NCBI RefSeq assembly: GCF_002205645.1
Contig: NZ_NIOF01000018.1
Span: 1 to 64,000 of the forward strand
Length of the DNA: 64,000 nucleotides
Direction: 5' to 3'
DNA from: Roseateles aquatilis
GTDB taxonomy: Bacteria > Pseudomonadota > Gammaproteobacteria > Burkholderiales > Burkholderiaceae_C
Positions 1 to 64,000 of the stretch are shown piece after piece. Each line of letters begins with the position of its first letter. The first letter of the stretch is position 1. A program made the position numbers and the translations under genes. Below the pieces are notes generated by a model, which searched no databases, was not told where the DNA came from, and was given only the letters and a program-made list of their open reading frames with translations.

Positions 1-1
1 T

Positions 2-736
2 ATGGGCGGCTGGGGCGAGAGCTCTTGGCAAGCCGTGGCGGTGCATGGGGTGGTGGGGTGTGTGACCTCGATGACCGGAGGTGGGAAATGCGGGCCTGGA
101 ATGTTGAGCGCAGGGTTCTCACAAGCTGCGATTGATTTCAAGAATGATCTCGGTGAGATGCTCGGCGGACGACTGATTGGTGGAGCGATCGCCAGCGCGG
201 TCATCGGAGGTACGGCCTCGGTGTTGGGCGGTGGGAAATTCGCGAACGGTGCAGAAACGGCGGCCTTTGGTTATCTATTCAACTGTGCTCGACATGCTTC
301 CTGTTGGAAAGTGCCCAACGATAAGGAAGCCAATTTCTATCGATATGGCACTCCTGCAAATGGTGAGGGTTCTTATGCCCAGGCCGGCGCTTTGGCTGTC
401 ATCTACAATCTGGATCACAATTGGGGTGAAATCGATCTCCGGCGCATCGGCATTGGAAATGTGAGCCTGGCCGACGATTCGGTGTTCCCTCCTCACAGCT
501 CCCACCGCGACGGACTTCAGATCGATATTCGCCCGATCCGGATCGATGGAAAGGAAACTGGCGTCAGCTGGCAAAGTCCTCAGTACGACCGGGCGGCGAC
601 GCAGCGGATGGTGGATATCCTGAAGAATAATCCGGATGTGGTGAAAGTGTATTTCAACGACCCTAATATCAAGGGAGTTGCGCCCTTGAAAGGCCATGAT
701 GATCACCTCCATATTGAGGTAAGGAAAGGCAAATGA
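2..736 (+). CDS. C-terminal part of a polymorphic toxin with a LAS-type peptidoglycan metallopeptidase domain (5' truncated by window edge)
   Basis: Only the end of this gene is inside the window, so the first in-frame ATG is probably internal. Residues 1-95 of the visible part are the glycine/alanine-rich pre-toxin stretch typical of Rhs and haemagglutinin-type polymorphic toxins (GGGK repeats, GGKFANGAETAAFGYLFN). The last ~145 residues look like a LAS peptidase (MepA/M15/M74 type): a SxHxxGxxxD motif (H168, D175) and a C-terminal HDDHLH motif (H235, H237) would form the zinc site. These enzymes cut peptidoglycan peptide cross-links, so the predicted target is the periplasm of a competitor. 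The stop overlaps the next gene by ATGA. Base composition is visibly AT-richer than the rest of the window, suggesting acquisition. The delivery system (Rhs/T6SS or two-partner secretion) cannot be told from this fragment. Confidence 0.8.
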   Translation: MGGWGESSWQAVAVHGVVGCVTSMTGGGKCGPGMLSAGFSQAAIDFKNDLGEMLGGRLIGGAIASAVIGGTASVLGGGKFANGAETAAFGYLFNCARHASCWKVPNDKEANFYRYGTPANGEGSYAQAGALAVIYNLDHNWGEIDLRRIGIGNVSLADDSVFPPHSSHRDGLQIDIRPIRIDGKETGVSWQSPQYDRAATQRMVDILKNNPDVVKVYFNDPNIKGVAPLKGHDDHLHIEVRKGK

Positions 737-1089
737 GGATTTCAAGCGTTCGCGTGGTGCTATCCTTCTTCACAATTTTTTGGTGTGGGATGGTGCCGGC
801 TCAGGAATATAAGTCGTTGCAAGGCAGGTACGCTGTTTCAGGAGCCCATTTGGTCGATCCTATGCCTGGGGAGAAGCGCGATCGTGCGGTTTTCTTTATC
901 GAAGGGCAAGCGGCAATTGATATGTACAACGGTATGTCGCAGAAGCCCGCCAAGGATCGCTGTGCCGCCGATCTGACTTCAAAAAGCGCCGGAAATCTTG
1001 TTTGCTCCAAGACAGACGATAATAAGTTTTTCTGCTCGTTTGCGGTAAGTATGAAAGATGGGCGAACACTGAATGGTCGAACCTGCTGA
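733..1089 (+). CDS. Small exported Cys-containing protein, candidate immunity protein for the upstream toxin
   Basis: 118 residues. The first ~23 residues are a signal peptide (basic start, hydrophobic core, ending near VPAQ). The mature part is about 95 residues and has four cysteines in its second half, ending in a C-terminal Cys, which fits a disulfide-bonded periplasmic fold. I do not recognise the family. It starts inside the stop codon of the toxin gene (ATGA), so the two are translationally coupled, as is usual for effector/immunity pairs. An immunity protein that is exported makes sense because the toxin domain is predicted to attack peptidoglycan. The immunity role is inferred from position, size and export. 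The gene shares the lower G+C of the toxin tail. Confidence 0.7.
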   Translation: MRISSVRVVLSFFTIFWCGMVPAQEYKSLQGRYAVSGAHLVDPMPGEKRDRAVFFIEGQAAIDMYNGMSQKPAKDRCAADLTSKSAGNLVCSKTDDNKFFCSFAVSMKDGRTLNGRTC

Positions 1090-1248
1090 GAGGGATTGAG
1101 TTAAGGCGACTCACCCGATGCCAAAGTTGGCATGTGCCCTTGATGCTGCGCTACGGTTGACGGCTGCCTTCTGGGGCCGAGGTGGATGTGCATCAGCGTC
1201 CCCAAACTTCGCGTAATCCCTCTCCTGGTGCCCCGATGCACCACCTAA

Positions 1249-1260
1249 GATAGCGCTATC
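1249..1260. promoter_or_regulatory. LacI/GntR-type operator, distal copy
   Basis: A perfect 12-bp palindrome GATAGCGCTATC. The central AGCGCT core is characteristic of LacI-family operators. It is repeated 110 bp downstream at the gntK start, so a repressor could bind both sites and loop the DNA. The regulator gene itself is not in the window. Confidence 0.7.
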
Positions 1261-1358
1261 CCATCTTGGTGAGCCATCCCTGGATGGGCCTTCTCTCCAG
1301 TGACAAGGACCTGACGGCGACCTCGGATCTCCCGATCGCCGTCTCTTTTCAGAATTCG

Positions 1359-1372
1359 GGATAGCGCTATCC
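1359..1372. promoter_or_regulatory. LacI/GntR-type operator, proximal copy abutting the gntK start codon
   Basis: A perfect 14-bp palindrome GGATAGCGCTATCC containing the same 12-bp core as the site at 1249-1260. It ends one base before the ATG at 1374, where the ribosome-binding site would normally be. No Shine-Dalgarno sequence is visible, so either the transcript starts very close to the ATG or translation begins at a later ATG (1428). Confidence 0.7.
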
Positions 1373-1373
1373 A

Positions 1374-1922
1374 ATGACCCCCACCGCCGCCAACGCAGCA
1401 TCCATTTCCGCCCGCGCCATCGTCGTGATGGGCGTGGCCGGTTGCGGCAAGACCAGCGTGGGCCAGGGGCTCGCGACGGCGCTCGGGTGGGTGTTCATCG
1501 AGGGCGACGCCCATCATTCGCCGGCCTCGATCGCCAAGATGCAGGCCGGTCAGGCGCTCACCGACGAGGACCGCTGGGGTTGGCTGGAACGGCTCGGGCA
1601 GATGCTCGCCGACCAGGCCCCAGTGGTGCTCAGTTGCTCGGCGCTCAAGCGCGCTTATCGCGACCGGTTGCGCCTGGCCTGTCCGGCGCTGCGCTTCGTG
1701 TTCATCGACATCGACAAGGCGCTCGCGCTCCAGCGCGTGGCCGATCGCGCCGATCGTCATTTCTTCTCGGCCAGCCTCGTCGACAGCCAGTTCACCACGC
1801 TTGAATCGCCGATCGGCGAGCCAGGCGTCGTGACCGTGCCGGCGACGCTGGCGCTATCGGCGCAGGTCGAGCGAGCGCTCGATCTGCTGACCCCGCGGAA
1901 CAACCAGGAGACTCGACCATGA
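1374..1922 (+). CDS. gntK: Gluconokinase
   Basis: 182 residues. Phosphorylates D-gluconate to 6-phosphogluconate with ATP, feeding the Entner-Doudoroff or pentose phosphate pathway in the cytoplasm. The P-loop GVAGCGKTS lies at residues 20-28 and the EGDAHHS segment matches the substrate region of the GntK family; length is normal. It is the first gene of an operon with a TRAP transporter: its stop overlaps the DctQ start (ATGA). Two identical LacI-type operators lie upstream, one touching the start codon, so repression relieved by gluconate or 6-phosphogluconate is likely. The start at 1374 gives a 19-residue leader before the P-loop strand; a later ATG at 1428 would leave no room for that strand. 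Confidence 0.9.
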   Translation: MTPTAANAASISARAIVVMGVAGCGKTSVGQGLATALGWVFIEGDAHHSPASIAKMQAGQALTDEDRWGWLERLGQMLADQAPVVLSCSALKRAYRDRLRLACPALRFVFIDIDKALALQRVADRADRHFFSASLVDSQFTTLESPIGEPGVVTVPATLALSAQVERALDLLTPRNNQETRP

Positions 1923-2458
1923 CCGCCTCCGCGCAGGATCCCCAACCGACGAAACCGTCCTCGCAAGACCAACCGCGCTCCCGCTGGCAGACCGCCAGCG
2001 AGGCCGCGATGGCCTTGTGCCTGGGCGTGATGGCGTTGGCCGTCTTCATCAACGTCGTGCTGCGCTACGGCTTTGGCAGCGGCGTCGCGGCGAGCGAGGA
2101 ACTCTCCCGCCTGCTGTTCGTGTGGATGGTCTTCATCGGCGCCACCGCCGCCTATCCGCGCGGCGAGCACATGGCCTTCACCAGCCTGCTGTTGCCGCTG
2201 CGTCGCAAGCCGCGCGCGCTGACGGCGATCACGGCGCTGATCCGCGTCTCGGTGATCGTCGCGGCCGGGCTGGTCGCGTGGGGCGCATGGCAGCAGGTGA
2301 TCGTGGGCATGGACAGCAACTCCGTCGTGCTGGGCTACTCCAACGCGCTGCTGCCGTTGCCAGCGCTGCTGTCCTGCGTGGCGATCGCGGTGATGGCGCT
2401 GTGGGAGCTGGCGCGCAACAAGCCGCTCGATCTTGAGCACGAGTCGGACGTCGAGTGA
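1919..2458 (+). CDS. dctQ: TRAP transporter small membrane subunit (DctQ family)
   Basis: 179 residues with four hydrophobic segments after a polar N-terminus, the layout of the DctQ subunit of tripartite ATP-independent periplasmic transporters. The segment SGVAASEELSRLLFVWMVFIG is a typical DctQ signature region. It pairs with the large DctM permease encoded immediately downstream and sits in the inner membrane. The start codon overlaps the gntK stop, so the kinase and transporter are co-translated. That placement argues the substrate is gluconate or a related sugar acid instead of a C4-dicarboxylate; this is inference from context. Confidence 0.9.
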   Translation: MTASAQDPQPTKPSSQDQPRSRWQTASEAAMALCLGVMALAVFINVVLRYGFGSGVAASEELSRLLFVWMVFIGATAAYPRGEHMAFTSLLLPLRRKPRALTAITALIRVSVIVAAGLVAWGAWQQVIVGMDSNSVVLGYSNALLPLPALLSCVAIAVMALWELARNKPLDLEHESDVE

Positions 2459-2474
2459 GGGCAGGGCGGACATC

Positions 2475-3767
2475 ATGAGCAACGAAGCACTTTCCTTCCT
2501 CGTCTTCTGCGGCGGCATGCTGCTGCTGATGGGCATCGGCATCCCGATGGCCTTCGCGCTGGTGCTGACCGGCGCCGGCATGGCCTGGGCGCTGGATTTC
2601 TGGGACACCCAGCTGCTGGCGCAGAACCTCGTCGCCGGCATCGACAGCTTCCCGCTGCTGGCCGTGCCCTTCTTCATCCTGGCCGGCGAGTTGATGAACG
2701 CCGGCGGCATCAGCCGCCGCATCATCCAGATGGCGCAGGCGTGGGTCGGGCACATCCGCGGCGGGCTGGGCTTCGTCGCGATCGGCGCCGCGGTGCTGAT
2801 GGCCAGCATGAGCGGATCGGCCCTGGCCGACACGGCCGCGCTGGCCACCATCCTGCTGCCGATGATGCGCGCCCATGGCTACCCGATGGCGACCTCCGCC
2901 GGCCTGATCGCGTCGGGCGGCATCATCGCGCCGATCATCCCGCCGTCGATGCCGTTCGTGATCTATGGCGTCACGACCAACACCTCGATCTCGGCGCTGT
3001 TCATCTCCGGCATCGTGCCTGGGCTGTTCATGGGCCTGGGCCTGCTGATCGCGTGGAAGCTGCAGCTGCGCAAGATCGACCTGCCGCCCGGTCAGCCGCT
3101 GCCGATGGCCGATCGCCTCAAGGCCACCGCCAAGGCGTTCTGGGCGCTGCTGATGCCGATGATCATCATCGGCGGCATGAAGACCGGCGTCTTCACGCCG
3201 ACCGAGGCCGCCGTCGTGGCCGCGTTCTACGCGCTGGTGGTGAGCTTCCTCGTCCATCGCGAGATGAGCCTGCGCGACCTGCACGGCGTGCTGGTGCGCG
3301 CGGCCAAGACGACCGCGATCGTGATGTTCCTGTGCGCCGGCGCGCAGGTCGCCAGCTACATGATCACCCTGGCCGACCTGCCCGGCGTGCTGAGCGGCTG
3401 GCTCGGCGGCCTGATCGAATCGCCGCGGCTGCTGATGGCGCTGATGATGGTGATCCTCGTGCTGATCGGCACCGCGCTCGACCTGACGCCGACGATCCTG
3501 ATCTTCGCGCCGGTGATGCTGCCCATCGCCGTCAAGGCCGGCATCGACCCGGTGTACTTCGGCCTGATGTTCGTGCTCAACGGCGCGATCGGCCTGATCA
3601 CGCCGCCGGTGGGCACGGTGCTGAACGTCGTGGCCGGTGTCGGCCGGATGTCGATGCACCAGGTCATCAAGGGCGTGAATCCGTTCCTGATCACCTATAC
3701 GCTGATCCTCGTGCTGTTCACCGCGTTCCCGCAACTCGTCATCGCGCCGATGAAATGGATGCGCTGA
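2475..3767 (+). CDS. dctM: TRAP transporter large permease (DctM family)
   Basis: 430 residues, the usual DctM length, with about 12 hydrophobic segments. It forms the ion-coupled permease channel of a TRAP system. Recognisable family features are the early GIPMAFAL segment, the SGSALADTAALATILLPMM region, the GGIIAPIIPPSMPFVIYG loop and a late LITPPVGTVLNVV motif. I chose the ATG at 2475, preceded by a GGGCGGA ribosome-binding site; an upstream in-frame ATG at 2433 would overlap dctQ by 26 bases and add residues without family resemblance. Operon with gntK, dctQ and dctP. Confidence 0.93.
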   Translation: MSNEALSFLVFCGGMLLLMGIGIPMAFALVLTGAGMAWALDFWDTQLLAQNLVAGIDSFPLLAVPFFILAGELMNAGGISRRIIQMAQAWVGHIRGGLGFVAIGAAVLMASMSGSALADTAALATILLPMMRAHGYPMATSAGLIASGGIIAPIIPPSMPFVIYGVTTNTSISALFISGIVPGLFMGLGLLIAWKLQLRKIDLPPGQPLPMADRLKATAKAFWALLMPMIIIGGMKTGVFTPTEAAVVAAFYALVVSFLVHREMSLRDLHGVLVRAAKTTAIVMFLCAGAQVASYMITLADLPGVLSGWLGGLIESPRLLMALMMVILVLIGTALDLTPTILIFAPVMLPIAVKAGIDPVYFGLMFVLNGAIGLITPPVGTVLNVVAGVGRMSMHQVIKGVNPFLITYTLILVLFTAFPQLVIAPMKWMR

Positions 3768-3825
3768 TCGGCGGCCTATCGGCCGACGCCCCAAGACCCC
3801 CGACAACGACCCAGGAGACACCCCC

Positions 3826-4854
3826 ATGAAGACGCTCACCCTGTCCCGTCGCCTCGCCTTGATCGCCGCCGCCGCGCTGGCCGTGACTGCCACGACCTCG
3901 GCGCAGGCCGCCGACATCAAGCCGCGCCTGATCCGTTTCGGCTACGGGCTGGCGGAGAACAGCAACCAGGGCCGCGCGGTGAAGGTCTTCGCCGACGAGG
4001 TGCAGAAGCTCTCCGGCGGCAAGATGCGCGTGCGCGCGATCGGCGGCGCGGCGCTGGGGCCCGACACGCAGATGCAGCAGGCGCTGATCGGCGGCGCGCA
4101 GGAAATGATGGTGGGATCGACCGCGACGCTGGTCGGCATCGCCAAGGAAATGGCGCTGTGGGATACGCCCTTCCTCGTCAACAACGTGCGCGAGGCCGAT
4201 GCGCTGCTCGACGGCCCGGTCGGCGACAAGGTCCGCGGCAAGCTGGCCGAGAAGGGCATGGTCGGCCTGGCCTACTGGGAAAACGGCTTCCGCAACCTGA
4301 CCAACAGCAAGCACGCGGTCACGAAGCTCGAAGACCTCAACGGCATCAAGCTGCGCGTGATGCAGAACAACGTCTTCCTCGACAGCTTCAAGCAACTGGG
4401 CGCGAACGCGGTGCCGCTGCCGTATTCGGAGCTGTTCACCGCGCTGGAGACGAATGCCGTCGACGGCCAGGAGAACCCGTACAACACCATCCTGTCGGCC
4501 AAGTTCTACGAGGTCCAGAAGTACCTGACCGTGACCAACCACGTCTACAGCCCGTGGATCGTGACCGTCAGCCGCAAGTTCTGGGACGGCCTGTCCAAGG
4601 ACGAGCAGGCCGTGCTGCAGCAGGCCGCGATCAAGAGCCGCGACTTCGAGCGCAAGGACACGCGCGATGAAGCCGCGAAGGCGCTGGCCGAGCTCAAGAC
4701 CAAGGGCATGCAGGTCAACGAGCTCAGCGCCGCCGAGGCCGCGCGGATGCGGGACAAGCTGACCCGCGTGAACGCGGGCATCGCGACGCAGGTGGGCATG
4801 GACCTGTGGAACGAGACCCAGGGGCAACTGGCGAAGCTGCGCGCGGGCAAGTGA
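3826..4854 (+). CDS. dctP: TRAP transporter substrate-binding protein (DctP family)
   Basis: 342 residues. The N-terminal signal peptide ends near TTSAQA-A (about residue 28), so the mature protein is periplasmic. It captures the substrate and delivers it to DctQM. Family features include the FADEVQKLSGGKMRV segment, the GLAYWENGFRNLTNS region and the conserved arginine in LNGIKLRVMQN that binds the substrate carboxylate in this family. It closes the gntK-dctQ-dctM-dctP operon, 58 bp after dctM, with an AGGAG-type ribosome-binding site. A sugar acid such as gluconate is the likeliest ligand given the kinase in the operon. Confidence 0.92.
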   Translation: MKTLTLSRRLALIAAAALAVTATTSAQAADIKPRLIRFGYGLAENSNQGRAVKVFADEVQKLSGGKMRVRAIGGAALGPDTQMQQALIGGAQEMMVGSTATLVGIAKEMALWDTPFLVNNVREADALLDGPVGDKVRGKLAEKGMVGLAYWENGFRNLTNSKHAVTKLEDLNGIKLRVMQNNVFLDSFKQLGANAVPLPYSELFTALETNAVDGQENPYNTILSAKFYEVQKYLTVTNHVYSPWIVTVSRKFWDGLSKDEQAVLQQAAIKSRDFERKDTRDEAAKALAELKTKGMQVNELSAAEAARMRDKLTRVNAGIATQVGMDLWNETQGQLAKLRAGK

Positions 4855-5050
4855 ACGCGGGACGGGCGCGCCGCCGCTGTCCGCTCGGCGACACGCCCGC
4901 TCGGTGTTTTCCCGGCCCGGCTCCGCGCACGAATGCGCGTCCCGACCGTCGCGTCCTGCCAAAACGAAACGTCACCAACCGTAACCACCGCCTATCATCG
5001 TTCGAGCCCCTTCCTTCAAGTTCCCTTCAAGAGCCCTTGGCGGATCACGG

Positions 5051-5887
5051 ATGCATCGACGACACCTGGCCCTGCTGGGTCTGGCCTGGCTGAGCGGCGC
5101 GCGCGCCGCGGGCCGCGCCGCCTTGCCCCCTCCCGCGCCCTCGGCGCCGCTGCCGGCGATCGCGCCGGGCATGGGGCCGTCCGCGGGCTTCGGGTCGTCG
5201 ACTGCGTCGCTGCGCCTGTTGAGCGAAGAATTCCCCCCGGTGAATTTCACCGAGGGCGGTCTTGCGCGGGGCCTGGCCGTGGACATCGTGCAGGCGATTC
5301 AGCAGCGGCTGGGCCAGGCGCTGCCGATCGAGTTCATGCCCTGGGCGCGCGCGTTCCGCGAGGCGCAGGAGGGGCCGCCCGCCGCGCTTTTTTCCGCCGC
5401 GCGGATCCCCGAGCGCGAGAAGCTCTTCCATTGGGTCGGGCCGATCGTGACCTTCCAGAGCACCTTCTACGCGCGCGCCGGCAGCCGCATCCGGCTGCGC
5501 TCGCTGGCCGCGGCCAGGCAGATCTCCAAGGTGCTGGTCGTGCGTGACTGGTACACGCTGGCGCAGTTGCAATCGGCGGGCTTCCGCAACCTGCAGCAGA
5601 TCAGCGATCCGGTACAGGGCGTGCGCATGCTGGCGGCGGGCCGGGCACCGCTGTTCGCGGCGGAGAAGCTGACGATGCCGAGCACGCTGGCGCAGGCGGG
5701 CCTGCCGGCGGACGCGCTGGAGGAAGTCTTCAGCTTCGCCAGCACGGCGGGCTATATTGCCTTCTCCCGGAACACACCGCCCGGCACCGTGGCGGCGTGG
5801 CAGGCGCAGCTCAACGAGCTCAAGCGCGACGGCAGCTTTCAGGCGATTCACAAGCGCTGGCTGCCGAACGACGCGCCACCGCGCTGA
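5051..5887 (+). CDS. Periplasmic solute-binding protein, family 3
   Basis: 278 residues. A short signal peptide (MHRRHLALLGLAWLSGARA) is followed by a proline/alanine-rich linker and then a family-3 binding-protein fold: LRLLSEEFPPVNFTEGG, GLAVDIVQAI and FMPWARAFREAQEG are typical of the subgroup of amino-acid-like binding proteins that often occur without their own ABC permease. No permease or ATPase gene is adjacent, so it may serve a remote transporter or act in sensing; the ligand is unknown. It lies about 200 bp after dctP and 23 bp before the patatin gene, in the same direction. Confidence 0.75.
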   Translation: MHRRHLALLGLAWLSGARAAGRAALPPPAPSAPLPAIAPGMGPSAGFGSSTASLRLLSEEFPPVNFTEGGLARGLAVDIVQAIQQRLGQALPIEFMPWARAFREAQEGPPAALFSAARIPEREKLFHWVGPIVTFQSTFYARAGSRIRLRSLAAARQISKVLVVRDWYTLAQLQSAGFRNLQQISDPVQGVRMLAAGRAPLFAAEKLTMPSTLAQAGLPADALEEVFSFASTAGYIAFSRNTPPGTVAAWQAQLNELKRDGSFQAIHKRWLPNDAPPR

Positions 5888-5910
5888 CCACCATCGCCGG
5901 CACGCACCTC

Positions 5911-7038
5911 ATGCCGACTCCCGCCCGACCGCTCCGCAAGAATCCCGCTCCCTCGCTGGACGAATCGGCCGCTGCTGGTGGGCTGCGGTCCATCGACCTC
6001 GCCCTGCAGGGTGGCGGCTCCCACGGCGCCTTCACCTGGGGCGTGCTGGACGCGCTGCTGGAGGACGGCACGCTGCTTTTCGACGGTGTCTCCGGCACCA
6101 GCGCCGGCGCGATGAACGCGGCGGTGATGGCGACGGGCTTCGCGCAGGGCGGGGCGCTCGGGGCGCGGCAGGCGATGTCGCGGTTCTGGCAGGACGTGTC
6201 GGGCGTGCCGGCGTGTTTCGACGCCGTCGGCCGCACGGCCGCGCCCGGCGCACCTCCGCGGCCCGAGATGCCGGCCTGGTTCTACAACCGCAGCGCCTGG
6301 CCCGGCTACGCCGCCTGGGAAGCCTGGCTGCGGCTGTGGAGCCCGTACGAGCTCAACCCGTTCAACCTCGATCCGCTGCGCGACATCGTCCGGCGGCACG
6401 TCGACATCGACGCCATCCGCAAGGGGCCGATCAAGGTCTTCGTCACCGCGACCTCGGTGCGCACCGGCCAGCCGCGCGTGTTCAGCGGCGACGACCTGAG
6501 CATCGAGGCGTTGATGGCCTCGGCCTGCCTGCCGCAAAGCGCGCAGACGGTGGTGATCGACGGCGAGCCGTTCTGGGACGGCGGCTTCTCCGGCAACCCC
6601 GCGCTGTGGCCGCTGGTCTACGGCACGCGGTCGGACGATGTGCTGCTGATTCAGATCAATCCGCGCGAGCACGCCGGCATCCCGCGCACGGCCGCCGAAA
6701 TCGACGATCGCATCAACGAGATCACTTTCAACGCCAGCCTGGTCGCGGAGATGCGCGCGATCTTCTTCGTGCAGCGGCTGCTGCGCGACCGGCGCATCGA
6801 TCCGACGCATTACAAGCAGATGCGGCTGCACCGCGTGGCCGACGAGGACGGCCTGGCGCCGTTCGGCGCGTCGAGCAAGCTCAACACCGATCCCGGGCTG
6901 CTGACGGCGCTCTTCGCGCTCGGGCGCACCGCGGCGCAGAAGTGGCTGGTGACCTGCGCCGGCAAGGTCGGGCGTGAGAGCTCGCTGGACATCGGCGAGG
7001 TGTTCCTGGCGAATCGGGTCAAGGGCGCCAAGACCTAG
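5911..7038 (+). CDS. Patatin-like phospholipase
   Basis: 375 residues. Patatin-family serine acyl hydrolase with the oxyanion loop GGGSHG (residues 34-39), the nucleophile elbow GTSAG (Ser64) and the catalytic aspartate in DGG (Asp223), so the Ser-Asp dyad is intact. There is no signal peptide, so a cytoplasmic enzyme acting on membrane lipids or acyl-CoA-like substrates is expected; this RssA-like type also resembles the patatins found near polyhydroxyalkanoate genes. I chose the ATG at 5911. The frame remains open upstream into the preceding binding-protein gene, but those residues do not belong to the family. Confidence 0.88.
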
Positions 7039-7322
7039 GGATCCTGGCCCTGGCCTGCAGGGACGTGAGCGTCCAGGCGCGAAGTCCGGCGCAACACCTG
7101 ACCCCATGCGGCGCGCCGTGTGCCGTCGCCCGGTCCCAGGCTCGCGCAAGTCCATCGGGGGCGAAGGCCTACTCGGCGCGCGGCTTGGGCGGGGCGGGGC
7201 TTGCGATGAGAATCGGAGCCCCTGTTCCCCGTCCCACGCACCAGCGACCCTTGGGGGGGAGGTCTGCTCATGCAGGCATTCCTTCGGCAGCACGACGCGG
7301 TGGGCTCCACCTGGAGTCGTGC

Positions 7323-7952
7323 ATGTCCCATTCCCTTCCTCCGTTGCCCTACGCCTTCGACGCGCTCGAACCCCACATCGACGCGCGGACGATGGAGATC
7401 CATCACGCGAAGCATCATCAAACTTACGTCAACGGCTTGAACGCGGCCGTCGACGGCACGGCCTTCGCGCACTTGCCGGTCGAGGCGCTGATCGCGCGCC
7501 TGGACGAACTGCCCGCTGCGCTGCGGGGCCCGGTGCGCAACCATGGCGGCGGTCACGCCAATCACAGCCTGTTCTGGACCGTGATGGCGCCCGCCGGGCA
7601 GGGCGGCGGAGGATCGCCGGGCGGCGCGCTGGCTGCGGCGATCGATCGCGACCTGGGCGGCCAGGCCGCCTTCCAGGACGCCTTCACCAAGGCCGCGCTG
7701 ACGCGTTTCGGCAGCGGCTGGGCGTGGCTGGTGGTCGGCGCCGACGGCAAGCTCGCGGTGGAGAGCAGCGCCAATCAGGACAGCCCGCTGATGCCCGGCG
7801 TCGGCTCGGGCGCCACGCCCATCCTCGGCCTGGACGTCTGGGAGCACGCCTACTACCTGCGGTACCAGAACCGCCGGCCCGAGTACGTCGCGGCGTTCTA
7901 CCAGGTCGTGAACTGGACCGAGGTGGCGCGGCGCTTCGACGCGGCGCGCTGA
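7323..7952 (+). CDS. sodA: Superoxide dismutase, Mn/Fe family (Mn-type residues)
   Basis: 209 residues. Converts superoxide to hydrogen peroxide and oxygen in the cytoplasm (no signal peptide). The four metal ligands are present: His27, His81 (GHANHSLFW), Asp171 and His175 (DVWEHAYYL). A glycine-rich GGGHANH segment and Gln152 in SANQDSPL are the pattern of manganese enzymes, whereas iron enzymes carry the outer-sphere Gln in the first half. The ATG at 7323 has a GGAG ribosome-binding site six bases upstream. The 284-bp region before it, after the patatin gene, holds no other convincing gene. Confidence 0.92.
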
Positions 7953-8049
7953 CGGACGACCCCGCCGGCATCGATGTCGATGGCGGTTCGTGTTGGCGTT
8001 GGCGGTGGCGGCGCGAGGACTGCCCGCGCGCCTGTGCCGGTCCCGGACC

Positions 8050-9161
8050 TCAGCACGGCAGCAGCACCAGGAAATGCGTGCCGGTCGCGTCGCTCCGCAC
8101 GGAGATGTTGCCGCCGTGCGCGTCGACGATCTGGCGGCAGATGAAGAGGCCGAGCCCGAGGTTGGTGCCGCGTCGCTGAACGTCGGCGTCGCCGCGGGTC
8201 ATCGGCTCGAAGATCTGCGACAGCACGTCCGCCGGGATTGGATCCCCGGCGTTCTCGATGCGCAGGCGCGCGTTGCCGTCGGACTCGTCCAGGACGACCT
8301 GGATGGCCTGCTCCGGGTCGCCGTACTGCACCGCGTTGCGCAGCAGGTTCATGACGAGGCGGCTGAGCTTGGCGCGGTCCCATTGCCCGACCGTGTTGGC
8401 GCCGTCCTTGAGGACGATGCGCGCGGACGGGCTGGCGGCCTCGATCTCGTCGACGACGGCCGTGACCACCGCGCCCAGGCTGACCGGCTCGCGGCTCAGC
8501 GACAGGCCGCTGCCCAGGCGCACGCGGGCGTAGTCGTGTCTTCGAGCATCTGCTTCATGCGGTCGCCCGACGACAGGATGCGCGAGGCGATCCGCAGCGC
8601 GGTGGGGGACGACTCCTCGGTGCGCACCATCAGCGTGGCGCTCATGAGGATGGCGTCGAGCGGGCCGCGCAGGTCATGCCCCAGCACGGCGAGGAACAGG
8701 TCGCGCGCCTTGTCCTCCTGGCGCCGCGTGTCGTCCAGCTGATCGGCCAGGCGGCGCAGGCGCTCGCGGTTGCGCAGCAGCGCGTCGAGGTTGGCGATCA
8801 GCAGTTGCTCGTCGACGGGTTTGGTCAGGTAGGCGTCGGCGCCGGAGCGCAGCCCGGCCACCTTGTCGGCATCGCGGGTGAAGATGCCCGAGCACTGCAG
8901 GATCGGCAGGTCCAGATGGCCGTCGAGCGAGCGCAGCCGCTCGCAGACGTCGAGCCCGCTCATGCCCGGGAGGTGGACGTCCAGCACCACGGCGTGCGCC
9001 GCGTCGACCAGCGCGATCGCCTCCTCGCCGGTGGCGGCCTCGCGGGTTTGGAAGCCAGCATGACGCAGGTGTTTCGCGGTGGCGTAGCGGCTGGCCTCGT
9101 CGTCGTCGACGACCAGGATGGTGTGACGGGAACGATCGACGAGGGCGGAGGAGGGGTGCAT
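8050..9161 (-). pseudogene. Receiver-histidine kinase hybrid gene broken by a frameshift
   Basis: Read from 9161 leftwards, the first frame encodes a response-regulator receiver domain (ILVVDDDE, phospho-acceptor in VVLDVHLPGMSG, TKPVDE) followed by a HisKA dimerisation domain with the H-box FLAVLGHDLRGPLDA. This frame runs off and stops at 8496. The ATPase half (NLLRNAVQYG N-box, IENAGDPIP, GLGLFICRQIVDAHGG) continues in another frame down to 8050. The two join if one base is missing near 8536-8537, where MKQMLED should run into DYARVRLG. The downstream half has no credible start of its own. Either this is a real decay event or a one-base sequence error; with the base restored it would be a full receiver-kinase of about 370 residues. 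Confidence 0.8.
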
Positions 9162-9232
9162 GGGTGGCAGATTCTAGGCGCGCCGTCACCCGCGCGTGCA
9201 CGCCCGCGCCAGCGCCCGCGTCGTGCTCCTCG

Positions 9233-10813
9233 TCACGCCAGCGACATGCCGCCTTCACGCACCTTGAAGCGCGCGATCGCGTCCGTCAGCGCATGGGCCT
9301 GCTGGCGCAGGCTCTCCGCCGCCGCCGCGCTCTGCTCCACCAGCGCCGCGTTCTGCTGCGTGCCGCGGTCGATCGCCGCCACCGCCTCGTTGACCTGCAC
9401 GATGCCGGTGCTCTGCTGCTCGGTCGACGCGTTGATCTCGCCCATCAGGTCGGTCACCTTGCGGACCTGCGTCATGATCTCGCCCATCGTGCGGCCGGCC
9501 TCCTGCACCAGCTGACCGCCGGCGTCGACCTTCTGCACGCTGTCCGAGATCAGCGTCTTGATCTCCTTGGCCGCCTGCGCCGAGCGCTGCGCCAGCGCGC
9601 GCACCTCGCCGGCCACGACCGCGAAGCCGCGGCCCTGCTCGCCGGCGCGGGCCGCCTCGACGGCCGCGTTCAGCGCCAGGATGTTGGTCTGGAACGCGAT
9701 GCCGTCGATCACGCCGATGATGTCGTTGATGCGCTTGCTGGAGCCGTTGATCTGCTCCATGGTCGAGATCACGCGGCTCACCACCTCGCCGCCCTGGCCC
9801 GCCACCTGGGCGGCGGCATCGGCCAGGCCGGTCGCCTTGCGTGAGGACTCGGTGTTGACCTGCACCGTGGCCGTCATCTGCGCCATCGAGGAGGCCGTCT
9901 CCTGCAGCGCGCTGGCCTGCGTCTCCGTCCGCATGGACAGGTCCTGATTGCCGGTGGCGATCTGCGTGGACGCCGTGGCGATGCCGTCGGCGGCCTGGCG
10001 CACGCTGGAGACCATCGTCGACAGGTTGCCGCTCATCGACTTGAGCGCGCCCAGCAGCTGGCTCAACTCGTCGCGGCCGGCCACGTCGATGTCGTCGCGC
10101 AGGTCGCCGTCGGCCACCGACTGCGCCACCTGGATCGCGCGATTCAGCGGACGGGTCACCGCCCGGCTGATCAACCAGCCCAGCAGGCCGGCCACGCCGG
10201 CCGACAGCAGCGCCGTCACGATCAGCAGCATGCGGTCGTCGCCGAAGCGCTGGGCCGCGGCCACCGTCTCCGCGGCGGAGCGGTCGTCCTCGTAGCGGAT
10301 GAAATCACCGGTCACCGCCAGCAGCGAGGCCAGCAGCGGCCGGCATTCGCTGTTCATCTTGTTGACGGCCTCGTCACGCTTGCCCTCGTTGGCCAGGCCG
10401 ACGATCGCCAGCGCCACCTGACCGTACTGTTCCTCGACGGCGGCGACCTTCTCGAACAGCACCTTGTCCTGCGCCGTCGCGTCCAGGCCGCCGCCGATGT
10501 CGTCCTTCAGCTTCGCGAGCGACTGCTTGACGGCCTCGTGCGACTTGTTGACCGCGTCCAGCTCCATCGCGCGGTCCTGCGGCGTCGTCACCAGCACCAG
10601 GTTGCGCGCCGCGATGGCCCGCGACTTCGCCGCCGATTGCAGCGCGATCACCAGGCGCTCCCGCTTGGCCACGCCGTTGAGGTACTCCTCGAAGCGGGCG
10701 TTGGAGTGGTCCAGCCAGTACAGCGCGGCGCCGGACACCGCGATGACGATCAGCGCCATGACGCCGAAGCCCAGCCATAGCTTGGTCTTGACCTTGAAGG
10801 ACGAGAAGTTCAT
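9233..10813 (-). CDS. Methyl-accepting chemotaxis protein
   Basis: 526 residues. A transmembrane helix at about 11-32, a ~150-residue four-helix-bundle ligand-binding region in the periplasm, a second membrane helix near 196-215 (LIVTALLSAGVAGLLGWLI), a HAMP domain, and a long cytoplasmic coiled coil carrying the highly conserved signalling tip (NDIIGVIDGIAFQTNILALN, then AAVEAARAGEQGRGFAVVA). It controls the CheA kinase and flagellar behaviour. No pentapeptide CheR tether is seen at the C-terminus (KVREGGMSLA). A sigma-70 promoter lies at 10865-10893 on the same strand. No other chemotaxis gene is in the window, so this is an orphan receptor. Confidence 0.95.
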   Translation of the reverse strand: MNFSSFKVKTKLWLGFGVMALIVIAVSGAALYWLDHSNARFEEYLNGVAKRERLVIALQSAAKSRAIAARNLVLVTTPQDRAMELDAVNKSHEAVKQSLAKLKDDIGGGLDATAQDKVLFEKVAAVEEQYGQVALAIVGLANEGKRDEAVNKMNSECRPLLASLLAVTGDFIRYEDDRSAAETVAAAQRFGDDRMLLIVTALLSAGVAGLLGWLISRAVTRPLNRAIQVAQSVADGDLRDDIDVAGRDELSQLLGALKSMSGNLSTMVSSVRQAADGIATASTQIATGNQDLSMRTETQASALQETASSMAQMTATVQVNTESSRKATGLADAAAQVAGQGGEVVSRVISTMEQINGSSKRINDIIGVIDGIAFQTNILALNAAVEAARAGEQGRGFAVVAGEVRALAQRSAQAAKEIKTLISDSVQKVDAGGQLVQEAGRTMGEIMTQVRKVTDLMGEINASTEQQSTGIVQVNEAVAAIDRGTQQNAALVEQSAAAAESLRQQAHALTDAIARFKVREGGMSLA

Positions 10814-10864
10814 TTGGTTTTCCCCCTGACGTGCACCGTCGGCGGTACGCCGCGGCTGTCACGA

Positions 10865-10893
10865 ACTATGGGCGCCATCGGGGCGAATATCAA
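10865..10893 (-). promoter_or_regulatory. Sigma-70 promoter of the chemoreceptor gene
   Basis: On the minus strand, -35 TTGATA (complement of 10888-10893) and -10 CATAGT (complement of 10865-10870) are separated by exactly 17 bp. This gives 5/6 and 4/6 matches to consensus and a leader of about 45 nt before the ATG at 10813. Confidence 0.6.
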
Positions 10894-11033
10894 TGTGATG
10901 GCGGGATATCCGGTTCCGTGCGGTTCTACCGATCCTCGTGTAGTCGATTGACCTACAAGGCGGCGACCAGGCGGGCGCCGTCGGCCGCGATCGACGGCGA
11001 TCGCCGCGGCGCCGCGGGCTCGGTCCGAAAGCG

Positions 11034-11060
11034 CGACGCCCGGCTCAAGGCCGGGCGTCG
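11034..11060 (-). terminator. Probable intrinsic terminator after the glycosyltransferase genes
   Basis: A perfect 11-bp inverted repeat (11034-11044 with 11050-11060, 5-base loop) lies about 55 bp past the stop of the last glycosyltransferase gene. On the minus strand it is followed by only a short T-run (CGCTTTCGG), so efficiency may be moderate. The rest of the 302-bp gap 10814-11115 holds the chemoreceptor promoter and nothing else I can support. Confidence 0.55.
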
Positions 11061-11115
11061 GGAGGGAAACCAGCGGGAAAGGCGCGACAGGCGGCCCCGG
11101 CGACGCGGCGTCAGG

Positions 11116-12123
11116 TCATGCGCCGAAGGCGTGCGCCAGGCCGGCGACCTCGCGCTCGAAGATCATCCGCTCGCGCAGCACCGCCTGCTGGGCGGGGCGC
11201 GACAGCTCCAGATACAGCGCGTGCCGACGCATCAGCTCGTTGGCGCCGGCGAAGACCTGGTCCACCTGGTCCGGCTTGAAGTAGCACTCGTCCGGCAGTG
11301 CGTAGTCGCGGGCCGCGCCGACGTCCAGGGCGAAGACGCAGCAGTCGCGCATCAGCGCCTCGCGCGCCAGCCGGTCCTTGCCGGGGAAGGTGCCCAGGTC
11401 GATGAACAGCTGGCTGCGGTCCAGCGCGTCGTAGACCTGCGCCCGCGTCATGCCGCGGATCAGGTGCACCTTGCAGCCGATCTCGCGCTCCAGCCGCGCC
11501 GCGATGGCGCCGACGTCGTAGACGACCTTGTGGTTGGCGTTGAGCGCGATGTCGGTCTTGGCGGCGATGTCGAAGGCGGGCGCGCCGTCCGTGGGCTCCG
11601 GCTTGCCGGGCGTGTAGTCCGACAGCGGCAGCGTCCGCGTGCAGCCCAGCGCGCGGATGACGCCGTGCGCGTAGCCCGACTGGTAGGTGTGCAGCACCCG
11701 CTCGCTGCGCAGCAGGTTGAGGTTGATCTTGTTGACCGACAGGTACTCGAAGGCGTTGTCGATGCTCAGCCACCAGACCATCGGCGTGCAGGGCTGGAAG
11801 TAGCGCAGCCAGTGCACATAGGTCTCCGCCAGCACCACGCAGGTGTCCGGCGTCATGGCGATCTCCTCGGCCAGGCGGACCTGGTACTTGGCGTAGTCGG
11901 CCACGGTGTTGGGCCGCGGCTGCAGCTTCAGCGCGGTGCCGGCGGTCAGGCCGTTGCGGCGGAAGAGGTCGTCGACCGCCGGCAGGTCGGTCGGCAGCAC
12001 GTACCAGACGCGCGCGTCGTGGCCCTGGCGGATCAGCGAGTCGGACAGCTGGTGCAGCGCCTCCGGGCCGCCGGTCTGCACGCCGTGGGGGATCAGGATG
12101 ACGATTTGCTTCTTGGCGTTCAT
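11116..12123 (-). CDS. Glycosyltransferase-like protein
   Basis: 335 residues, no signal peptide. The N-terminus (IVILIPHGVQTGGPEALHQLSDSLI) has the GGPE-type loop and alternating strand/helix pattern of a GT-B nucleotide-sugar transferase, and the C-terminal half (FIDLGTFPGKDRLAREALMRDC) resembles the donor-binding region in which a conserved acidic residue contacts the sugar nucleotide. The exact family, donor and acceptor are unknown. It is the last of three co-directional glycosyltransferase-like genes downstream of two giant Ser/Thr-rich repeat proteins, with a 70-bp gap from the preceding DUF5672 gene. Confidence 0.65.
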   Translation of the reverse strand: MNAKKQIVILIPHGVQTGGPEALHQLSDSLIRQGHDARVWYVLPTDLPAVDDLFRRNGLTAGTALKLQPRPNTVADYAKYQVRLAEEIAMTPDTCVVLAETYVHWLRYFQPCTPMVWWLSIDNAFEYLSVNKINLNLLRSERVLHTYQSGYAHGVIRALGCTRTLPLSDYTPGKPEPTDGAPAFDIAAKTDIALNANHKVVYDVGAIAARLEREIGCKVHLIRGMTRAQVYDALDRSQLFIDLGTFPGKDRLAREALMRDCCVFALDVGAARDYALPDECYFKPDQVDQVFAGANELMRRHALYLELSRPAQQAVLRERMIFEREVAGLAHAFGA

Positions 12124-12193
12124 CGCGGGCTTTCGGAGGAGTCTCGGGTCGTTCTTGCGAGGGGCGCCCGGCGGGTTTGCGCGGGCGCGGCGA

Positions 12194-12940
12194 TCAGCCC
12201 AGCGCCGCCAGGCGTTCCTGCAGCCGCTGGGCCGCGGCCGGGGCGACCGCCTGCAGGCCGGGCAGCAGGTAGCCGCTGCGGGTCTTGACGACGCGGTCGG
12301 ACAGGTGGTCGATCAGGAAGTCCGGCATCTCGCGATAGACATTGGGCAGATGGAAGATGCCGTGGAAGCCGAAGGTCGGGTAGGGCACCGCCGGGAACTC
12401 GACCGAGAAGTGCGAGGCGATCGCCTTCGGCGCGAAGCGGCAGTGGGCGCGTTCCAGCGTCTCGCGCATGGTGCGGCAGATGAAGAGGTCCTCGGCCTCG
12501 GTCGGGTCGTCGTAGTCCAGCTGCGCGACCGCGTGCACCAGCCGCTTGGAGCGCCACGAGAAACCGCCGTTGCCGACGTCGTTGCGCTCGTAGTTGGGCC
12601 ACGGCGCGCCGATGTAGTCGTAGTGCAGGAAGTGCGGCGAGAACTGGTCGGCGTTGAGCACGAAGCCGTCGTACTGGATCACCAGCACGAAGTCGGCGCT
12701 CAGGTGCTTGGCCAGCTCGCGGGTGATGAGCAGGTTGTATTCGGTGATCGAGCGCAGCGTCGGCACCGGGATCACCGGCAGGCCGGGCCACAGCTCGGGC
12801 CGGTCGGAGTAGATCAGCACCTGGCTGAAGGGCAGGCCCTGCTGCTCCATCGCGCGCATGCTGTGCAGCAGCGCCTGGCGCGCCAGGACGTGCAGGTCGG
12901 TGTCGACGATGGCGACGGCGAGGCTGGGCTTGGCGCTCAT
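12194..12940 (-). CDS. DUF5672 family protein (glycosyltransferase-like)
   Basis: 248 residues. The family signature is clear: VLVIQYDGFVLN, then DYIGAPW, then the VGNGGFSWRSKRL segment and the acidic EAEDLFICRTM stretch. DUF5672 proteins are usually found in polysaccharide or glycosylation loci and resemble GT-A glycosyltransferases, with the D-G pair as a possible metal/nucleotide site. The start codon lies one base past the stop of the upstream GT4 gene (12942-12944), so the two are probably translationally coupled. Function in this locus is inferred from the neighbours. Confidence 0.75.
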   Translation of the reverse strand: MSAKPSLAVAIVDTDLHVLARQALLHSMRAMEQQGLPFSQVLIYSDRPELWPGLPVIPVPTLRSITEYNLLITRELAKHLSADFVLVIQYDGFVLNADQFSPHFLHYDYIGAPWPNYERNDVGNGGFSWRSKRLVHAVAQLDYDDPTEAEDLFICRTMRETLERAHCRFAPKAIASHFSVEFPAVPYPTFGFHGIFHLPNVYREMPDFLIDHLSDRVVKTRSGYLLPGLQAVAPAAAQRLQERLAALG

Positions 12941-12941
12941 G

Positions 12942-14096
12942 TCACATCAGGTCCAGCAGTTGTTTCGTCACCGTCGCCCAGGAGAAGCGCTGCGCCAGCC
13001 GCTGCCGGGCTGTCTCGCGGCGCGGCGCGGGCGTGAGCCGCTGCTCGACGACCTGCAGCATCGCCTCGCGCAGGTCGTCCAGGTCGGGGACCACGAAGGC
13101 GCCGACCGGCTGCGGCGAATCGGCGTCGGTGCCGGGGCGGCTGTGCAGGCGGTGGCAGAGTTCGGGCGGCGTGAAGTCGTCGGTGGCGCCGCCGCCGGTG
13201 ACGATGGCGTGCGTGCCGCAGCCCATCGCCTCCAGCACCGGCAGGTTGAAGCCTTCGGCGCGGTAGGGCGAGACGTAGGCGTCGGACAGCGCGTACAGCG
13301 AGCGCAACTGCGGCAGGTTCAGGCTGGTGGACAGCACCGAGATCCCGTCCCGCACCTGCGACGAGTTCAACTGCGGCGCCCGCGCCGCCATCTCCGCGAA
13401 GACGCGCTCGACACCGATGCCGTACAGGCCCTGGTGGTCCTTGAGGATCAGCCGCACCGGCAGGCCCTGCAGGCGCAGCTCGGCGAAGGCCAGCAGGATC
13501 AGGTCGATGCCCTTGTTCCAGGTCGCGACACCGACGTTGGTGAAGACGGTCTCGTGCGGCTGCATGCCCAGCGCCGCGCGGGCGGCCTGGCGCTGCTCGG
13601 GCGTCATCGGGAAGAAGGTGTCGGTCTTGTAGCCGTGCGGCACGACCAGCACCTTGTCGGCGTCGAAGCCGTAGTCCACCAGCCGCGCCTTGGACCAGCG
13701 GGTCGGCGTCACGACGATGTCATCGCCCTGCGTCAGCGCGGACGGCGCCATCTCCGGCGGATCGAAGCTCTTGCCGGACAGGCCGAACTCGGTGACGACG
13801 AAGGTCGCGTTGCGGCGCGCGGCGGCGGGGTCGCCCAGGCGCACCGGCGAGGCGATGCGCAGCCGCACGTCCATCACCCGGTCGCCGGGATCGGGCAGGC
13901 CGTCGATGATGGCCCGCTCCTCGGGCGCGAAGCCGGAGTCCAGCTTGCTCTTGTCCCAATGGGGCATGAAGAAGGGGGCGTCGCGGTGGAACAGCTCGAA
14001 CCGCAGGTCCTTCACCATCTCCAGGATCTGGTTCTGGTTGACCATCGCGATGGAGTGATTCACCCCCCGCCAGCCCTCGATGCACAGTGTTTTCAA
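12942..14096 (-). CDS. Glycosyltransferase family 4
   Basis: 384 residues with a GT-B architecture. The C-terminal donor domain includes VFTNVGVATWNKGIDLILLAF and the EX7E motif EGFNLPVLE followed by AMGCG, typical of retaining GT4 enzymes. The start is a TTG at 14096 with AAGGGG nine bases upstream; no ATG start gives the full N-terminal strand. It is the first of three glycosyltransferase-like genes lying after the octad-repeat genes on the same strand. No sugar-nucleotide synthesis, flippase or polymerase genes are in the window, so a protein acceptor is at least as likely as a polysaccharide. Confidence 0.82.
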   Translation of the reverse strand: MKTLCIEGWRGVNHSIAMVNQNQILEMVKDLRFELFHRDAPFFMPHWDKSKLDSGFAPEERAIIDGLPDPGDRVMDVRLRIASPVRLGDPAAARRNATFVVTEFGLSGKSFDPPEMAPSALTQGDDIVVTPTRWSKARLVDYGFDADKVLVVPHGYKTDTFFPMTPEQRQAARAALGMQPHETVFTNVGVATWNKGIDLILLAFAELRLQGLPVRLILKDHQGLYGIGVERVFAEMAARAPQLNSSQVRDGISVLSTSLNLPQLRSLYALSDAYVSPYRAEGFNLPVLEAMGCGTHAIVTGGGATDDFTPPELCHRLHSRPGTDADSPQPVGAFVVPDLDDLREAMLQVVEQRLTPAPRRETARQRLAQRFSWATVTKQLLDLM

Positions 14097-14500
14097 CGCG
14101 AGATCCCCTTCGGACGGTCAGGCCGAGCGCCTCCACAGGGGCGGCCGTCCCATCGATCGTTGGACGATTGTGTCGCGCCGCGGATCGCTCCCATGCCCGG
14201 ATAAGAGGGATAGCGGGCGGCCAACTTCGCGCCGGAGGCGTGTCCGCACGGACCCGCCCGCGGGCCGACCGCCGCGCGAGCCGTGGTCGGTCGGCACGCG
14301 TGGCATGTCGGCGTCGACGCGGGGGGGGGCGCCCGGCGTCAAGATCCCCAGCGTCGATCCCGACGGGCCGGTCTGAATGCCAGGCGCACGATCCTGGCGG
14401 AAACAGCCGGGGTCATCCGGGCGCGGCGGCGGGACGCTCGTGTGGAAGCCCTGCCTGGCGGGCTGAGGGGCGGCCTGTCGGGCGGGAGGCCTGGCCGTGG
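14097..14500. other. 404-bp gap between the small octad-repeat gene and the GT4 gene
   Basis: Very GC-rich, including a G9 run near 14321. I see no convincing gene, promoter or terminator; short open frames on both strands here are compositional. The length means that linkage of the glycosyltransferase genes to the repeat gene in one transcript is possible but not shown. Confidence 0.5.
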
Positions 14501-17500
14501 CTAGAGCAGCGGTGTCGCGCCGTCCTCTTCCAGCCGCCTGGCCGTGGCGTGCACGGCCGCCATCGCGGCGTGGTGGACGGCCAGGGCGGTCTCGTCCGGC
14601 GGGGTCGTCGTCGTGGAGGCGGATGAGGTCGAGACCGTGCTGGCCGCCGCCGCGGCGGTGTGCGCCGCATCGGAGAGCAGGGCGGTCGTGGCCACCGCCG
14701 GCGCGGCGAGCAGGTCCTCGGCGACGATGGCCGCCTTGGCGTGCGGGGACCCGTCGGCCGTGGCATCCGTCGTCTTGGCGAACCAGACGTCGCCCATCTG
14801 GTGCGCCACGCCATCGGCCGTCTTGTAGCCGGAGATCAGGCCGATCAGGTTGCCGTTGTCGATCGTCGATCCGGCCTTGGCGTTCAGGTCCAGTTCGACG
14901 ATGCCCAGCTCGGCCAGCGTCTTGAGCTCGCCGGCGTCGGTCTTGCCGTTGCCGTTGGCGTCGGCCCAGATCCGCAACTGGCCGAAGCCGGCGTCGGCGG
15001 CGTTCAGCACGTGGTCATGGTTGGTGTCCATCGCCGCCATCGCCTCGTAGCCGTTGGCGGCATGCTTGCCGTTCGCCAGGATCGTGCCGGAGCCGAAGAG
15101 TTCCGCGCCCGAGTTGATCTGGCCGTCCCCGTTCAGGTCGCGCGCCAGCAGGCCGTTGCCCTGCGCCATCCAGCCCCATTGCTGGCTGTTGCCGGTGTTG
15201 TTGAGGTCGAAGCTGACGCCGTGCGCCGCCGAGACCGTGCCCAGTCCCGTGCCGTCGAGGTTCAGCATGATGGGCGTGGCCAGGAACAGCGCGTCGAGCT
15301 GCTTGCCGCTCATCGCGTGCAGCGCGTCGGTGCTGAAGGCCAGCACCTGATCCATGTTCAGCGCCGCCAGGTCGCGGGTCTCGAAGCCGACGACCGCGTC
15401 GCTGCCGATGGCGTGGATCTGGTCCACGGTCAGCGCCCGGGCCTGGTCGCGGCTCAAGGCGGCCAGCTCGTCGCTGGACATCGTCGAGAAGCCCTCGGAG
15501 GAGATCGCCGCCAGTTGCTGCGTCGTCAGCGCCATCACCTGGTTGCTGTCCAGCGCGGCGATCGCGGCGGAGTTCATCGCGGCCAGCGCCTCGCTGTGCA
15601 GGGCGTGCAGCACCTGCGTGCTCAGGCCGTGTACCTGGTCCGAGCCCAGGCTGGCGAAGACGTCGGTGGAGAGCGCGTTCAGCGTCGCCGTGCCCAGCGC
15701 CCGGAAGGCGCCGGAGGTCAGCGCCGCGAAGTCGTCGGTGCCGAAGCCGGCCAGTTGCGATTGCGTCATCTCGACCAGCTGCGTGCTGGTCATCGCATGG
15801 ACCTGGTCGGTGGACAGGGCGGCGAAGTCGCCGGCGTCCATGACCCGGATCGCCCGGCCCGGCAGCAGCGCGATGTCCTGCGAGTCGAGCGCCGCGATCT
15901 GGTCGCTGGTCCAGGCCAGCACCTGCACGTTGGTCAGGCCCAGCACCTGGCCGGTGCTCAGCGCCTGGATCTGGTCGGTATGCATCGCCGCGGCCTGCTG
16001 GAAGGTCAGCGCGCCGACCTGGTCCGGCCGCAGCGAGGCGATCTGGTCCAGGCTGAGCTCCCCGATCTGGTCGGTGCCCAACGCCCGCAGCGCGGTCGAG
16101 TGCAGCACGGCGAGGTCCTGCGTCTCGATCGCCGCGATGTGGGCCGAGTCCAGCGCCGCCAGCTGCGACGAGCGCAGCGCCGCGAACTGCGAGGTCGTGA
16201 AGGCCGCCAGCGCGTCCGTCGACAGGGCCGCGATCTGCAGCGAGTTCAGCGCCGCGACCTGGCGGGCCGACAGCGCCGCGATCTGGCCCAGGTCCAGCGA
16301 GCCGAACTGGTCGCTGCTCAGGCCCAGCAAGGCCTGCGTGCCGAGGCTGGCGACCTGGGCGGTGCTCAGGAAATCGATCTGGCCGGCGGTCAGGCCCATC
16401 AACTGCGTGGACGTCAGCACGGCCAGTTGGGCGTTGCTCATCGCGGCGATGGCGTCGCCGCTCAGCACGCCCAGTTGCGCCGAGCTCAGGCCCAGCAGCG
16501 CCCGGGTGCTCAGCCCGACGACGTCCTGCGCCTCCAGGTTGGCCACCTGGCTGATGCTGAACGCCGCCACCTGCCGGGACGAGAACACCGCGAACTGGGT
16601 CGAGTCCAGCGCGTTCAGGTCGGCCTGCGTCAGCCCGGCCAGTTGCGCGGTCGTCAGCGAGGCGACCTGGTTGGTGCGCATCGCCGCGAACTGCTCGGGC
16701 ACCAGCGCGTTCAACTGGTCGGTGGTGAGGGTCTGCAGTGCCTGCGGCGTCAGGCCGCGCAGGCCGTCGGTGGACAGGGCGTCGATCTGCGCCGGCGTCA
16801 GCGCCGCGATCTGCGCGGTGCCCAGCAGCGAGGTCTGGCCGCTGCCGAGCGCGCCGACCTGTTCCCGGCTCAGCTCGTGGATCTGGGCCGTCGACAGGGC
16901 GGTCAGGTAGATCGGACGCACCGCGGCCAGCAGCTCCGGCGCCAGCGCGCCGATCTCGTCGGTGGAGATCGCGGCCAGCTGGAACGAGCTCAACGCCGCG
17001 AAGTGCGCCGTGCCCAGCGCGTTGAAGTCGTCCCGGTTGAGGGTGCGGATCTGCGCGGTGCTCAGCGCCGCCAGCTGGCCGTCGCGCAGCGACGTGAGGC
17101 CGGTCGGGCCGAGCGCGTCCAGTTGCGCCGCGGACAGGCCGCGGATCGCCAGCGTGCTGATCGCCTGCAGCGCGTCGGTGCTCAGCGCCTGCAACTGGTT
17201 GGCGGTCAGGGCGCCGACCTGGCCGGCGTTCAAGGCATAGGCCTGGGCGGTGCTGATCGCGCCGACCAGCGTCAGGTCCAGCGCCTGGATCTGCGCGCTG
17301 CTCAGCGAGCGGATCACCGTCGCCGACAGGGCGCCGAAATCCTCGGTCTGCAGCTGCGCGACCTGGTCGGTCGTCAGCCCGCGGAACTGCGCCGAGCTGA
17401 AGGCGGAGAACTGCGCCGTCGTCAGCGTGTTGAGGTCCTGCGGCGACAGCGCGGCCAGTTGCGCGGTGGTCAGCGCGCGGACCTGGTTGCTGGTCAGCGC

Positions 17501-19009
17501 CACCAGTTGGTCCGAGCTCAGCACGTCCAGTTGCGCCGCCGACAGCGTCGCGATCACACGCGTCGACAGCGCCTGGATCGCGGCGGTGCTGAGCGCGGCG
17601 AGCTGCTCGTTGCTCAGGTCACGCAATTGAAGCGTCGTCAGCGCGCCGGCCTGCGCGCCGCCCAGCACGGCGATCTGGCTGGAATCCAGCGCGGCCATCT
17701 GCGCTGGCGTCAGGCCGCGCAGCGCGTTGCTGTTCAGCGCGAAAAGGTCGTCGGTGCTCAGCGAGTGGAACTGGTCCGGCGTCAACGCACGCAGTTGTCC
17801 GGAGGTGAGCGCCGCCATCTGCGCGGTCGAGAACGCTGCGAGGTCGTCGGTGCCGAAGGCCGCCAACTGGCGCGTCGTGAGCGCCGCGACCTGCAGGGTC
17901 TTCAGCGCGCCGAGCTGCTCGGCGCTCAGCGCCGCCAGGACTTCGGGCTTCAGGCCGACCAGCGCGGTGCTGCTCAGCGAGCGCAACTCGTCGGTGCTGA
18001 AGGACGGCAGCTGCGCGCTGCCGATGCCGATCAGCTGGGTGGACGTCAGGCTGGCCACCTGCGTCGAGGTCAGCGCGTCGAGCTGGTCGGAGCTGAGCGC
18101 CGACAGCTGCTGGGAGTTCAGCGCGCGCAGGCCTTTGGTCCCGATCATGGCCAGGTCCTCGCCCTCCAGGGCGGCCACCTGCGCGGTGCTCAGGGACTTG
18201 ATCTGCAGCGTGTTCAACGCCGCGGCCTGCTCGGTCGTCAGCGCGGCCAGGGAGTCGGTGCCCAGCGTGCGGAACTGCTGGCTGGTCAGCGCGGCGACCT
18301 GGCTGCTGTCCAGCGCCTGCACGGCGTCGGAGCTCAGGTGCGACACGGCCGCGGTGCTCAGCCCCCGGATCGCGTTGGTGGACAGCGCATGCAGCGCCTC
18401 GGTATGCAGGCTGGCGAGCTGGTCGCCGGTCAGGCCCTTGCTCTGGCTGCCGCGCAGGGCGGCGAGCTGCTCGGTGCTGAAGGCGTTGAGCTGGTCCGAG
18501 CTCAGCGCGCCGATCTGCACGGTGTTCAGCACCTGCATCGCGACGGTGCTGAGCACGCCGACCTCGTCGGTCGACAGCAGCCCGATCTGCTGGCTGCCCA
18601 GCCCGCGCACCTGCGTCGAGGACAGCGCGCCGATCTGGTTGCTGTCCAGCGCGCTGAACTGTCCGCTGTCCATGCGGCGCAGCCGGTCCACCGTCAGCGC
18701 GGGGATCTGCGTCGTGGTCAGCGCGTGGATCTGGTCCGAGGTCAGCGCCGCCAGCGACGCCGTGGTCAGCGTCCGCAGCGCGCCGGTGTTGATCGCCTGG
18801 ACATCGGTCAGCTCCATCGCCGACAACTGCCCGGACGCCAGGGCGTTGAGCTGGCGCGCCGTCAGCGCGCTCACCTGCACCGGCGTCAACGCCACCACCT
18901 GCGCGGCGGTCAGCAACGCCCACTCCGGCCCCGTCAGCGTCGCGAGCTGGGCGGTGGTGAGCGCGGCGATCTGCTCGGGAGTGAGCGATCCGACGTCGAA
19001 AGTGGCCAT
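14501..19009 (-). CDS. Giant octapeptide-repeat protein with C-terminal calcium-loop module (1502 aa)
   Basis: 1502 residues. After an 8-residue start (MATFDVGS) the protein is an unbroken array of about 154 octapeptides of the form L-[ST]-x-x-Q-[VIL]-x-A, then a 262-residue C-terminal module. That module begins LFLATPIMLNLDGTG and contains EF-hand-like loops (DLNGDGQINSGAE, DANGNGKTDAGEL, and a weaker DTNHDHVLNAADA), the type found in large type I-secreted proteins. The tail is Ala/Thr/Ser-rich and ends GATPLL. There is no Sec signal peptide. It is a paralogue of the 3154-residue protein encoded upstream, but its octads are more diverged and I see no regular higher-order spacing. Secretion and surface role are inferred; no type I secretion genes are in the window. 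Confidence 0.85.
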   Translation of the reverse strand: MATFDVGSLTPEQIAALTTAQLATLTGPEWALLTAAQVVALTPVQVSALTARQLNALASGQLSAMELTDVQAINTGALRTLTTASLAALTSDQIHALTTTQIPALTVDRLRRMDSGQFSALDSNQIGALSSTQVRGLGSQQIGLLSTDEVGVLSTVAMQVLNTVQIGALSSDQLNAFSTEQLAALRGSQSKGLTGDQLASLHTEALHALSTNAIRGLSTAAVSHLSSDAVQALDSSQVAALTSQQFRTLGTDSLAALTTEQAAALNTLQIKSLSTAQVAALEGEDLAMIGTKGLRALNSQQLSALSSDQLDALTSTQVASLTSTQLIGIGSAQLPSFSTDELRSLSSTALVGLKPEVLAALSAEQLGALKTLQVAALTTRQLAAFGTDDLAAFSTAQMAALTSGQLRALTPDQFHSLSTDDLFALNSNALRGLTPAQMAALDSSQIAVLGGAQAGALTTLQLRDLSNEQLAALSTAAIQALSTRVIATLSAAQLDVLSSDQLVALTSNQVRALTTAQLAALSPQDLNTLTTAQFSAFSSAQFRGLTTDQVAQLQTEDFGALSATVIRSLSSAQIQALDLTLVGAISTAQAYALNAGQVGALTANQLQALSTDALQAISTLAIRGLSAAQLDALGPTGLTSLRDGQLAALSTAQIRTLNRDDFNALGTAHFAALSSFQLAAISTDEIGALAPELLAAVRPIYLTALSTAQIHELSREQVGALGSGQTSLLGTAQIAALTPAQIDALSTDGLRGLTPQALQTLTTDQLNALVPEQFAAMRTNQVASLTTAQLAGLTQADLNALDSTQFAVFSSRQVAAFSISQVANLEAQDVVGLSTRALLGLSSAQLGVLSGDAIAAMSNAQLAVLTSTQLMGLTAGQIDFLSTAQVASLGTQALLGLSSDQFGSLDLGQIAALSARQVAALNSLQIAALSTDALAAFTTSQFAALRSSQLAALDSAHIAAIETQDLAVLHSTALRALGTDQIGELSLDQIASLRPDQVGALTFQQAAAMHTDQIQALSTGQVLGLTNVQVLAWTSDQIAALDSQDIALLPGRAIRVMDAGDFAALSTDQVHAMTSTQLVEMTQSQLAGFGTDDFAALTSGAFRALGTATLNALSTDVFASLGSDQVHGLSTQVLHALHSEALAAMNSAAIAALDSNQVMALTTQQLAAISSEGFSTMSSDELAALSRDQARALTVDQIHAIGSDAVVGFETRDLAALNMDQVLAFSTDALHAMSGKQLDALFLATPIMLNLDGTGLGTVSAAHGVSFDLNNTGNSQQWGWMAQGNGLLARDLNGDGQINSGAELFGSGTILANGKHAANGYEAMAAMDTNHDHVLNAADAGFGQLRIWADANGNGKTDAGELKTLAELGIVELDLNAKAGSTIDNGNLIGLISGYKTADGVAHQMGDVWFAKTTDATADGSPHAKAAIVAEDLLAAPAVATTALLSDAAHTAAAAASTVSTSSASTTTTPPDETALAVHHAAMAAVHATARRLEEDGATPLL
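15290..18985 (-). repeat. 154 tandem 24-bp (octapeptide) repeats in the smaller gene
   Basis: The stretch between the 8-residue N-terminus and the C-terminal module is exactly 3696 bp, or 154 x 24, so no indel has broken the octad register. Units are diverged, for example LSSDQLNA, LDSNQIGA, LSTDEVGV. Long open frames on the opposite strand are a by-product of this periodicity. Confidence 0.85.
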
Positions 19010-19111
19010 GCGTGAATGCGCGAATGCCGGCGCGGAGCCGGCGGGTACGACAGGGACGGCAGGGCCCGCCGTGATGGCGGACCCGATGGAAGTTGCCTCG
19101 GAACTGGTGTT

Positions 19112-19135
19112 TCGGAATCTCTCTCGGAATCTCTC
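19112..19135. repeat. Tandem 12-bp direct repeat upstream of the smaller octad-repeat gene
   Basis: TCGGAATCTCTC occurs twice back to back, about 100 bp upstream of the start at 19009. It lies between the terminator of the larger gene and the smaller gene, where a promoter or a regulator site for the smaller gene would be expected. Function unknown. Confidence 0.5.
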
Positions 19136-19201
19136 CCGGAACTCGTGGGCTGTCGTTGAAGGCCGGTATCAGGACCGGTGAGGGGCCGGCCTCCAACGAC
19201 A

Positions 19202-19226
19202 AACCGGGGGCGCGAGGCCCCCGGTT
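19202..19226 (-). terminator. Intrinsic terminator after the 3154-aa repeat gene
   Basis: Perfect 10-bp GC-rich inverted repeat (19202-19211 with 19217-19226, 5-base loop) starting 13 bp after the stop of the larger gene. On the minus strand the stem is followed by TTTGTCGTT. It suggests that the two giant genes are at least partly separate transcripts. Confidence 0.7.
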
Positions 19227-19238
19227 CCGGACCGCCGC

Positions 19239-22200
19239 TTAGATCAGCGGGCCGGCGCCGTTCTGGTCGTCGTCATGCAGCTTCTTGAGGTGGGCGTTCA
19301 ACACGTCCGGGCTGACCGGGGCGCTGGTGGACGCCGTCGCCGTGGCCGTCGCCGCGGCGGTGGCCGCCGCCGTGGCCGCGGTCGGTGCCGCGCCGCCCAG
19401 CAGGTTGGCTTCCGGCTGCGCCAGCAGGTCGCCCAGGTGCGGCGCCGCCGTGCCGCTGGTGGCGTGCTGCGACGAGCCGTCCTTGGCGAACCACACGTCG
19501 GTCATCTCGTGCGTCGTGCCGTCGGACTTGGTGTAGCTCGACACCAGGCCCAGCACGTTGCCGTTGTCGACCGCGGTGCCGGTGATGGCGCCCAGGTTCA
19601 GGTCGACGATGCCCAGCTCGGCCAGCGACTTGAGCTCGCCCGCGTCGGTCTTGCCGTCGTGGTTGGCGTCGACCCAGACCTGCAGCTTGCTGAAGTCCAC
19701 GTCCTTGGCGTTGATGTGGCCGTCATGGTTCGTGTCCAGCGAGGCCAGGGCGGTGAAGCCGTCCAGGCCCTTGCGGCCGTTGACCGTGGTGCCGGCGCCG
19801 AAGAGCTCCGCGCCGCTGTCGATCTGGCCGTTGCCGTTGCGATCCATCACCAGCAGGCCGTCGTTGCCGCCGACCCAGCCCCACTTGTCGTTATGACCGG
19901 TGGCGTTGAGGTCGAAGTTCACGCCGTGGCTGGCCGACAGCGTCTGGATGCCGTTGCCGTCCAGGTCCAGCACGATCGGGCTGGCCAGGAACAGGGAGTT
20001 GGTCTGCTCCCCGGTGAAGCCCACCGTCTGGTCGGACGTGATCGCCAGCACCTGCTGCATGTTCATGCTGGCCAGGTCCTGGGTCTCCCAGCCGATGAAC
20101 TGGTCGGAGGTCATCGCATGGATCTGGTCGGTCGACAGGCCCTGCACCTGGATCGAGGTCAGCGCATGGATGTCGGACGAATCCATCGCCAGGATCTGGT
20201 TCGTCGTGAAGGCGTGCATCTGGGCCGACGTCAGCGCCGCGAAGTGCGTGCTGGTGAAGGCGTTGATGTCGTCCGTCGTCAGGGCCGCGATCTGGTCCGT
20301 GCCCAGCGCATGCAGTTGCGCGGTGCTGAACGTGTGGACCTGGTCGCTGGTCAGCGCGCCGATCTGGTCGGTGCCGAAGGCGTGGATGGCGGCCGTGCTC
20401 AGGGCATGGATGCCGTCCGTGGTGATGGACGCGATGTCCGCCGTCTCGATGCCCGCCACCTGAGAGGCGCTCACCGCGCTCCACTGCGACGAGGTCAGGG
20501 CGTGGATCTGATCCGAGGTGAAGGCCTGGAAGTCCGCCGAGCCGAAGGCCACCATGTTCAGGCTGCTGATCGCCGCCAGGTCACCGCTGTCGATCGCCAT
20601 CACCTGGTCGGTGGTGAAGGCGTGCAGCTGGGCGGAGTTCAGCGCCACGACCTGGGTCGAGGTCAGCGCCTGCACGTCGTCCGTGGCCATCTGGCTGATC
20701 TGCAGCGTCGACAGCGAGGCGACCTGCTGGGTCGTCAGCGCCGCGATCTGGTCGGAGCCCAGCGCCTCCAGCTGCGCGCTGTCCAGCGAGCGGATCGCCA
20801 GCGTGGTCAGCGCCCGCAGGTCGGCCGTCTCGAAGGCCGCCATCTGGCCGGTCGTCAGGCCGTCGACCTGCGTCGAGCTCAGCGCCGCGACCTGCGACGA
20901 GCTCAGCGCGACGATCGCGTCGGTGCTCAGCGCGCCGATCTGGGCCGAGCCGAAGGCCTGGATCTGGGTCGAGGTCAGCGCGGCGACGTCTTCCGTCGTC
21001 ATCGTCGAGATCTGCGCCGTGGTCAGGGCCTGCAGCTGGGCGTTGCTCAGCGACTTGATCTGGCTGCTGGTCAGCGCGTTCAGGTCGTCGCTGGACAGGT
21101 TGGCGATCTGGCCGGTCGACAGCGCGATGACCTGCTGGGTCGTCAGCGCGGCGATCTGGTCGGAGCCCAGCGCGTCGAGCTGCGTCGAGGTCAGGGCGCG
21201 CAGCGCGGTCGTGCTCAGCGCCTTGATGTCGCCGGTTTCGATCGCGGCCATCTGGTCGGTCGTCAGGCCGGCCACCTGCGCGGAGCTCAGCGCCGCCACC
21301 TGGCCGGAGGTCAGGGCGACCACCGAGTCGGTGCTCAGCGCGCCGACCTGGGCGGAGCCCAGCGCGGCGATCTGCTGCGAGCTCAGCGCCTGCACGTCGG
21401 CGGTCTCCATCGTGCCGATCTGGCCGGTGGTCAGCGCGGCGACCTGCTGGGTCGTCAGCGACCGGACCTGCGCGCTGGTCAGCGCGTTCAGGTCGTCCGA
21501 CGTCAGGTTGGACACCTGGCCGGTGGACAGGGCGGCGACCTGGGTCGTGGTCAGCGCGGCGACCTGGTCGGAACCGAGGGCGTTGAGCTGATCGCTGGTC
21601 AGGGCGCGCAGGGCGGTCGTGGACAGCGCCTTCAGGTCACCGGTCTCGATGGCGGCCATCTGGTCGGTGGTCAGGCCGGCGACCTGCTTGCTGGTCAGCG
21701 CGGCGACCTGCTGCGAGCTCAGCGCGACGATCGCGTCCGTGCCCAGGGCGGCGACCTGGGCCGAGCCCAGCGCGGCGATCTGGTTCGTCGCCAGCGCGGC
21801 GACGTCCGCGGTCTCCATCGTGCCGATCTGGCCGGTCGTCAGCGCGGCGACCTGGGCGGTGCTCAGGGCCTTGATCTGGGCGCTGGTCAGCGCGTTCAGG
21901 TCATCCGACGTCAGGTTGGCCACCTGACCGGTCGTCAGCGCGGCGACTTGTCCCGTGGTCAGCGCGGCGATCTGGTCGCTGTTCAGGGCTTCCAGCTCGG
22001 CCGAGGTCAGTGAGGCCACCTGGCCCGTCGTCAGCGCGCGCAGTTGACCGGTGGTCAGCGCGGCGAAGTCGTCGGTCGCCAACTGGCTGACCTGCAGGGT
22101 GGTCAGCGAGGACACCTGGGTGGTGGACAGCGCCTGCACCTGGTCGGAGCCCAGCGCTTCCAGCTGGCTGCTGGTCAGGGCACGCAGCGCGACGGTGGAC

Positions 22201-25200
22201 AGCGACCGGATGTCGGCCGTCTCGATGGCGGCCATCTGGTCGGTGGTCAGGCCGGCGACCTGCTTGCTGCTCAGCGCGGCGACCTGGCCGGAGGTCAGGG
22301 CGACGATCGAGTCGGTGCTCAGCGCGCCGACCTGGGCCGAGCTCAGCGCGGCCACCTGGTTGGTGCCCAGCGCCTGCACGTCGGCGGATTCCATCGCCGC
22401 GATCTGCGCGGTGGTCAGCGCGGCGACCTGCTGGGTCGACAGCGCCTTGATCTGGCCGCTGGTCAGCGCGTTCAGGTCATCGCTGGTCAGGTTGGACACC
22501 TGGCCGGTGGTCAGGGCGGCGACCTGCTGGGTGGACAGCGCGGCGATCTGGTCGGAGCCCAGGGCTTCGAGCTGGGCCGAGGTCAGCGCCTGCAGGGCGT
22601 TGGTCGACAGCGACTTCAGGTCGGCCGTCTCGATGGCGGCCATCTGGTCGGTGGTCAGGCCCGCGACCTGCTTGCTGTTGAGAGCGGCGACCTGGCCGGA
22701 GGTCAGGGCGACGATCGAATCGGTGCTCAGCGCGCCGATCTGGGCCGAGCTCAGCGCGGCGACCTGCTGCGAGCTCAGCGCCTGCACGTCGGCGGACTCC
22801 ATCGTGGAGACCTGGCCGGTGGTGAGCGCGGCGACCTGCTGGGTCGACAGCGCCCGGACCTGCGCGCTGGTCAGCGCGTTCAGGTCGCTGGAGCTCAGGC
22901 TGGACACCTGGCCGGTGGTCAGGGAGGCGACCTGCGCGGTCGTCAGCGCGGCGATCTGGTCCGAGCCCAGCGCGTCGAGCTGGTCGGAGGTCAGCGCGCG
23001 CAGCGCGGTGGTGGACAGGGCCCGCAGGTCGGCCGTCTCGATGGCGGCCATCTGGTCGGTGGTCAGGCCGGCGACCTGCTTGGTCGTCAGCGAGGCGACC
23101 TGCTGCGAGCTCAGGGCCACGATCGCATCGGTGGCCAGGGCGCCGACTTGCGCCGAGCCCAGGGCCTGCAGCTGCGCGGTGGTCAGCGCGGCGACGTCGG
23201 CCGATTCCATCGTGGCGATCTGGCCGGTCGTCAGCGCGGCGACCTGGGCGGTGCCCAGCGCCTTGACCTGCGCGCTGCCCAGCGCGTTCAGGTCCTCGGA
23301 GGTCAGGTTGGCCACCTGGCCGGTGGTCAGCGCGGCGACTTGCGCCGTGGTCAGGGCGGCGACCTGGTCGGAGCCCAGGGCGTTGAGCTGGTCGCTGGTC
23401 AGGGCGCGCAGGGCGACCGTGGACAGGGACTTCAGGTCACCGGTCTCGATGGCGGCGATCTGGTCGGTGGTCAGGCCGGCGACCTGCTTGGTCGTCAGCG
23501 CGGCCACCTGGCCGGAGGTCAGGGCGACGATGGATTCGGTGCTCAGCGCGCCGACCTGGCCGGAGCTCAGCGCGGCGACCTGGTTGGTGCCCAGCGCGGC
23601 GACGTCGGCCGATTCCATCGTGGCGATCTGGCCGGTCGTCAACGCGGCGACCTGGGCGGTGCTCAGGGCCTTGACCTGGGCGCTGGTCAGCGCGTTCAGG
23701 TCATCGGACGACAGGTTGCTGATCTGGCCGGTGGTCAGCGCGGCGACTTGCGCGGTGGTCAGCGCGCCGATCTGGTCGCTGCCCAGCGCATCGAGTTGCG
23801 CGGTGCCGAGCGCGGCGATCTGGGCGGTGCCCAGGGCGCGCAGTTGGCCGGAGGTGAAGGCGCCGAAGTCGTCGGTGGCCAGCGTGCTGACCTGGCCGGT
23901 GGACAGCGCGGCGACCTGCTGGGTCGTCAGCGCCTGCACCTGGTCGGAGCCCAGGGCGTTGAGCTGGTCGCTGGTCAGGGCGCGCAGGGCGACCGTGGAC
24001 AGGGACTTCAGGTCGCCGGTCTCGATGGCGGCCATCTGGTCGGTGGTCAGGCCGGCGACCTGCTTGCTGGTCAGCGCGGCGACTTGCCCGGAGGTCAGGG
24101 CGACGATCGATTCGGTGCTCAGCGCGCCGACCTGGGCCGAGCTCAGCGCGGCCACCTGGTTGGTGGCCAGCGCCTGCACGTCGGCGGATTCCATGGCCGC
24201 GACCTGCGCGGTGGTCAGCGCGGCGACCTGCTGCGTCGACAGGGCCCGGATCTGGCCGCTGGTCAGCGCGTTCAGGTCTTCGCTGGTCAGGTTGGCGACC
24301 TGGCTGGTCGACAGCGCGGCGACCTGCTGGGTCGACAGCGCGGCGATCTGGTCGGAACCGAGGGCTTCGAGCTGCGCGGAGGTCAGCGACTGCAGGGCGT
24401 TGGTGCCCAGGGCGCGCAGGTCCACCGTCTCGATGGCGGCGATCTGGTCGGTCGTCAGGCCGGCCACCTGCTTGCTGTTCAGCGCGGCGACCTGCTGCGA
24501 GGTCAGGGCGACGATCGAGTCGGTGCCCAGCGCGCCGATCTGGGCCGAGCCCAGCGCCGCCACCTGGTTGGTGGCCAGCGCCTGCACGTCGGCGGACTCC
24601 ATCGTGGAGACCTGGCCGGTGGTCAGCGCGGCGACCTGGGCGGTGCCCAGCGCGCGGATCTGGCCGCTGGTCAGCGCGTTCAGGTCTTCGCTGGTCAGGC
24701 CGGCCACCTGGGCGGTGCTCAGCGCGTTGACCTGGGCGGTGCCCAGCGCGGCGACCTGGTCGGAGCCCAGGGCGTTGAGCTGGTCGGTGGTCAGCGAGCG
24801 CAGCGCCGCGGTGTTCAGGGCGCGGAGGTCGCCGGTCTCGATGGCGGCGATCTGGTCGGTGGTCAGGCCGGCGACCTGCTTGGTCGTCAGCGAGGCGACC
24901 TGCTGCGAGCTCAGGGCCACGATCGCGTCGGTGGCCAGGGCGCCGACTTGCGCCGAGCCCAGGGCCTGCAACTGGTTGGTGGTCAGCGCGGCGACGTCGG
25001 CCGACTCCATCGTGGCGATCTGGCCGGTGGTCAGCGCGGCGACCTGCTGCGTCGACAGGGCCCGGATCTGGCCGCTGGTCAGCGCGTTCAGGTCATCGGA
25101 GGACAGGTTGGAGATCTGGCCGGTCGACAGCGAGGCGACCTGCGCGGTCGTCAGCGCGGCGATCTGGTCGGAGCCCAGCGCGCCGAGCTGGTCGGTGCCC

Positions 25201-28200
25201 AGGGCGCGCAGCGCGGTCGTGGACAGCGCCTTCACGTCGGCCGTCTCCAGGGCGGCCATCTGGTCGGTCGTCAGGCCGGCGACCTGCTTGCTGCTCAGGG
25301 CGCCGACCTGCTGCGAGGTCAGCGCGGCGATGTTCTCGGTCGACAGGGCGCCGATCTGGGCCGAGCCCAGCGCGCCGACCTGCTGCGTCGTCAGGGCCTG
25401 CACGTCGGCGCTTTCCATGCCGGCGAGCTGGCCGGTGGTCAGCGCGGCGACCTGCGCGGTGCCCAGGGCGCGGATCTGGGCCGAGCCCAGCGCGTTCAGG
25501 TCGGCGCTGGACAGCGCCTGCACCTGGCCGGTGGACAGCGCGGCGACCTGCGCCGTGGTCAGCGCGGCGACCTGGTCGGAGGTCAGGGCGTCGACCTGGT
25601 CGGTGGTCAGCGCGCGGATCGCGGCGGTGCTCAGCGCTCGCACGTCGACGGTTTCGATGGCGCTGACCTGGTCGGTGGTCAGGCCGCCGACCTGCTTGGT
25701 GTTCAGCGGCGCGACCTGCTGCGAGCTCAGCGCGGCCACGTTCTCGGTGGACAGGGCGCCGACCTGGCCGGAGCTCAGCGCGGCGATCTGCTGCGTGGTC
25801 AGGGCCTGGACGTCGTCGCTGGTCATGGTCGAGACCTGGCCGGTCGTCAGCGCGGCGACCTGCTGCGTCGACAGCGCCTTGATCTGGCCGCTGGTCAGCG
25901 CGTTCAGGTCGTCGGAGGACAGGCTGGACACCTGGCCGGTGGACAGCGCGGCGACTTGCTGCGTGGTCAGCGCGGCGATCTGGTCGGAGCCCAGGGCGTC
26001 GAGCTGGGCGCTGGTCAGCGCGCGCAGGGCGGCGGTGCCGATGGCCTTGAGGTCGCCGGTCTCGATGGCGGCCATCTGGTCGGTGGTCAGGCCGCCGACC
26101 TGCTTGGTCGACAGCGCGCCGACCTGCTGCGAGGTCAGGGCGGCGACGTTCTCGGTCGACAGCGCGGCAATCTGGTCGGAGCTCAGCGCCTGGACCTGCT
26201 GCGAGGACAGCGCCTGCACGTCCTCGCTGGTCATGTTGGCGATCTGGCCGGTGCTCAGCGCGGCGATCTGGGCGGTGCCCAGGGCGCGGATCTGGGCCGA
26301 GCCCAACGCGTTCAGGTCATCCGAGGACATCGCCTGGACCTGGCCGGTCGTCAGCGCGGCGATCTGCTGCGTCGACAGGGCGGCGACCTGCGCCGAGCCC
26401 AGCGCGTCGAACTGGTCGGTCGTCAGCGAGCGGATCGCGGCCGTGGACAGGGCGCGCAGGTCGGCCGTCTCGATGGCGGCCATCTGGTCGGTGGTCAGGC
26501 CGGCGATTTGCTTGGTGGACAGCGCGGCGACCTGCTGCGAGGTCAGCGCGACGATGCTGTCGGTGGACAGGGCGCCCAGTTGGCCGGAGCTCAGCGCGCC
26601 GACTTGCTGGGTGGTCAGCGCCTGCACGTCGGCGCTTTCCATGGTGGAGACCTGGCCGGTGGTGAGCGCGGCGACCTGCGCCGTGCCCAGGGCGCGGATC
26701 TGGGCCGAGCCCAGCGCGTTCAGGTCGTCGGACGCCATGGCCTGCACCTGACCGGTGGTCAGCGCGGCGATCTGGGCGGTGGACAGCGCGGCGACCTGGT
26801 CGGAGCCCAGGGCGTCGAACTGAGCGGTCGTCAGCGAACGGATCGCGGCCGTGGACATGGCGCGCAGGTCACCCGACTCGATGGCGGCCATCTGGTCGGT
26901 GGTCAGGCCGGCGATCTGCTTGGTGGACAGCGCCGCGACCTGCTGCGAGGTCAGCGCCACGATGTTGTCGGTGGACAGCGCGCCGACCTGGCCGGAGCTC
27001 AGGGCCTGGACTTGCTGGGTGGTCAGCGCCTGCACGTCGGCGCTTTCCATGCCGGCGACCTGGCCGGTGGTGAGCGCGGCGACCTGCGCCGTGCCCAGGG
27101 CGCGGATCTGGGCCGAGCCCAGCGCGTTCAGGTCGTCCGAGGACATGGCGCCGACCTGGCCGGTGGTCAGGGCGGAGATCTGCTGGGTGGACAGCGCGGC
27201 GACCTGGTCGGAACCGAGGGCGTCGAACTGGTCGGTGCTGAGCGCGCGGATGGCGCTGGTCGAGAGGGCGCGCAGGTCGGCGGTCTCGATGGCGGCCATC
27301 TGGTCGGTCGACAGGCCGGCCAGTTGCTTGGACGTCATGGTGGCCATCTGGCCGGAGGTCAGCGCGACGATGGCTTCGGTCGACAGCGCGGCGACTTGCG
27401 CCGAGCTCAGGGCGGCGACCTGGCCGGTGGTCAGGGCCTGCACGTCGGCGCTTTCCATGCCGGCGACCTGGGCGGTCGACAGCGCGGCGACCTGGGCGGT
27501 GCCCAGGGCACGGATCTGGCTGCTGTTGAAGGCGTTGAGCTCGTCGGTGGACAACGTGGCGACCTGGCCGGTCGTCAGCGAGGCCACTTGCGCCGAGGTC
27601 AGCGCCGACACCTGGTCGGAGTTCAGCGCCTGGAACTGGTCGGTGCCCAGCGCGCGCAGGGTGGCGGTGGACAGCGCCTTCATGTCGTCGGAGCTGATCG
27701 CCGCCATCTGGTCGGTGGTCAGGCCCTTGACCTGCGCGGAGGTCAGGGCGCCGACCTGGCCGGAGCTCAGCGCCTCGATCGAGTCGGTGCTCAGGGCGCC
27801 GAGCTGGCTGGAGCTCAGCGCGCGGACCTGCGCGGTCGACAGGGCCTGGACGTCGGCGCTGCCGACGCCGGCGAGCTGGTCGGTCGTCAGGGCGGCGATC
27901 TGCTGGGTCGTGATGGCACGGACCTGGTCGGTGTTCAGCGCGGCGAGTTCATCGCTGGACAGCTGGCGGATCTGCGCCGTGGTCAGCGCGTTGATCTGCG
28001 CGGTCGTGAGCGCGGCGATCTGGTCGGAGTTCAGCGCGGCGATCTGGCTGGTGCCCAGCGCCTGCACGGCGGCGGTGCTCAGCGAGTGCACGGCGTCGGA
28101 GCTCAGCGCGGCGGCCTGGCTGGAGTTCAGGGCGGCGGCCTGCGCGCTGGACAGCGCGGCGGCCTGCTGGGTCTGCAAAGCGGCGACGCCCTCGGTGGAG

Positions 28201-28703
28201 AGGGCGGCGACTTGTTGGGAGTTCAGGGCCTTGATCTGGTTGGTGTTCAAGGCCTGCAGATCGTCGGAGGCCAGGGTGCTGATCAGGCTGGTGGACAGCG
28301 CGGCGACCTGGTTGGTGCTCAGCGCCCGGATCTGGTCGGAGGCCAGCGCGTTCAGGTCGTCCGACTCCAGGTTGCGGACCTGCTGCGTGGTCATCGCGCC
28401 GACCTGGCGGGTCGTCATCGCGCCGAACTGGTCCGAGCCCAGGGAATTGAGCTGCGCCGTCGTGAAGGTCTGGATGGCCGCGGTGCTCAGCGCCCGCAGG
28501 TCGTCCGACTCGATCGCGGCGATGTTGGAAGTCGTGAAGAACGACACCGCCTTGGTCCCGAGCGTCGCGAATTGCGCTGTCGTCAGGGCCTGGAACTGGT
28601 CGGTGGTGAACGCCGCCCAATCTTCGCTGGTCAGTCGGGCCAGCGTCGTCGACGTCAGGGCGGCGATCTGAGCGGTAGTCAGGTTTGTAATCAGCGATGC
28701 CAT
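19239..28703 (-). CDS. Giant octapeptide-repeat protein with C-terminal calcium-loop module (3154 aa)
   Basis: 3154 residues. Start chosen at the ATG at 28703 (MASLITN), with GGAG seven bases upstream; an upstream in-frame ATG (28775) would run through a hairpin and lacks the repeat. Seven residues are followed by exactly 362 octapeptides (consensus L-[ST]-[ST]-x-Q-[VI]-x-A), arranged in a 17-octad higher-order unit, then a 251-residue module: SPIVLDLDGNG, EF-hand-like loops DRNGNGQIDSGAE, DTNHDGHINAKD and DANHDGKTDAGEL, and an Ala/Thr tail ending GAGPLI. No Sec signal, LPXTG or RTX nonapeptides. The calcium-loop module resembles those of large FrpC-like type I-secreted proteins, so export is likely but no exporter is nearby. 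Each octad offers one or two Ser/Thr, giving hundreds of potential O-glycosylation sites; three glycosyltransferase-like genes follow. Confidence 0.88.
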   Translation of the reverse strand: MASLITNLTTAQIAALTSTTLARLTSEDWAAFTTDQFQALTTAQFATLGTKAVSFFTTSNIAAIESDDLRALSTAAIQTFTTAQLNSLGSDQFGAMTTRQVGAMTTQQVRNLESDDLNALASDQIRALSTNQVAALSTSLISTLASDDLQALNTNQIKALNSQQVAALSTEGVAALQTQQAAALSSAQAAALNSSQAAALSSDAVHSLSTAAVQALGTSQIAALNSDQIAALTTAQINALTTAQIRQLSSDELAALNTDQVRAITTQQIAALTTDQLAGVGSADVQALSTAQVRALSSSQLGALSTDSIEALSSGQVGALTSAQVKGLTTDQMAAISSDDMKALSTATLRALGTDQFQALNSDQVSALTSAQVASLTTGQVATLSTDELNAFNSSQIRALGTAQVAALSTAQVAGMESADVQALTTGQVAALSSAQVAALSTEAIVALTSGQMATMTSKQLAGLSTDQMAAIETADLRALSTSAIRALSTDQFDALGSDQVAALSTQQISALTTGQVGAMSSDDLNALGSAQIRALGTAQVAALTTGQVAGMESADVQALTTQQVQALSSGQVGALSTDNIVALTSQQVAALSTKQIAGLTTDQMAAIESGDLRAMSTAAIRSLTTAQFDALGSDQVAALSTAQIAALTTGQVQAMASDDLNALGSAQIRALGTAQVAALTTGQVSTMESADVQALTTQQVGALSSGQLGALSTDSIVALTSQQVAALSTKQIAGLTTDQMAAIETADLRALSTAAIRSLTTDQFDALGSAQVAALSTQQIAALTTGQVQAMSSDDLNALGSAQIRALGTAQIAALSTGQIANMTSEDVQALSSQQVQALSSDQIAALSTENVAALTSQQVGALSTKQVGGLTTDQMAAIETGDLKAIGTAALRALTSAQLDALGSDQIAALTTQQVAALSTGQVSSLSSDDLNALTSGQIKALSTQQVAALTTGQVSTMTSDDVQALTTQQIAALSSGQVGALSTENVAALSSQQVAPLNTKQVGGLTTDQVSAIETVDVRALSTAAIRALTTDQVDALTSDQVAALTTAQVAALSTGQVQALSSADLNALGSAQIRALGTAQVAALTTGQLAGMESADVQALTTQQVGALGSAQIGALSTENIAALTSQQVGALSSKQVAGLTTDQMAALETADVKALSTTALRALGTDQLGALGSDQIAALTTAQVASLSTGQISNLSSDDLNALTSGQIRALSTQQVAALTTGQIATMESADVAALTTNQLQALGSAQVGALATDAIVALSSQQVASLTTKQVAGLTTDQIAAIETGDLRALNTAALRSLTTDQLNALGSDQVAALGTAQVNALSTAQVAGLTSEDLNALTSGQIRALGTAQVAALTTGQVSTMESADVQALATNQVAALGSAQIGALGTDSIVALTSQQVAALNSKQVAGLTTDQIAAIETVDLRALGTNALQSLTSAQLEALGSDQIAALSTQQVAALSTSQVANLTSEDLNALTSGQIRALSTQQVAALTTAQVAAMESADVQALATNQVAALSSAQVGALSTESIVALTSGQVAALTSKQVAGLTTDQMAAIETGDLKSLSTVALRALTSDQLNALGSDQVQALTTQQVAALSTGQVSTLATDDFGAFTSGQLRALGTAQIAALGTAQLDALGSDQIGALTTAQVAALTTGQISNLSSDDLNALTSAQVKALSTAQVAALTTGQIATMESADVAALGTNQVAALSSGQVGALSTESIVALTSGQVAALTTKQVAGLTTDQIAAIETGDLKSLSTVALRALTSDQLNALGSDQVAALTTAQVAALTTGQVANLTSEDLNALGSAQVKALGTAQVAALTTGQIATMESADVAALTTAQLQALGSAQVGALATDAIVALSSQQVASLTTKQVAGLTTDQMAAIETADLRALSTTALRALTSDQLDALGSDQIAALTTAQVASLTTGQVSSLSSSDLNALTSAQVRALSTQQVAALTTGQVSTMESADVQALSSQQVAALSSAQIGALSTDSIVALTSGQVAALNSKQVAGLTTDQMAAIETADLKSLSTNALQALTSAQLEALGSDQIAALSTQQVAALTTGQVSNLTSDDLNALTSGQIKALSTQQVAALTTAQIAAMESADVQALGTNQVAALSSAQVGALSTDSIVALTSGQVAALSSKQVAGLTTDQMAAIETADIRSLSTVALRALTSSQLEALGSDQVQALSTTQVSSLTTLQVSQLATDDFAALTTGQLRALTTGQVASLTSAELEALNSDQIAALTTGQVAALTTGQVANLTSDDLNALTSAQIKALSTAQVAALTTGQIGTMETADVAALATNQIAALGSAQVAALGTDAIVALSSQQVAALTSKQVAGLTTDQMAAIETGDLKALSTTALRALTSDQLNALGSDQVAALTTTQVAALSTGQVSNLTSDDLNALTSAQVRSLTTQQVAALTTGQIGTMETADVQALSSQQIAALGSAQVGALSTDSVVALTSGQVAALSSAQVAGLTTDQMAAIETGDIKALSTTALRALTSTQLDALGSDQIAALTTQQVIALSTGQIANLSSDDLNALTSSQIKSLSNAQLQALTTAQISTMTTEDVAALTSTQIQAFGSAQIGALSTDAIVALSSSQVAALSSTQVDGLTTGQMAAFETADLRALTTLAIRSLDSAQLEALGSDQIAALTTQQVASLSTLQISQMATDDVQALTSTQVVALNSAQLHAFTTDQVMAIDSGDLAAISSLNMVAFGSADFQAFTSDQIHALTSSQWSAVSASQVAGIETADIASITTDGIHALSTAAIHAFGTDQIGALTSDQVHTFSTAQLHALGTDQIAALTTDDINAFTSTHFAALTSAQMHAFTTNQILAMDSSDIHALTSIQVQGLSTDQIHAMTSDQFIGWETQDLASMNMQQVLAITSDQTVGFTGEQTNSLFLASPIVLDLDGNGIQTLSASHGVNFDLNATGHNDKWGWVGGNDGLLVMDRNGNGQIDSGAELFGAGTTVNGRKGLDGFTALASLDTNHDGHINAKDVDFSKLQVWVDANHDGKTDAGELKSLAELGIVDLNLGAITGTAVDNGNVLGLVSSYTKSDGTTHEMTDVWFAKDGSSQHATSGTAAPHLGDLLAQPEANLLGGAAPTAATAAATAAATATATASTSAPVSPDVLNAHLKKLHDDDQNGAGPLI
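19995..28682 (-). repeat. 362 tandem octad repeats organised in 408-bp higher-order units
   Basis: Exactly 8688 bp, or 362 x 24. A recurring landmark (the codons for TDQMAAIE or its variant) sits at + strand positions 28513, 28105, 27697, 27289, 26881, 26473, 26065, 25657, 25249, 24841, 24433, 24025, 23449, 23041, 22633, 22225, 21649, 21241, 20833 and 20425. Seventeen intervals are 408 bp (17 octads) and two are 576 bp (24 octads). Within a unit, octads 2, 8 and 12 carry Asp instead of Gln at position 5 (IETGDLKA, LTSDDLNA, METADVQA). Units are near-identical in the middle and diverge at both ends. Confidence 0.9.
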
Positions 28704-28719
28704 CTTGGAACTCCGTGGA

Positions 28720-28743
28720 CCTATGGGGCGGTTGCGCCATAGG
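28720..28743 (-). promoter_or_regulatory. Hairpin in the 5' leader of the giant repeat gene
   Basis: CCTATGGGGC pairs with GCGCCATAGG (9 of 10 bp) across a 4-base loop. It lies just upstream of the GGAG ribosome-binding site of the 3154-aa gene. A second 7-bp hairpin (28766-28772 with 28780-28786) lies further upstream. They may shape leader RNA structure; no known riboswitch is recognised. Confidence 0.4.
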
Positions 28744-29239
28744 CGCGTGATGTGGTTCAGCTTCTCGGGAGGCACCCGGCCTCCCGGCTGCCGTCATTCG
28801 GTTTTCGGACGCGGAATGACAAACTTGAGCTAGCCCAGAAATGGTATGGGTGAGTCCGTTAACGTGAACCCAACAAAAGGGCAGGGAGTCGGCCTCAGTT
28901 CACGGTTACAGAACGCGCGTAAGCCCCCGGATGCGGGGGGCGATTGCTTGCCGAGGCAAGTAATTTTGGGGTCGTCATCGAACGGTCGTTCGCGCGTCAC
29001 CGCCCGGACTTCCCTTGTTCATCGGCACTTCACGGCACCGGCTTCAACGCGGCGCGCGTCGGGGCGGGCGGCGATGGGCGGCGGCCTGCCTGAAACGCGA
29101 TGTAAGCGCAGTTACGGGGGCGCTTGTCGAAACCGGGCCGGATTCCCTGGGCCAAGGGCTGGAGGGGGGGCTTCCGTCACTGTCGTGACATTTTCACGAG
29201 GGGTTATCGGCGGGTTATGGGTGCAGGTTTATGTCATTG

Positions 29240-29253
29240 CCTGAATATTCAGG
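29240..29253. promoter_or_regulatory. Palindromic candidate operator upstream of the mutase operon
   Basis: CCTGAATATTCAGG is a perfect 14-bp palindrome, AT-rich in its centre within GC-rich DNA, 91 bp upstream of the mutase start. The position suits a repressor or activator site for the propionate operon. The regulator is unknown. Confidence 0.45.
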
Positions 29254-29344
29254 AATGAGGCTGCTCCACCCCGGTGGCCGGGCCGCCGGTCGGCGGGCGG
29301 GGGGGGCGTCCGCCGCTATGATCCGGCGCTTCCAGGAGTCCCCC

Positions 29345-31564
29345 ATGTCGAACGAACAAAAGGTCCCCTCCGCCGCGCCGTCCGCCACAAGCGGGACGAC
29401 GACTCCGAGCCCCCAGGGTGCCGAGTTTGCGCAGGCGACGCTGGAGCAGTGGCACAAGGCGGCGGCCAGGTCCGCCCCCGGCGGCGACCCCGCCGCGCTG
29501 AACTGGCACACGCCCGAGGGCTTGATCGTCAAGCCGCTGTACACCGCCGCGGACACCCGCGACCTGCCGCACGCGGACACGCTGCCGGGTTTCGAGCCCT
29601 TCCTGCGCGGGCCGCAGGCCACGATGTACGCCGTCCGGCCGTGGACGATCCGGCAGTACGCCGGTTTCTCCACCGCCGAGGAAAGCAATGCCTTCTATAG
29701 GAAGGCGCTGGCCGCCGGCGGGCAGGGCGTCTCGGTCGCCTTCGACCTGGCCACCCACCGCGGTTATGACTCCGACCACCCGCGCGTGACCGGCGACGTC
29801 GGCAAGGCCGGCGTGGCGATCGACTCGGTCGAGGACATGAAGATCCTGTTCGACGGCATTCCGCTGGACAAGGTCTCGGTGTCGATGACGATGAACGGCG
29901 CGGTGCTGCCGGTGCTGGCCGGTTACGTGGTCGCGGCCGAGGAGCAGGGCGTCCCGCAGGACAAGCTGAGCGGAACCATCCAGAACGACATCCTCAAGGA
30001 GTTCATGGTCCGCAACACCTACATCTACCCGCCGGAGCCGTCGATGAAGATCATCGGCGACATCATCGAGTACACCGCGGCCCACATGCCCAAGTTCAAC
30101 TCGATCTCGATCAGCGGGTATCACATGCAGGAGGCGGGCGCGAACCAGGCGCTGGAGCTGGCCTTCACGCTGGCGGACGGTAAGGAGTACGTGCGGACCG
30201 CGACGGCCAAGGGCATGGACGTCGACGACTTCGCCGGCCGGTTGTCCTTCTTCTGGGCGGTCGGCATGAACTTCTATCTGGAGATCGCCAAGATGCGGGC
30301 CGCGCGGCTGCTCTGGTGCCGGATCATGAAGGGCTTCGACGCCAGGAACCCCAAGAGCCTGATGCTGCGCACGCACAGCCAGACCTCGGGCTGGAGCCTG
30401 ACCGAGCAGGACCCCTACAACAACGTCGTGCGCACCACCATCGAGGCGATGGCGGCGGTGTTCGGCGGGACGCAGTCGCTGCATACCAATTCGCTGGACG
30501 AGGCGATCGCGCTGCCGACCGAGTTCAGCGCCCGCATCGCCCGCAACACCCAGCTGATCATCCAGGAAGAGACCCACATCACGAACGTGATCGACCCGTG
30601 GGCGGGGAGCTACCTGATGGAGTCGCTGACCCACGACATGGCCGAGAAGGCCTGGTCCATCATCGAGGAAGTGGACGCCATGGGCGGCATGACCAAGGCG
30701 GTGGACTCCGGCTGGGCCAAGCTCAAGATCGAGGCCAGCGCGGCGGAGAAGCAGGCGCGCATCGACAGCGGCAAGGACGTGATCGTCGGCGTCAACAAGT
30801 ACCGGCTGGCCAAGGAAGACCCGGTGGACATCCTGGAGGTGGACAACGTCCGCGTCCGGGACAGCCAGATCGAGCGGCTGAAGGCGATCAAGGCGAGCCG
30901 CGACGCGGCCGCCGTGCAGGCCGCGCTGGCGGCGCTGACCGAGGCGGCCCGCTCCGGCCAGGGCAACCTGCTGGACCTGAGCATCCGCGCGATCCGGCTG
31001 CGGGCCACGGTGGGCGAGGTGTCGGACGCGCTGGAGGCGGTCTTCGGCCGGCACCGCGCCGACACGCAGAAGGTCACCGGGGTGTACGCCGCGGCCTATG
31101 ACTCGGCCGAGGGTTGGGCCCGGCTGCAGGACGAGATCGCGGCCTTCGCCGAGGACCAGGGCCGCCGGCCGCGCGTGATGATCGCCAAGCTGGGCCAGGA
31201 CGGGCACGACCGCGGCGCCAAGGTGGTCGCGACGGCCTACGCGGACCTGGGCTTCGACGTCGACATGGGCCCGCTGTTCCAGACGCCCGAGGAGTGCGCC
31301 CGCCAGGCCATCGAGAACGACGTGCACGCCGTCGGCGTGTCCACGCTGGCGGCCGGCCACAAGACGCTGGTGCCGGCGATCATTCAGGCGCTGAAGGACC
31401 AGGGCGCGGACGACATCGTCGTCTTCGTCGGCGGCGTGATCCCGGCGCAGGACTACGACTTCCTCTACGAGGCCGGCGTCAAGGGCATCTACGGGCCCGG
31501 CACGCCCATCCCCGCGAGCGCGAAGGACGTGCTGGAGCAGATCCGCCTGACCGTCGCGGCGTGA
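29345..31564 (+). CDS. scpA: Methylmalonyl-CoA mutase
   Basis: 739 residues. Adenosylcobalamin-dependent isomerisation of (R)-methylmalonyl-CoA to succinyl-CoA, the last step of propionate and odd-chain assimilation. The N-terminal half is the TIM-barrel catalytic domain ([34 protein letters not shown]); the C-terminal ~130 residues are the B12-binding domain with the DxHxxG motif ([16 protein letters not shown]) and VFVGGVIP. Length is that of the single-chain or large-subunit type. The ATG at 29345 has AGGAG five bases upstream; earlier in-frame ATGs give a non-conserved leader. It heads an operon with meaB (4-bp overlap), pccB, pccA and a VOC protein. Confidence 0.96.
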
Positions 31565-32779
31565 CGGGCGTGGCGCCAGATTCGCACCCGCTGGCGGCGC
31601 CGTTGCTGGGCGCGCCGGGGCCGGCCCAGCGCCGCGCGATCGCCAAGGCGATCACGCTGCTGGAATCGACCCGCGCCGACCACCGCGCGCAGGCCGATGC
31701 GCTGCTGACCGAGCTGCTGCCCCGCACCGGGCGCTCGCTGCGGCTGGGCATCTCCGGCGTGCCGGGGGTCGGCAAGAGCACCTTCATCGAGGCGCTGGGG
31801 CTGATGCTGATCGAGCGCGGGCATCGCGTCGCGGTGCTGGCGGTGGACCCGTCGAGCTCGGTCTCGGGCGGCTCCATCCTGGGCGACAAAACCCGCATGG
31901 AGCGGCTGTCCATGGACGAGCGCGCCTACATCCGCCCCAGCCCGTCCAGCGGCACGCTGGGCGGCGTGGCCGAGAAGACCCGCGAGGCGATGCTGGTCTG
32001 CGAGGCCGCCGGCCACGACATCGTCATCGTCGAGACCGTCGGCGTCGGCCAGAGCGAGACGGCGGTGGCGGGCATGACCGACATGTACTGCCTGCTGCAG
32101 CTGCCCAACGCCGGCGACGACCTGCAGGCGATCAAGAAGGGCGTGATGGAGCTGGCCGACCTGGTCGTCATCAACAAGGCCGACCTGGACGATGCCGCGG
32201 CGACGCGGGCGCAAGCGCAGATCACGTCGTCGCTGCGGCTGTATGGCCTGCATGCGCGCCCCGAGCACGACCGGCGCCCGCCCGGCGCGTCGGAGCTGCC
32301 GCCCGGGCATGCGCCGACGGCGGGCACCGCCGTGGCGGCTGCCGTGGGCGGGGGGCATCGCGAGCATGGCGGGGCGGCCTGGCAGCCGCGCGTGATGCGG
32401 ATGTCCGCGCTCAAGCTGGCCGGTATCGACGCGTTCTGGAACGCCGTCAGCGAATTCAAGGCATTGCAGCAGTCCAATGGCGGCTTCGACGAGAAGCGCC
32501 GGCATCAGGCGCTGGCCTGGATGTGGGAACGCATCCAGGCCGGGCTGAAGCAGCAGTTCAAGGCGGCGCCGGCCGTGCGCGCGGCGCTGGCGGAGACGAC
32601 GGCGCGGGTGCTGGACGGGCGGCTCGCGGCGTCGACGGCGGCGCGCGAGCTGCTGACGAAGTTTTCCGGAGACAAGGATCAGCGCGGATCCGTCGACGCG
32701 GGCGGCGAGCCCGGCGTCGAGGCCCGCGCCGATCCGTCGCATCAAGATCGAGATCAAGAGGACCAGAAGGACCGACCCC

Positions 32780-32787
<8 letters not shown>
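31561..32787 (+). CDS. meaB: Methylmalonyl-CoA mutase-associated GTPase MeaB (ArgK family)
   Basis: 408 residues. G3E-type P-loop GTPase that loads and protects the B12 cofactor of the mutase. Walker [10 protein letters not shown] is at residues 66-74, followed by [33 protein letters not shown] and the NKAD specificity motif. The start is GTG at 31561, overlapping the mutase stop (GTGA). Compared with the family it carries an extra Gly/Ala/His-rich stretch of about 45 residues between the NKAD region and AWQPRV, and a long charged tail, so it is longer than the usual ~330 residues. Its stop overlaps the pccB start by 8 bp. Confidence 0.93.
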
Positions 32788-34312
<1,525 letters not shown>

Positions 34313-34332
34313 TCGCGGCCGGAGACATGGAC

Positions 34333-34455
34333 ATGTTCAAGAAGATCCTGATCGCCAACCGCGGCGGCGACGCGCGCGAAGCGTGCGGCGATTCAAATTG
34401 CATGGCGCGCGCAGCGCGTGCAGGCGATGTCGACGCGGGAGCACCCAATGTTTAA
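34333..34455 (+). CDS. Small leader ORF made from a duplicated pccA 5' end
   Basis: A 40-codon open frame whose first 11 codons ([11 protein letters not shown]) copy the start of pccA (34448 onward): 34 bases with two mismatches. It has its own ribosome-binding site (GGAG eight bases before the ATG at 34333; an alternative ATG lies at 34327). After the duplicated part the peptide is unrelated and Ala/Arg-rich. The stop codon TAA (34453-34455) lies just inside pccA, so the two frames overlap by 8 bases and could be translationally coupled. It may be a simple duplication scar; whether the peptide is made or has a role is unknown. Confidence 0.5.
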   Translation: MFKKILIANRGGDAREACGDSNCMARAARAGDVDAGAPNV

Positions 34456-36502
34456 GAAGATCCTGATCGCGAACCGCGGCGAGATCGCCTGCCGGGTCAT
34501 CAAGACCGCGAGGAAGATGGGCATCGCCACGGTGGCGGTGTATTCGGAGGCGGACAAGGACGCCCGCCACGTCGAGCTGGCCGACGAAGCCGTGCTGCTC
34601 GGCCCGGCGCCGTCGCGCGAGTCCTACCTGGTGGCCGACAAGATCATCGCCGCCGCCAAGGCCACGGGCGCCGAGGCCATCCACCCCGGTTACGGCTTCC
34701 TGTCCGAGAACGAGGACTTCGCGCGCCGCGTCGAGGAAGAGGGCCTGGTGTTCATCGGACCCAAGCATTACTCGATCGCGGCGATGGGCGACAAGATCGC
34801 CTCCAAGAAGCTCGCGAACGAGGCGCGCGTCAACACCATTCCCGGCCACAACGAGCCGATCCAGTCGCCCGACGAGGCCGTGGCCATCGCCAACCGCATC
34901 GGGTACCCGGTGATGATCAAGGCCAGCGCGGGCGGCGGCGGCAAGGGCCTGCGCGTCGCGTTCAACGACAAGGACTGCCACGACGGCTTCACCAGCTGCC
35001 GCAACGAGGCACGCGCCAGCTTCGGCGACGACCGCGTCTTCATGGAGAAATTCGTCGAGCAGCCGCGCCACATCGAGATCCAGGTGCTGGGCGACGCGCA
35101 AGGCGAGGTCGTCTACCTGTGGGAGCGCGAGTGCTCGATCCAGCGCCGTCACCAGAAGGTGATCGAGGAGGCGCCGTCCCCGTTCATCAGCGAGGCCACG
35201 CGCCGCGCGATGGGCGAGCAGGCGGTCGCGCTGGCCAAGGCGGTGCGGTACCAGAGCGCCGGCACGGTGGAGTTCGTCGTCGGCAAGGACCAGTCGTTCT
35301 ATTTCCTGGAGATGAACACGCGGCTGCAGGTCGAGCACCCGGTCACCGAGTGCATCACCGGGCTGGACCTGGTCGAGCTGATGATCCGCGTCGCGGCGGG
35401 CCAACCGCTGCCGTTCAAGCAGGACGGCATCAAGCGCGACGGCTGGGCGATCGAGTGCCGTATCAATGCCGAGGACCCGTTCCGAAACTTCCTGCCGTCC
35501 ACCGGCCGCCTGGTGAAGTACCAGCCGCCGGAAACGACGATGGAGGCGGCCGGCGGCGAGCGCTTCGGCGTGCGCGTGGACACCGGCGTGGACGAGGGCG
35601 GCGAGATCCCGATGTTCTACGACTCGATGATCGCCAAGCTGATCGTGCACGGCCGCGACCGCGCCGATGCGATCGCCAGGATGCGCGAGGCGCTGAACGG
35701 CTTCGTGATCCGGGGCATCTCCAGCAACATCCCGTTCCAGTCGGCGTTGCTGGCGCATCCGGACTTCCGCGCCGGGGACTTCAACACCGGCTTCATCGCG
35801 CAGCATTACAGCGGCGGTTTCCAGGCCGAGGATGTGCCGCACGACGATCCGGACTTCCTGGTCGCGCTGGCCGGCTTCATCCGCCGCAAGGCGCGCGAGC
35901 GCGAGGCCGGCATCACCGGCCAGCTGCGCGGCCACGAGGTCCGCATCGAGCACGACTACGTCGCCGTGGTCAACCACGGGCAGGGTGAATTCAGCCGCCA
36001 TCCGCTCTACATCACCGAGTACGTCGGCGCCGCCGGCGAGGCGCTGATCATGGTGGGCGGCAGGGACGGCAAGCCGTACCGCATCGTCAGCGTCTCGCGG
36101 CTGAACGACACGCGCATCGTCGGCACCGTGAACGGCAAGCCCTTCGTCGCGCAGGCCGAGCGCGGCGCGCCGCGGGCGCCGCTGGCCTACCGCATCCAGC
36201 ACGACGGCCGCGCGATCGAGGTCACGGTGCTGTCGCCGCGCGCGGCGGAGCTGCACGCGCTGATGCCCTACAAGGCGCCGCCGGACACCAGCAAGCAGTT
36301 GCTGTCACCGATGCCGGGCCTGCTGGTGCACATCGCCGCGCAGCCGGGTCAGAAGGTGCAGGCGGGCGAGCGCCTGGCGGTGATCGAGGCGATGAAGATG
36401 GAGAACATCCTCACCGCCAGCCAGGATGTGACGGTGGCCGAGGTGCTGGCCAGGACCGGCGAGAGCCTGGCGGTGGATCAGCCGATCCTGCGTTTCGAGT
36501 GA
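34448..36502 (+). CDS. pccA: Propionyl-CoA carboxylase, alpha (biotin carboxylase/BCCP) subunit
   Basis: 684 residues. Carboxylates its own biotin using ATP and bicarbonate. Order of domains: biotin carboxylase N-domain ([17 protein letters not shown]), ATP-grasp with the glycine-rich loop [13 protein letters not shown], the [14 protein letters not shown] active-site segment, a PCC-specific middle region, and a C-terminal biotinyl domain with EAMKMEN (biotinyl-Lys650). I chose the ATG at 34448, preceded by GGAG six bases upstream; a frame-consistent ATG at 34418 would add ten non-conserved residues. Its 5' end is duplicated 115 bp upstream. Confidence 0.96.
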
Positions 36503-36512
36503 GGCGGGCGAG

Positions 36513-37025
<513 letters not shown>

Positions 37026-37265
37026 GGCCCCGCCTGGGCCGCCGCTGGGGAATCGCCTCGGGCGGCGGCAGATCCGGCCAGGTCGGATCCTGGAAAGGCA
37101 ACAGTGGTGCTGTGTCCAGCGCTTCCTTGAACAGCAGTTTTCCGCTGTTGTCAGGATTCCTTACATTCATCCACGAGGGTGCGCGATGCGAGGGAGTCGC
37201 CGTTCGCCACCGCGTCACGTAACTCATTGATGTGACATCGGAACCCTGGATCGAGGGGGCTCCGT

Positions 37266-37281
37266 TGGCTCAGGATTTGCA
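37266..37281 (+). promoter_or_regulatory. Sigma-54 (RpoN) promoter of the PEP-CTERM gene
   Basis: TGGCTCAGGATTTGCA matches the -24/-12 consensus TGGCAC-N5-TTGCA at all but one defined base, with GG and GC exactly 10 bp apart. The predicted start site is near 37292, giving a leader of about 60 nt before the ATG at 37353. The rest of the 327-bp gap (37026-37352) holds only a weak 6-bp hairpin at 37130-37149 that might end the propionate operon. Confidence 0.75.
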
Positions 37282-37352
37282 AGCGAGGGGGCGCAGTGGG
37301 AGGCGCCCCCGTCGACGGGGCGTTCAGATAAAGCAGATCCGGCACCGCCGAC

Positions 37353-38054
37353 ATGACCATGAACTTCGCGACCAAGCTCCTGTTTTCCGCCAGCCTCGCC
37401 TTCGCCTCGCTGAGCGCCTCGGCGGCCCTGAGCCCGACCTACGACAGCTTCGGCACCCTGGCGGGCGCCACTTTCGGCGGGACCGGCATTCCGAACAACG
37501 CGGTGGCGATCGATACCTTCACCGGCAAGAACCTGTTCGGCCAGAACACCGGCACGATCACGCTGGGCCTGACGGTCACCCCCCGCTACGGCAATCCGGC
37601 GGTGACGAACAACGGGCAGGGCGTGTTCAACGCCACCGCCGGCGTCGATCGCACCAGCGCCGGATCCATCCTCGACCAACTGGCGATGTGGAACATCGGC
37701 TACTACATCAGCGGCGCCACTTCGAGCAACTTCTACACCTACAAGCTGCTGCTGGACGTCGACCCGAGCAGCAACGAGAACTTCAAGACGCTCTACCTGA
37801 GCGCCAACACGCAGGACTCGATCAACATCGGCTCGTTCGTCAATGAGCTGCTGGGCGGCTATACCTTCGACCCGACCCGCACCGGCCAGTACAGCCTGAT
37901 CCTGGAGGCGGTCCAGTTCGGCACGAACAACATCGTCGGCATGGCCTCGGTGCTGGTGAACGTGAACGCGGTGCCGGAACCCGGCTCGCTGGCCCTGGCC
38001 GGCCTGGCGCTGGCGGGTCTGGCGACTGTCGGCCGTCGCCGTCGGAAGGCGTGA
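37353..38054 (+). CDS. PEP-CTERM sorting domain protein
   Basis: 233 residues. A signal peptide (TKLLFSASLAFASLSASAA) is followed by a beta-rich, Asn/Thr/Gly-rich exported domain of unknown function and a classical PEP-CTERM tail: VPEPGSLALAGLALAGLA, then the basic RRRRKA. Such proteins are processed at the PEP motif by exosortase (EpsH) and placed at the cell surface or in the exopolysaccharide matrix; the exosortase is not in this window. A near-consensus sigma-54 promoter lies upstream, in line with RpoN/PrsK-PrsR control reported for PEP-CTERM genes. An alternative start is the ATG two codons later (37359). Confidence 0.9.
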   Translation: MTMNFATKLLFSASLAFASLSASAALSPTYDSFGTLAGATFGGTGIPNNAVAIDTFTGKNLFGQNTGTITLGLTVTPRYGNPAVTNNGQGVFNATAGVDRTSAGSILDQLAMWNIGYYISGATSSNFYTYKLLLDVDPSSNENFKTLYLSANTQDSINIGSFVNELLGGYTFDPTRTGQYSLILEAVQFGTNNIVGMASVLVNVNAVPEPGSLALAGLALAGLATVGRRRRKA

Positions 38055-38110
38055 TCGCGCGAGTCTCCAGGTCGGCCCGGCGCCGACCCTGAGGCCGACT
38101 GGATCCAGCG

Positions 38111-38132
38111 GCCCGGGGCGAGAGTCCCGGGC
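38111..38132 (+). terminator. Intrinsic terminator after the PEP-CTERM gene
   Basis: GCCCGGG (38111-38117) pairs with CCCGGGC (38126-38132) across an 8-base loop and is followed by the T-rich TGTTTCGTTT. Confidence 0.7.
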
Positions 38133-38205
38133 TGTTTCGTTTCCGGCTTCCTCCGGCTTCCTCCAGCGTCCGCCCGAGTTGCGTCGAAGGACGTGTCGCC
38201 GCGCC

Positions 38206-38628
38206 TCAGCGGCGAACGACCTGCTGGCTGTTGAAGTCCACCGGCACGGAGGTGTGTTGATGGACGACGCGCCAGCGACCGTCGTGCTGGCGCAGGATGA
38301 CGGACAGGCGGTTCTGCAGTGCCCGCAGCGGCATGCCGGCCTCGTCGAGCGCCGCGAACTCCAGGAGCGCCGAGCCTCCCGCGACCGCGCCGCCGTCGCG
38401 CCAGCTCTTCACGTCCGTCGCGGACAGGCGCACCCGCTCATCCCGAATGGCGTCGAACCAGTCCTTGACCAGGCTGGCCCAGGCGTCCCGGCCGTCATGC
38501 AGCCATTGGTCCCAGCTGTCGAAGACCTGCACGTCGGGCGCGTAGAGGTCGACCATGGCGTTCAGGTCACGGGCCAGGACCGCCGCGGCGTAGTCGCGGA
38601 GGAAGGCGTGGACGGGATCGTCGGACAT
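38206..38628 (-). CDS. NTF2-like / SnoaL-like protein (DUF4440 type)
   Basis: 140 residues with the cone-shaped NTF2-like fold pattern: VHAFLRDYAAAVLARDLNAMVDLYAPDVQVFD, then a beta-rich C-terminal half ending WRVVHQHTSVPVDF. The family includes ketosteroid isomerase-like enzymes and many proteins of unknown ligand. The ATG at 38628 has a strong AAGGAG ribosome-binding site seven bases upstream, which decides against a longer frame starting at 38715. No partner gene is apparent; the next gene on this strand is a small membrane protein. Confidence 0.75.
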   Translation of the reverse strand: MSDDPVHAFLRDYAAAVLARDLNAMVDLYAPDVQVFDSWDQWLHDGRDAWASLVKDWFDAIRDERVRLSATDVKSWRDGGAVAGGSALLEFAALDEAGMPLRALQNRLSVILRQHDGRWRVVHQHTSVPVDFNSQQVVRR

Positions 38629-38737
38629 GAGGGGCTCCTTCGTTGGCAGTGATGGTGTCCTGTCGACGGGCGAGGCCGGGGGATTTCGACAGGTCGCGAT
38701 GGCAGGGCTCGTCAATGGCCGCCACGGGCCGACGCCA

Positions 38738-39130
38738 TCACGCTTCCCGTTCGCGCGCCCAGAACTCCACGACGATGGTCATCACGATCCAGACCAGCAG
38801 GGTCGGCCGCACCTTGTCCGGCACCGCGCCCTGCTGGCGCAGCAGCAGGTCCATCACGTAGGGGAAGGTCCAGGCGTAGAACAGGGCCAGCGCCGCGTAC
38901 ATCACGCGGTGCCGGCTGGACGTGATGTACAGCACGGTGATGACCACCGAGGCCAGCGACAGCAGCAGGACGCCGAACTGCCACTCGCCGAGTTTCTCGG
39001 TGCCGGCCAGCACGAAGCCCAGCACCGCGCCAAAGAACATGTTCATGCCGTTGAGGTTGGCCTGGTACTCACCGGATGACATGCGGCCCAGGCCGGCGTG
39101 CCTGGGCAGGAATTTCAGCTTGGAAGACAT
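38738..39130 (-). CDS. Small inner-membrane protein of unknown function
   Basis: 130 residues with four hydrophobic segments: MNMFFGAVLGFVLA, FGVLLLSLASVVITVLYI, MYAALALFYAWTFPYV and PTLLVWIVMTIVVEFWA. The polar N-terminus (KLKFLPRHAGLGRMSSGEY) would be cytoplasmic. A GAGGGA ribosome-binding site precedes the ATG at 39130. I do not recognise the family. Confidence 0.6.
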   Translation of the reverse strand: MSSKLKFLPRHAGLGRMSSGEYQANLNGMNMFFGAVLGFVLAGTEKLGEWQFGVLLLSLASVVITVLYITSSRHRVMYAALALFYAWTFPYVMDLLLRQQGAVPDKVRPTLLVWIVMTIVVEFWAREREA

Positions 39131-39426
39131 CGGGTCCCTCGTGATGCGGAGGCTTGCTGGATCACGTCACCGCGACGTGGCCGGCCTCTCGAAGGGGGCG
39201 ATGTTGCCACTTCTTGCCCAGCGCCCGGTGATCGGGCCGATCGGCGCCGAGTCGAGGTCGAATCGATGGCCGAAGAGGCCTTGCCCATGCGCGCCCAGGC
39301 CTCGTAGGCGCAGACCGACACCACGACGCGCGCTCGACCTGCACGTGGCCGCCGCCCGTCTCCCTACCATCGGTTCTGTGCAGTAAGCGCTTCCGCGAAC
39401 CGCGCAGTAACCAACCGGAGATAGCC

Positions 39427-39609
39427 ATGAACAAGGACCAAGTGAAGGGCGCCGTCAAGGACGCCGCTGGCAAGGTGCAGCAGAAGACTGGCGAGGTCAT
39501 CGGCAGCAAGGAGCAGCAGGCCAAGGGCCTGGCCAAGCAGGTCGAGGGCAAGACCCAGAAGACCTTCGGCGACGCCAAGGAAGCCCTGAAGGACGCCGAC
39601 AAGCGTTGA
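39427..39609 (+). CDS. CsbD-like stress-response protein
   Basis: 60 residues, highly charged: MNKDQVKGAVKDAAGKVQQK followed by repeats of the same KGxAKxxxGKxQ pattern. CsbD-family proteins are small, helical, often disordered, and induced by general stress in many bacteria; their biochemical role is unclear. A GGAGA ribosome-binding site precedes the ATG and a strong terminator follows at 39631. The 296 bp upstream, between the divergent membrane-protein gene and this one, hold its promoter but I cannot assign it. Confidence 0.88.
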   Translation: MNKDQVKGAVKDAAGKVQQKTGEVIGSKEQQAKGLAKQVEGKTQKTFGDAKEALKDADKR

Positions 39610-39630
39610 GCGTCTTCCCGATGCTGATCA

Positions 39631-39653
39631 AGCGCGGCTGGCCCGCGCTTTTT
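39631..39653 (+). terminator. Intrinsic terminator after the CsbD-like gene
   Basis: AGCGCGG (39631-39637) pairs with CCGCGCT (39643-39649) across a 5-base loop and runs into TTTTTC. One of the clearest terminators in the window. Confidence 0.85.
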
Positions 39654-39678
39654 CTTGCCTGCATGGGCTGAGGCGGCC

Positions 39679-39906
39679 ATGGAATTCCGCATCCGGATCT
39701 CCCAGCTGTCCAGGGTCGACGTGGCGCTGTTCGCGCGCATCGATGTCGCCCGCCCGGCGTCCGATCGGCGGCTGACGATCTATCGGCGCGATCCCGCGCT
39801 GGGCCCTGGCCCCACGTTGATCGTCGAAGCCTTCGAGCCGGAAGAGCCGAGCACCATCGACTTCGTGCTGAGCCAGTTCGACTCCGCCGTGGGCGACGAC
39901 GTCTGA
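39679..39906 (+). CDS. Small hypothetical protein
   Basis: 75 residues if started at the ATG at 39679 (MEFRIRISQLSRVDVALFARIDVARPASDRR), or 83 from an ATG at 39655. Alternating hydrophobic residues suggest a small alpha/beta or beta-rich fold. No family is recognised and there is no strong ribosome-binding site (GAGGCGG nearby). It follows the CsbD terminator and converges with the DUF1440/DUF4126 gene. Confidence 0.45.
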   Translation: MEFRIRISQLSRVDVALFARIDVARPASDRRLTIYRRDPALGPGPTLIVEAFEPEEPSTIDFVLSQFDSAVGDDV

Positions 39907-39967
39907 CGCGATGTCTGACGCGAGCTCTGGCGGAACGTCGGGCGCGCAGCCTCCAGGCTGCGGCGCG

Positions 39968-41140
39968 TCAGGTGGCGCCGCCCGCGCGCGCCGTCTCCAC
40001 GGAGCCGACCGGGTCGTCATCGTCGAGCGTGTCGGACGCTGGACCCGTCGATCCGTCCGTCCGCGCAGCGCCGCGCGCGTTGGGCGCCAGCGATGCGAGG
40101 CAGACCATCGCGGCACCGCCGAAGGCGAGCAGGTCCTCCACCGCGGCGACCGGCCAGTCGCGCCCCAGCGCGCGTGACGCCCGGGTGCGGATCGCATGGC
40201 CCACGTAGGTGGCCACGAACGAGCCCGCCGCCCCGGCCAGCGCCGCCGGCAGCGATCGTCCGCCCGCCAGCGCGGCGCCCGAGAGCGCGCCGCTGAGCAC
40301 CCGCGCACCGACACCGCCCGGCATCGTGCGATCCGGCGTGTCGGGCAGCTTGTCGACGATGAGCTCGCCGATCGCCATCGGCGTGGTCACCGCGACTGCG
40401 CGCGTCGAGGCGAGGAAGGCCAGCGGCGACCCCTTCACGTCGATCCAGCCCAGCCGCGCGGCCCAGCTCACGACGGCGATCGGCGCGCTGGTGCGCGGGC
40501 CCGCGGTCGCGCCGAGCATGAAGGCGTGCAGCAGCGTTTGCCGCGAAGCCGGTTGCGCGGGCGGCTCGCGCCTGATCGGCGCCTCCCGGATCGCGGCTTC
40601 CTGGACGATCTCCACCCCGGCCTTCACCCGTCCGAGGAAGCGGCGGAAGAACTGCCGCGCCACTTCGGTGGCGGTGCCGAAGATGAGGTGAGAGGCATAG
40701 GAGTAGGGGTGCGACACCACCGGCGCGCGCCAGACTGGATCGCCAAAGCGGAAGGCGGGCACCAGGGTCTCGTCGACGAGCGTGGCGGCCACCACGCCGA
40801 ACGCCGCGCCCCGTCCGGCCGTGACGCTCGGCGCCCGCTCCGCCGCGGCGCCGTAGACGCCACCGACCAGCGCGCCCATGCCGTTGTGGACCGCTTCGCC
40901 GGCCGCGGCACGTTTGCCGTAAGGGAGCGAGCGACCGGCCAGGCGGGTCAATCGATCGGCGGCTTTCTCGGTGGCGGGGGAGCCCTGGACGCCCGACGTG
41001 ATGCCGCCGCGCGCCAGCAGCGCCTGGAAACCGGTCATGGCCACGGCGCCGACCAGGCCTGCCGCCAGCCCGGAGGCGATGCCCAGGAGCAGATGGCCGT
41101 CCTGGACGCCGTCGCCCTCATCGTGGTCGTGGATGTGCAT
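39968..41140 (-). CDS. Membrane protein with DUF1440-like and DUF4126 halves
   Basis: 390 residues from the ATG at 41140 (MHIHDHDEGDG). The first half resembles DUF1440/YagU proteins (LGIASGLAAGLVGAVAMTGFQALLARGG, then EKAADRL and SHLIFGTATEVAR). The second half resembles DUF4126 (VAVTTPMAIGELIVDKLPDTPDRTMPG, then LSGALSGAALAGG and an ATYVGHAIRT segment). Both are membrane domains of unknown function; the fusion suggests they work together. A longer frame from 41239 exists, but that extra DNA forms two strong hairpins and is more likely untranslated leader. Confidence 0.65.
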   Translation of the reverse strand: MHIHDHDEGDGVQDGHLLLGIASGLAAGLVGAVAMTGFQALLARGGITSGVQGSPATEKAADRLTRLAGRSLPYGKRAAAGEAVHNGMGALVGGVYGAAAERAPSVTAGRGAAFGVVAATLVDETLVPAFRFGDPVWRAPVVSHPYSYASHLIFGTATEVARQFFRRFLGRVKAGVEIVQEAAIREAPIRREPPAQPASRQTLLHAFMLGATAGPRTSAPIAVVSWAARLGWIDVKGSPLAFLASTRAVAVTTPMAIGELIVDKLPDTPDRTMPGGVGARVLSGALSGAALAGGRSLPAALAGAAGSFVATYVGHAIRTRASRALGRDWPVAAVEDLLAFGGAAMVCLASLAPNARGAARTDGSTGPASDTLDDDDPVGSVETARAGGAT

Positions 41141-41159
41141 GCGGGTTCTCGCGGTGGTT

Positions 41160-41230
41160 TTCCGCGCGTGGCCTTCATCGGCCACGCGCGGAACGTGTGG
41201 GGATGCCGGCTCGACGGCCGGCGCATCCCC
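41160..41230 (-). promoter_or_regulatory. Two adjacent strong inverted repeats in the leader of the membrane-protein gene
   Basis: A perfect 14-bp stem with a 6-base loop (41160-41173 with 41180-41193) is followed six bases later by a second hairpin (GGGGATGC 41199-41206 with GCATCCCC 41223-41230, with further pairing inside). Neither is followed by a T-run. They lie in the 319-bp gap between two divergent genes (41141-41459), which otherwise shows nothing assignable. Confidence 0.5.
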
Positions 41231-41459
41231 CTTCGGCAAGCCTCATGCCTCCCAGGGGCCGTGGTTGCGCGGGGGTTGGCGAGCGCCTTCGCGCTGGCGG
41301 CCGGGCGAGGGACGTCCGTCGAGAGGAGTGGTTGCGTGTAAACTCCCGGCCTTCACCGTATTTCCGACGCTGCTCCAAGCTCGTGGCCCCGTGGCCGGAG
41401 TCTGGCGAGTCTGTGACTTCGGGTTGGTGTCACCTCAGTTCATTCATTCCGGAGCCAAC

Positions 41460-41624
41460 ATGGGCAACAAGATCATCACCGAAGCCGACCGTCGCGCTTC
41501 CCCCCGTCCCGTCGCCCCGAAGGGCGTGACCGTCACGTCCTCGCGCGGCCAGAAGAGCAGCCTGGAGCGTGGCTCGCACACGCGCAGCAAGAAGAACCCG
41601 GGCAAGCGTCCGCATTCGGGTTGA
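41460..41624 (+). CDS. Small basic protein (54 aa) of unknown function
   Basis: 54 residues, very rich in Lys, Arg and Ser: MGNKIITEADRRASPRPVAP, ending RSKKNPGKRPHSG. It has a good ribosome-binding site (GGAG seven bases before the ATG) and its own terminator at 41658-41690, so it looks like a real, independently expressed small gene. The composition suggests binding to nucleic acid or the ribosome, but I recognise no family. Confidence 0.6.
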   Translation: MGNKIITEADRRASPRPVAPKGVTVTSSRGQKSSLERGSHTRSKKNPGKRPHSG

Positions 41625-41657
41625 GGTCGCGGGGAGCAAGACCCCATCGACCGAACG

Positions 41658-41690
41658 ACAGGCCCACGCCCACCGGCGGGGCCTGTTTTG
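41658..41690 (+). terminator. Intrinsic terminator after the small basic gene
   Basis: ACAGGCCC (41658-41665) pairs with GGGCCTGT (41679-41686) and runs into a TTTT tract (TGTTTTGCTTT). Confidence 0.75.
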
Positions 41691-41762
41691 CTTTGGAGGC
41701 GCGCCCGGCCGACGGGCGCCGCTCTCCACCTCCCTCAGCCTCCCGCTGCTCGATCAATCGCC

Positions 41763-43445
41763 ATGATCCGCATCAACGAACTCCGCCTGCCCCTGGACCA
41801 TCCCGAGGAGGCGCTGCGCGCCGCCGTCGTCGGCCGACTCGGCATCGACGATGCGCAGCTGCAATCCTTCACCGTCTTCAAGCGCAGCTATGACGCGCGC
41901 AAGAAGAGCGCGATGGTGCTGATCTACAGCGTCGACTGCGACATCGGCGACGCCGCCGCCGAGGCCTCGTTGCTTGCACGCCTGAGCGGCGACACCCACG
42001 TCAAGCCGTCGCCCGACACGGCCTACCGCTTCGTCGGCCACGCGCCGGTCGATTTCTTCGCGGGCGAGCGCCCCCGGCCCGTCGTCATCGGCTTCGGCCC
42101 CTGCGGCATCTTCGCGGCGCTGATCCTGGCCCAGATGGGCCTGCGGCCCATCGTGCTGGAGCGCGGCAAGGAAGTGCGCGAGCGCACCAAGGACACCTGG
42201 GGTCTGTGGCGCGAGAGCCGGCTCGATCCGGAGTCGAACGTGCAGTTCGGCGAGGGCGGGGCGGGAACCTTCTCCGACGGCAAGCTGTACAGCCAGATCT
42301 CCGATCCGCGCTTCCTGACGCGCAAGGTGCTGACCGAGTTCGTCAAGGCCGGCGCGCCGGAGGAGATCCTCTACGTCAGCAAGCCGCACATTGGGACCTT
42401 CCGCCTGGTGAGCATGGTGATCAAAATCCGCGCCGAGATCGAACGGCTGGGTGGCGAGATCCGCTTCCAACAGAAGGTCACCGACCTGCTCATCGAGCCG
42501 GGGCCGGACGGCCAGCGCCACGTGCGCGGCGTGACGCTCGAATCCGGCGAGGCGCTGCGCGCGGACCACGTCGTGATCGCGCTGGGCCACAGCGCGCGGG
42601 ATACCTTCACGATGCTGCACGAGCGCGGCGTGCACATGGAGGCCAAGCCGTTCTCGATCGGCTACCGGATCGAGCATCCGCAGTCGATCATCGACAAGGC
42701 GCGCTTCGGCCCCAACGCCGGTCATCCGATCCTGGGCGCGGCGGACTACAAGCTGGTCCACCACGCCAGGAACGGGCGCTCGGTCTACAGCTTCTGCATG
42801 TGCCCGGGCGGCACGGTGGTGGCGGCGACGTCGGAGCCCCATCGCGTCGTCACCAACGGCATGAGCCAGTACTCGCGCGAGGAGCGCAACGCCAATGCCG
42901 GCATCGTTGTCGGCATCACGCCCGAGGACTATCGCCAGGACGGCAAGACCGACGGCAGCGCGGTCAATCCGCTCGACGGCATGGCGTTTCAGCGCATCTG
43001 GGAGTCGCGGGCGTACGAGCTCGGAGAAGGCGACTACCGCGCCCCGGGCGCGCTGGTCGGCGACTTCATCAAGCGCCAGCGCAGCACCGCGCTGGGCGGG
43101 GTCGAGCCGAGCTACAAGCCCGGTGTCACGATGACCGACCTTCAGCAGAAGGGACTGGGCAGCCTGCCGGGTTACGCGCTGGACGCGATCCGCGAGGCGC
43201 TGCCAGCCTTCGAGCGGCAGATCCGCGGCTTCTCGATGGCCGACGCCGTGCTGACCGGCGTGGAGACGCGGACCTCGTCGCCCCTGCGGGTCACGCGTGG
43301 CAAGGACTATCAGAGCCTCAATGTCCGCGGGCTGTTCCCGGCGGGTGAGGGCGCTGGCTACGCAGGCGGGATCATGTCCGCCGGGGTGGACGGCATCGAG
43401 GTGGCGGAGGCGCTGGCGAAAGCGTTGCTCGGGGTCAAGGACTGA
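41763..43445 (+). CDS. FAD-dependent dehydrogenase (uncharacterised NAD(P)/FAD family)
   Basis: 560 residues. After a ~100-residue N-terminal alpha/beta domain (MIRINELRLPLDHPEEAL) comes the dinucleotide-binding motif VIGFGPCGIFAALILAQMG (Gly110, Gly112, Gly115) and LERGKEVRERT for the FAD ribose. FGEGGAGTFSDGKLY, SIGYRIEHPQ and SFCMCPGGTVVAATSE are typical of the large family of uncharacterised bacterial FAD dehydrogenases (YhiN/HI0933-like neighbours). The C-terminus closes the FAD site (GLFPAGEGAGYAGGIMSAGVDG). Cytoplasmic; substrate unknown. The ATG at 41763 matches the family start. Confidence 0.85.
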   Translation: MIRINELRLPLDHPEEALRAAVVGRLGIDDAQLQSFTVFKRSYDARKKSAMVLIYSVDCDIGDAAAEASLLARLSGDTHVKPSPDTAYRFVGHAPVDFFAGERPRPVVIGFGPCGIFAALILAQMGLRPIVLERGKEVRERTKDTWGLWRESRLDPESNVQFGEGGAGTFSDGKLYSQISDPRFLTRKVLTEFVKAGAPEEILYVSKPHIGTFRLVSMVIKIRAEIERLGGEIRFQQKVTDLLIEPGPDGQRHVRGVTLESGEALRADHVVIALGHSARDTFTMLHERGVHMEAKPFSIGYRIEHPQSIIDKARFGPNAGHPILGAADYKLVHHARNGRSVYSFCMCPGGTVVAATSEPHRVVTNGMSQYSREERNANAGIVVGITPEDYRQDGKTDGSAVNPLDGMAFQRIWESRAYELGEGDYRAPGALVGDFIKRQRSTALGGVEPSYKPGVTMTDLQQKGLGSLPGYALDAIREALPAFERQIRGFSMADAVLTGVETRTSSPLRVTRGKDYQSLNVRGLFPAGEGAGYAGGIMSAGVDGIEVAEALAKALLGVKD

Positions 43446-43480
43446 CCCTTTGCTCGGTTGTCGCCTGGTATGGGCTTCGC

Positions 43481-43780
43481 TACTTCGGCGGCTGAGCAAC
43501 GGCCGAAGGAAGCCCGGGGCCCCGGGTCGTCAGACAAAATTCCTCCCCGGGGCCCCGGGCTCCCTTCGGCCGCGAATCACCGAGACTTTTCGGGGCGTGG
43601 CGATCCGTGGGGGCGGGTGTTGGGCGTCGCAGGGGCTGGGTACTTCGGTCGTCCAGCGACGGCCGAAGGAAGCCCGGGGCCCCGGGTCGTCAGACAAAAT
43701 TCCTCCCCGAGGCCCCGGGCTCCCTTCGGCCGCGAATCACCGAGACTTTTTGGAGCGTGGTGATTCGTGGGTGGTTGGCG
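43481..43780. repeat. Two tandem 160-bp repeats, each with 26-bp inverted arms
   Basis: The stretch from 43481 is repeated from 43641, period 160 bp. Each copy contains a long palindromic element: left arm 43501-43526 pairs with right arm 43546-43571 (25 of 26 bp, 19-base loop); in the second copy 43661-43686 pairs with 43706-43731. The loop is identical in both copies (TCGTCAGACAAAATTCCTC). It fills the 341-bp gap between two convergent genes, so it may act as a bidirectional transcription or RNA-decay barrier, like REP/BIME elements. The unit itself is not one I recognise. Confidence 0.8.
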
Positions 43781-43786
43781 ATCGCT

Positions 43787-44929
43787 TTATAGCGCCTGCC
43801 AGAGGATGCCCGCGGAGCCTGCCCCCGTCGGGGTCCAGCCTGCGCCCACCCACGCGGTGTGGTTCTGCAGGCAGCGGTACTGCCTGCCCTGGTAGGTCAC
43901 CACCTGGCCGGTCGTGTAGGTCGTGCCTTCGGCCCAGGCCGGCGCGCCGGGCGTGGTCGGCGGCGTGCTCGGCAGGATGACGTCCAAGGCGTAGCTCGCG
44001 CCGGAGTTGGCGTTCTGCAGATAGACGTCCATCACGGTGACCCCGCTTGGGACCACGACGTTGCCCCCCTGCAGCGCGCCCACCTTCACATAGGCCGAGG
44101 TCTGGTTGACCTTGGTCGCGATCTGGCCGAGCCACCCGGCCTTGGGCGCCGCGGCGCTCAGCGTCACGACGATGGACTCCAGGTCGGCGCCCGCGCCGTT
44201 GAAAACCCGCAGCTTCACCTGGCTGCCGGTGGGCAGATCCTGCGCCGCCGAGACCTGCCCGATCTGCTTGAGCCCCGTGGGCGTGCCGGGCGGCGTCGTG
44301 CCGCCACCGCCGAAGTCGACGTCGGAGCAGGCGTAGAACGCCTCCGTGCTGTCCGCCCGCTGCCAAGCCGAGAACAGCACGTGCTTGCCGGTCCGCTTGG
44401 GCAGGCTCAGCTTCATCGTGTAGGTCTTGTTGGTGGTGACGATCTGGTCCGGGCCCAGTTGCTGCACCTGCTCCAGGTCCGACCAGCGCAGCGGCGACGT
44501 GGTCGGATTCCAGCCATCCCGCGTCAGGAAGAAGGTCCAGTTCAGCGAGCGGTGCGGCGCGGTGGCGTTGTAGCGGTACTCGTACTTGCCGTCCGCGCCC
44601 GGGGAGTAGGCCGTCACCGGCCAATCCGCCCGCGCCAGGTCGAAGCCCTTGAACTTCTCCTGGCCACCGGCGCAGATCTTGAGGTCGGGCACCACCGCCG
44701 GATGGTTGCCGTTGGCGGCAGCCTGGTTGACGCCGTTCCAGTCGTAGATCGCCTGCTCGCCGCCATAGGCGATCGCGGCCTGGCAGGCCGGCAGCGACGG
44801 GTTCTTGAAGCAGTTGTACTGGCGCGAGATCGGGAACTCGGGCGCGCCATGGGCGTGGGCGGCCGGGGCGAAGGCCGCGGAAAGCGCCGTCAGCGCCAGG
44901 GCGCCGGTCAGTCGGGCACGGTCATGCAT
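43787..44929 (-). CDS. Chitin-active lytic polysaccharide monooxygenase (AA10) with C-terminal chitin-binding domain
   Basis: 380 residues. The signal peptide ends AHA-H, leaving His27 as the N-terminal copper-binding histidine of the mature enzyme; the second copper ligand is His126 in NATAPHRSLNW. The catalytic domain extends to about residue 210 (AFYACSDVDFGG). A linker and a middle beta-rich domain follow, then a CBM5/12-type chitin-binding module (WAEGTTYTTGQVVTYQGRQYRCLQNHTAW). It is secreted and oxidatively cleaves crystalline chitin. The ATG at 44929 has AAGGAG seven bases upstream. It is divergent from a LysR-type regulator gene. Confidence 0.93.
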   Translation of the reverse strand: MHDRARLTGALALTALSAAFAPAAHAHGAPEFPISRQYNCFKNPSLPACQAAIAYGGEQAIYDWNGVNQAAANGNHPAVVPDLKICAGGQEKFKGFDLARADWPVTAYSPGADGKYEYRYNATAPHRSLNWTFFLTRDGWNPTTSPLRWSDLEQVQQLGPDQIVTTNKTYTMKLSLPKRTGKHVLFSAWQRADSTEAFYACSDVDFGGGGTTPPGTPTGLKQIGQVSAAQDLPTGSQVKLRVFNGAGADLESIVVTLSAAAPKAGWLGQIATKVNQTSAYVKVGALQGGNVVVPSGVTVMDVYLQNANSGASYALDVILPSTPPTTPGAPAWAEGTTYTTGQVVTYQGRQYRCLQNHTAWVGAGWTPTGAGSAGILWQAL

Positions 44930-44986
44930 CGATGTCTCCTTTTGATATGGAAGGGAATGGACGCCCGATGTGTGGCCCGACACAAC

Positions 44987-45028
44987 ACCAAAGCATGACC
45001 ACCATAAGACCTGAAGAAGACCAAAGCA
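44987..45028. promoter_or_regulatory. Repeated ACCAAAGCA motif upstream of the LPMO gene
   Basis: ACCAAAGCA occurs at 44987-44995 and 45020-45028, 33 bp apart (about three helical turns), with a related ACCAAAA at 45044. These lie in the divergent LPMO/LysR region and could be activator sites. No classical T-N11-A LysR box was clear to me. Confidence 0.35.
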
Positions 45029-45147
45029 AGATGCCGTGCAGTAACCAAAAATCTCCAGCATTCGTGAGGAGCGAAGGGAGTATCATGAACGCCGGTAGTC
45101 TTGCTCTCTGAGCGAAGGCTAGAGTTCAACCCAGCCGCCGCCACGCC

Positions 45148-46041
45148 ATGCGCCTCGACCTCACCACGCTCAATCTCGTGCTCGCGATCGAACAGACCCG
45201 ATCCATCACCCGTGGGGCCGAGCGCGAACACCTGGCACTGGCCGCCGCCAGCAAGCGCATTTCCGACCTGGAGACGCGCCTGGGCGTGCAGCTCTTCGAG
45301 CGCCGCGCCCGGGGCGTCGAGCCGACCGAGGCTTGCCGCGCGCTGGTGCGCCACATCCGCTCGCTGCATGCGTCGCTGCATGCGCTGGAGAGCGAGGTCG
45401 TCGAGTTCGCCCGTGGCATCAAGGGCCACCTGCGCATCGCCGCCAACGCCGGCGCGATCGCCGAGGCGCTGCCGCCCGATCTGGCGGCGTTCTCGCAGGC
45501 CCATCCGCAGATCCGCATCAGCCTGGAGGACCAGACCAGCTCCGAGGTGCAGGCCGCCGTGGCCGAGGGGCGCGCCGATGTCGGCGTGTTCACGACGCCG
45601 CTGCTGGACAACCGGCTGCAGACCTGGTCTTACCGGACCGGCCGGCTGTCGGTGCTGGTGCCCGCGAAACACGAGCTGGCCGGGCGCGATGCCGTCAGCT
45701 TCGACGACCTGCTGGCGCATGACCTCGTCGGCCTGCACAGCGGCGCCGCGGCGCAGGAACTGATGATGCAGGAAGCCCTGGCCCGCGGCCGCACGCTCAA
45801 GGCGCGGCTGCAGGTGCGCGGCTTCGATGCGATCGCCCAGCTGGTCGAGGCCGGCATGGGCGTCGCGGTGCTGCCGGACGCCCCGGCGCGCCGCTTCGCG
45901 CAGGTTTTCGACGTGCGCCGCCTGACGCTGGAAGAGCCCTGGGCGCAGCGCGACTATGTTCTGGGCGTGGCGCGTCAGGAGCGCCTGCCCACGGTGGTGC
46001 AGCGCTTCGTCGACGCGCTGTGCCCGCCCAACCCGAAGTGA
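45148..46041 (+). CDS. LysR-family transcriptional regulator
   Basis: 297 residues. The N-terminal winged helix-turn-helix ([35 protein letters not shown]) is followed by the effector-binding domain with two periplasmic-binding-protein-like lobes ([23 protein letters not shown], then [13 protein letters not shown]). It lies 13 bp upstream of leuC in the same direction and divergent from the LPMO gene. Either may be a target. In related Burkholderiales a LysR gene is commonly found just before leuC, so this seems a stable association; the effector is unknown. Confidence 0.9.
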
Positions 46042-46054
46042 TGGAGAGCTCCTC

Positions 46055-47503
46055 ATGACCGCGATCACCGGTATCGCCGGCACCTCCGCCGGCACCCCCC
46101 GCACGCTCTACGACAAGCTCTGGGACGAGCATGTCGTGCACACCGAGGACGACGGCACCGCCGTCCTCTACATCGACCGCCACCTGGTGCACGAGGTCAC
46201 CAGCCCGCAGGCCTTCGAGGGCCTGGACCTGGCCGGGCGCAAGGTCTGGCGCCTGTCGGCCAACCTGGCCGTCAGCGACCACAACGTGCCCACCACCGAC
46301 CGCAGCGAGGGCATCGCCGATCCGGTGTCGCGCCTGCAGGTCGACACGCTGGACAAGAACTGCGACCACCACGGCATCACGCAGTTCAAGATGAGCGACA
46401 AGCGCCAGGGCATCGTGCACGTGATCGGCCCGGAGCAGGGCGCCACGCTGCCCGGCATGACCGTCGTCTGCGGCGACAGCCACACGTCCACGCACGGCGC
46501 CTTCGGCGCGCTGGCCCACGGCATCGGCACCTCCGAGGTCGAGCATGTGCTGGCCACGCAAACGCTGCTGGCCAAGAAGGCCAGGAACATGCTGGTGAAG
46601 GTGGAGGGCCGCTGCGCGCCCGGCGTCGGCGCCAAGGACATCGTGCTGGCCATCATCGGCCGCATCGGTACCGCCGGCGGCACCGGCTACACGATCGAGT
46701 TCGCCGGCGCCGCGATCCGCGCGCTGTCGATGGAAGGCCGCATGACGGTCTGCAACATGGCGATCGAGGCGGGCGCGCGCGCCGGCCTGATCGGCGTCGA
46801 CGACACGACGGTGCAGTACGTCAAGGGCCGCCCGTTCACGCCCACCGGCCTGGAGTGGGAGCAGGCGGTGCGCTACTGGCGCACGCTGCACTCGGACCCG
46901 GGCGCGACGTTCGACCTGGTCGTGGAGCTCGACGCGGCGCAGATCCGCCCGCAGGTGACCTGGGGCACGTCGCCCGAGATGGTCCTGTCCATCGACGATC
47001 GCGTGCCCGATCCCGACAAGGAGAAGGACGCGGTCAAGCGCGGCGCGATCGAGCGCGCGCTGCAGTACATGGCGCTGGAGCCCAACAAGGCCATCGACGA
47101 CATCCGCATCGACAAGGTCTTCATCGGCTCCTGCACCAACAGCCGCATCGAGGACATGCGCGAGGCCGCGGCGGTGGTGAAGCGCGTCGGCGGCCGCATC
47201 GCCAGCAACGTCAAGCTGGCGCTGGTGGTGCCGGGCTCAGGCCTGGTGAAGGCGCAGGCCGAGGCCGAGGGCCTGGACCAGATCTTCAAGGCCGCGGGCT
47301 TCGAATGGCGCGAGCCGGGCTGCTCGATGTGCCTGGCGATGAACGCCGACCGGCTGGAGCCGGGCGAGCGCTGCGCCTCCACCAGCAACCGCAATTTCGA
47401 GGGGCGCCAGGGCGCCGGCGGCCGCACCCATCTGGTCAGCCCGGCGATGGCCGCGGCGGCCGCGATGGAAGGCCATTTCGTCGACGTGCGCCGCATCGCC
47501 TGA
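46055..47503 (+). CDS. leuC: 3-isopropylmalate dehydratase large subunit
   Basis: 482 residues. With LeuD it isomerises 2-isopropylmalate to 3-isopropylmalate in leucine synthesis. Aconitase-family [4Fe-4S] ligands are present: Cys in [12 protein letters not shown] and the pair in GCSMCLAMN. Other signatures are [21 protein letters not shown] and [10 protein letters not shown]. The ATG at 46055 is preceded by GGAG. The N-terminus ([26 protein letters not shown]) is a few residues longer than usual. It starts a leuC-leuD-leuB-asd set with short spacings. Confidence 0.97.
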
Positions 47504-47519
47504 GACCCGGGAGCAAGAC

Positions 47520-48170
47520 ATGGACAAGTTCACCGTGCACAAGGGCCTCGTGGCCCCGATGGATCGCGAGAACGTCGACACCGACGCGATCATCCCCAAG
47601 CAATTCCTCAAGTCGATCAAGCGCAGCGGCTTCGGCCCGAATCTCTTCGACGAGTGGCGCTACCTGGACCACGGCGAGCCGGGCCAGGATCCGGCCAGCC
47701 GCAAGCCCAACCCGGACTTCGTGCTCAACCAGCCGCGTTACCAGGGCGCCTCGGTGCTGATCGCGCGCGGCAACTTCGGGTGCGGCTCCAGCCGCGAGCA
47801 CGCGCCCTGGGCGCTGCAGCAATACGGCTTCCGCGCGCTGATCGCGCCGAGCTTCGCCGACATCTTCTTCAACAACACCTTCAAGAACGGCGTGCTGCCC
47901 ATCGTGTTGCCCGAGCACCAGGTGGCACGGCTGTTCGACGAGGTCTTCGCCTTCCCGGGCTATCAGCTGACGGTCGACCTGGAGCGCCAGGTGGTGGTCA
48001 AGCCGGACGGCGAGGAACTGCCCTTCGACGTCCAGCCGTTCCGCAAGTTCTGCCTGCTCAACGGCTTCGACGACATCGGCCTGACGCTGCGCCACGCCGA
48101 GAAGATCAAGGCCTTCGAGGCCGAACGCATCGCCACCAAGCCGTGGCTGAACAACCGAATTTCGCGCTGA
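47520..48170 (+). CDS. leuD: 3-isopropylmalate dehydratase small subunit
   Basis: 216 residues, full length. Supplies the mobile domain of isopropylmalate isomerase. Signatures: [22 protein letters not shown] near the start, then [15 protein letters not shown] (swivelling-domain active-site loop) and [17 protein letters not shown]. It lies 16 bp after leuC with GGGAGCA as ribosome-binding site. Confidence 0.97.
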
Positions 48171-48193
48171 CCGCGGCGCGCTGAAGGAAGCTC

Positions 48194-49321
48194 ATGAAGA
48201 TCGCAGTCCTGCCGGGCGACGGCATCGGCACCGAAATCGTCGCGGAGGCCGTCAAGGTCCTGCAAGTCCTGGACCTGTCGCTGGAGATGGAATCCGCGCC
48301 GGTCGGCGGCGCGGCCTACGAGGCCGCCGGCCACCCGTTGCCCGAGGCGACGCTGAAGCTGGCGCAGGACGCTGACGCGGTGCTGTTCGGCGCCGTCGGC
48401 GATTGGAAATACGACAAGCTGGAACGCGCGCTGCGTCCCGAGCAGGCCATCCTGGGCCTGCGCAAGGCGCTGGGGCTGTTCGCCAACCTGCGCCCGGCGA
48501 TCTGCTACGAGCAGTTGACGCACGCGTCCAGCCTGAAGCCGGAGCTGGTCGCGGGCCTGGACATCCTGATCATCCGCGAGCTGACCGGCGACATCTACTT
48601 CGGCCAGCCCCGCGGCCGCCGCACCGCCGTCGACGGCCACTTCCCCGGCGCCGAGGAAGCCTTCGACACGATGCGCTACTCGCGCCCCGAGATCGAACGC
48701 ATCGCCCACGTCGCCTTCCAGGCCGCCCGCAAGCGCGGCAGGAAGGTCACCAGCGTCGACAAGGCCAACGTGCTGGAGACCTTCCAGTTCTGGAAGGACG
48801 TCGTGACCGAGGTGCACGCCCAGTACCCGGACGTCAAGCTCGACCACATGTACGTCGACAACGCCGCGATGCAGCTGGTGAAGGCGCCCAAGAAGTTCGA
48901 CGTGGTCGTCACCGGCAACATGTTCGGCGACATCCTGTCGGACGAAGCGGCGATGCTGACGGGCTCCATCGGCATGTTGCCCAGTGCCTCGTTGGACAAG
49001 AACAACAAAGGTCTGTACGAACCGAGCCATGGCAGCGCGCCGGATATCGCAGGAAAGGGGATTGCCAATCCGCTGGCTACAATCCTGTCCGCTGCCATGA
49101 TGCTCAAGTTCTCCCTCAACCAGCCCGAAGCCGCCGCTCGTATCGAGTCGGCGGTTCAAGCGGTGCTGGCCCAGGGTCTGCGTACCGCGGACATCTGGAG
49201 CGAGGGCACCCAGAAGGTGAGCACCCGCGAGATGGGTGATGCCGTCGTCGCCGCCATTGCGTCCAGCAAGGGCATGCCGTCGACCGTCACCACCACCACG
49301 ACCAAAACCATCAAGAGCTAG
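48194..49321 (+). CDS. leuB: 3-isopropylmalate dehydrogenase
   Basis: 375 residues. NAD-dependent oxidative decarboxylation of 3-isopropylmalate. Signatures: [20 protein letters not shown], the substrate loop [15 protein letters not shown], the [10 protein letters not shown] segment and the nucleotide-binding [19 protein letters not shown]. It lies 23 bp after leuD with AAGGAAG as ribosome-binding site. The tail is slightly extended and Thr-rich ([12 protein letters not shown]). Confidence 0.97.
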
Positions 49322-49446
49322 TCCGCTCCGGTTCGTCTCGCCCCACCTCACAAACCCGGCGAAGCGAGCCGGGCAGGCTCCCAGGGTTGGTGACGGTGTT
49401 TGGGCGATGCCCGGCCAGCAGTGCCGGGCCAATTCAAGGAACGCAA

Positions 49447-50577
49447 ATGACGACATTGGTTGGTTTGGTGGGCTGGCGCGGCATGGTCGGCTCGGTGCTG
49501 ATGGACCGCATGGCCCAGGAGCGCGATTTCGATCTGATCGAGCCGCTGTTCTTCAGCACCTCGAACGCTGGCGGCAAGGCCCCGTCCTTCGCGAAGAACG
49601 AGACCGCGCTGCAGGACGCCTTCGACATCGAGCAGCTCAAGCGCTGCGACATCGTCATCACCTGCCAGGGCGGCGATTACACGAACGAGGTCTACCCCAA
49701 GCTCCGCGCCGCGGGCTGGAACGGCCACTGGATCGATGCCGCGTCCTCGCTGCGCATGGCCGACAACGCCGTGATCGTGCTGGACCCGGTCAACATGCCG
49801 GTCATCAAGAACGCCCTGGCCAAGGGCGGCAAGGACTGGATCGGCGGCAACTGCACCGTCAGCTGCATGCTGATGGGCGTGGGCGCGCTGTACAAGGCCG
49901 GCCTGGTCGAGTGGATGTCCACGCAGACCTACCAGGCCGCGTCCGGCGGCGGCGCGCAGCACATGCGCGAGCTGCTGACGCAGTACGGCTCGCTCAACGC
50001 CGAGGTGAAGTCGCTGCTGGACGATCCCCGGAGCGCCATCCTCGAGATCGACCGCAAGATCATCGCCAGGCAGCGCGGCTTCGCGCCCGAGGAAGTCGCC
50101 AACTTCGGCGTGCCGCTGGGCGGCTCGCTGATCCCGTGGATCGACAAGGACCTGGGCAACGGCATGTCGAAGGAAGAGTGGAAGGGCATGGCCGAGACCA
50201 ACAAGATCCTCGGCCAGGGCGACGGCTTCGGCACCGCCGCGATCCCGGTGGACGGCTTCTGCGTCCGCATCGGCGCGATGCGCTGCCACTCCCAGGCGCT
50301 GACCTTCAAGCTGAAGAAGGACGTGCCCGTAACCGACATCGAGGCCATGATCGCCGCGGACAACGAATGGGCCAAAGTCGTGCCCAACACCCGTGAAGCC
50401 ACGATCAAGGACCTGACGCCGGTCGCCGTCACCGGCACGCTGACCATCCCGGTCGGCCGCGTGCGCAAGCTCGCCATGGGGCCGGAGTACGTGGGCGCGT
50501 TCACCGTCGGCGACCAGCTCCTGTGGGGCGCGGCCGAGCCGCTGCGCCGCATGCTGAGGATCCTGCTGGATCGCTGA
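49447..50577 (+). CDS. asd: Aspartate-semialdehyde dehydrogenase
   Basis: 376 residues. Reduces aspartyl phosphate to aspartate semialdehyde for lysine, threonine, methionine and diaminopimelate. The N-terminus [19 protein letters not shown] is the NADP-binding region of the gammaproteobacterial-type enzyme; the catalytic cysteine is in GGNCTVSCM, and [11 protein letters not shown] and [20 protein letters not shown] are family signatures. AAGGAA precedes the ATG. It lies 125 bp after leuB and is followed by a strong terminator. Confidence 0.97.
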
Positions 50578-50601
50578 TCCGCGGCCTGGCCTTCTCCCGC
50601 G

Positions 50602-50634
50602 ACGGCGGACCTTCGGGTCCGCCGTTTTGTTTTT
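50602..50634 (+). terminator. Strong intrinsic terminator after asd
   Basis: Perfect 10-bp stem ACGGCGGACC / GGTCCGCCGT (50602-50611 and 50616-50625) with a UUCG tetraloop, followed by TTTTGTTTTT. It closes the leu-asd transcription unit. Confidence 0.9.
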
Positions 50635-50860
50635 GACTACTTGTTCAGGGTATTGACGAAATCCCGGGGTCTTCGTCACTCGTTGCCTCCATGCGACAAG
50701 CTCGTAACTGCCTGTGAATCAAGGCTAGCTCATAGATGTTATTCAGGAGCTACCTCAGCAACAGAGCGTATATGCTTGCCACCGTTGTGATTTTCTGCCG
50801 CAGGCAGGGGCGGATCAGCCTCAAATGGGAAGGTTGCACAACAACAATAGGTCATGACAG

Positions 50861-50883
50861 GCGGACCCCGAACGCGGGGCCGC
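50861..50883 (+). terminator. Terminator-like hairpin in the fimV leader
   Basis: GCGG-A-CCCCG pairs with CGGGG-CCGC around an AACG loop (50861-50883) and is followed by the T-rich TTTGTTGCTTT. It ends 21 bp before the predicted fimV start and could act as an attenuator. The rest of the gap from 50635 shows no gene. Confidence 0.45.
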
Positions 50884-50904
50884 TTTGTTGCTTTGGGGGA
50901 CGCC

Positions 50905-53640
50905 TTGAAAAAACATGCAAGCGCATATGCGCGATTTGCGCTGAGCCAGGTGGCGGCGGTCACCGCGTTGGGTCTGGCGGCGGGCTCCGCTTGGGGGTTG
51001 GGACTGGGCAAGCTGACCGTGCAGTCGGCGCTGGGCGAGACCCTGCGCGCCGAGATCGACGTCAGCAGCCTCACCACCGAGGAAGCGTCCTCGCTGAAGC
51101 TGCGCGTGGCGCCGCCCGAGTCCTACCGCAGTTCCGGCCTGGACTACAACGCCGTGCTCGCCAGCGCGCAAGTGCAGCTGGCCCGTCGCGCCGACGGCCG
51201 TCCCTACCTGCGTCTGACCAGCGATCGTGCCGTCCAGGAGCCGTTCGTCGACGTGATCCTGGAACTGAACTGGGCCAGCGGCCGCCTGACCCGCGAGTTC
51301 ACGCTGCTGTTCGATCCGCCCAGCAACACGAACGTTGCCCGCGCGCCTGAGCCGACCACCTCGCCGGTGATCTCCGCCCCGGCGCCGGCCCCGGCGGCCC
51401 CCGCCGCGCCGGTGGCGCGCACGCAGCCGCCCGTGGCGTCCGCGCCGGTGCCAGCGCCTGCACCCGCGCCGGTCGCGCAGGCGCCGGCCCAGCCGCCCGC
51501 TCCGGCGGTGACGGCCCGCCCGCGTCCGACACCCGCGCCCGCGCCCGCCCCGGCGGCGACGCCGGCCACCGCCGCTTCCGAATACACCGTCAAGCCCGGC
51601 GACACGCTGTCGCGCATTGCCGCGCGCAGCCAGTCGCCCGGCGTGTCGCTGGACCAGATGCTGGTCGGGCTGTACCGCAGCAATCCGGACGCGTTCATCA
51701 ACGAGAACATGAACCGGCTGAAGTCCGGCGCCGTGTTGTCGGTGCCGGGCAGCGACTCGGTCCAGAGCATCACGCCGCAAGAGGCGCGCCGCGTCATCCA
51801 GGCACAGAGCAGCGATTTCGGCGGTTACCGCCAGCGCCTGGCCGAGGCCGCGCCGACGCTCAAGCCCAAGGAAAACGAGCGCCAGGCCAAGGGCCAGGTG
51901 CAGGCCGCGGTGGAAGACCGCAAGCCGTCCGCCTCCCCGACGCCCGACAAGCTCACCCTGAGCAAGCCCACCACCACCGCCGCCGAGACCAAGGTCTCGA
52001 AGGAGACGGAGAAGAAGGACTCGGCCGCCCGCGTCGCGGAGCTGACCCGCAACGTCGAGGAGCTCAAGAAGCTCTCCGCCGCCGCGAAGCCGTCGGCGCC
52101 GGTCGCCGCCGCCCCAGCCCCCGCGCCGGCACCGACGCCCGCGCCGACGCCGACGCCGACGCCGGTGGTGCCGCCTCCGGTGACGGTCGCCGCGAACGTG
52201 CCGGCCGCGTCCACCACGGCAGCGTCCGCCGCCGCCGTGGCCGAGACCCCGGCCTCGCGTCCGGCCGCCGCGTCCGCGCCCAAGGTCGTTCCAGCGCAGC
52301 CCGAGGTGGAGGAGCCCAGCTTCCTCGACTCGTTGTCCGACTACCTGCCGGCGCTGGGCGCCGCGCTGCTCGTGATCGTCGGCGGCGTCGGCTACAACCG
52401 CTGGCGCGCTCGCCGCGACGCCGCGTCGCGCTCGGAGACCGCCTTCGCGGAAAGCCGCCTGGCGCCGGACTCGTTCTTCGGCCACAGCGGCGGTCAGCGC
52501 GTCGACACGCGCGACGCCTCCACCACCGGCCAGTCGTCGATGAGCTACTCGCTGAGCCAGCTCGACGCGATCGGCGACGTGGATCCGGTCGCCGAGGCCG
52601 ATGTCTACCTGGCCTACGGCCGCGACCTGCAGGCCGAGGAAATCCTGAAGGAAGCGCTGCGCGCCAACCCCGAGCGTCTGGCGATCCGCCTGAAGCTGCT
52701 GGAGGTCTACGGCAAGCGCCGCGACATCAAGGGCTTCGAGCAACTGGCCGTCCAGTTGTACGCCGAGACCAAGGGGCAGGGCGAGGACTGGTCCAAGGTC
52801 CAGGAACTCGGCCGTCAGGTCGATCCGGAGAATCCGTTGTATCAACCGGGCGGCGCGCCGGTGATGTTCGAAAGCGATGACGAGCGCCCCGAGCCGATGA
52901 ATGCCAGCACGCTGCCCGCGGCCGGCATGGCGCATCCGGGCGGCGGGGCGATCGCCCGCGCGGCGGCGGCGGCCGCCGCCGTGGCCGCGCCACGCGACAG
53001 TGGCCCGTCCAGCCTGATGGATCTGGACCTCGACCTGGACCTGGGCGGCACGCCGCCGCCGCCGTCCTCGGCGATGGCCGCGACGCAGGCGCTGCCGACC
53101 TCGGCCGCGCAGGCGCCGATGAACATGGACCTGGACCTGAGCGCGCCCCCGGCCGCTTCGGCGACGTCGGCCAGCGCGCATGAGCTGGAATTCGACCTGG
53201 GCGACCTGGATGACCTCGGCGGTGGCAAGCCGGCCGCGTCCGGTGCCGCGCAGGCGCCCGAGTCGCTGGACTTCGACCTGTCGAGCATCGACCTCGACCT
53301 GCCCGCCGCCGCGCCGGCCAGCCGTGACGAGCGCACGCTGGGCAGGGTGGATGACATCGAGGACATCGACGCCGTCGACCTGCCGGACCTGGACATGGTG
53401 CCGGCCGCCAAGGCCCCGGTGACCGTCGCCGACACGATGAGCCTGGACGACCTCGGCGTCGGCCTGGACAGCATCGACCCGAACGACGACGAGGCGCTGC
53501 AGCGTCAACTGGAGCTGGCCGAGGAATTCCGCCAGATCGGCGACACCGAAGGCGCCCGCGACGTGCTGCAGGAGCTGGTCGGCAAGGCCGCCGGCCCGCT
53601 GCGCGACCGCGCTCAGCAGATGCTGGACCAGCTTCGCTAA
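50905..53640 (+). CDS. fimV: FimV-like LysM-domain polar hub protein
   Basis: 911 residues from a TTG at 50905, preceded by GGGGGA; an in-frame ATG at 50854 would place a terminator-like hairpin inside the coding sequence. A signal peptide is followed by the FimV N-terminal domain (LGKLTVQSALGETLRAEIDV), a Pro/Ala-rich linker, a LysM domain (EYTVKPGDTLSRIAARSQ), a coiled-coil stretch (RVAELTRNVEELKKLSA), one membrane helix (YLPALGAALLVIVGGVGY) and a cytoplasmic part rich in acidic Asp-Leu motifs. It ends with the FimV C-terminal TPR-like motif (LAEEFRQIGDTEGARDVLQE). FimV binds peptidoglycan and organises polar type IV pili and cAMP signalling. Confidence 0.9.
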   Translation: MKKHASAYARFALSQVAAVTALGLAAGSAWGLGLGKLTVQSALGETLRAEIDVSSLTTEEASSLKLRVAPPESYRSSGLDYNAVLASAQVQLARRADGRPYLRLTSDRAVQEPFVDVILELNWASGRLTREFTLLFDPPSNTNVARAPEPTTSPVISAPAPAPAAPAAPVARTQPPVASAPVPAPAPAPVAQAPAQPPAPAVTARPRPTPAPAPAPAATPATAASEYTVKPGDTLSRIAARSQSPGVSLDQMLVGLYRSNPDAFINENMNRLKSGAVLSVPGSDSVQSITPQEARRVIQAQSSDFGGYRQRLAEAAPTLKPKENERQAKGQVQAAVEDRKPSASPTPDKLTLSKPTTTAAETKVSKETEKKDSAARVAELTRNVEELKKLSAAAKPSAPVAAAPAPAPAPTPAPTPTPTPVVPPPVTVAANVPAASTTAASAAAVAETPASRPAAASAPKVVPAQPEVEEPSFLDSLSDYLPALGAALLVIVGGVGYNRWRARRDAASRSETAFAESRLAPDSFFGHSGGQRVDTRDASTTGQSSMSYSLSQLDAIGDVDPVAEADVYLAYGRDLQAEEILKEALRANPERLAIRLKLLEVYGKRRDIKGFEQLAVQLYAETKGQGEDWSKVQELGRQVDPENPLYQPGGAPVMFESDDERPEPMNASTLPAAGMAHPGGGAIARAAAAAAAVAAPRDSGPSSLMDLDLDLDLGGTPPPPSSAMAATQALPTSAAQAPMNMDLDLSAPPAASATSASAHELEFDLGDLDDLGGGKPAASGAAQAPESLDFDLSSIDLDLPAAAPASRDERTLGRVDDIEDIDAVDLPDLDMVPAAKAPVTVADTMSLDDLGVGLDSIDPNDDEALQRQLELAEEFRQIGDTEGARDVLQELVGKAAGPLRDRAQQMLDQLR

Positions 53641-53660
53641 ACTGCGGGCGGTTCACGACA

Positions 53661-53689
53661 AGGCGCTCGGCCTGGCCGGGCGCCTTTTC
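53661..53689 (+). terminator. Intrinsic terminator after fimV
   Basis: AGGCGC (53661-53666) pairs with GCGCCT (53680-53685), with further inner CGGCC/GGCCG pairing, and runs into TTTTCTTTT. Confidence 0.75.
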
Positions 53690-53790
53690 TTTTGGGCGTC
53701 GCCGTCGGGGCGTCCGCGTTCCCGCATGCCTCGCGGGCCGCGCATGACGCGCGCGGCCGGGCATGCCCCTTTTAACTTCCGGAGAGATGC

Positions 53791-54573
53791 ATGCGCGTGG
53801 CGCTGGGCGTGAGTTACCGCGGCGAGGCCTACAACGGCTGGCAGAGCCAGCCTGGCGGCCGCACCGTGCAGGACGCGCTGGAGGCCGCCCTCGCGCAATT
53901 CGTCGCGCAGCCGATCCGCACCCTCTGCGCCGGCCGCACCGACACCGGCGTCCACGGCCTGAACCAAGTCGTGCACTTCGACGCGCCGGTCGAGCGCGAG
54001 CCGTTCTCCTGGGTGCGTGGCGTCAACCGCTACCTGCCGCGCGACATCGCCGTCCAGTGGGCCGCCTTTCCCGGTGACGACTTCCACGCCCGCAACTGGG
54101 CGCGCGGCCGGCGCTACTGGTACCTGCTGCTGGAGTCGAACGTGCGTCCGTCGATCCAGGCCGGCGGCGTGGGCTGGACCTTCCGGCCGCTGGACGGCGA
54201 CGCGATGCGCGACGCGGCGGCGCGCCTGGTGGGCGAGCACGACTTCAGCTCGTTCCGCTCCTCGGAGTGCCAGGCGGCGTCGCCGGTGAAGATCCTGCGC
54301 CGGGTCGAGATCCATCGGCGCGGGCCGTACTGGCGGTTCGAGTTCGACGGCGTCGCCTTCCTGCACCACATGATCCGCAACATCATGGGGTGCCTGATCG
54401 CCGTGGGCACCGGGCAGAAGCCGCCGTCGTGGATGGACGAGGTGCTCGCGGCGCGCTCGCGCGACGCGGCGGCGCCCACCTTCCCGCCGGATGGGCTGTA
54501 CTTCGTCGGCCCGACCTACGACGATCACCTGAACCTGCCGCGCCATACTGCGGCGATGGACTGGCTGCCCTGA
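53791..54573 (+). CDS. truA: tRNA pseudouridine(38-40) synthase
   Basis: 260 residues. Converts uridines 38-40 of the tRNA anticodon arm to pseudouridine. The catalytic aspartate is Asp51 in AGRTDTGVHG; YNGWQSQPGGRTVQDALE, FHARNWARGRRYWYLL and FLHHMIRNIMG are family signatures. A CCGGAGAG ribosome-binding site precedes the ATG. It starts the conserved truA-trpF-trpB-trpA-accD-folC block. Confidence 0.96.
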   Translation: MRVALGVSYRGEAYNGWQSQPGGRTVQDALEAALAQFVAQPIRTLCAGRTDTGVHGLNQVVHFDAPVEREPFSWVRGVNRYLPRDIAVQWAAFPGDDFHARNWARGRRYWYLLLESNVRPSIQAGGVGWTFRPLDGDAMRDAAARLVGEHDFSSFRSSECQAASPVKILRRVEIHRRGPYWRFEFDGVAFLHHMIRNIMGCLIAVGTGQKPPSWMDEVLAARSRDAAAPTFPPDGLYFVGPTYDDHLNLPRHTAAMDWLP

Positions 54574-54613
54574 GCGCCTTCCCCCTCGAGATCCCTTCAC
54601 CGCTGACCCCGAC

Positions 54614-55249
54614 ATGACCCGGACGCGAATCAAGATCTGCGGGCTGACCCGCGAAGCCGACGTCGACGCCGCCGTCCAGGCCGGCGCCGACGCGATCGGC
54701 CTGGTGTTCTACGAGAAAAGCCCGCGCGCCGTCACCGTCGCGCGCGCCGCCGAGCTGGCGCGGCGCCTGCCGCCGTTCGTGACGCCGGTGGGGCTGTTCG
54801 TCAATGCGACGCCGGCCGCGATCAAGGCGGCGCTGAACGCGATTCCCAACCTGACGCTGCAGTTCCACGGCGACGAGACGCCCGAGGACTGCGATGGCTG
54901 GGCGCGCCCTTATCTGCGCGCGGCTCGCATGGCGCCGGGTTTCGATTTGCTAGACTTCACGCTTCGTTTCCCAAACGCCCAGGCCGTGCTGGTCGACGCT
55001 TTCGTCGACGGCTACGGAGGAGGCGGAAAGGTGTTTGATTGGTCACTGCTGCCTCCAAGCGTTCCCTCTCCGGTCGTTTTGTCTGGTGGGTTGAGTGCAG
55101 CCAACGTGATCGATGGCGTGCTGAAGGTGCGGCCCTGGGCCGTTGACGTCAGCTCCGGCGTCGAGGCCGCCAAGGGCCTCAAGGACGCCGACAAGATTCG
55201 CCAGTTCTGCGATGCCGTGCGCGAGGCCGACCGCCTGAAGTCGGCCTGA
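54614..55249 (+). CDS. trpF: Phosphoribosylanthranilate isomerase
   Basis: 211 residues. Amadori rearrangement in tryptophan synthesis. The catalytic cysteine is Cys9 in IKICGLT and the general acid aspartate is in AVLVDAF; LQFHGDE and the phosphate-binding [11 protein letters not shown] and VDVSSGVE are present. It lies 40 bp after truA and about 80 bp before trpB. Confidence 0.96.
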
Positions 55250-55331
55250 GTTCCCGCGCCAGTCCCCGCTCCAGCCCCGGCCGGGCGAGCGGGCCGGGCG
55301 CCCCGGCATCCTCCGACACCGAGGATTTCCC

Positions 55332-56641
<1,310 letters not shown>

Positions 56642-56645
<4 letters not shown>

Positions 56646-57439
56646 GCCGCATCCAGTCCACCTTCGCTCGCCTCGCCGCCGAGGGCCGCAAGGCGCTGAT
56701 CCCTTACGTCACCGCGGGCGATCCGTATGCCGACGTCACCGTCGAGCTGATGCTCGCGATGGCCGGGGCGGGCGCCGACGTGATCGAGCTGGGCGTGCCG
56801 TTCTCCGATCCGATGGCCGATGGCCCCGTCATCCAGAAGGCCAGCGAGCGCGCGCTGGCCAAGGGCATCACGCTGACGCACGTGCTGGACATCGTGCGCG
56901 ACTTCCGCCGCCAGGACGATGTCACGCCGGTCGTGCTGATGGGGTACGCCAACCCGATCGAACGCTTCGGCCCCGACCGCTTCGTCGCCGAGGCCAGGGT
57001 GGCCGGTGTCGACGGCGTGCTGGTCGTCGACTACCCACCGGAGGAGTGCGAGACCTTCGCCGCCGCGCTGAAGGCGCAGGGGCTGGATCCGATCTTCCTG
57101 CTGGCGCCGACCTCCACTGACGCGCGCGTCGCCCGCATCGGCGCGCTGGCCAGCGGCTACGTCTATTACGTCTCGCTCAAGGGCGTGACCGGCGCCGGCC
57201 ACCTCGACACGGCGGCGGTCGCCGACGCGATGCCGCGTCTGCGCGCGCATGTGAAGGTGCCGCTGGGGGTCGGTTTTGGCATCCGCGACGGGGCCACCGC
57301 CGCGGCGGTGGCGAGGTGTTCGGACGCGGTCGTGATCGGTTCCGCCCTCGTTCAGCTGATCGAGTCGCAGACAAGGGATAATGTCGCGATCCAGGCGGCG
57401 GCCTTCATCCGAGACATCCGCGCCGCGCTGGACGCCTGA
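56642..57439 (+). CDS. trpA: Tryptophan synthase alpha chain
   Basis: 265 residues. Cleaves indole-3-glycerol phosphate; the catalytic Glu49 and Asp60 are present in [16 protein letters not shown]. The phosphate-binding GVGFGIRD and the [10 protein letters not shown] loop are intact. The ATG overlaps the trpB stop by 4 bp. Confidence 0.97.
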
Positions 57440-57490
57440 GCAGGGCCTTTGTCCCGCTTGGCCGTTCCGCGATAAACATAGGAGCCCGCC

Positions 57491-58363
57491 ATGAGTTGGC
57501 TTGAGAAACTTCTTCCGCCCAAGATCCAGCAGACCGATCCCGACCAGCGCCGCACGGTGCCGGAAGGCCTCTGGATCAAATGCCCGTCCTGCGAGACGGT
57601 GCTGTACAAGACCGACCTCGAGCAGAACGTCAACGTCTGCCCGAAGTGCGGTCACCATCACCGCATCGGCGCCCGCGCCCGCCTGGACGCGTTCCTGGAC
57701 GGCGAGGGCCGTTACGAGGTCGGCCAGGAAGTGCTGCCCGTCGATGCGCTGAAGTTCAAGGACAGCAAGAAGTACCCCGATCGCCTCAAGGAAGCGCTGG
57801 AATCCACCGGCGAGACCGACGCGCTGATCGTGATGGGCGGCGCGGTGATGAGCATGCCGGTCGTGGTGGCGTGTTTCGAGTTCGACTTCATGGGCGGCTC
57901 GATGGGCTCCGTGGTCGGCGAGCGTTTCGTGCGCGGCGTGGAAACCGCGATCGAGCAGAAGACGCCGTTCATCTGCTACACCGCCACCGGCGGCGCGCGC
58001 ATGCAGGAAGGTCTGCTGTCGCTGATGCAGATGGCCAAGACCAACGCGGCGCTGACGCGTCTGGCCAAGGCGAAGCTGCCCTACGTCAGCGTGCTGACCG
58101 ACCCGACGATGGGCGGCGTGTCGGCGAGCTTCGCGTTCGTCGGCGACATCGTCATCGCCGAGCCCAAGGCGCTGATCGGCTTCGCCGGCCCGCGCGTGAT
58201 CGAGAACACCGTGCGCGAGAAGCTGCCCCCGGGCTTCCAGCGCGCCGAGTTCCTGATGGAAAAGGGCGCGATCGACATGATCGTGGACCGCCGCAAGCTG
58301 CGCGAGGTCATCGCCCGCAACCTGGCCATCCTGCAGCGCCAGAGCAGCGACGCGGTCGCCTGA
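57491..58363 (+). CDS. accD: Acetyl-CoA carboxylase carboxyltransferase beta subunit
   Basis: 290 residues. Part of acetyl-CoA carboxylase, which makes malonyl-CoA for fatty acids. The N-terminal zinc ribbon has Cys31, Cys34, Cys50 and Cys53 (CPSC...CPKC). The carboxyltransferase domain shows [38 protein letters not shown] and [17 protein letters not shown] lies before the ATG. Position between trpA and folC is the usual one for this order of bacteria. Confidence 0.97.
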
Positions 58364-58399
58364 CCGGCGCGGCGCCCCGGCGCCGTCCGACACTCAGCC

Positions 58400-58427
58400 A
58401 CGGCCAGACCCGCCCCGGTCTGGCCGT
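58400..58427 (+). terminator. Terminator-like hairpin between accD and folC
   Basis: Perfect 11-bp stem ACGGCCAGACC / GGTCTGGCCGT (58400-58410 and 58417-58427) with a 6-base loop, followed by the weak T-tract CTTCATTT. It may reduce but not abolish read-through into folC. Confidence 0.65.
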
Positions 58428-58457
58428 CTTCATTTGAGCTTGAGGTTCCGAATTCCA

Positions 58458-59879
58458 ATGTCTTCGTCCCTTCCTCCGTCCACACCGTCGTCGTCCGCGC
58501 CGCCGGCATCGCCCGATCTGGCCATCCCCGTCCTGGCGCCCGGCGCCGATCCGCAGCAGGTGCTGGAGGCCTGGCTGGCGCGCTGCGAGCGCCTCCATCC
58601 CAAGGAGATCGACATGACGCTGACCCGCGTCGCGGCGGTCCGCGACGCGCTCGGCCTGGGTTTCGGGGCGGACACGCCGGTGGTGATGGTCGCCGGCACG
58701 AACGGCAAGGGCTCCACCTGCGCGATGCTGGAGAGCATCGCGCTGCAGGCCGGCTATCGCGTCGGCCTGTACATCAAGCCGCACCTGGTCCACTTCCAGG
58801 AGCGCTGCCGGGTCGCCGGCCGGCCGGTCGACGCGGCCTCGCTGATCCCGCACTTCGAGGCGGTGGAGAAGGCGCGCGGCGACGTGACGCTGACCTACTT
58901 CGAGTTCACCACGCTGGCCATCCTGCACCGGCTGGCCTCGGAGCCGCTGGACCTGGTGATCCTGGAGGTCGGCCTGGGCGGGCGGCTCGACGCGGTGAAC
59001 GTGATCGACGCGGATTGCAGCGTCATCACCAGCATCGACCTGGACCACACCGAGTACCTCGGCCCCGACCGCGAATCGGTCGGACGCGAAAAGGCCCACA
59101 TCATGCGGCCGGGCAAGCCGGCGATCGTGTCCGATCCGATGCCGCCGGAAACCATCGCCGCGCATGCCGCCGCGATCGGCGCGGACCTGCGCCAGCTCGG
59201 CCGCGACTTCAGCTACGGCGGCGACCGCCAGCAGTGGCAATGGGTCGGGCGCGCGCGCCGCTACAGCGGCATGTCGTATCCGGCGCTGCGCGGCGTGAAC
59301 CAGTTGCTGAACGCCTCGGGCGTGCTGGCGGTGTTCGAGGCGCTCTACGAGCGTCTGCCGGTCAGCGCGCAGGCGGTGCGTGCCGGCCTGGCGCTGGTGG
59401 AGCTGCCGGGGCGGTTCCAGGTCGTCCCGGGCTCGCCGATGCTGGTGCTGGACGTGGCGCACAACCCGCACGCGGTCGCCGCGCTGGCGCAGAACCTCGA
59501 CCAGATGGGCTTCTATCCGCGCACCCGCGCGGTGTTCGGCGCGATGGCCGACAAGGACCTCGCCAACATCCTGGCCCGCATCGCGCCGTTGATCGACCAC
59601 TGGCACTTCTGCGACCTGCCGATCGCGCGTGCGGCGACCGCCCAGGCGCTGTCCCAGCGCTTCGACGAGGCCCGCGCCGCCGGACAGCTGCGGACGCCGG
59701 CCGTCGTCGGGGCGAGCCTGCATCCGGACCCCGCCTCGGCGCTCGCGGCGGCCGCCGCCGAGGCGGACCCCGCTGATAGAATTTTGGTCTTCGGATCGTT
59801 CTTCACCGTGGGCGGCGTGCTCAAGAACGGCACCCCGAGGTTGGGCGCCGGCGTCCAGCCCGAGGCTGACGTGTCTTGA
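58458..59879 (+). CDS. folC: Folylpolyglutamate synthase / dihydrofolate synthase
   Basis: 473 residues. Adds glutamate to dihydropteroate and to folates. The P-loop is GTNGKGST (residues 80-87); LKPHLVHFQER-type substrate loop (YIKPHLVHFQERC), EVGLGGRLDAVN and LDVAHNPHAV are present. The Ser/Pro-rich first 30 residues are not conserved. The ATG at 58458 is the natural start; a nearby TTG at 58434 only adds eight residues. Confidence 0.95.
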   Translation: MSSSLPPSTPSSSAPPASPDLAIPVLAPGADPQQVLEAWLARCERLHPKEIDMTLTRVAAVRDALGLGFGADTPVVMVAGTNGKGSTCAMLESIALQAGYRVGLYIKPHLVHFQERCRVAGRPVDAASLIPHFEAVEKARGDVTLTYFEFTTLAILHRLASEPLDLVILEVGLGGRLDAVNVIDADCSVITSIDLDHTEYLGPDRESVGREKAHIMRPGKPAIVSDPMPPETIAAHAAAIGADLRQLGRDFSYGGDRQQWQWVGRARRYSGMSYPALRGVNQLLNASGVLAVFEALYERLPVSAQAVRAGLALVELPGRFQVVPGSPMLVLDVAHNPHAVAALAQNLDQMGFYPRTRAVFGAMADKDLANILARIAPLIDHWHFCDLPIARAATAQALSQRFDEARAAGQLRTPAVVGASLHPDPASALAAAAAEADPADRILVFGSFFTVGGVLKNGTPRLGAGVQPEADVS

Positions 59880-59922
59880 GCCCGATGCAACGCTGCATTC
59901 GAATCCGTCGCAGTTGAAGTCG

Positions 59923-59954
59923 GCGGCCCTGACCGTAGCTACGGCAAGGGCCGC
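59923..59954 (+). terminator. Terminator-like nested inverted repeat after folC
   Basis: GCGGCCCT (59923-59930) pairs with AGGGCCGC (59947-59954) around an inner perfect palindrome CCGTAGCTACGG (59933-59944). The stem is followed by CTTT only. Confidence 0.55.
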
Positions 59955-60059
59955 TTTCCGCTCCGGGACGCGGCGTTCCGAGGCATCCCGCGAATCACGT
60001 GCACCACGCGAGCGTCATGCGAACGGCGTGACGCGGCGGCAACCAGGTCATCCGACTCC

Positions 60060-61022
60060 ATGGGTTTTCTGTCTTTCCTGAAGCGCGGTGAAGCAAGCGA
60101 CGCCGGTGACCGGGCCAACGATCGCGGAGGCGACCGGGGGCGCGACGGCGGGCGTGGTCGCGGCCGCGGCGGCGCCGAGGCGGTCGACGATGTGCAGCAA
60201 CTGCGCATCCGGGCGCGTCGCCGCCTGATCGGCGCGGCGGTGCTGGTGGGGGTCGGCGTGATCGTCTTCCCGCTGCTGTTCGAGACCCAGCCCCGTCCGA
60301 TCCCGGTGGACCTGCCGATCGACATTCCCCGCAAGGACGGCGCCGCACCGCTGAACATCCCCGCGCCGGCGGCCCGCTCCGGCCAACCCGCCACCGAGGG
60401 CGACCGGGGCCGCGGCATCATCACCGAGAGCGCCGAGCAGGCCGCGGCCGACCGCGCCGTGCCGCCGCCCGACGCACCGCGCGACCCGGTGGTCGACCAG
60501 GTCGCCCAGGCCATGCCACCCACGCGCATGGAGACCAAGCCCGACGAACGCGCGACGATGGCCGAGCCGGCCCGTCCGCGCGTCGATGCCAGGCCGGAAC
60601 ACAAGCCCGAGCCGAAGCCCGAATCCAAGCCCGAGCGCAAGCCGGATCCCAAGCCGGAGAGCAAGCCGGACGTCAAGCCTGAGCGCAAGCCCGATCCCAA
60701 GCCGGACACCCGCTCCGCCGATGCCGCCCGCGCGCAGGCGCTGCTGGAAGGCCGGGCCTCGCCGGAGAAGAAGCCCGACACGGCCGCGAGCGCCGGACGC
60801 TTCATCGTGCAGGTCGGTGCCTACGCCGACGGCAAGGCGGCGCAGGACGTGCGCATGAAGGTCGAGCGGCTCGGCCTGAAGACCTACACGCAGGCGGTCG
60901 AGACCGCCGACGGCAAGCGCATCCGTGTCCGGGTGGGCCCGTTCAATTCCCGCGACGAGGCGGACAAGGCCGCGGCCAAGGTGCGTGGCGGCGGCCTGAC
61001 CTCGGCCGTGCTGACGCTCTGA
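60060..61022 (+). CDS. SPOR domain protein (DedD/FtsN-like)
   Basis: 320 residues. A short Arg/Gly-rich cytoplasmic N-terminus, one membrane helix at about 56-74 (LIGAAVLVGVGVIVFPLLF), a long periplasmic linker and a C-terminal SPOR domain from about residue 244 (FIVQVGAYADGKAAQDVRMK to VRVGPFNSRDEADKAA). SPOR domains bind denuded septal peptidoglycan, so a role in cell division is expected. Part of the linker is a low-complexity Lys-Pro-Glu/Asp run (EPKPESKPERKPDPKPE), likely an extended rod through the periplasm. The folC-SPOR-cvpA-purF order is conserved in this group. Confidence 0.9.
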   Translation: MGFLSFLKRGEASDAGDRANDRGGDRGRDGGRGRGRGGAEAVDDVQQLRIRARRRLIGAAVLVGVGVIVFPLLFETQPRPIPVDLPIDIPRKDGAAPLNIPAPAARSGQPATEGDRGRGIITESAEQAAADRAVPPPDAPRDPVVDQVAQAMPPTRMETKPDERATMAEPARPRVDARPEHKPEPKPESKPERKPDPKPESKPDVKPERKPDPKPDTRSADAARAQALLEGRASPEKKPDTAASAGRFIVQVGAYADGKAAQDVRMKVERLGLKTYTQAVETADGKRIRVRVGPFNSRDEADKAAAKVRGGGLTSAVLTL

Positions 61023-61054
61023 GCGCGCCCGGACCGGCGCGGCGCAACGGCGGC

Positions 61055-61138
61055 ATGGATCGCACCAGGGACGGCTCGATGAATGGCTCGGTGAATGGCG
61101 GGATGAACGGCACCATGAAGGGCGATGCCCTCCGATGA
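61055..61138 (+). CDS. Micro-ORF coupled to cvpA, built of 12-bp repeats
   Basis: 27 codons, ending in a TGA that overlaps the cvpA ATG (ATGA). Its middle is made of four 12-bp tandem units of the pattern GGC-NNN-RTG-AAN (about 61073-61120), encoding MNGS, VNGG, MNGT, MKGD. No clear ribosome-binding site is visible for it, and cvpA lacks a well-spaced one as well. It may mediate coupled translation of cvpA, or the repeats may simply be neutral. Confidence 0.35.
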   Translation: MDRTRDGSMNGSVNGGMNGTMKGDALR

Positions 61139-61623
61139 CCTGGGTCGACCTGGCCCTGCTGGGCATGTTCGGCATCTCGGTGCTGCTGGGCGCGTGGCGC
61201 GGGCTGGTGTTCGAGGTCATGACGATCGCGGGCTGGATCGTGGCCTACATCGCGTCGCCCTACGTCGCCCCGTGGATCGAACGTTTCCTGCCGCCCGACA
61301 AGATGGGCCCGATGCTGCTGCACGCGCTGGGGCTGGTGCTGGGGTTCATGCTGGTGCTGCTGGTGTGGGGCATCGGCGCGAAGTTGATCCGGGCGCTGAT
61401 CCATGCGACGCCGCTGGGCGTGCTGGACCGGCTCGGCGGCGCGGCCTTCGGCGTGCTGCGCGGCGTGTTGCTGGGGCTGCTGACGGCGGTGATCGTGGGC
61501 ATGACGCCGGCGGTGCATTCGCAGCCGTGGACGGACTCCCGACTGGCGCCGTGGCTGCGGGAAGCCCTGACGCAGGTGAGGCCGCTGTTGCCGGTGGCCC
61601 TGCACGACTACATTCCGGCCTGA
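61135..61623 (+). CDS. cvpA: CvpA family membrane protein
   Basis: 162 residues with four hydrophobic segments (LALLGMFGISVLLGAWRGLVF, GWIVAYIASPYVAPWI, LLHALGLVLGFMLVLLVWGIG and VLRGVLLGLLTAVIVGM). CvpA proteins are inner-membrane proteins encoded just before purF, named for a role in colicin V production in E. coli and linked to envelope stress. It lies 63 bp before purF. The start at 61135 matches the family start (TWVDLALLG). Confidence 0.92.
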   Translation: MTWVDLALLGMFGISVLLGAWRGLVFEVMTIAGWIVAYIASPYVAPWIERFLPPDKMGPMLLHALGLVLGFMLVLLVWGIGAKLIRALIHATPLGVLDRLGGAAFGVLRGVLLGLLTAVIVGMTPAVHSQPWTDSRLAPWLREALTQVRPLLPVALHDYIPA

Positions 61624-61686
61624 ACGTCACGAGCGTTCCGGCCACCATCGTTCCAAGATCGTTTTCAGAGCATTGAAGGATTAGGC

Positions 61687-63197
<1,511 letters not shown>

Positions 63198-63198
<1 letters not shown>

Positions 63199-64000
63199 TG
63201 GGCGCGGACAGTCCATCGACCAAGAAGGGCGGCATCCCGCGCGTCGAGCTGCCGGCCGATGCCCGGCTCGACACGCTGGCCGTGCGCGAGGGCCTGCCGG
63301 CGACGCCGTGGGGCGAGAACTCCGAGGCGCTGTTCCTGACCAGCTCCTTCGTGCATCCGGACGCGGCCACCGCCGCGCGCCGTTTCGCCAACGAGGAGGA
63401 GGCCTTCGTCTACAGCCGCTTCTCCAACCCGACCGTCATGATGATGGAGCGCCGCCTGGCGGCGCTGGAGGGCACCGAGGCCTGCATCGCGACCTCGTCC
63501 GGCATGTCCGCAATCATGCTGCTGGTGATGGGGCTGCTGAAGTCCGGCGATCACGTGGTGTGCTCGCGCTCGGTGTTCGGCTCCACCATCAAGCTGCTGC
63601 AGGGCGAGTTCGGCAAGTTCGGCGTCCAGACGACCTTCGTGTCGCAGACCGACCTGACCGAATGGAAGGACGCGTTGCGGCCCAACACCCGGCTGCTTTT
63701 CGCCGAGACGCCGACCAACCCGCTGACCGAGGTCTGCGACGTCGCCGCGCTGGCCGAGATCGCGCACGGGCACGGCGCGTTGCTGGCGGTCGACAACTGC
63801 TTCGCCTCGCCGGCGCTGCAGCAGCCGGCGAAGATGGGCGCGGACTTCATCATCCACTCCGGCACCAAGTACCTGGACGGGCAGGGCCGTGTGATCGCGG
63901 GCGCGATCTGCGCGTCGACCCGGTTCGTCGACGAGGTCTTCACGCCGGTGATGCGTTCGGTGGGCATGTCGCTGTCGCCGTTCAACGCGTGGGTCGTGCT
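63198..64000 (+). CDS. metZ: O-succinylhomoserine sulfhydrylase (3' end outside window)
   Basis: 267 codons visible of about 400. PLP-dependent Cys/Met metabolism family; replaces the succinyl group of O-succinylhomoserine by sulfide to give homocysteine. Family features: YSRFSNPTVMMMERRLAALEG, SSGMSAI, VDNCFASP and the PLP lysine Lys224 in HSGTKYLDGQGR. The purF-metZ pair with overlapping stop/start is usual in beta- and gammaproteobacteria. It runs off the right edge. Confidence 0.93.

Follow-up and report, generated by a model that had tools for sequence, protein, structure and literature searches.

A tandem palindrome between convergent genes of Roseateles aquatilis belongs to a dispersed family with a shared hairpin tip, varied arms and strand-asymmetric stem mismatches

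What is the pair of long palindromes that separates two convergent genes in a 64,000-nucleotide stretch of the Roseateles aquatilis genome (hereafter the window, meaning the whole analysed stretch), and does it belong to a known class of repeats? A sequence-only reading had described it as a tandem 160-bp element with 26-bp arms and an identical loop. The convergent setting was borne out: a gene for an FAD-dependent protein (PF21688, PF01266) occupies 41688-43445 on the plus strand and a gene for a LPMO_10 + GbpA_2 + CBM_5_12 protein occupies 43787-45061 on the minus strand, both with predicted start codons. Between them, two direct copies of 140 nt in register (43472-43611 and 43632-43771) follow each other with the expected period of 160 bp and are 89% identical. 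The near-identical pair of palindromic arms is present as well, but the arms are 27 nt long and not 26 bp. They lie at 43500-43526 and 43546-43572 in copy 1 (96% complementarity) and at 43660-43686 and 43706-43732 in copy 2 (93%), and the 19-nt loop is indeed the same in both copies. On the minus strand, the hairpins (43500-43572 and 43660-43732) carry the tip core GAGGAATTTTGTCTGACGA at 43527-43545, with the identical sequence at 43687-43705. The motif CTCGGTGATTCG flanks the stem on its 5' side in both copies (43573-43584 and 43733-43744, minus strand). On the 3' side of copy 1 lies GCTCAGC (43491-43497, minus strand), which the sequence and the per-column conservation of the family described below show to be a degenerate version of GCTCGGT.

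Both strands of the palindromes fold into very stable hairpins. The RNA fold of a 342-nt region with both copies gave z-scores of -7.2 (plus strand) and -8.5 (minus strand) against 100 shuffles each, the DNA fold of copy 1 (95 nt) gave -7.3 (minus) and -6.7 (plus) against 200 shuffles each, and no shuffled sequence reached the stability of the window hairpins in either type of fold on either strand. In the plus strand fold, extra hairpins flank the main palindromes at 43446-43499 and 43573-43771, and given these predicted hairpins each 160-bp unit may comprise several stems.

Such stability on both strands and the position between convergent genes could be explained by a bidirectional intrinsic terminator that serves both genes. 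However, the bases that follow the stems are CGCGAATC on the plus strand and TTGCTCAG or TCGCTGGA on the minus strand. None of the 8-base stretches that follow the two stems on the two strands contains a T run, so nothing points to a bidirectional terminator of the classical kind. A terminator scan also returned no site, but it was limited to loops of 3-8 and was therefore blind to a hairpin with a 19-nt loop. As termination needs neither a fixed tip nor the strand asymmetry described below, we consider this explanation very unlikely.

A BLASTN search of the 6.39 Mb genome returned the query region itself, its two reverse self-matches and four further places (contigs C42, C45, C14 and C12; 53-97 nt, 76-82% identity). 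Read side by side, these places have the same or nearly the same tip and different arms. The pattern GAGGAATN{0,30}TGACGA occurs at 10 sites in this genome (reversed control pattern, 0), nine of which fold as hairpins, whereas the C44 site does not. Across 16 genomes of the genus, the pattern is present in 14, and the control matched 4 times in total. When pattern matches from the other genomes were folded (loci L042-L068 without L043 and L061), only L055, L060 and L067 were hairpins, so many single pattern matches are due to chance.

We extracted 36 candidates with paired flanks (at least 12 pairs) from 26 loci, dropped two false ones (L100 1209 and L116 1211), put aside four palindromes of a second type and aligned the remaining 30. 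The covariance model built from this alignment (R1), run at E-values up to 0.1 on the 16 genus genomes, gave 51 matches in genome G014, 50 in G015, 14 in the R. aquatilis genome, 11 in G004, 9 each in G009 and G013, 4 each in G007 and G005, 3 each in G010 and G008 and one each in G003 and G002; at this threshold, there were none in G001, G006, G011 and G012. The matches listed represent 49 distinct places in G014 and 47 in G015, where two matches are opposite strands of the same element. Nine low-scoring loci were read singly. The family core was found in L253, L254 and L259, a core resembling a third type in L193, and a core resembling the second type in L255, L262, L263, L264 and L266; on this reading, the G008 and G002 matches that were read are second-type-like. 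A second covariance model (R2) matched copy 1 at 43484-43578 (minus strand) with an E-value of 5e-10, obtained with a training set that includes copy 1, and copy 2 at 43644-43738 (minus strand) with an E-value of 1e-8. The combined R1 and R2 match lists give 14 distinct places in the R. aquatilis genome. The element is thus not unique, as the suggested genome search for the arm sequence could have found it to be, and the proposed amplified palindromic family does have dispersed and amplified members. However, what is amplified is not the arm sequence: the tip is shared and the arms differ.

The variation of the arms is extensive. R1 found 180 matches, some on both strands, in 100 fetched loci; the best 150 of these were aligned, and the 146 non-overlapping ones were taken further. 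They fall into 82 clusters at 85% identity, and 26 of 38 arm columns carry less than 0.6 bit. The arms nevertheless stay paired. RNAalifold predicted 21 pairs for the 30 aligned sequences, 18 of them with double changes. In the 29 distinct sequences of this set, which is biased toward pairing by the selection of candidates through their paired flanks, 96.1% of arm cells are paired, compared with 67.8% after shuffling and 35-45% after sliding. The covariation shows that arms which differ widely between elements remain complementary within each. Some arm subfamilies are common within and between G014 and G015, and similar arms occur on four G014 contigs (L105, L106, L107 and L109). We also considered whether each arm is itself palindromic, as in a double REP, and rejected this reading: over 34 elements, the arms fold on themselves at the level of chance (mean z of -0.2), the exceptions being two L107 arms (-3.3 and -2.6).

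What the elements share is the tip. Its inner tandem step, GAAT (or GATT) opposite TGA, is nearly invariant, an outer GA step is common without being obligatory, and between the two lie one or two covarying base pairs (G-C; GC/GC; GT/AC; AG/CT). The core takes the forms GAG-GAAT/TGA-CGA, GAGCGAAT/TGAGCGA, GAGTGAAT/TGAACG, GAAGGAAT/TGACTGA and GGGCGAAT/TGAGCCA, the last with Watson-Crick pairs in place of the outer step, and GACGAAT/TGAGGA occurs in other genera. The core is thus shown to covary. In most members it is topped by a mini-hairpin, the arms of which, judged by eye, vary together (GCG/CGC, GTG/CAC, GCC/GGC). Tandem G.A steps of this kind can form sheared G.A pairs, and GCGNAGC tips are very stable DNA mini-hairpins. 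In the window, GAGGAA and TGACGA can form the succession G.A, A.G, G-C, G.A, A.G, A-T; this pairing, like that of the tip core in general, we infer from the sequence. A simple expression for the core misses 26 of the 146 matches, and 24 of these retain the inner step and have changed outer letters; L204 1549 has TAA instead of TGA, and L263 is second-type-like. Over the 82 clusters, conservation is 1.00 for the inner left G, A and T, 0.99-1.00 for TGA, 0.75 and 0.81 for the outer left GA, 0.68-1.00 for GCTCGGT beside the stem and mostly low for the arms, values that lean upward because the set was found through the core itself. GCTCGGT often follows immediately after the stem across the family, and CTCGGTG-rTTCG or a similar sequence precedes it in several elements, comparable to the 5' flank of the window hairpins.

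The family extends beyond the genus. In 299 genomes of the bacterial family, R2 matched in 9. Reading of G112, G294, G145, G241 and G128 showed this core on other arms, and G003 and G181 have the third tip type described below; G217 was read as well. The tip pattern GAGGAATCGGANNNTGNGACTGACG, allowing at most 3 mismatches, matched 65 times in 25 of 399 genomes of the bacterial family (reversed control, 12). From these matches 30 loci were fetched, of which 16 are hairpins (at least 17 of 24 Watson-Crick pairs) and 14 are not. The hairpins belong to genera g98, g131, g114, g76, g63 and g105, which with g1 and g12 makes a total of eight genera, seven besides that of R. aquatilis. A class-wide sample of 369 genomes returned the R. 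aquatilis genome alone, a weak absence, as stricter filters were used and 11 candidates were scored per genome. A long pattern run against a genome collection gave 39 stretches. By comparison with the G014 loci, four are genuine, all from one Burkholderiaceae MAG (L124, L125, L139 and L152 with 2, 3, 2 and 1 matches, respectively); the remaining 35 were taken as chance, as about 37 were expected by our own estimate.

The mismatches within the stems suggest that the structure is maintained on one particular strand. If selection acted on a duplex or a cruciform, decay to G.T or to A.C would be expected equally often. On the strand that carries the tip motif GAGGAAT, however, we counted 134 G.T and 7 A.C mismatches in 124 distinct stems of 19 pairs each, a set partly collected with a model that counts G.U as a pair. 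Clustering at 80% left 62 G.T and 2 A.C, with 40 of 67 clusters in favour and 1 against. A model-free set of 26 distinct stems chosen by pattern gave 24 and 2, the 16 hairpins from other genera, which were selected first on the tip pattern and next on the number of Watson-Crick pairs and were pooled without clustering of relatives, gave 27 and 2, and a less strict count 66 and 9. Selection thus seems to act on a folded single strand whose polarity is fixed. A binding site in double-stranded or cruciform DNA would suit long, near-perfect, extragenic palindromes, but it gives no reason for the preference of G.T over A.C on one strand, and we regard it as hardly credible. The existence of the family and its strand asymmetry are both well supported.

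Is this strand an RNA? The elements could be hairpins in 3' untranslated regions or small RNAs, in which the tandem G.A tip would bind a protein or nuclease and protect or process 3' ends. A one-strand tolerance of the G.U type is typical of RNA, and the arrays lie mostly behind genes. By raw counts, 44 of 88 arrays are between tandem genes and 26 between convergent genes, compared with 4 between divergent genes, while a further 8 lie at the edge of a locus and another 6 overlap an ORF call; the genes were called by a codon-usage caller that we made to replace a first, crude one, neither of which was validated. Furthermore, orthologous sites have retained the core. On the other hand, the strand does not track the gene: 20 single-orientation arrays have the same direction as the gene and 22 the opposite one. 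The G.T excess is equally strong where transcription from the gene would produce the other strand, with G.T:A.C ratios of 25:3 for the same direction, 24:2 for the opposite and 85:2 for all other cases. The two amplified genomes gave 22:3 and 21:1 for same and opposite, respectively, and the remaining relatives 2:0 and 3:1. Stems chosen by pattern only are few: four in the same direction have 0 G.T and 1 A.C, and seven in the opposite direction have 6 and 0. The excess is thus independent of the direction of the neighbouring gene, which argues against a purely cis-acting role in the 3' untranslated region and for single-stranded DNA or a trans-acting RNA. The asymmetry does not decide between these two. 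There is no sigma-70-like site at the window pair, and Rfam gave nothing at or above the gathering threshold for the window stretch and 32 loci. Taken together, we consider an RNA element possible, though less likely than not. Below the Rfam threshold, most matches were to eukaryotic microRNA models, which also matched 43498-43732 of the window with low E-values and scores far under gathering; these matches seem to be artefacts of long GC-rich hairpins.

The arrangement and distribution of the elements bear on how they arose. Arrays have periods of about 150 to 420 bp and are direct, as in the window and in L101, L105, L219, L221 and L228, or alternating, as in L099, L107, L215 and L218. Many elements occupy orthologous places in several genomes, so any movement must be slow or old. 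In the aligned orthologous groups, conservation is mostly higher in the element than in the intergenic DNA around it, and orthologous elements have matched double changes in their arms next to diverged flanks (e.g. L236/L261, L234/L250 and L240/L258). The window's own site contains an element with other arms in G004 and G007. By eye, G003, G014 and G015 have the same neighbouring genes with no core motif between them, and their flanks are too diverged to reveal a target site. The conservation of the core at orthologous sites is as compatible with a local function as with mobility. In G015, the coordinates, inspected by eye, showed no clear replication-strand bias. A shared gene near the elements was sought by an all-against-all BLASTP of 234 called proteins and rejected, the largest group having 11 members; judged by eye from a few sequences, this group resembles ABC transporters.

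We then compared the elements with REPs, using the REP (RepRanger and Di Nocera) and CGTC-REP definitions in the accessible parts of PMC3733652, PMC12306157 and PMC8266576. Like REP and BIME elements associated with TnpA-REP (RAYT) in Enterobacteriaceae, Pseudomonas and Stenotrophomonas, they are extragenic (with the six overlapping and eight edge arrays set apart), form palindromic stem-loops, as seen from folds, arm complementarity and covariation in the family, and have an irregular stem with a conserved motif next to it and a strand-specific logic. Tandem arrays and pairs of alternating orientation are likewise present, the latter providing in relatives the regularly alternating units of a BIME, so that the likeness suggested in the sequence-only reading gained support. 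They differ in other respects. REPs are short (14-40 nt with stems of 5-13 bp), whereas the window hairpin is 73 nt long with 27-nt arms, and the family is similar. A common palindrome consensus is missing, given the 82 clusters, the irregularity is the tandem G.A core of the tip, the flank consensus is GCTCGGT, and the family consensus has neither GTAG nor CGTC at the stem ends. The copies number tens at most, and REPs are said usually to exceed 100 in the portion of PMC2817692 available to us.

Could the family nonetheless consist of ordinary REP/BIME members, extragenic, palindromic and dispersed, that were spread by a RAYT gene of the host? Y1_Tnp genes are present in all 16 genus genomes, one or two in each, including the four genomes with no model match. 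The search for a RAYT transposase in the R. aquatilis genome accordingly found two RAYT-like Y1 genes (C10:45231, L024, and C48:219864, L025), but none of the 14 Y1 loci examined (of 30 Y1_Tnp matches) has a copy nearby, as R2 gave no match at E-values up to 1 within flanks of up to about 1.5-2.5 kb. Both genes score below the NCBIfam RAYT cut-off and are possibly domesticated transposases; by eye, the L024 gene adjoins apparent aroB and dgt genes. A link to RAYT was rejected, since across the 16 genomes the presence of Y1 genes is unrelated to the number of elements. With stems about three times the 8-9 bp given for CGTC REPs in the available text of PMC3733652, no terminal tag and no arm sequence common to the members, this explanation appears improbable.

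We read the window pair as two tandem copies of a single member of a REP-like extragenic palindrome family that is defined by shape, and put the chance that this is right at about even. The shape combines arms some 25-30 bp long that vary widely in sequence, a tandem G.A step on the inner and usually one on the outer side of one or two Watson-Crick pairs, a mini-hairpin atop in most members and a GCTCGGT-like flank beside the stem. The GAGGAAT...TGACGA strand would act as a folded single strand, bound by a putative factor that reads the G.A core and the flank. With less confidence, we propose that copies may spread and multiply in arrays via single-stranded DNA, in the manner of REPs and their Y1/HUH enzymes, and that copies which settle behind genes may be kept, perhaps for a role at 3' ends. 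A recogniser was not found, the 14 Y1 loci examined having no element in them. In its general form, for which we hold somewhat less than even confidence, the proposal is a Burkholderiaceae repeat class whose identity would lie not in a sequence but in a three-dimensional key that tandem G.A modules and a mini-hairpin form on one strand. The arms would drift widely, each change matched in the partner arm, and a strand-specific factor would read the key in single-stranded DNA or RNA, both spreading the copies and keeping them behind genes. As repeat searches usually seek shared sequence and the arms share none, such a family would mostly escape them. Related genomes contain one tip structure in dozens of natural, compensated variants, which makes the recogniser testable, and the asymmetry of G.T and A.C provides a test for single-strand function that needs the sequence only and could be applied to other families of extragenic palindromes.

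Several known systems are similar in part. IS200/IS605 ends are recognised through one strand of an irregular hairpin. The same holds for other folded single-stranded substrates, and TnpA-REP works on one strand of folded single-stranded DNA, according to the accessible part of PMC8266576; unlike IS200/IS605, the elements have no visible transposase gene and show no defined ends or cleavage sites. The CGTC-tagged REPs, which in the part of PMC3733652 open to us have stems of 8-9 bp, loops of 4-5 nt, the tag at the open end and no known dedicated transposase, are likewise palindromic and mostly extragenic and share CGTC-like letters (TCGTCA). In our family, however, TCGTCA belongs to the interior of the hairpin, at its tip, and changes in step with its partner. 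The Burkholderiales-1 motif, which the available portion of PMC2864571 lists as an ambiguous RNA of Burkholderiales with no Rfam accession, could be an earlier sighting of the family. No published description of the family was found in searches of the open-licence PMC literature.

Two further types of palindrome were observed. The second type has free outer arms and an inner hairpin that varies freely, with a large internal loop AAGTATTAGGAGGAATTC...GAAGGGGGACATGGAG that is conserved. It is present in the R. aquatilis genome at C10:70499 (L113), C23:490963 (L114), C43:335100 (L115) and C47:143473 (L112), once in G015 and as single relatives in two other genera (together L102, L076 and L078), with looser variants in G002, G008, G009 and G010 (L263, L264, L266, L255 and L262). 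It had no Rfam match where scanned and may be a separate structured RNA. The third type has the tip TGACGATTTTGGGACTTATGAGGA or a close variant with a similar GA arrangement and occurs in the R. aquatilis genome (G000), G003, G009 and G181, the last from another genus (loci L189, L190, L191, L281, L284, L272, L252 and L274). In its form TGACGATTT...ATGAGGA, a C-G pair lies between the steps.
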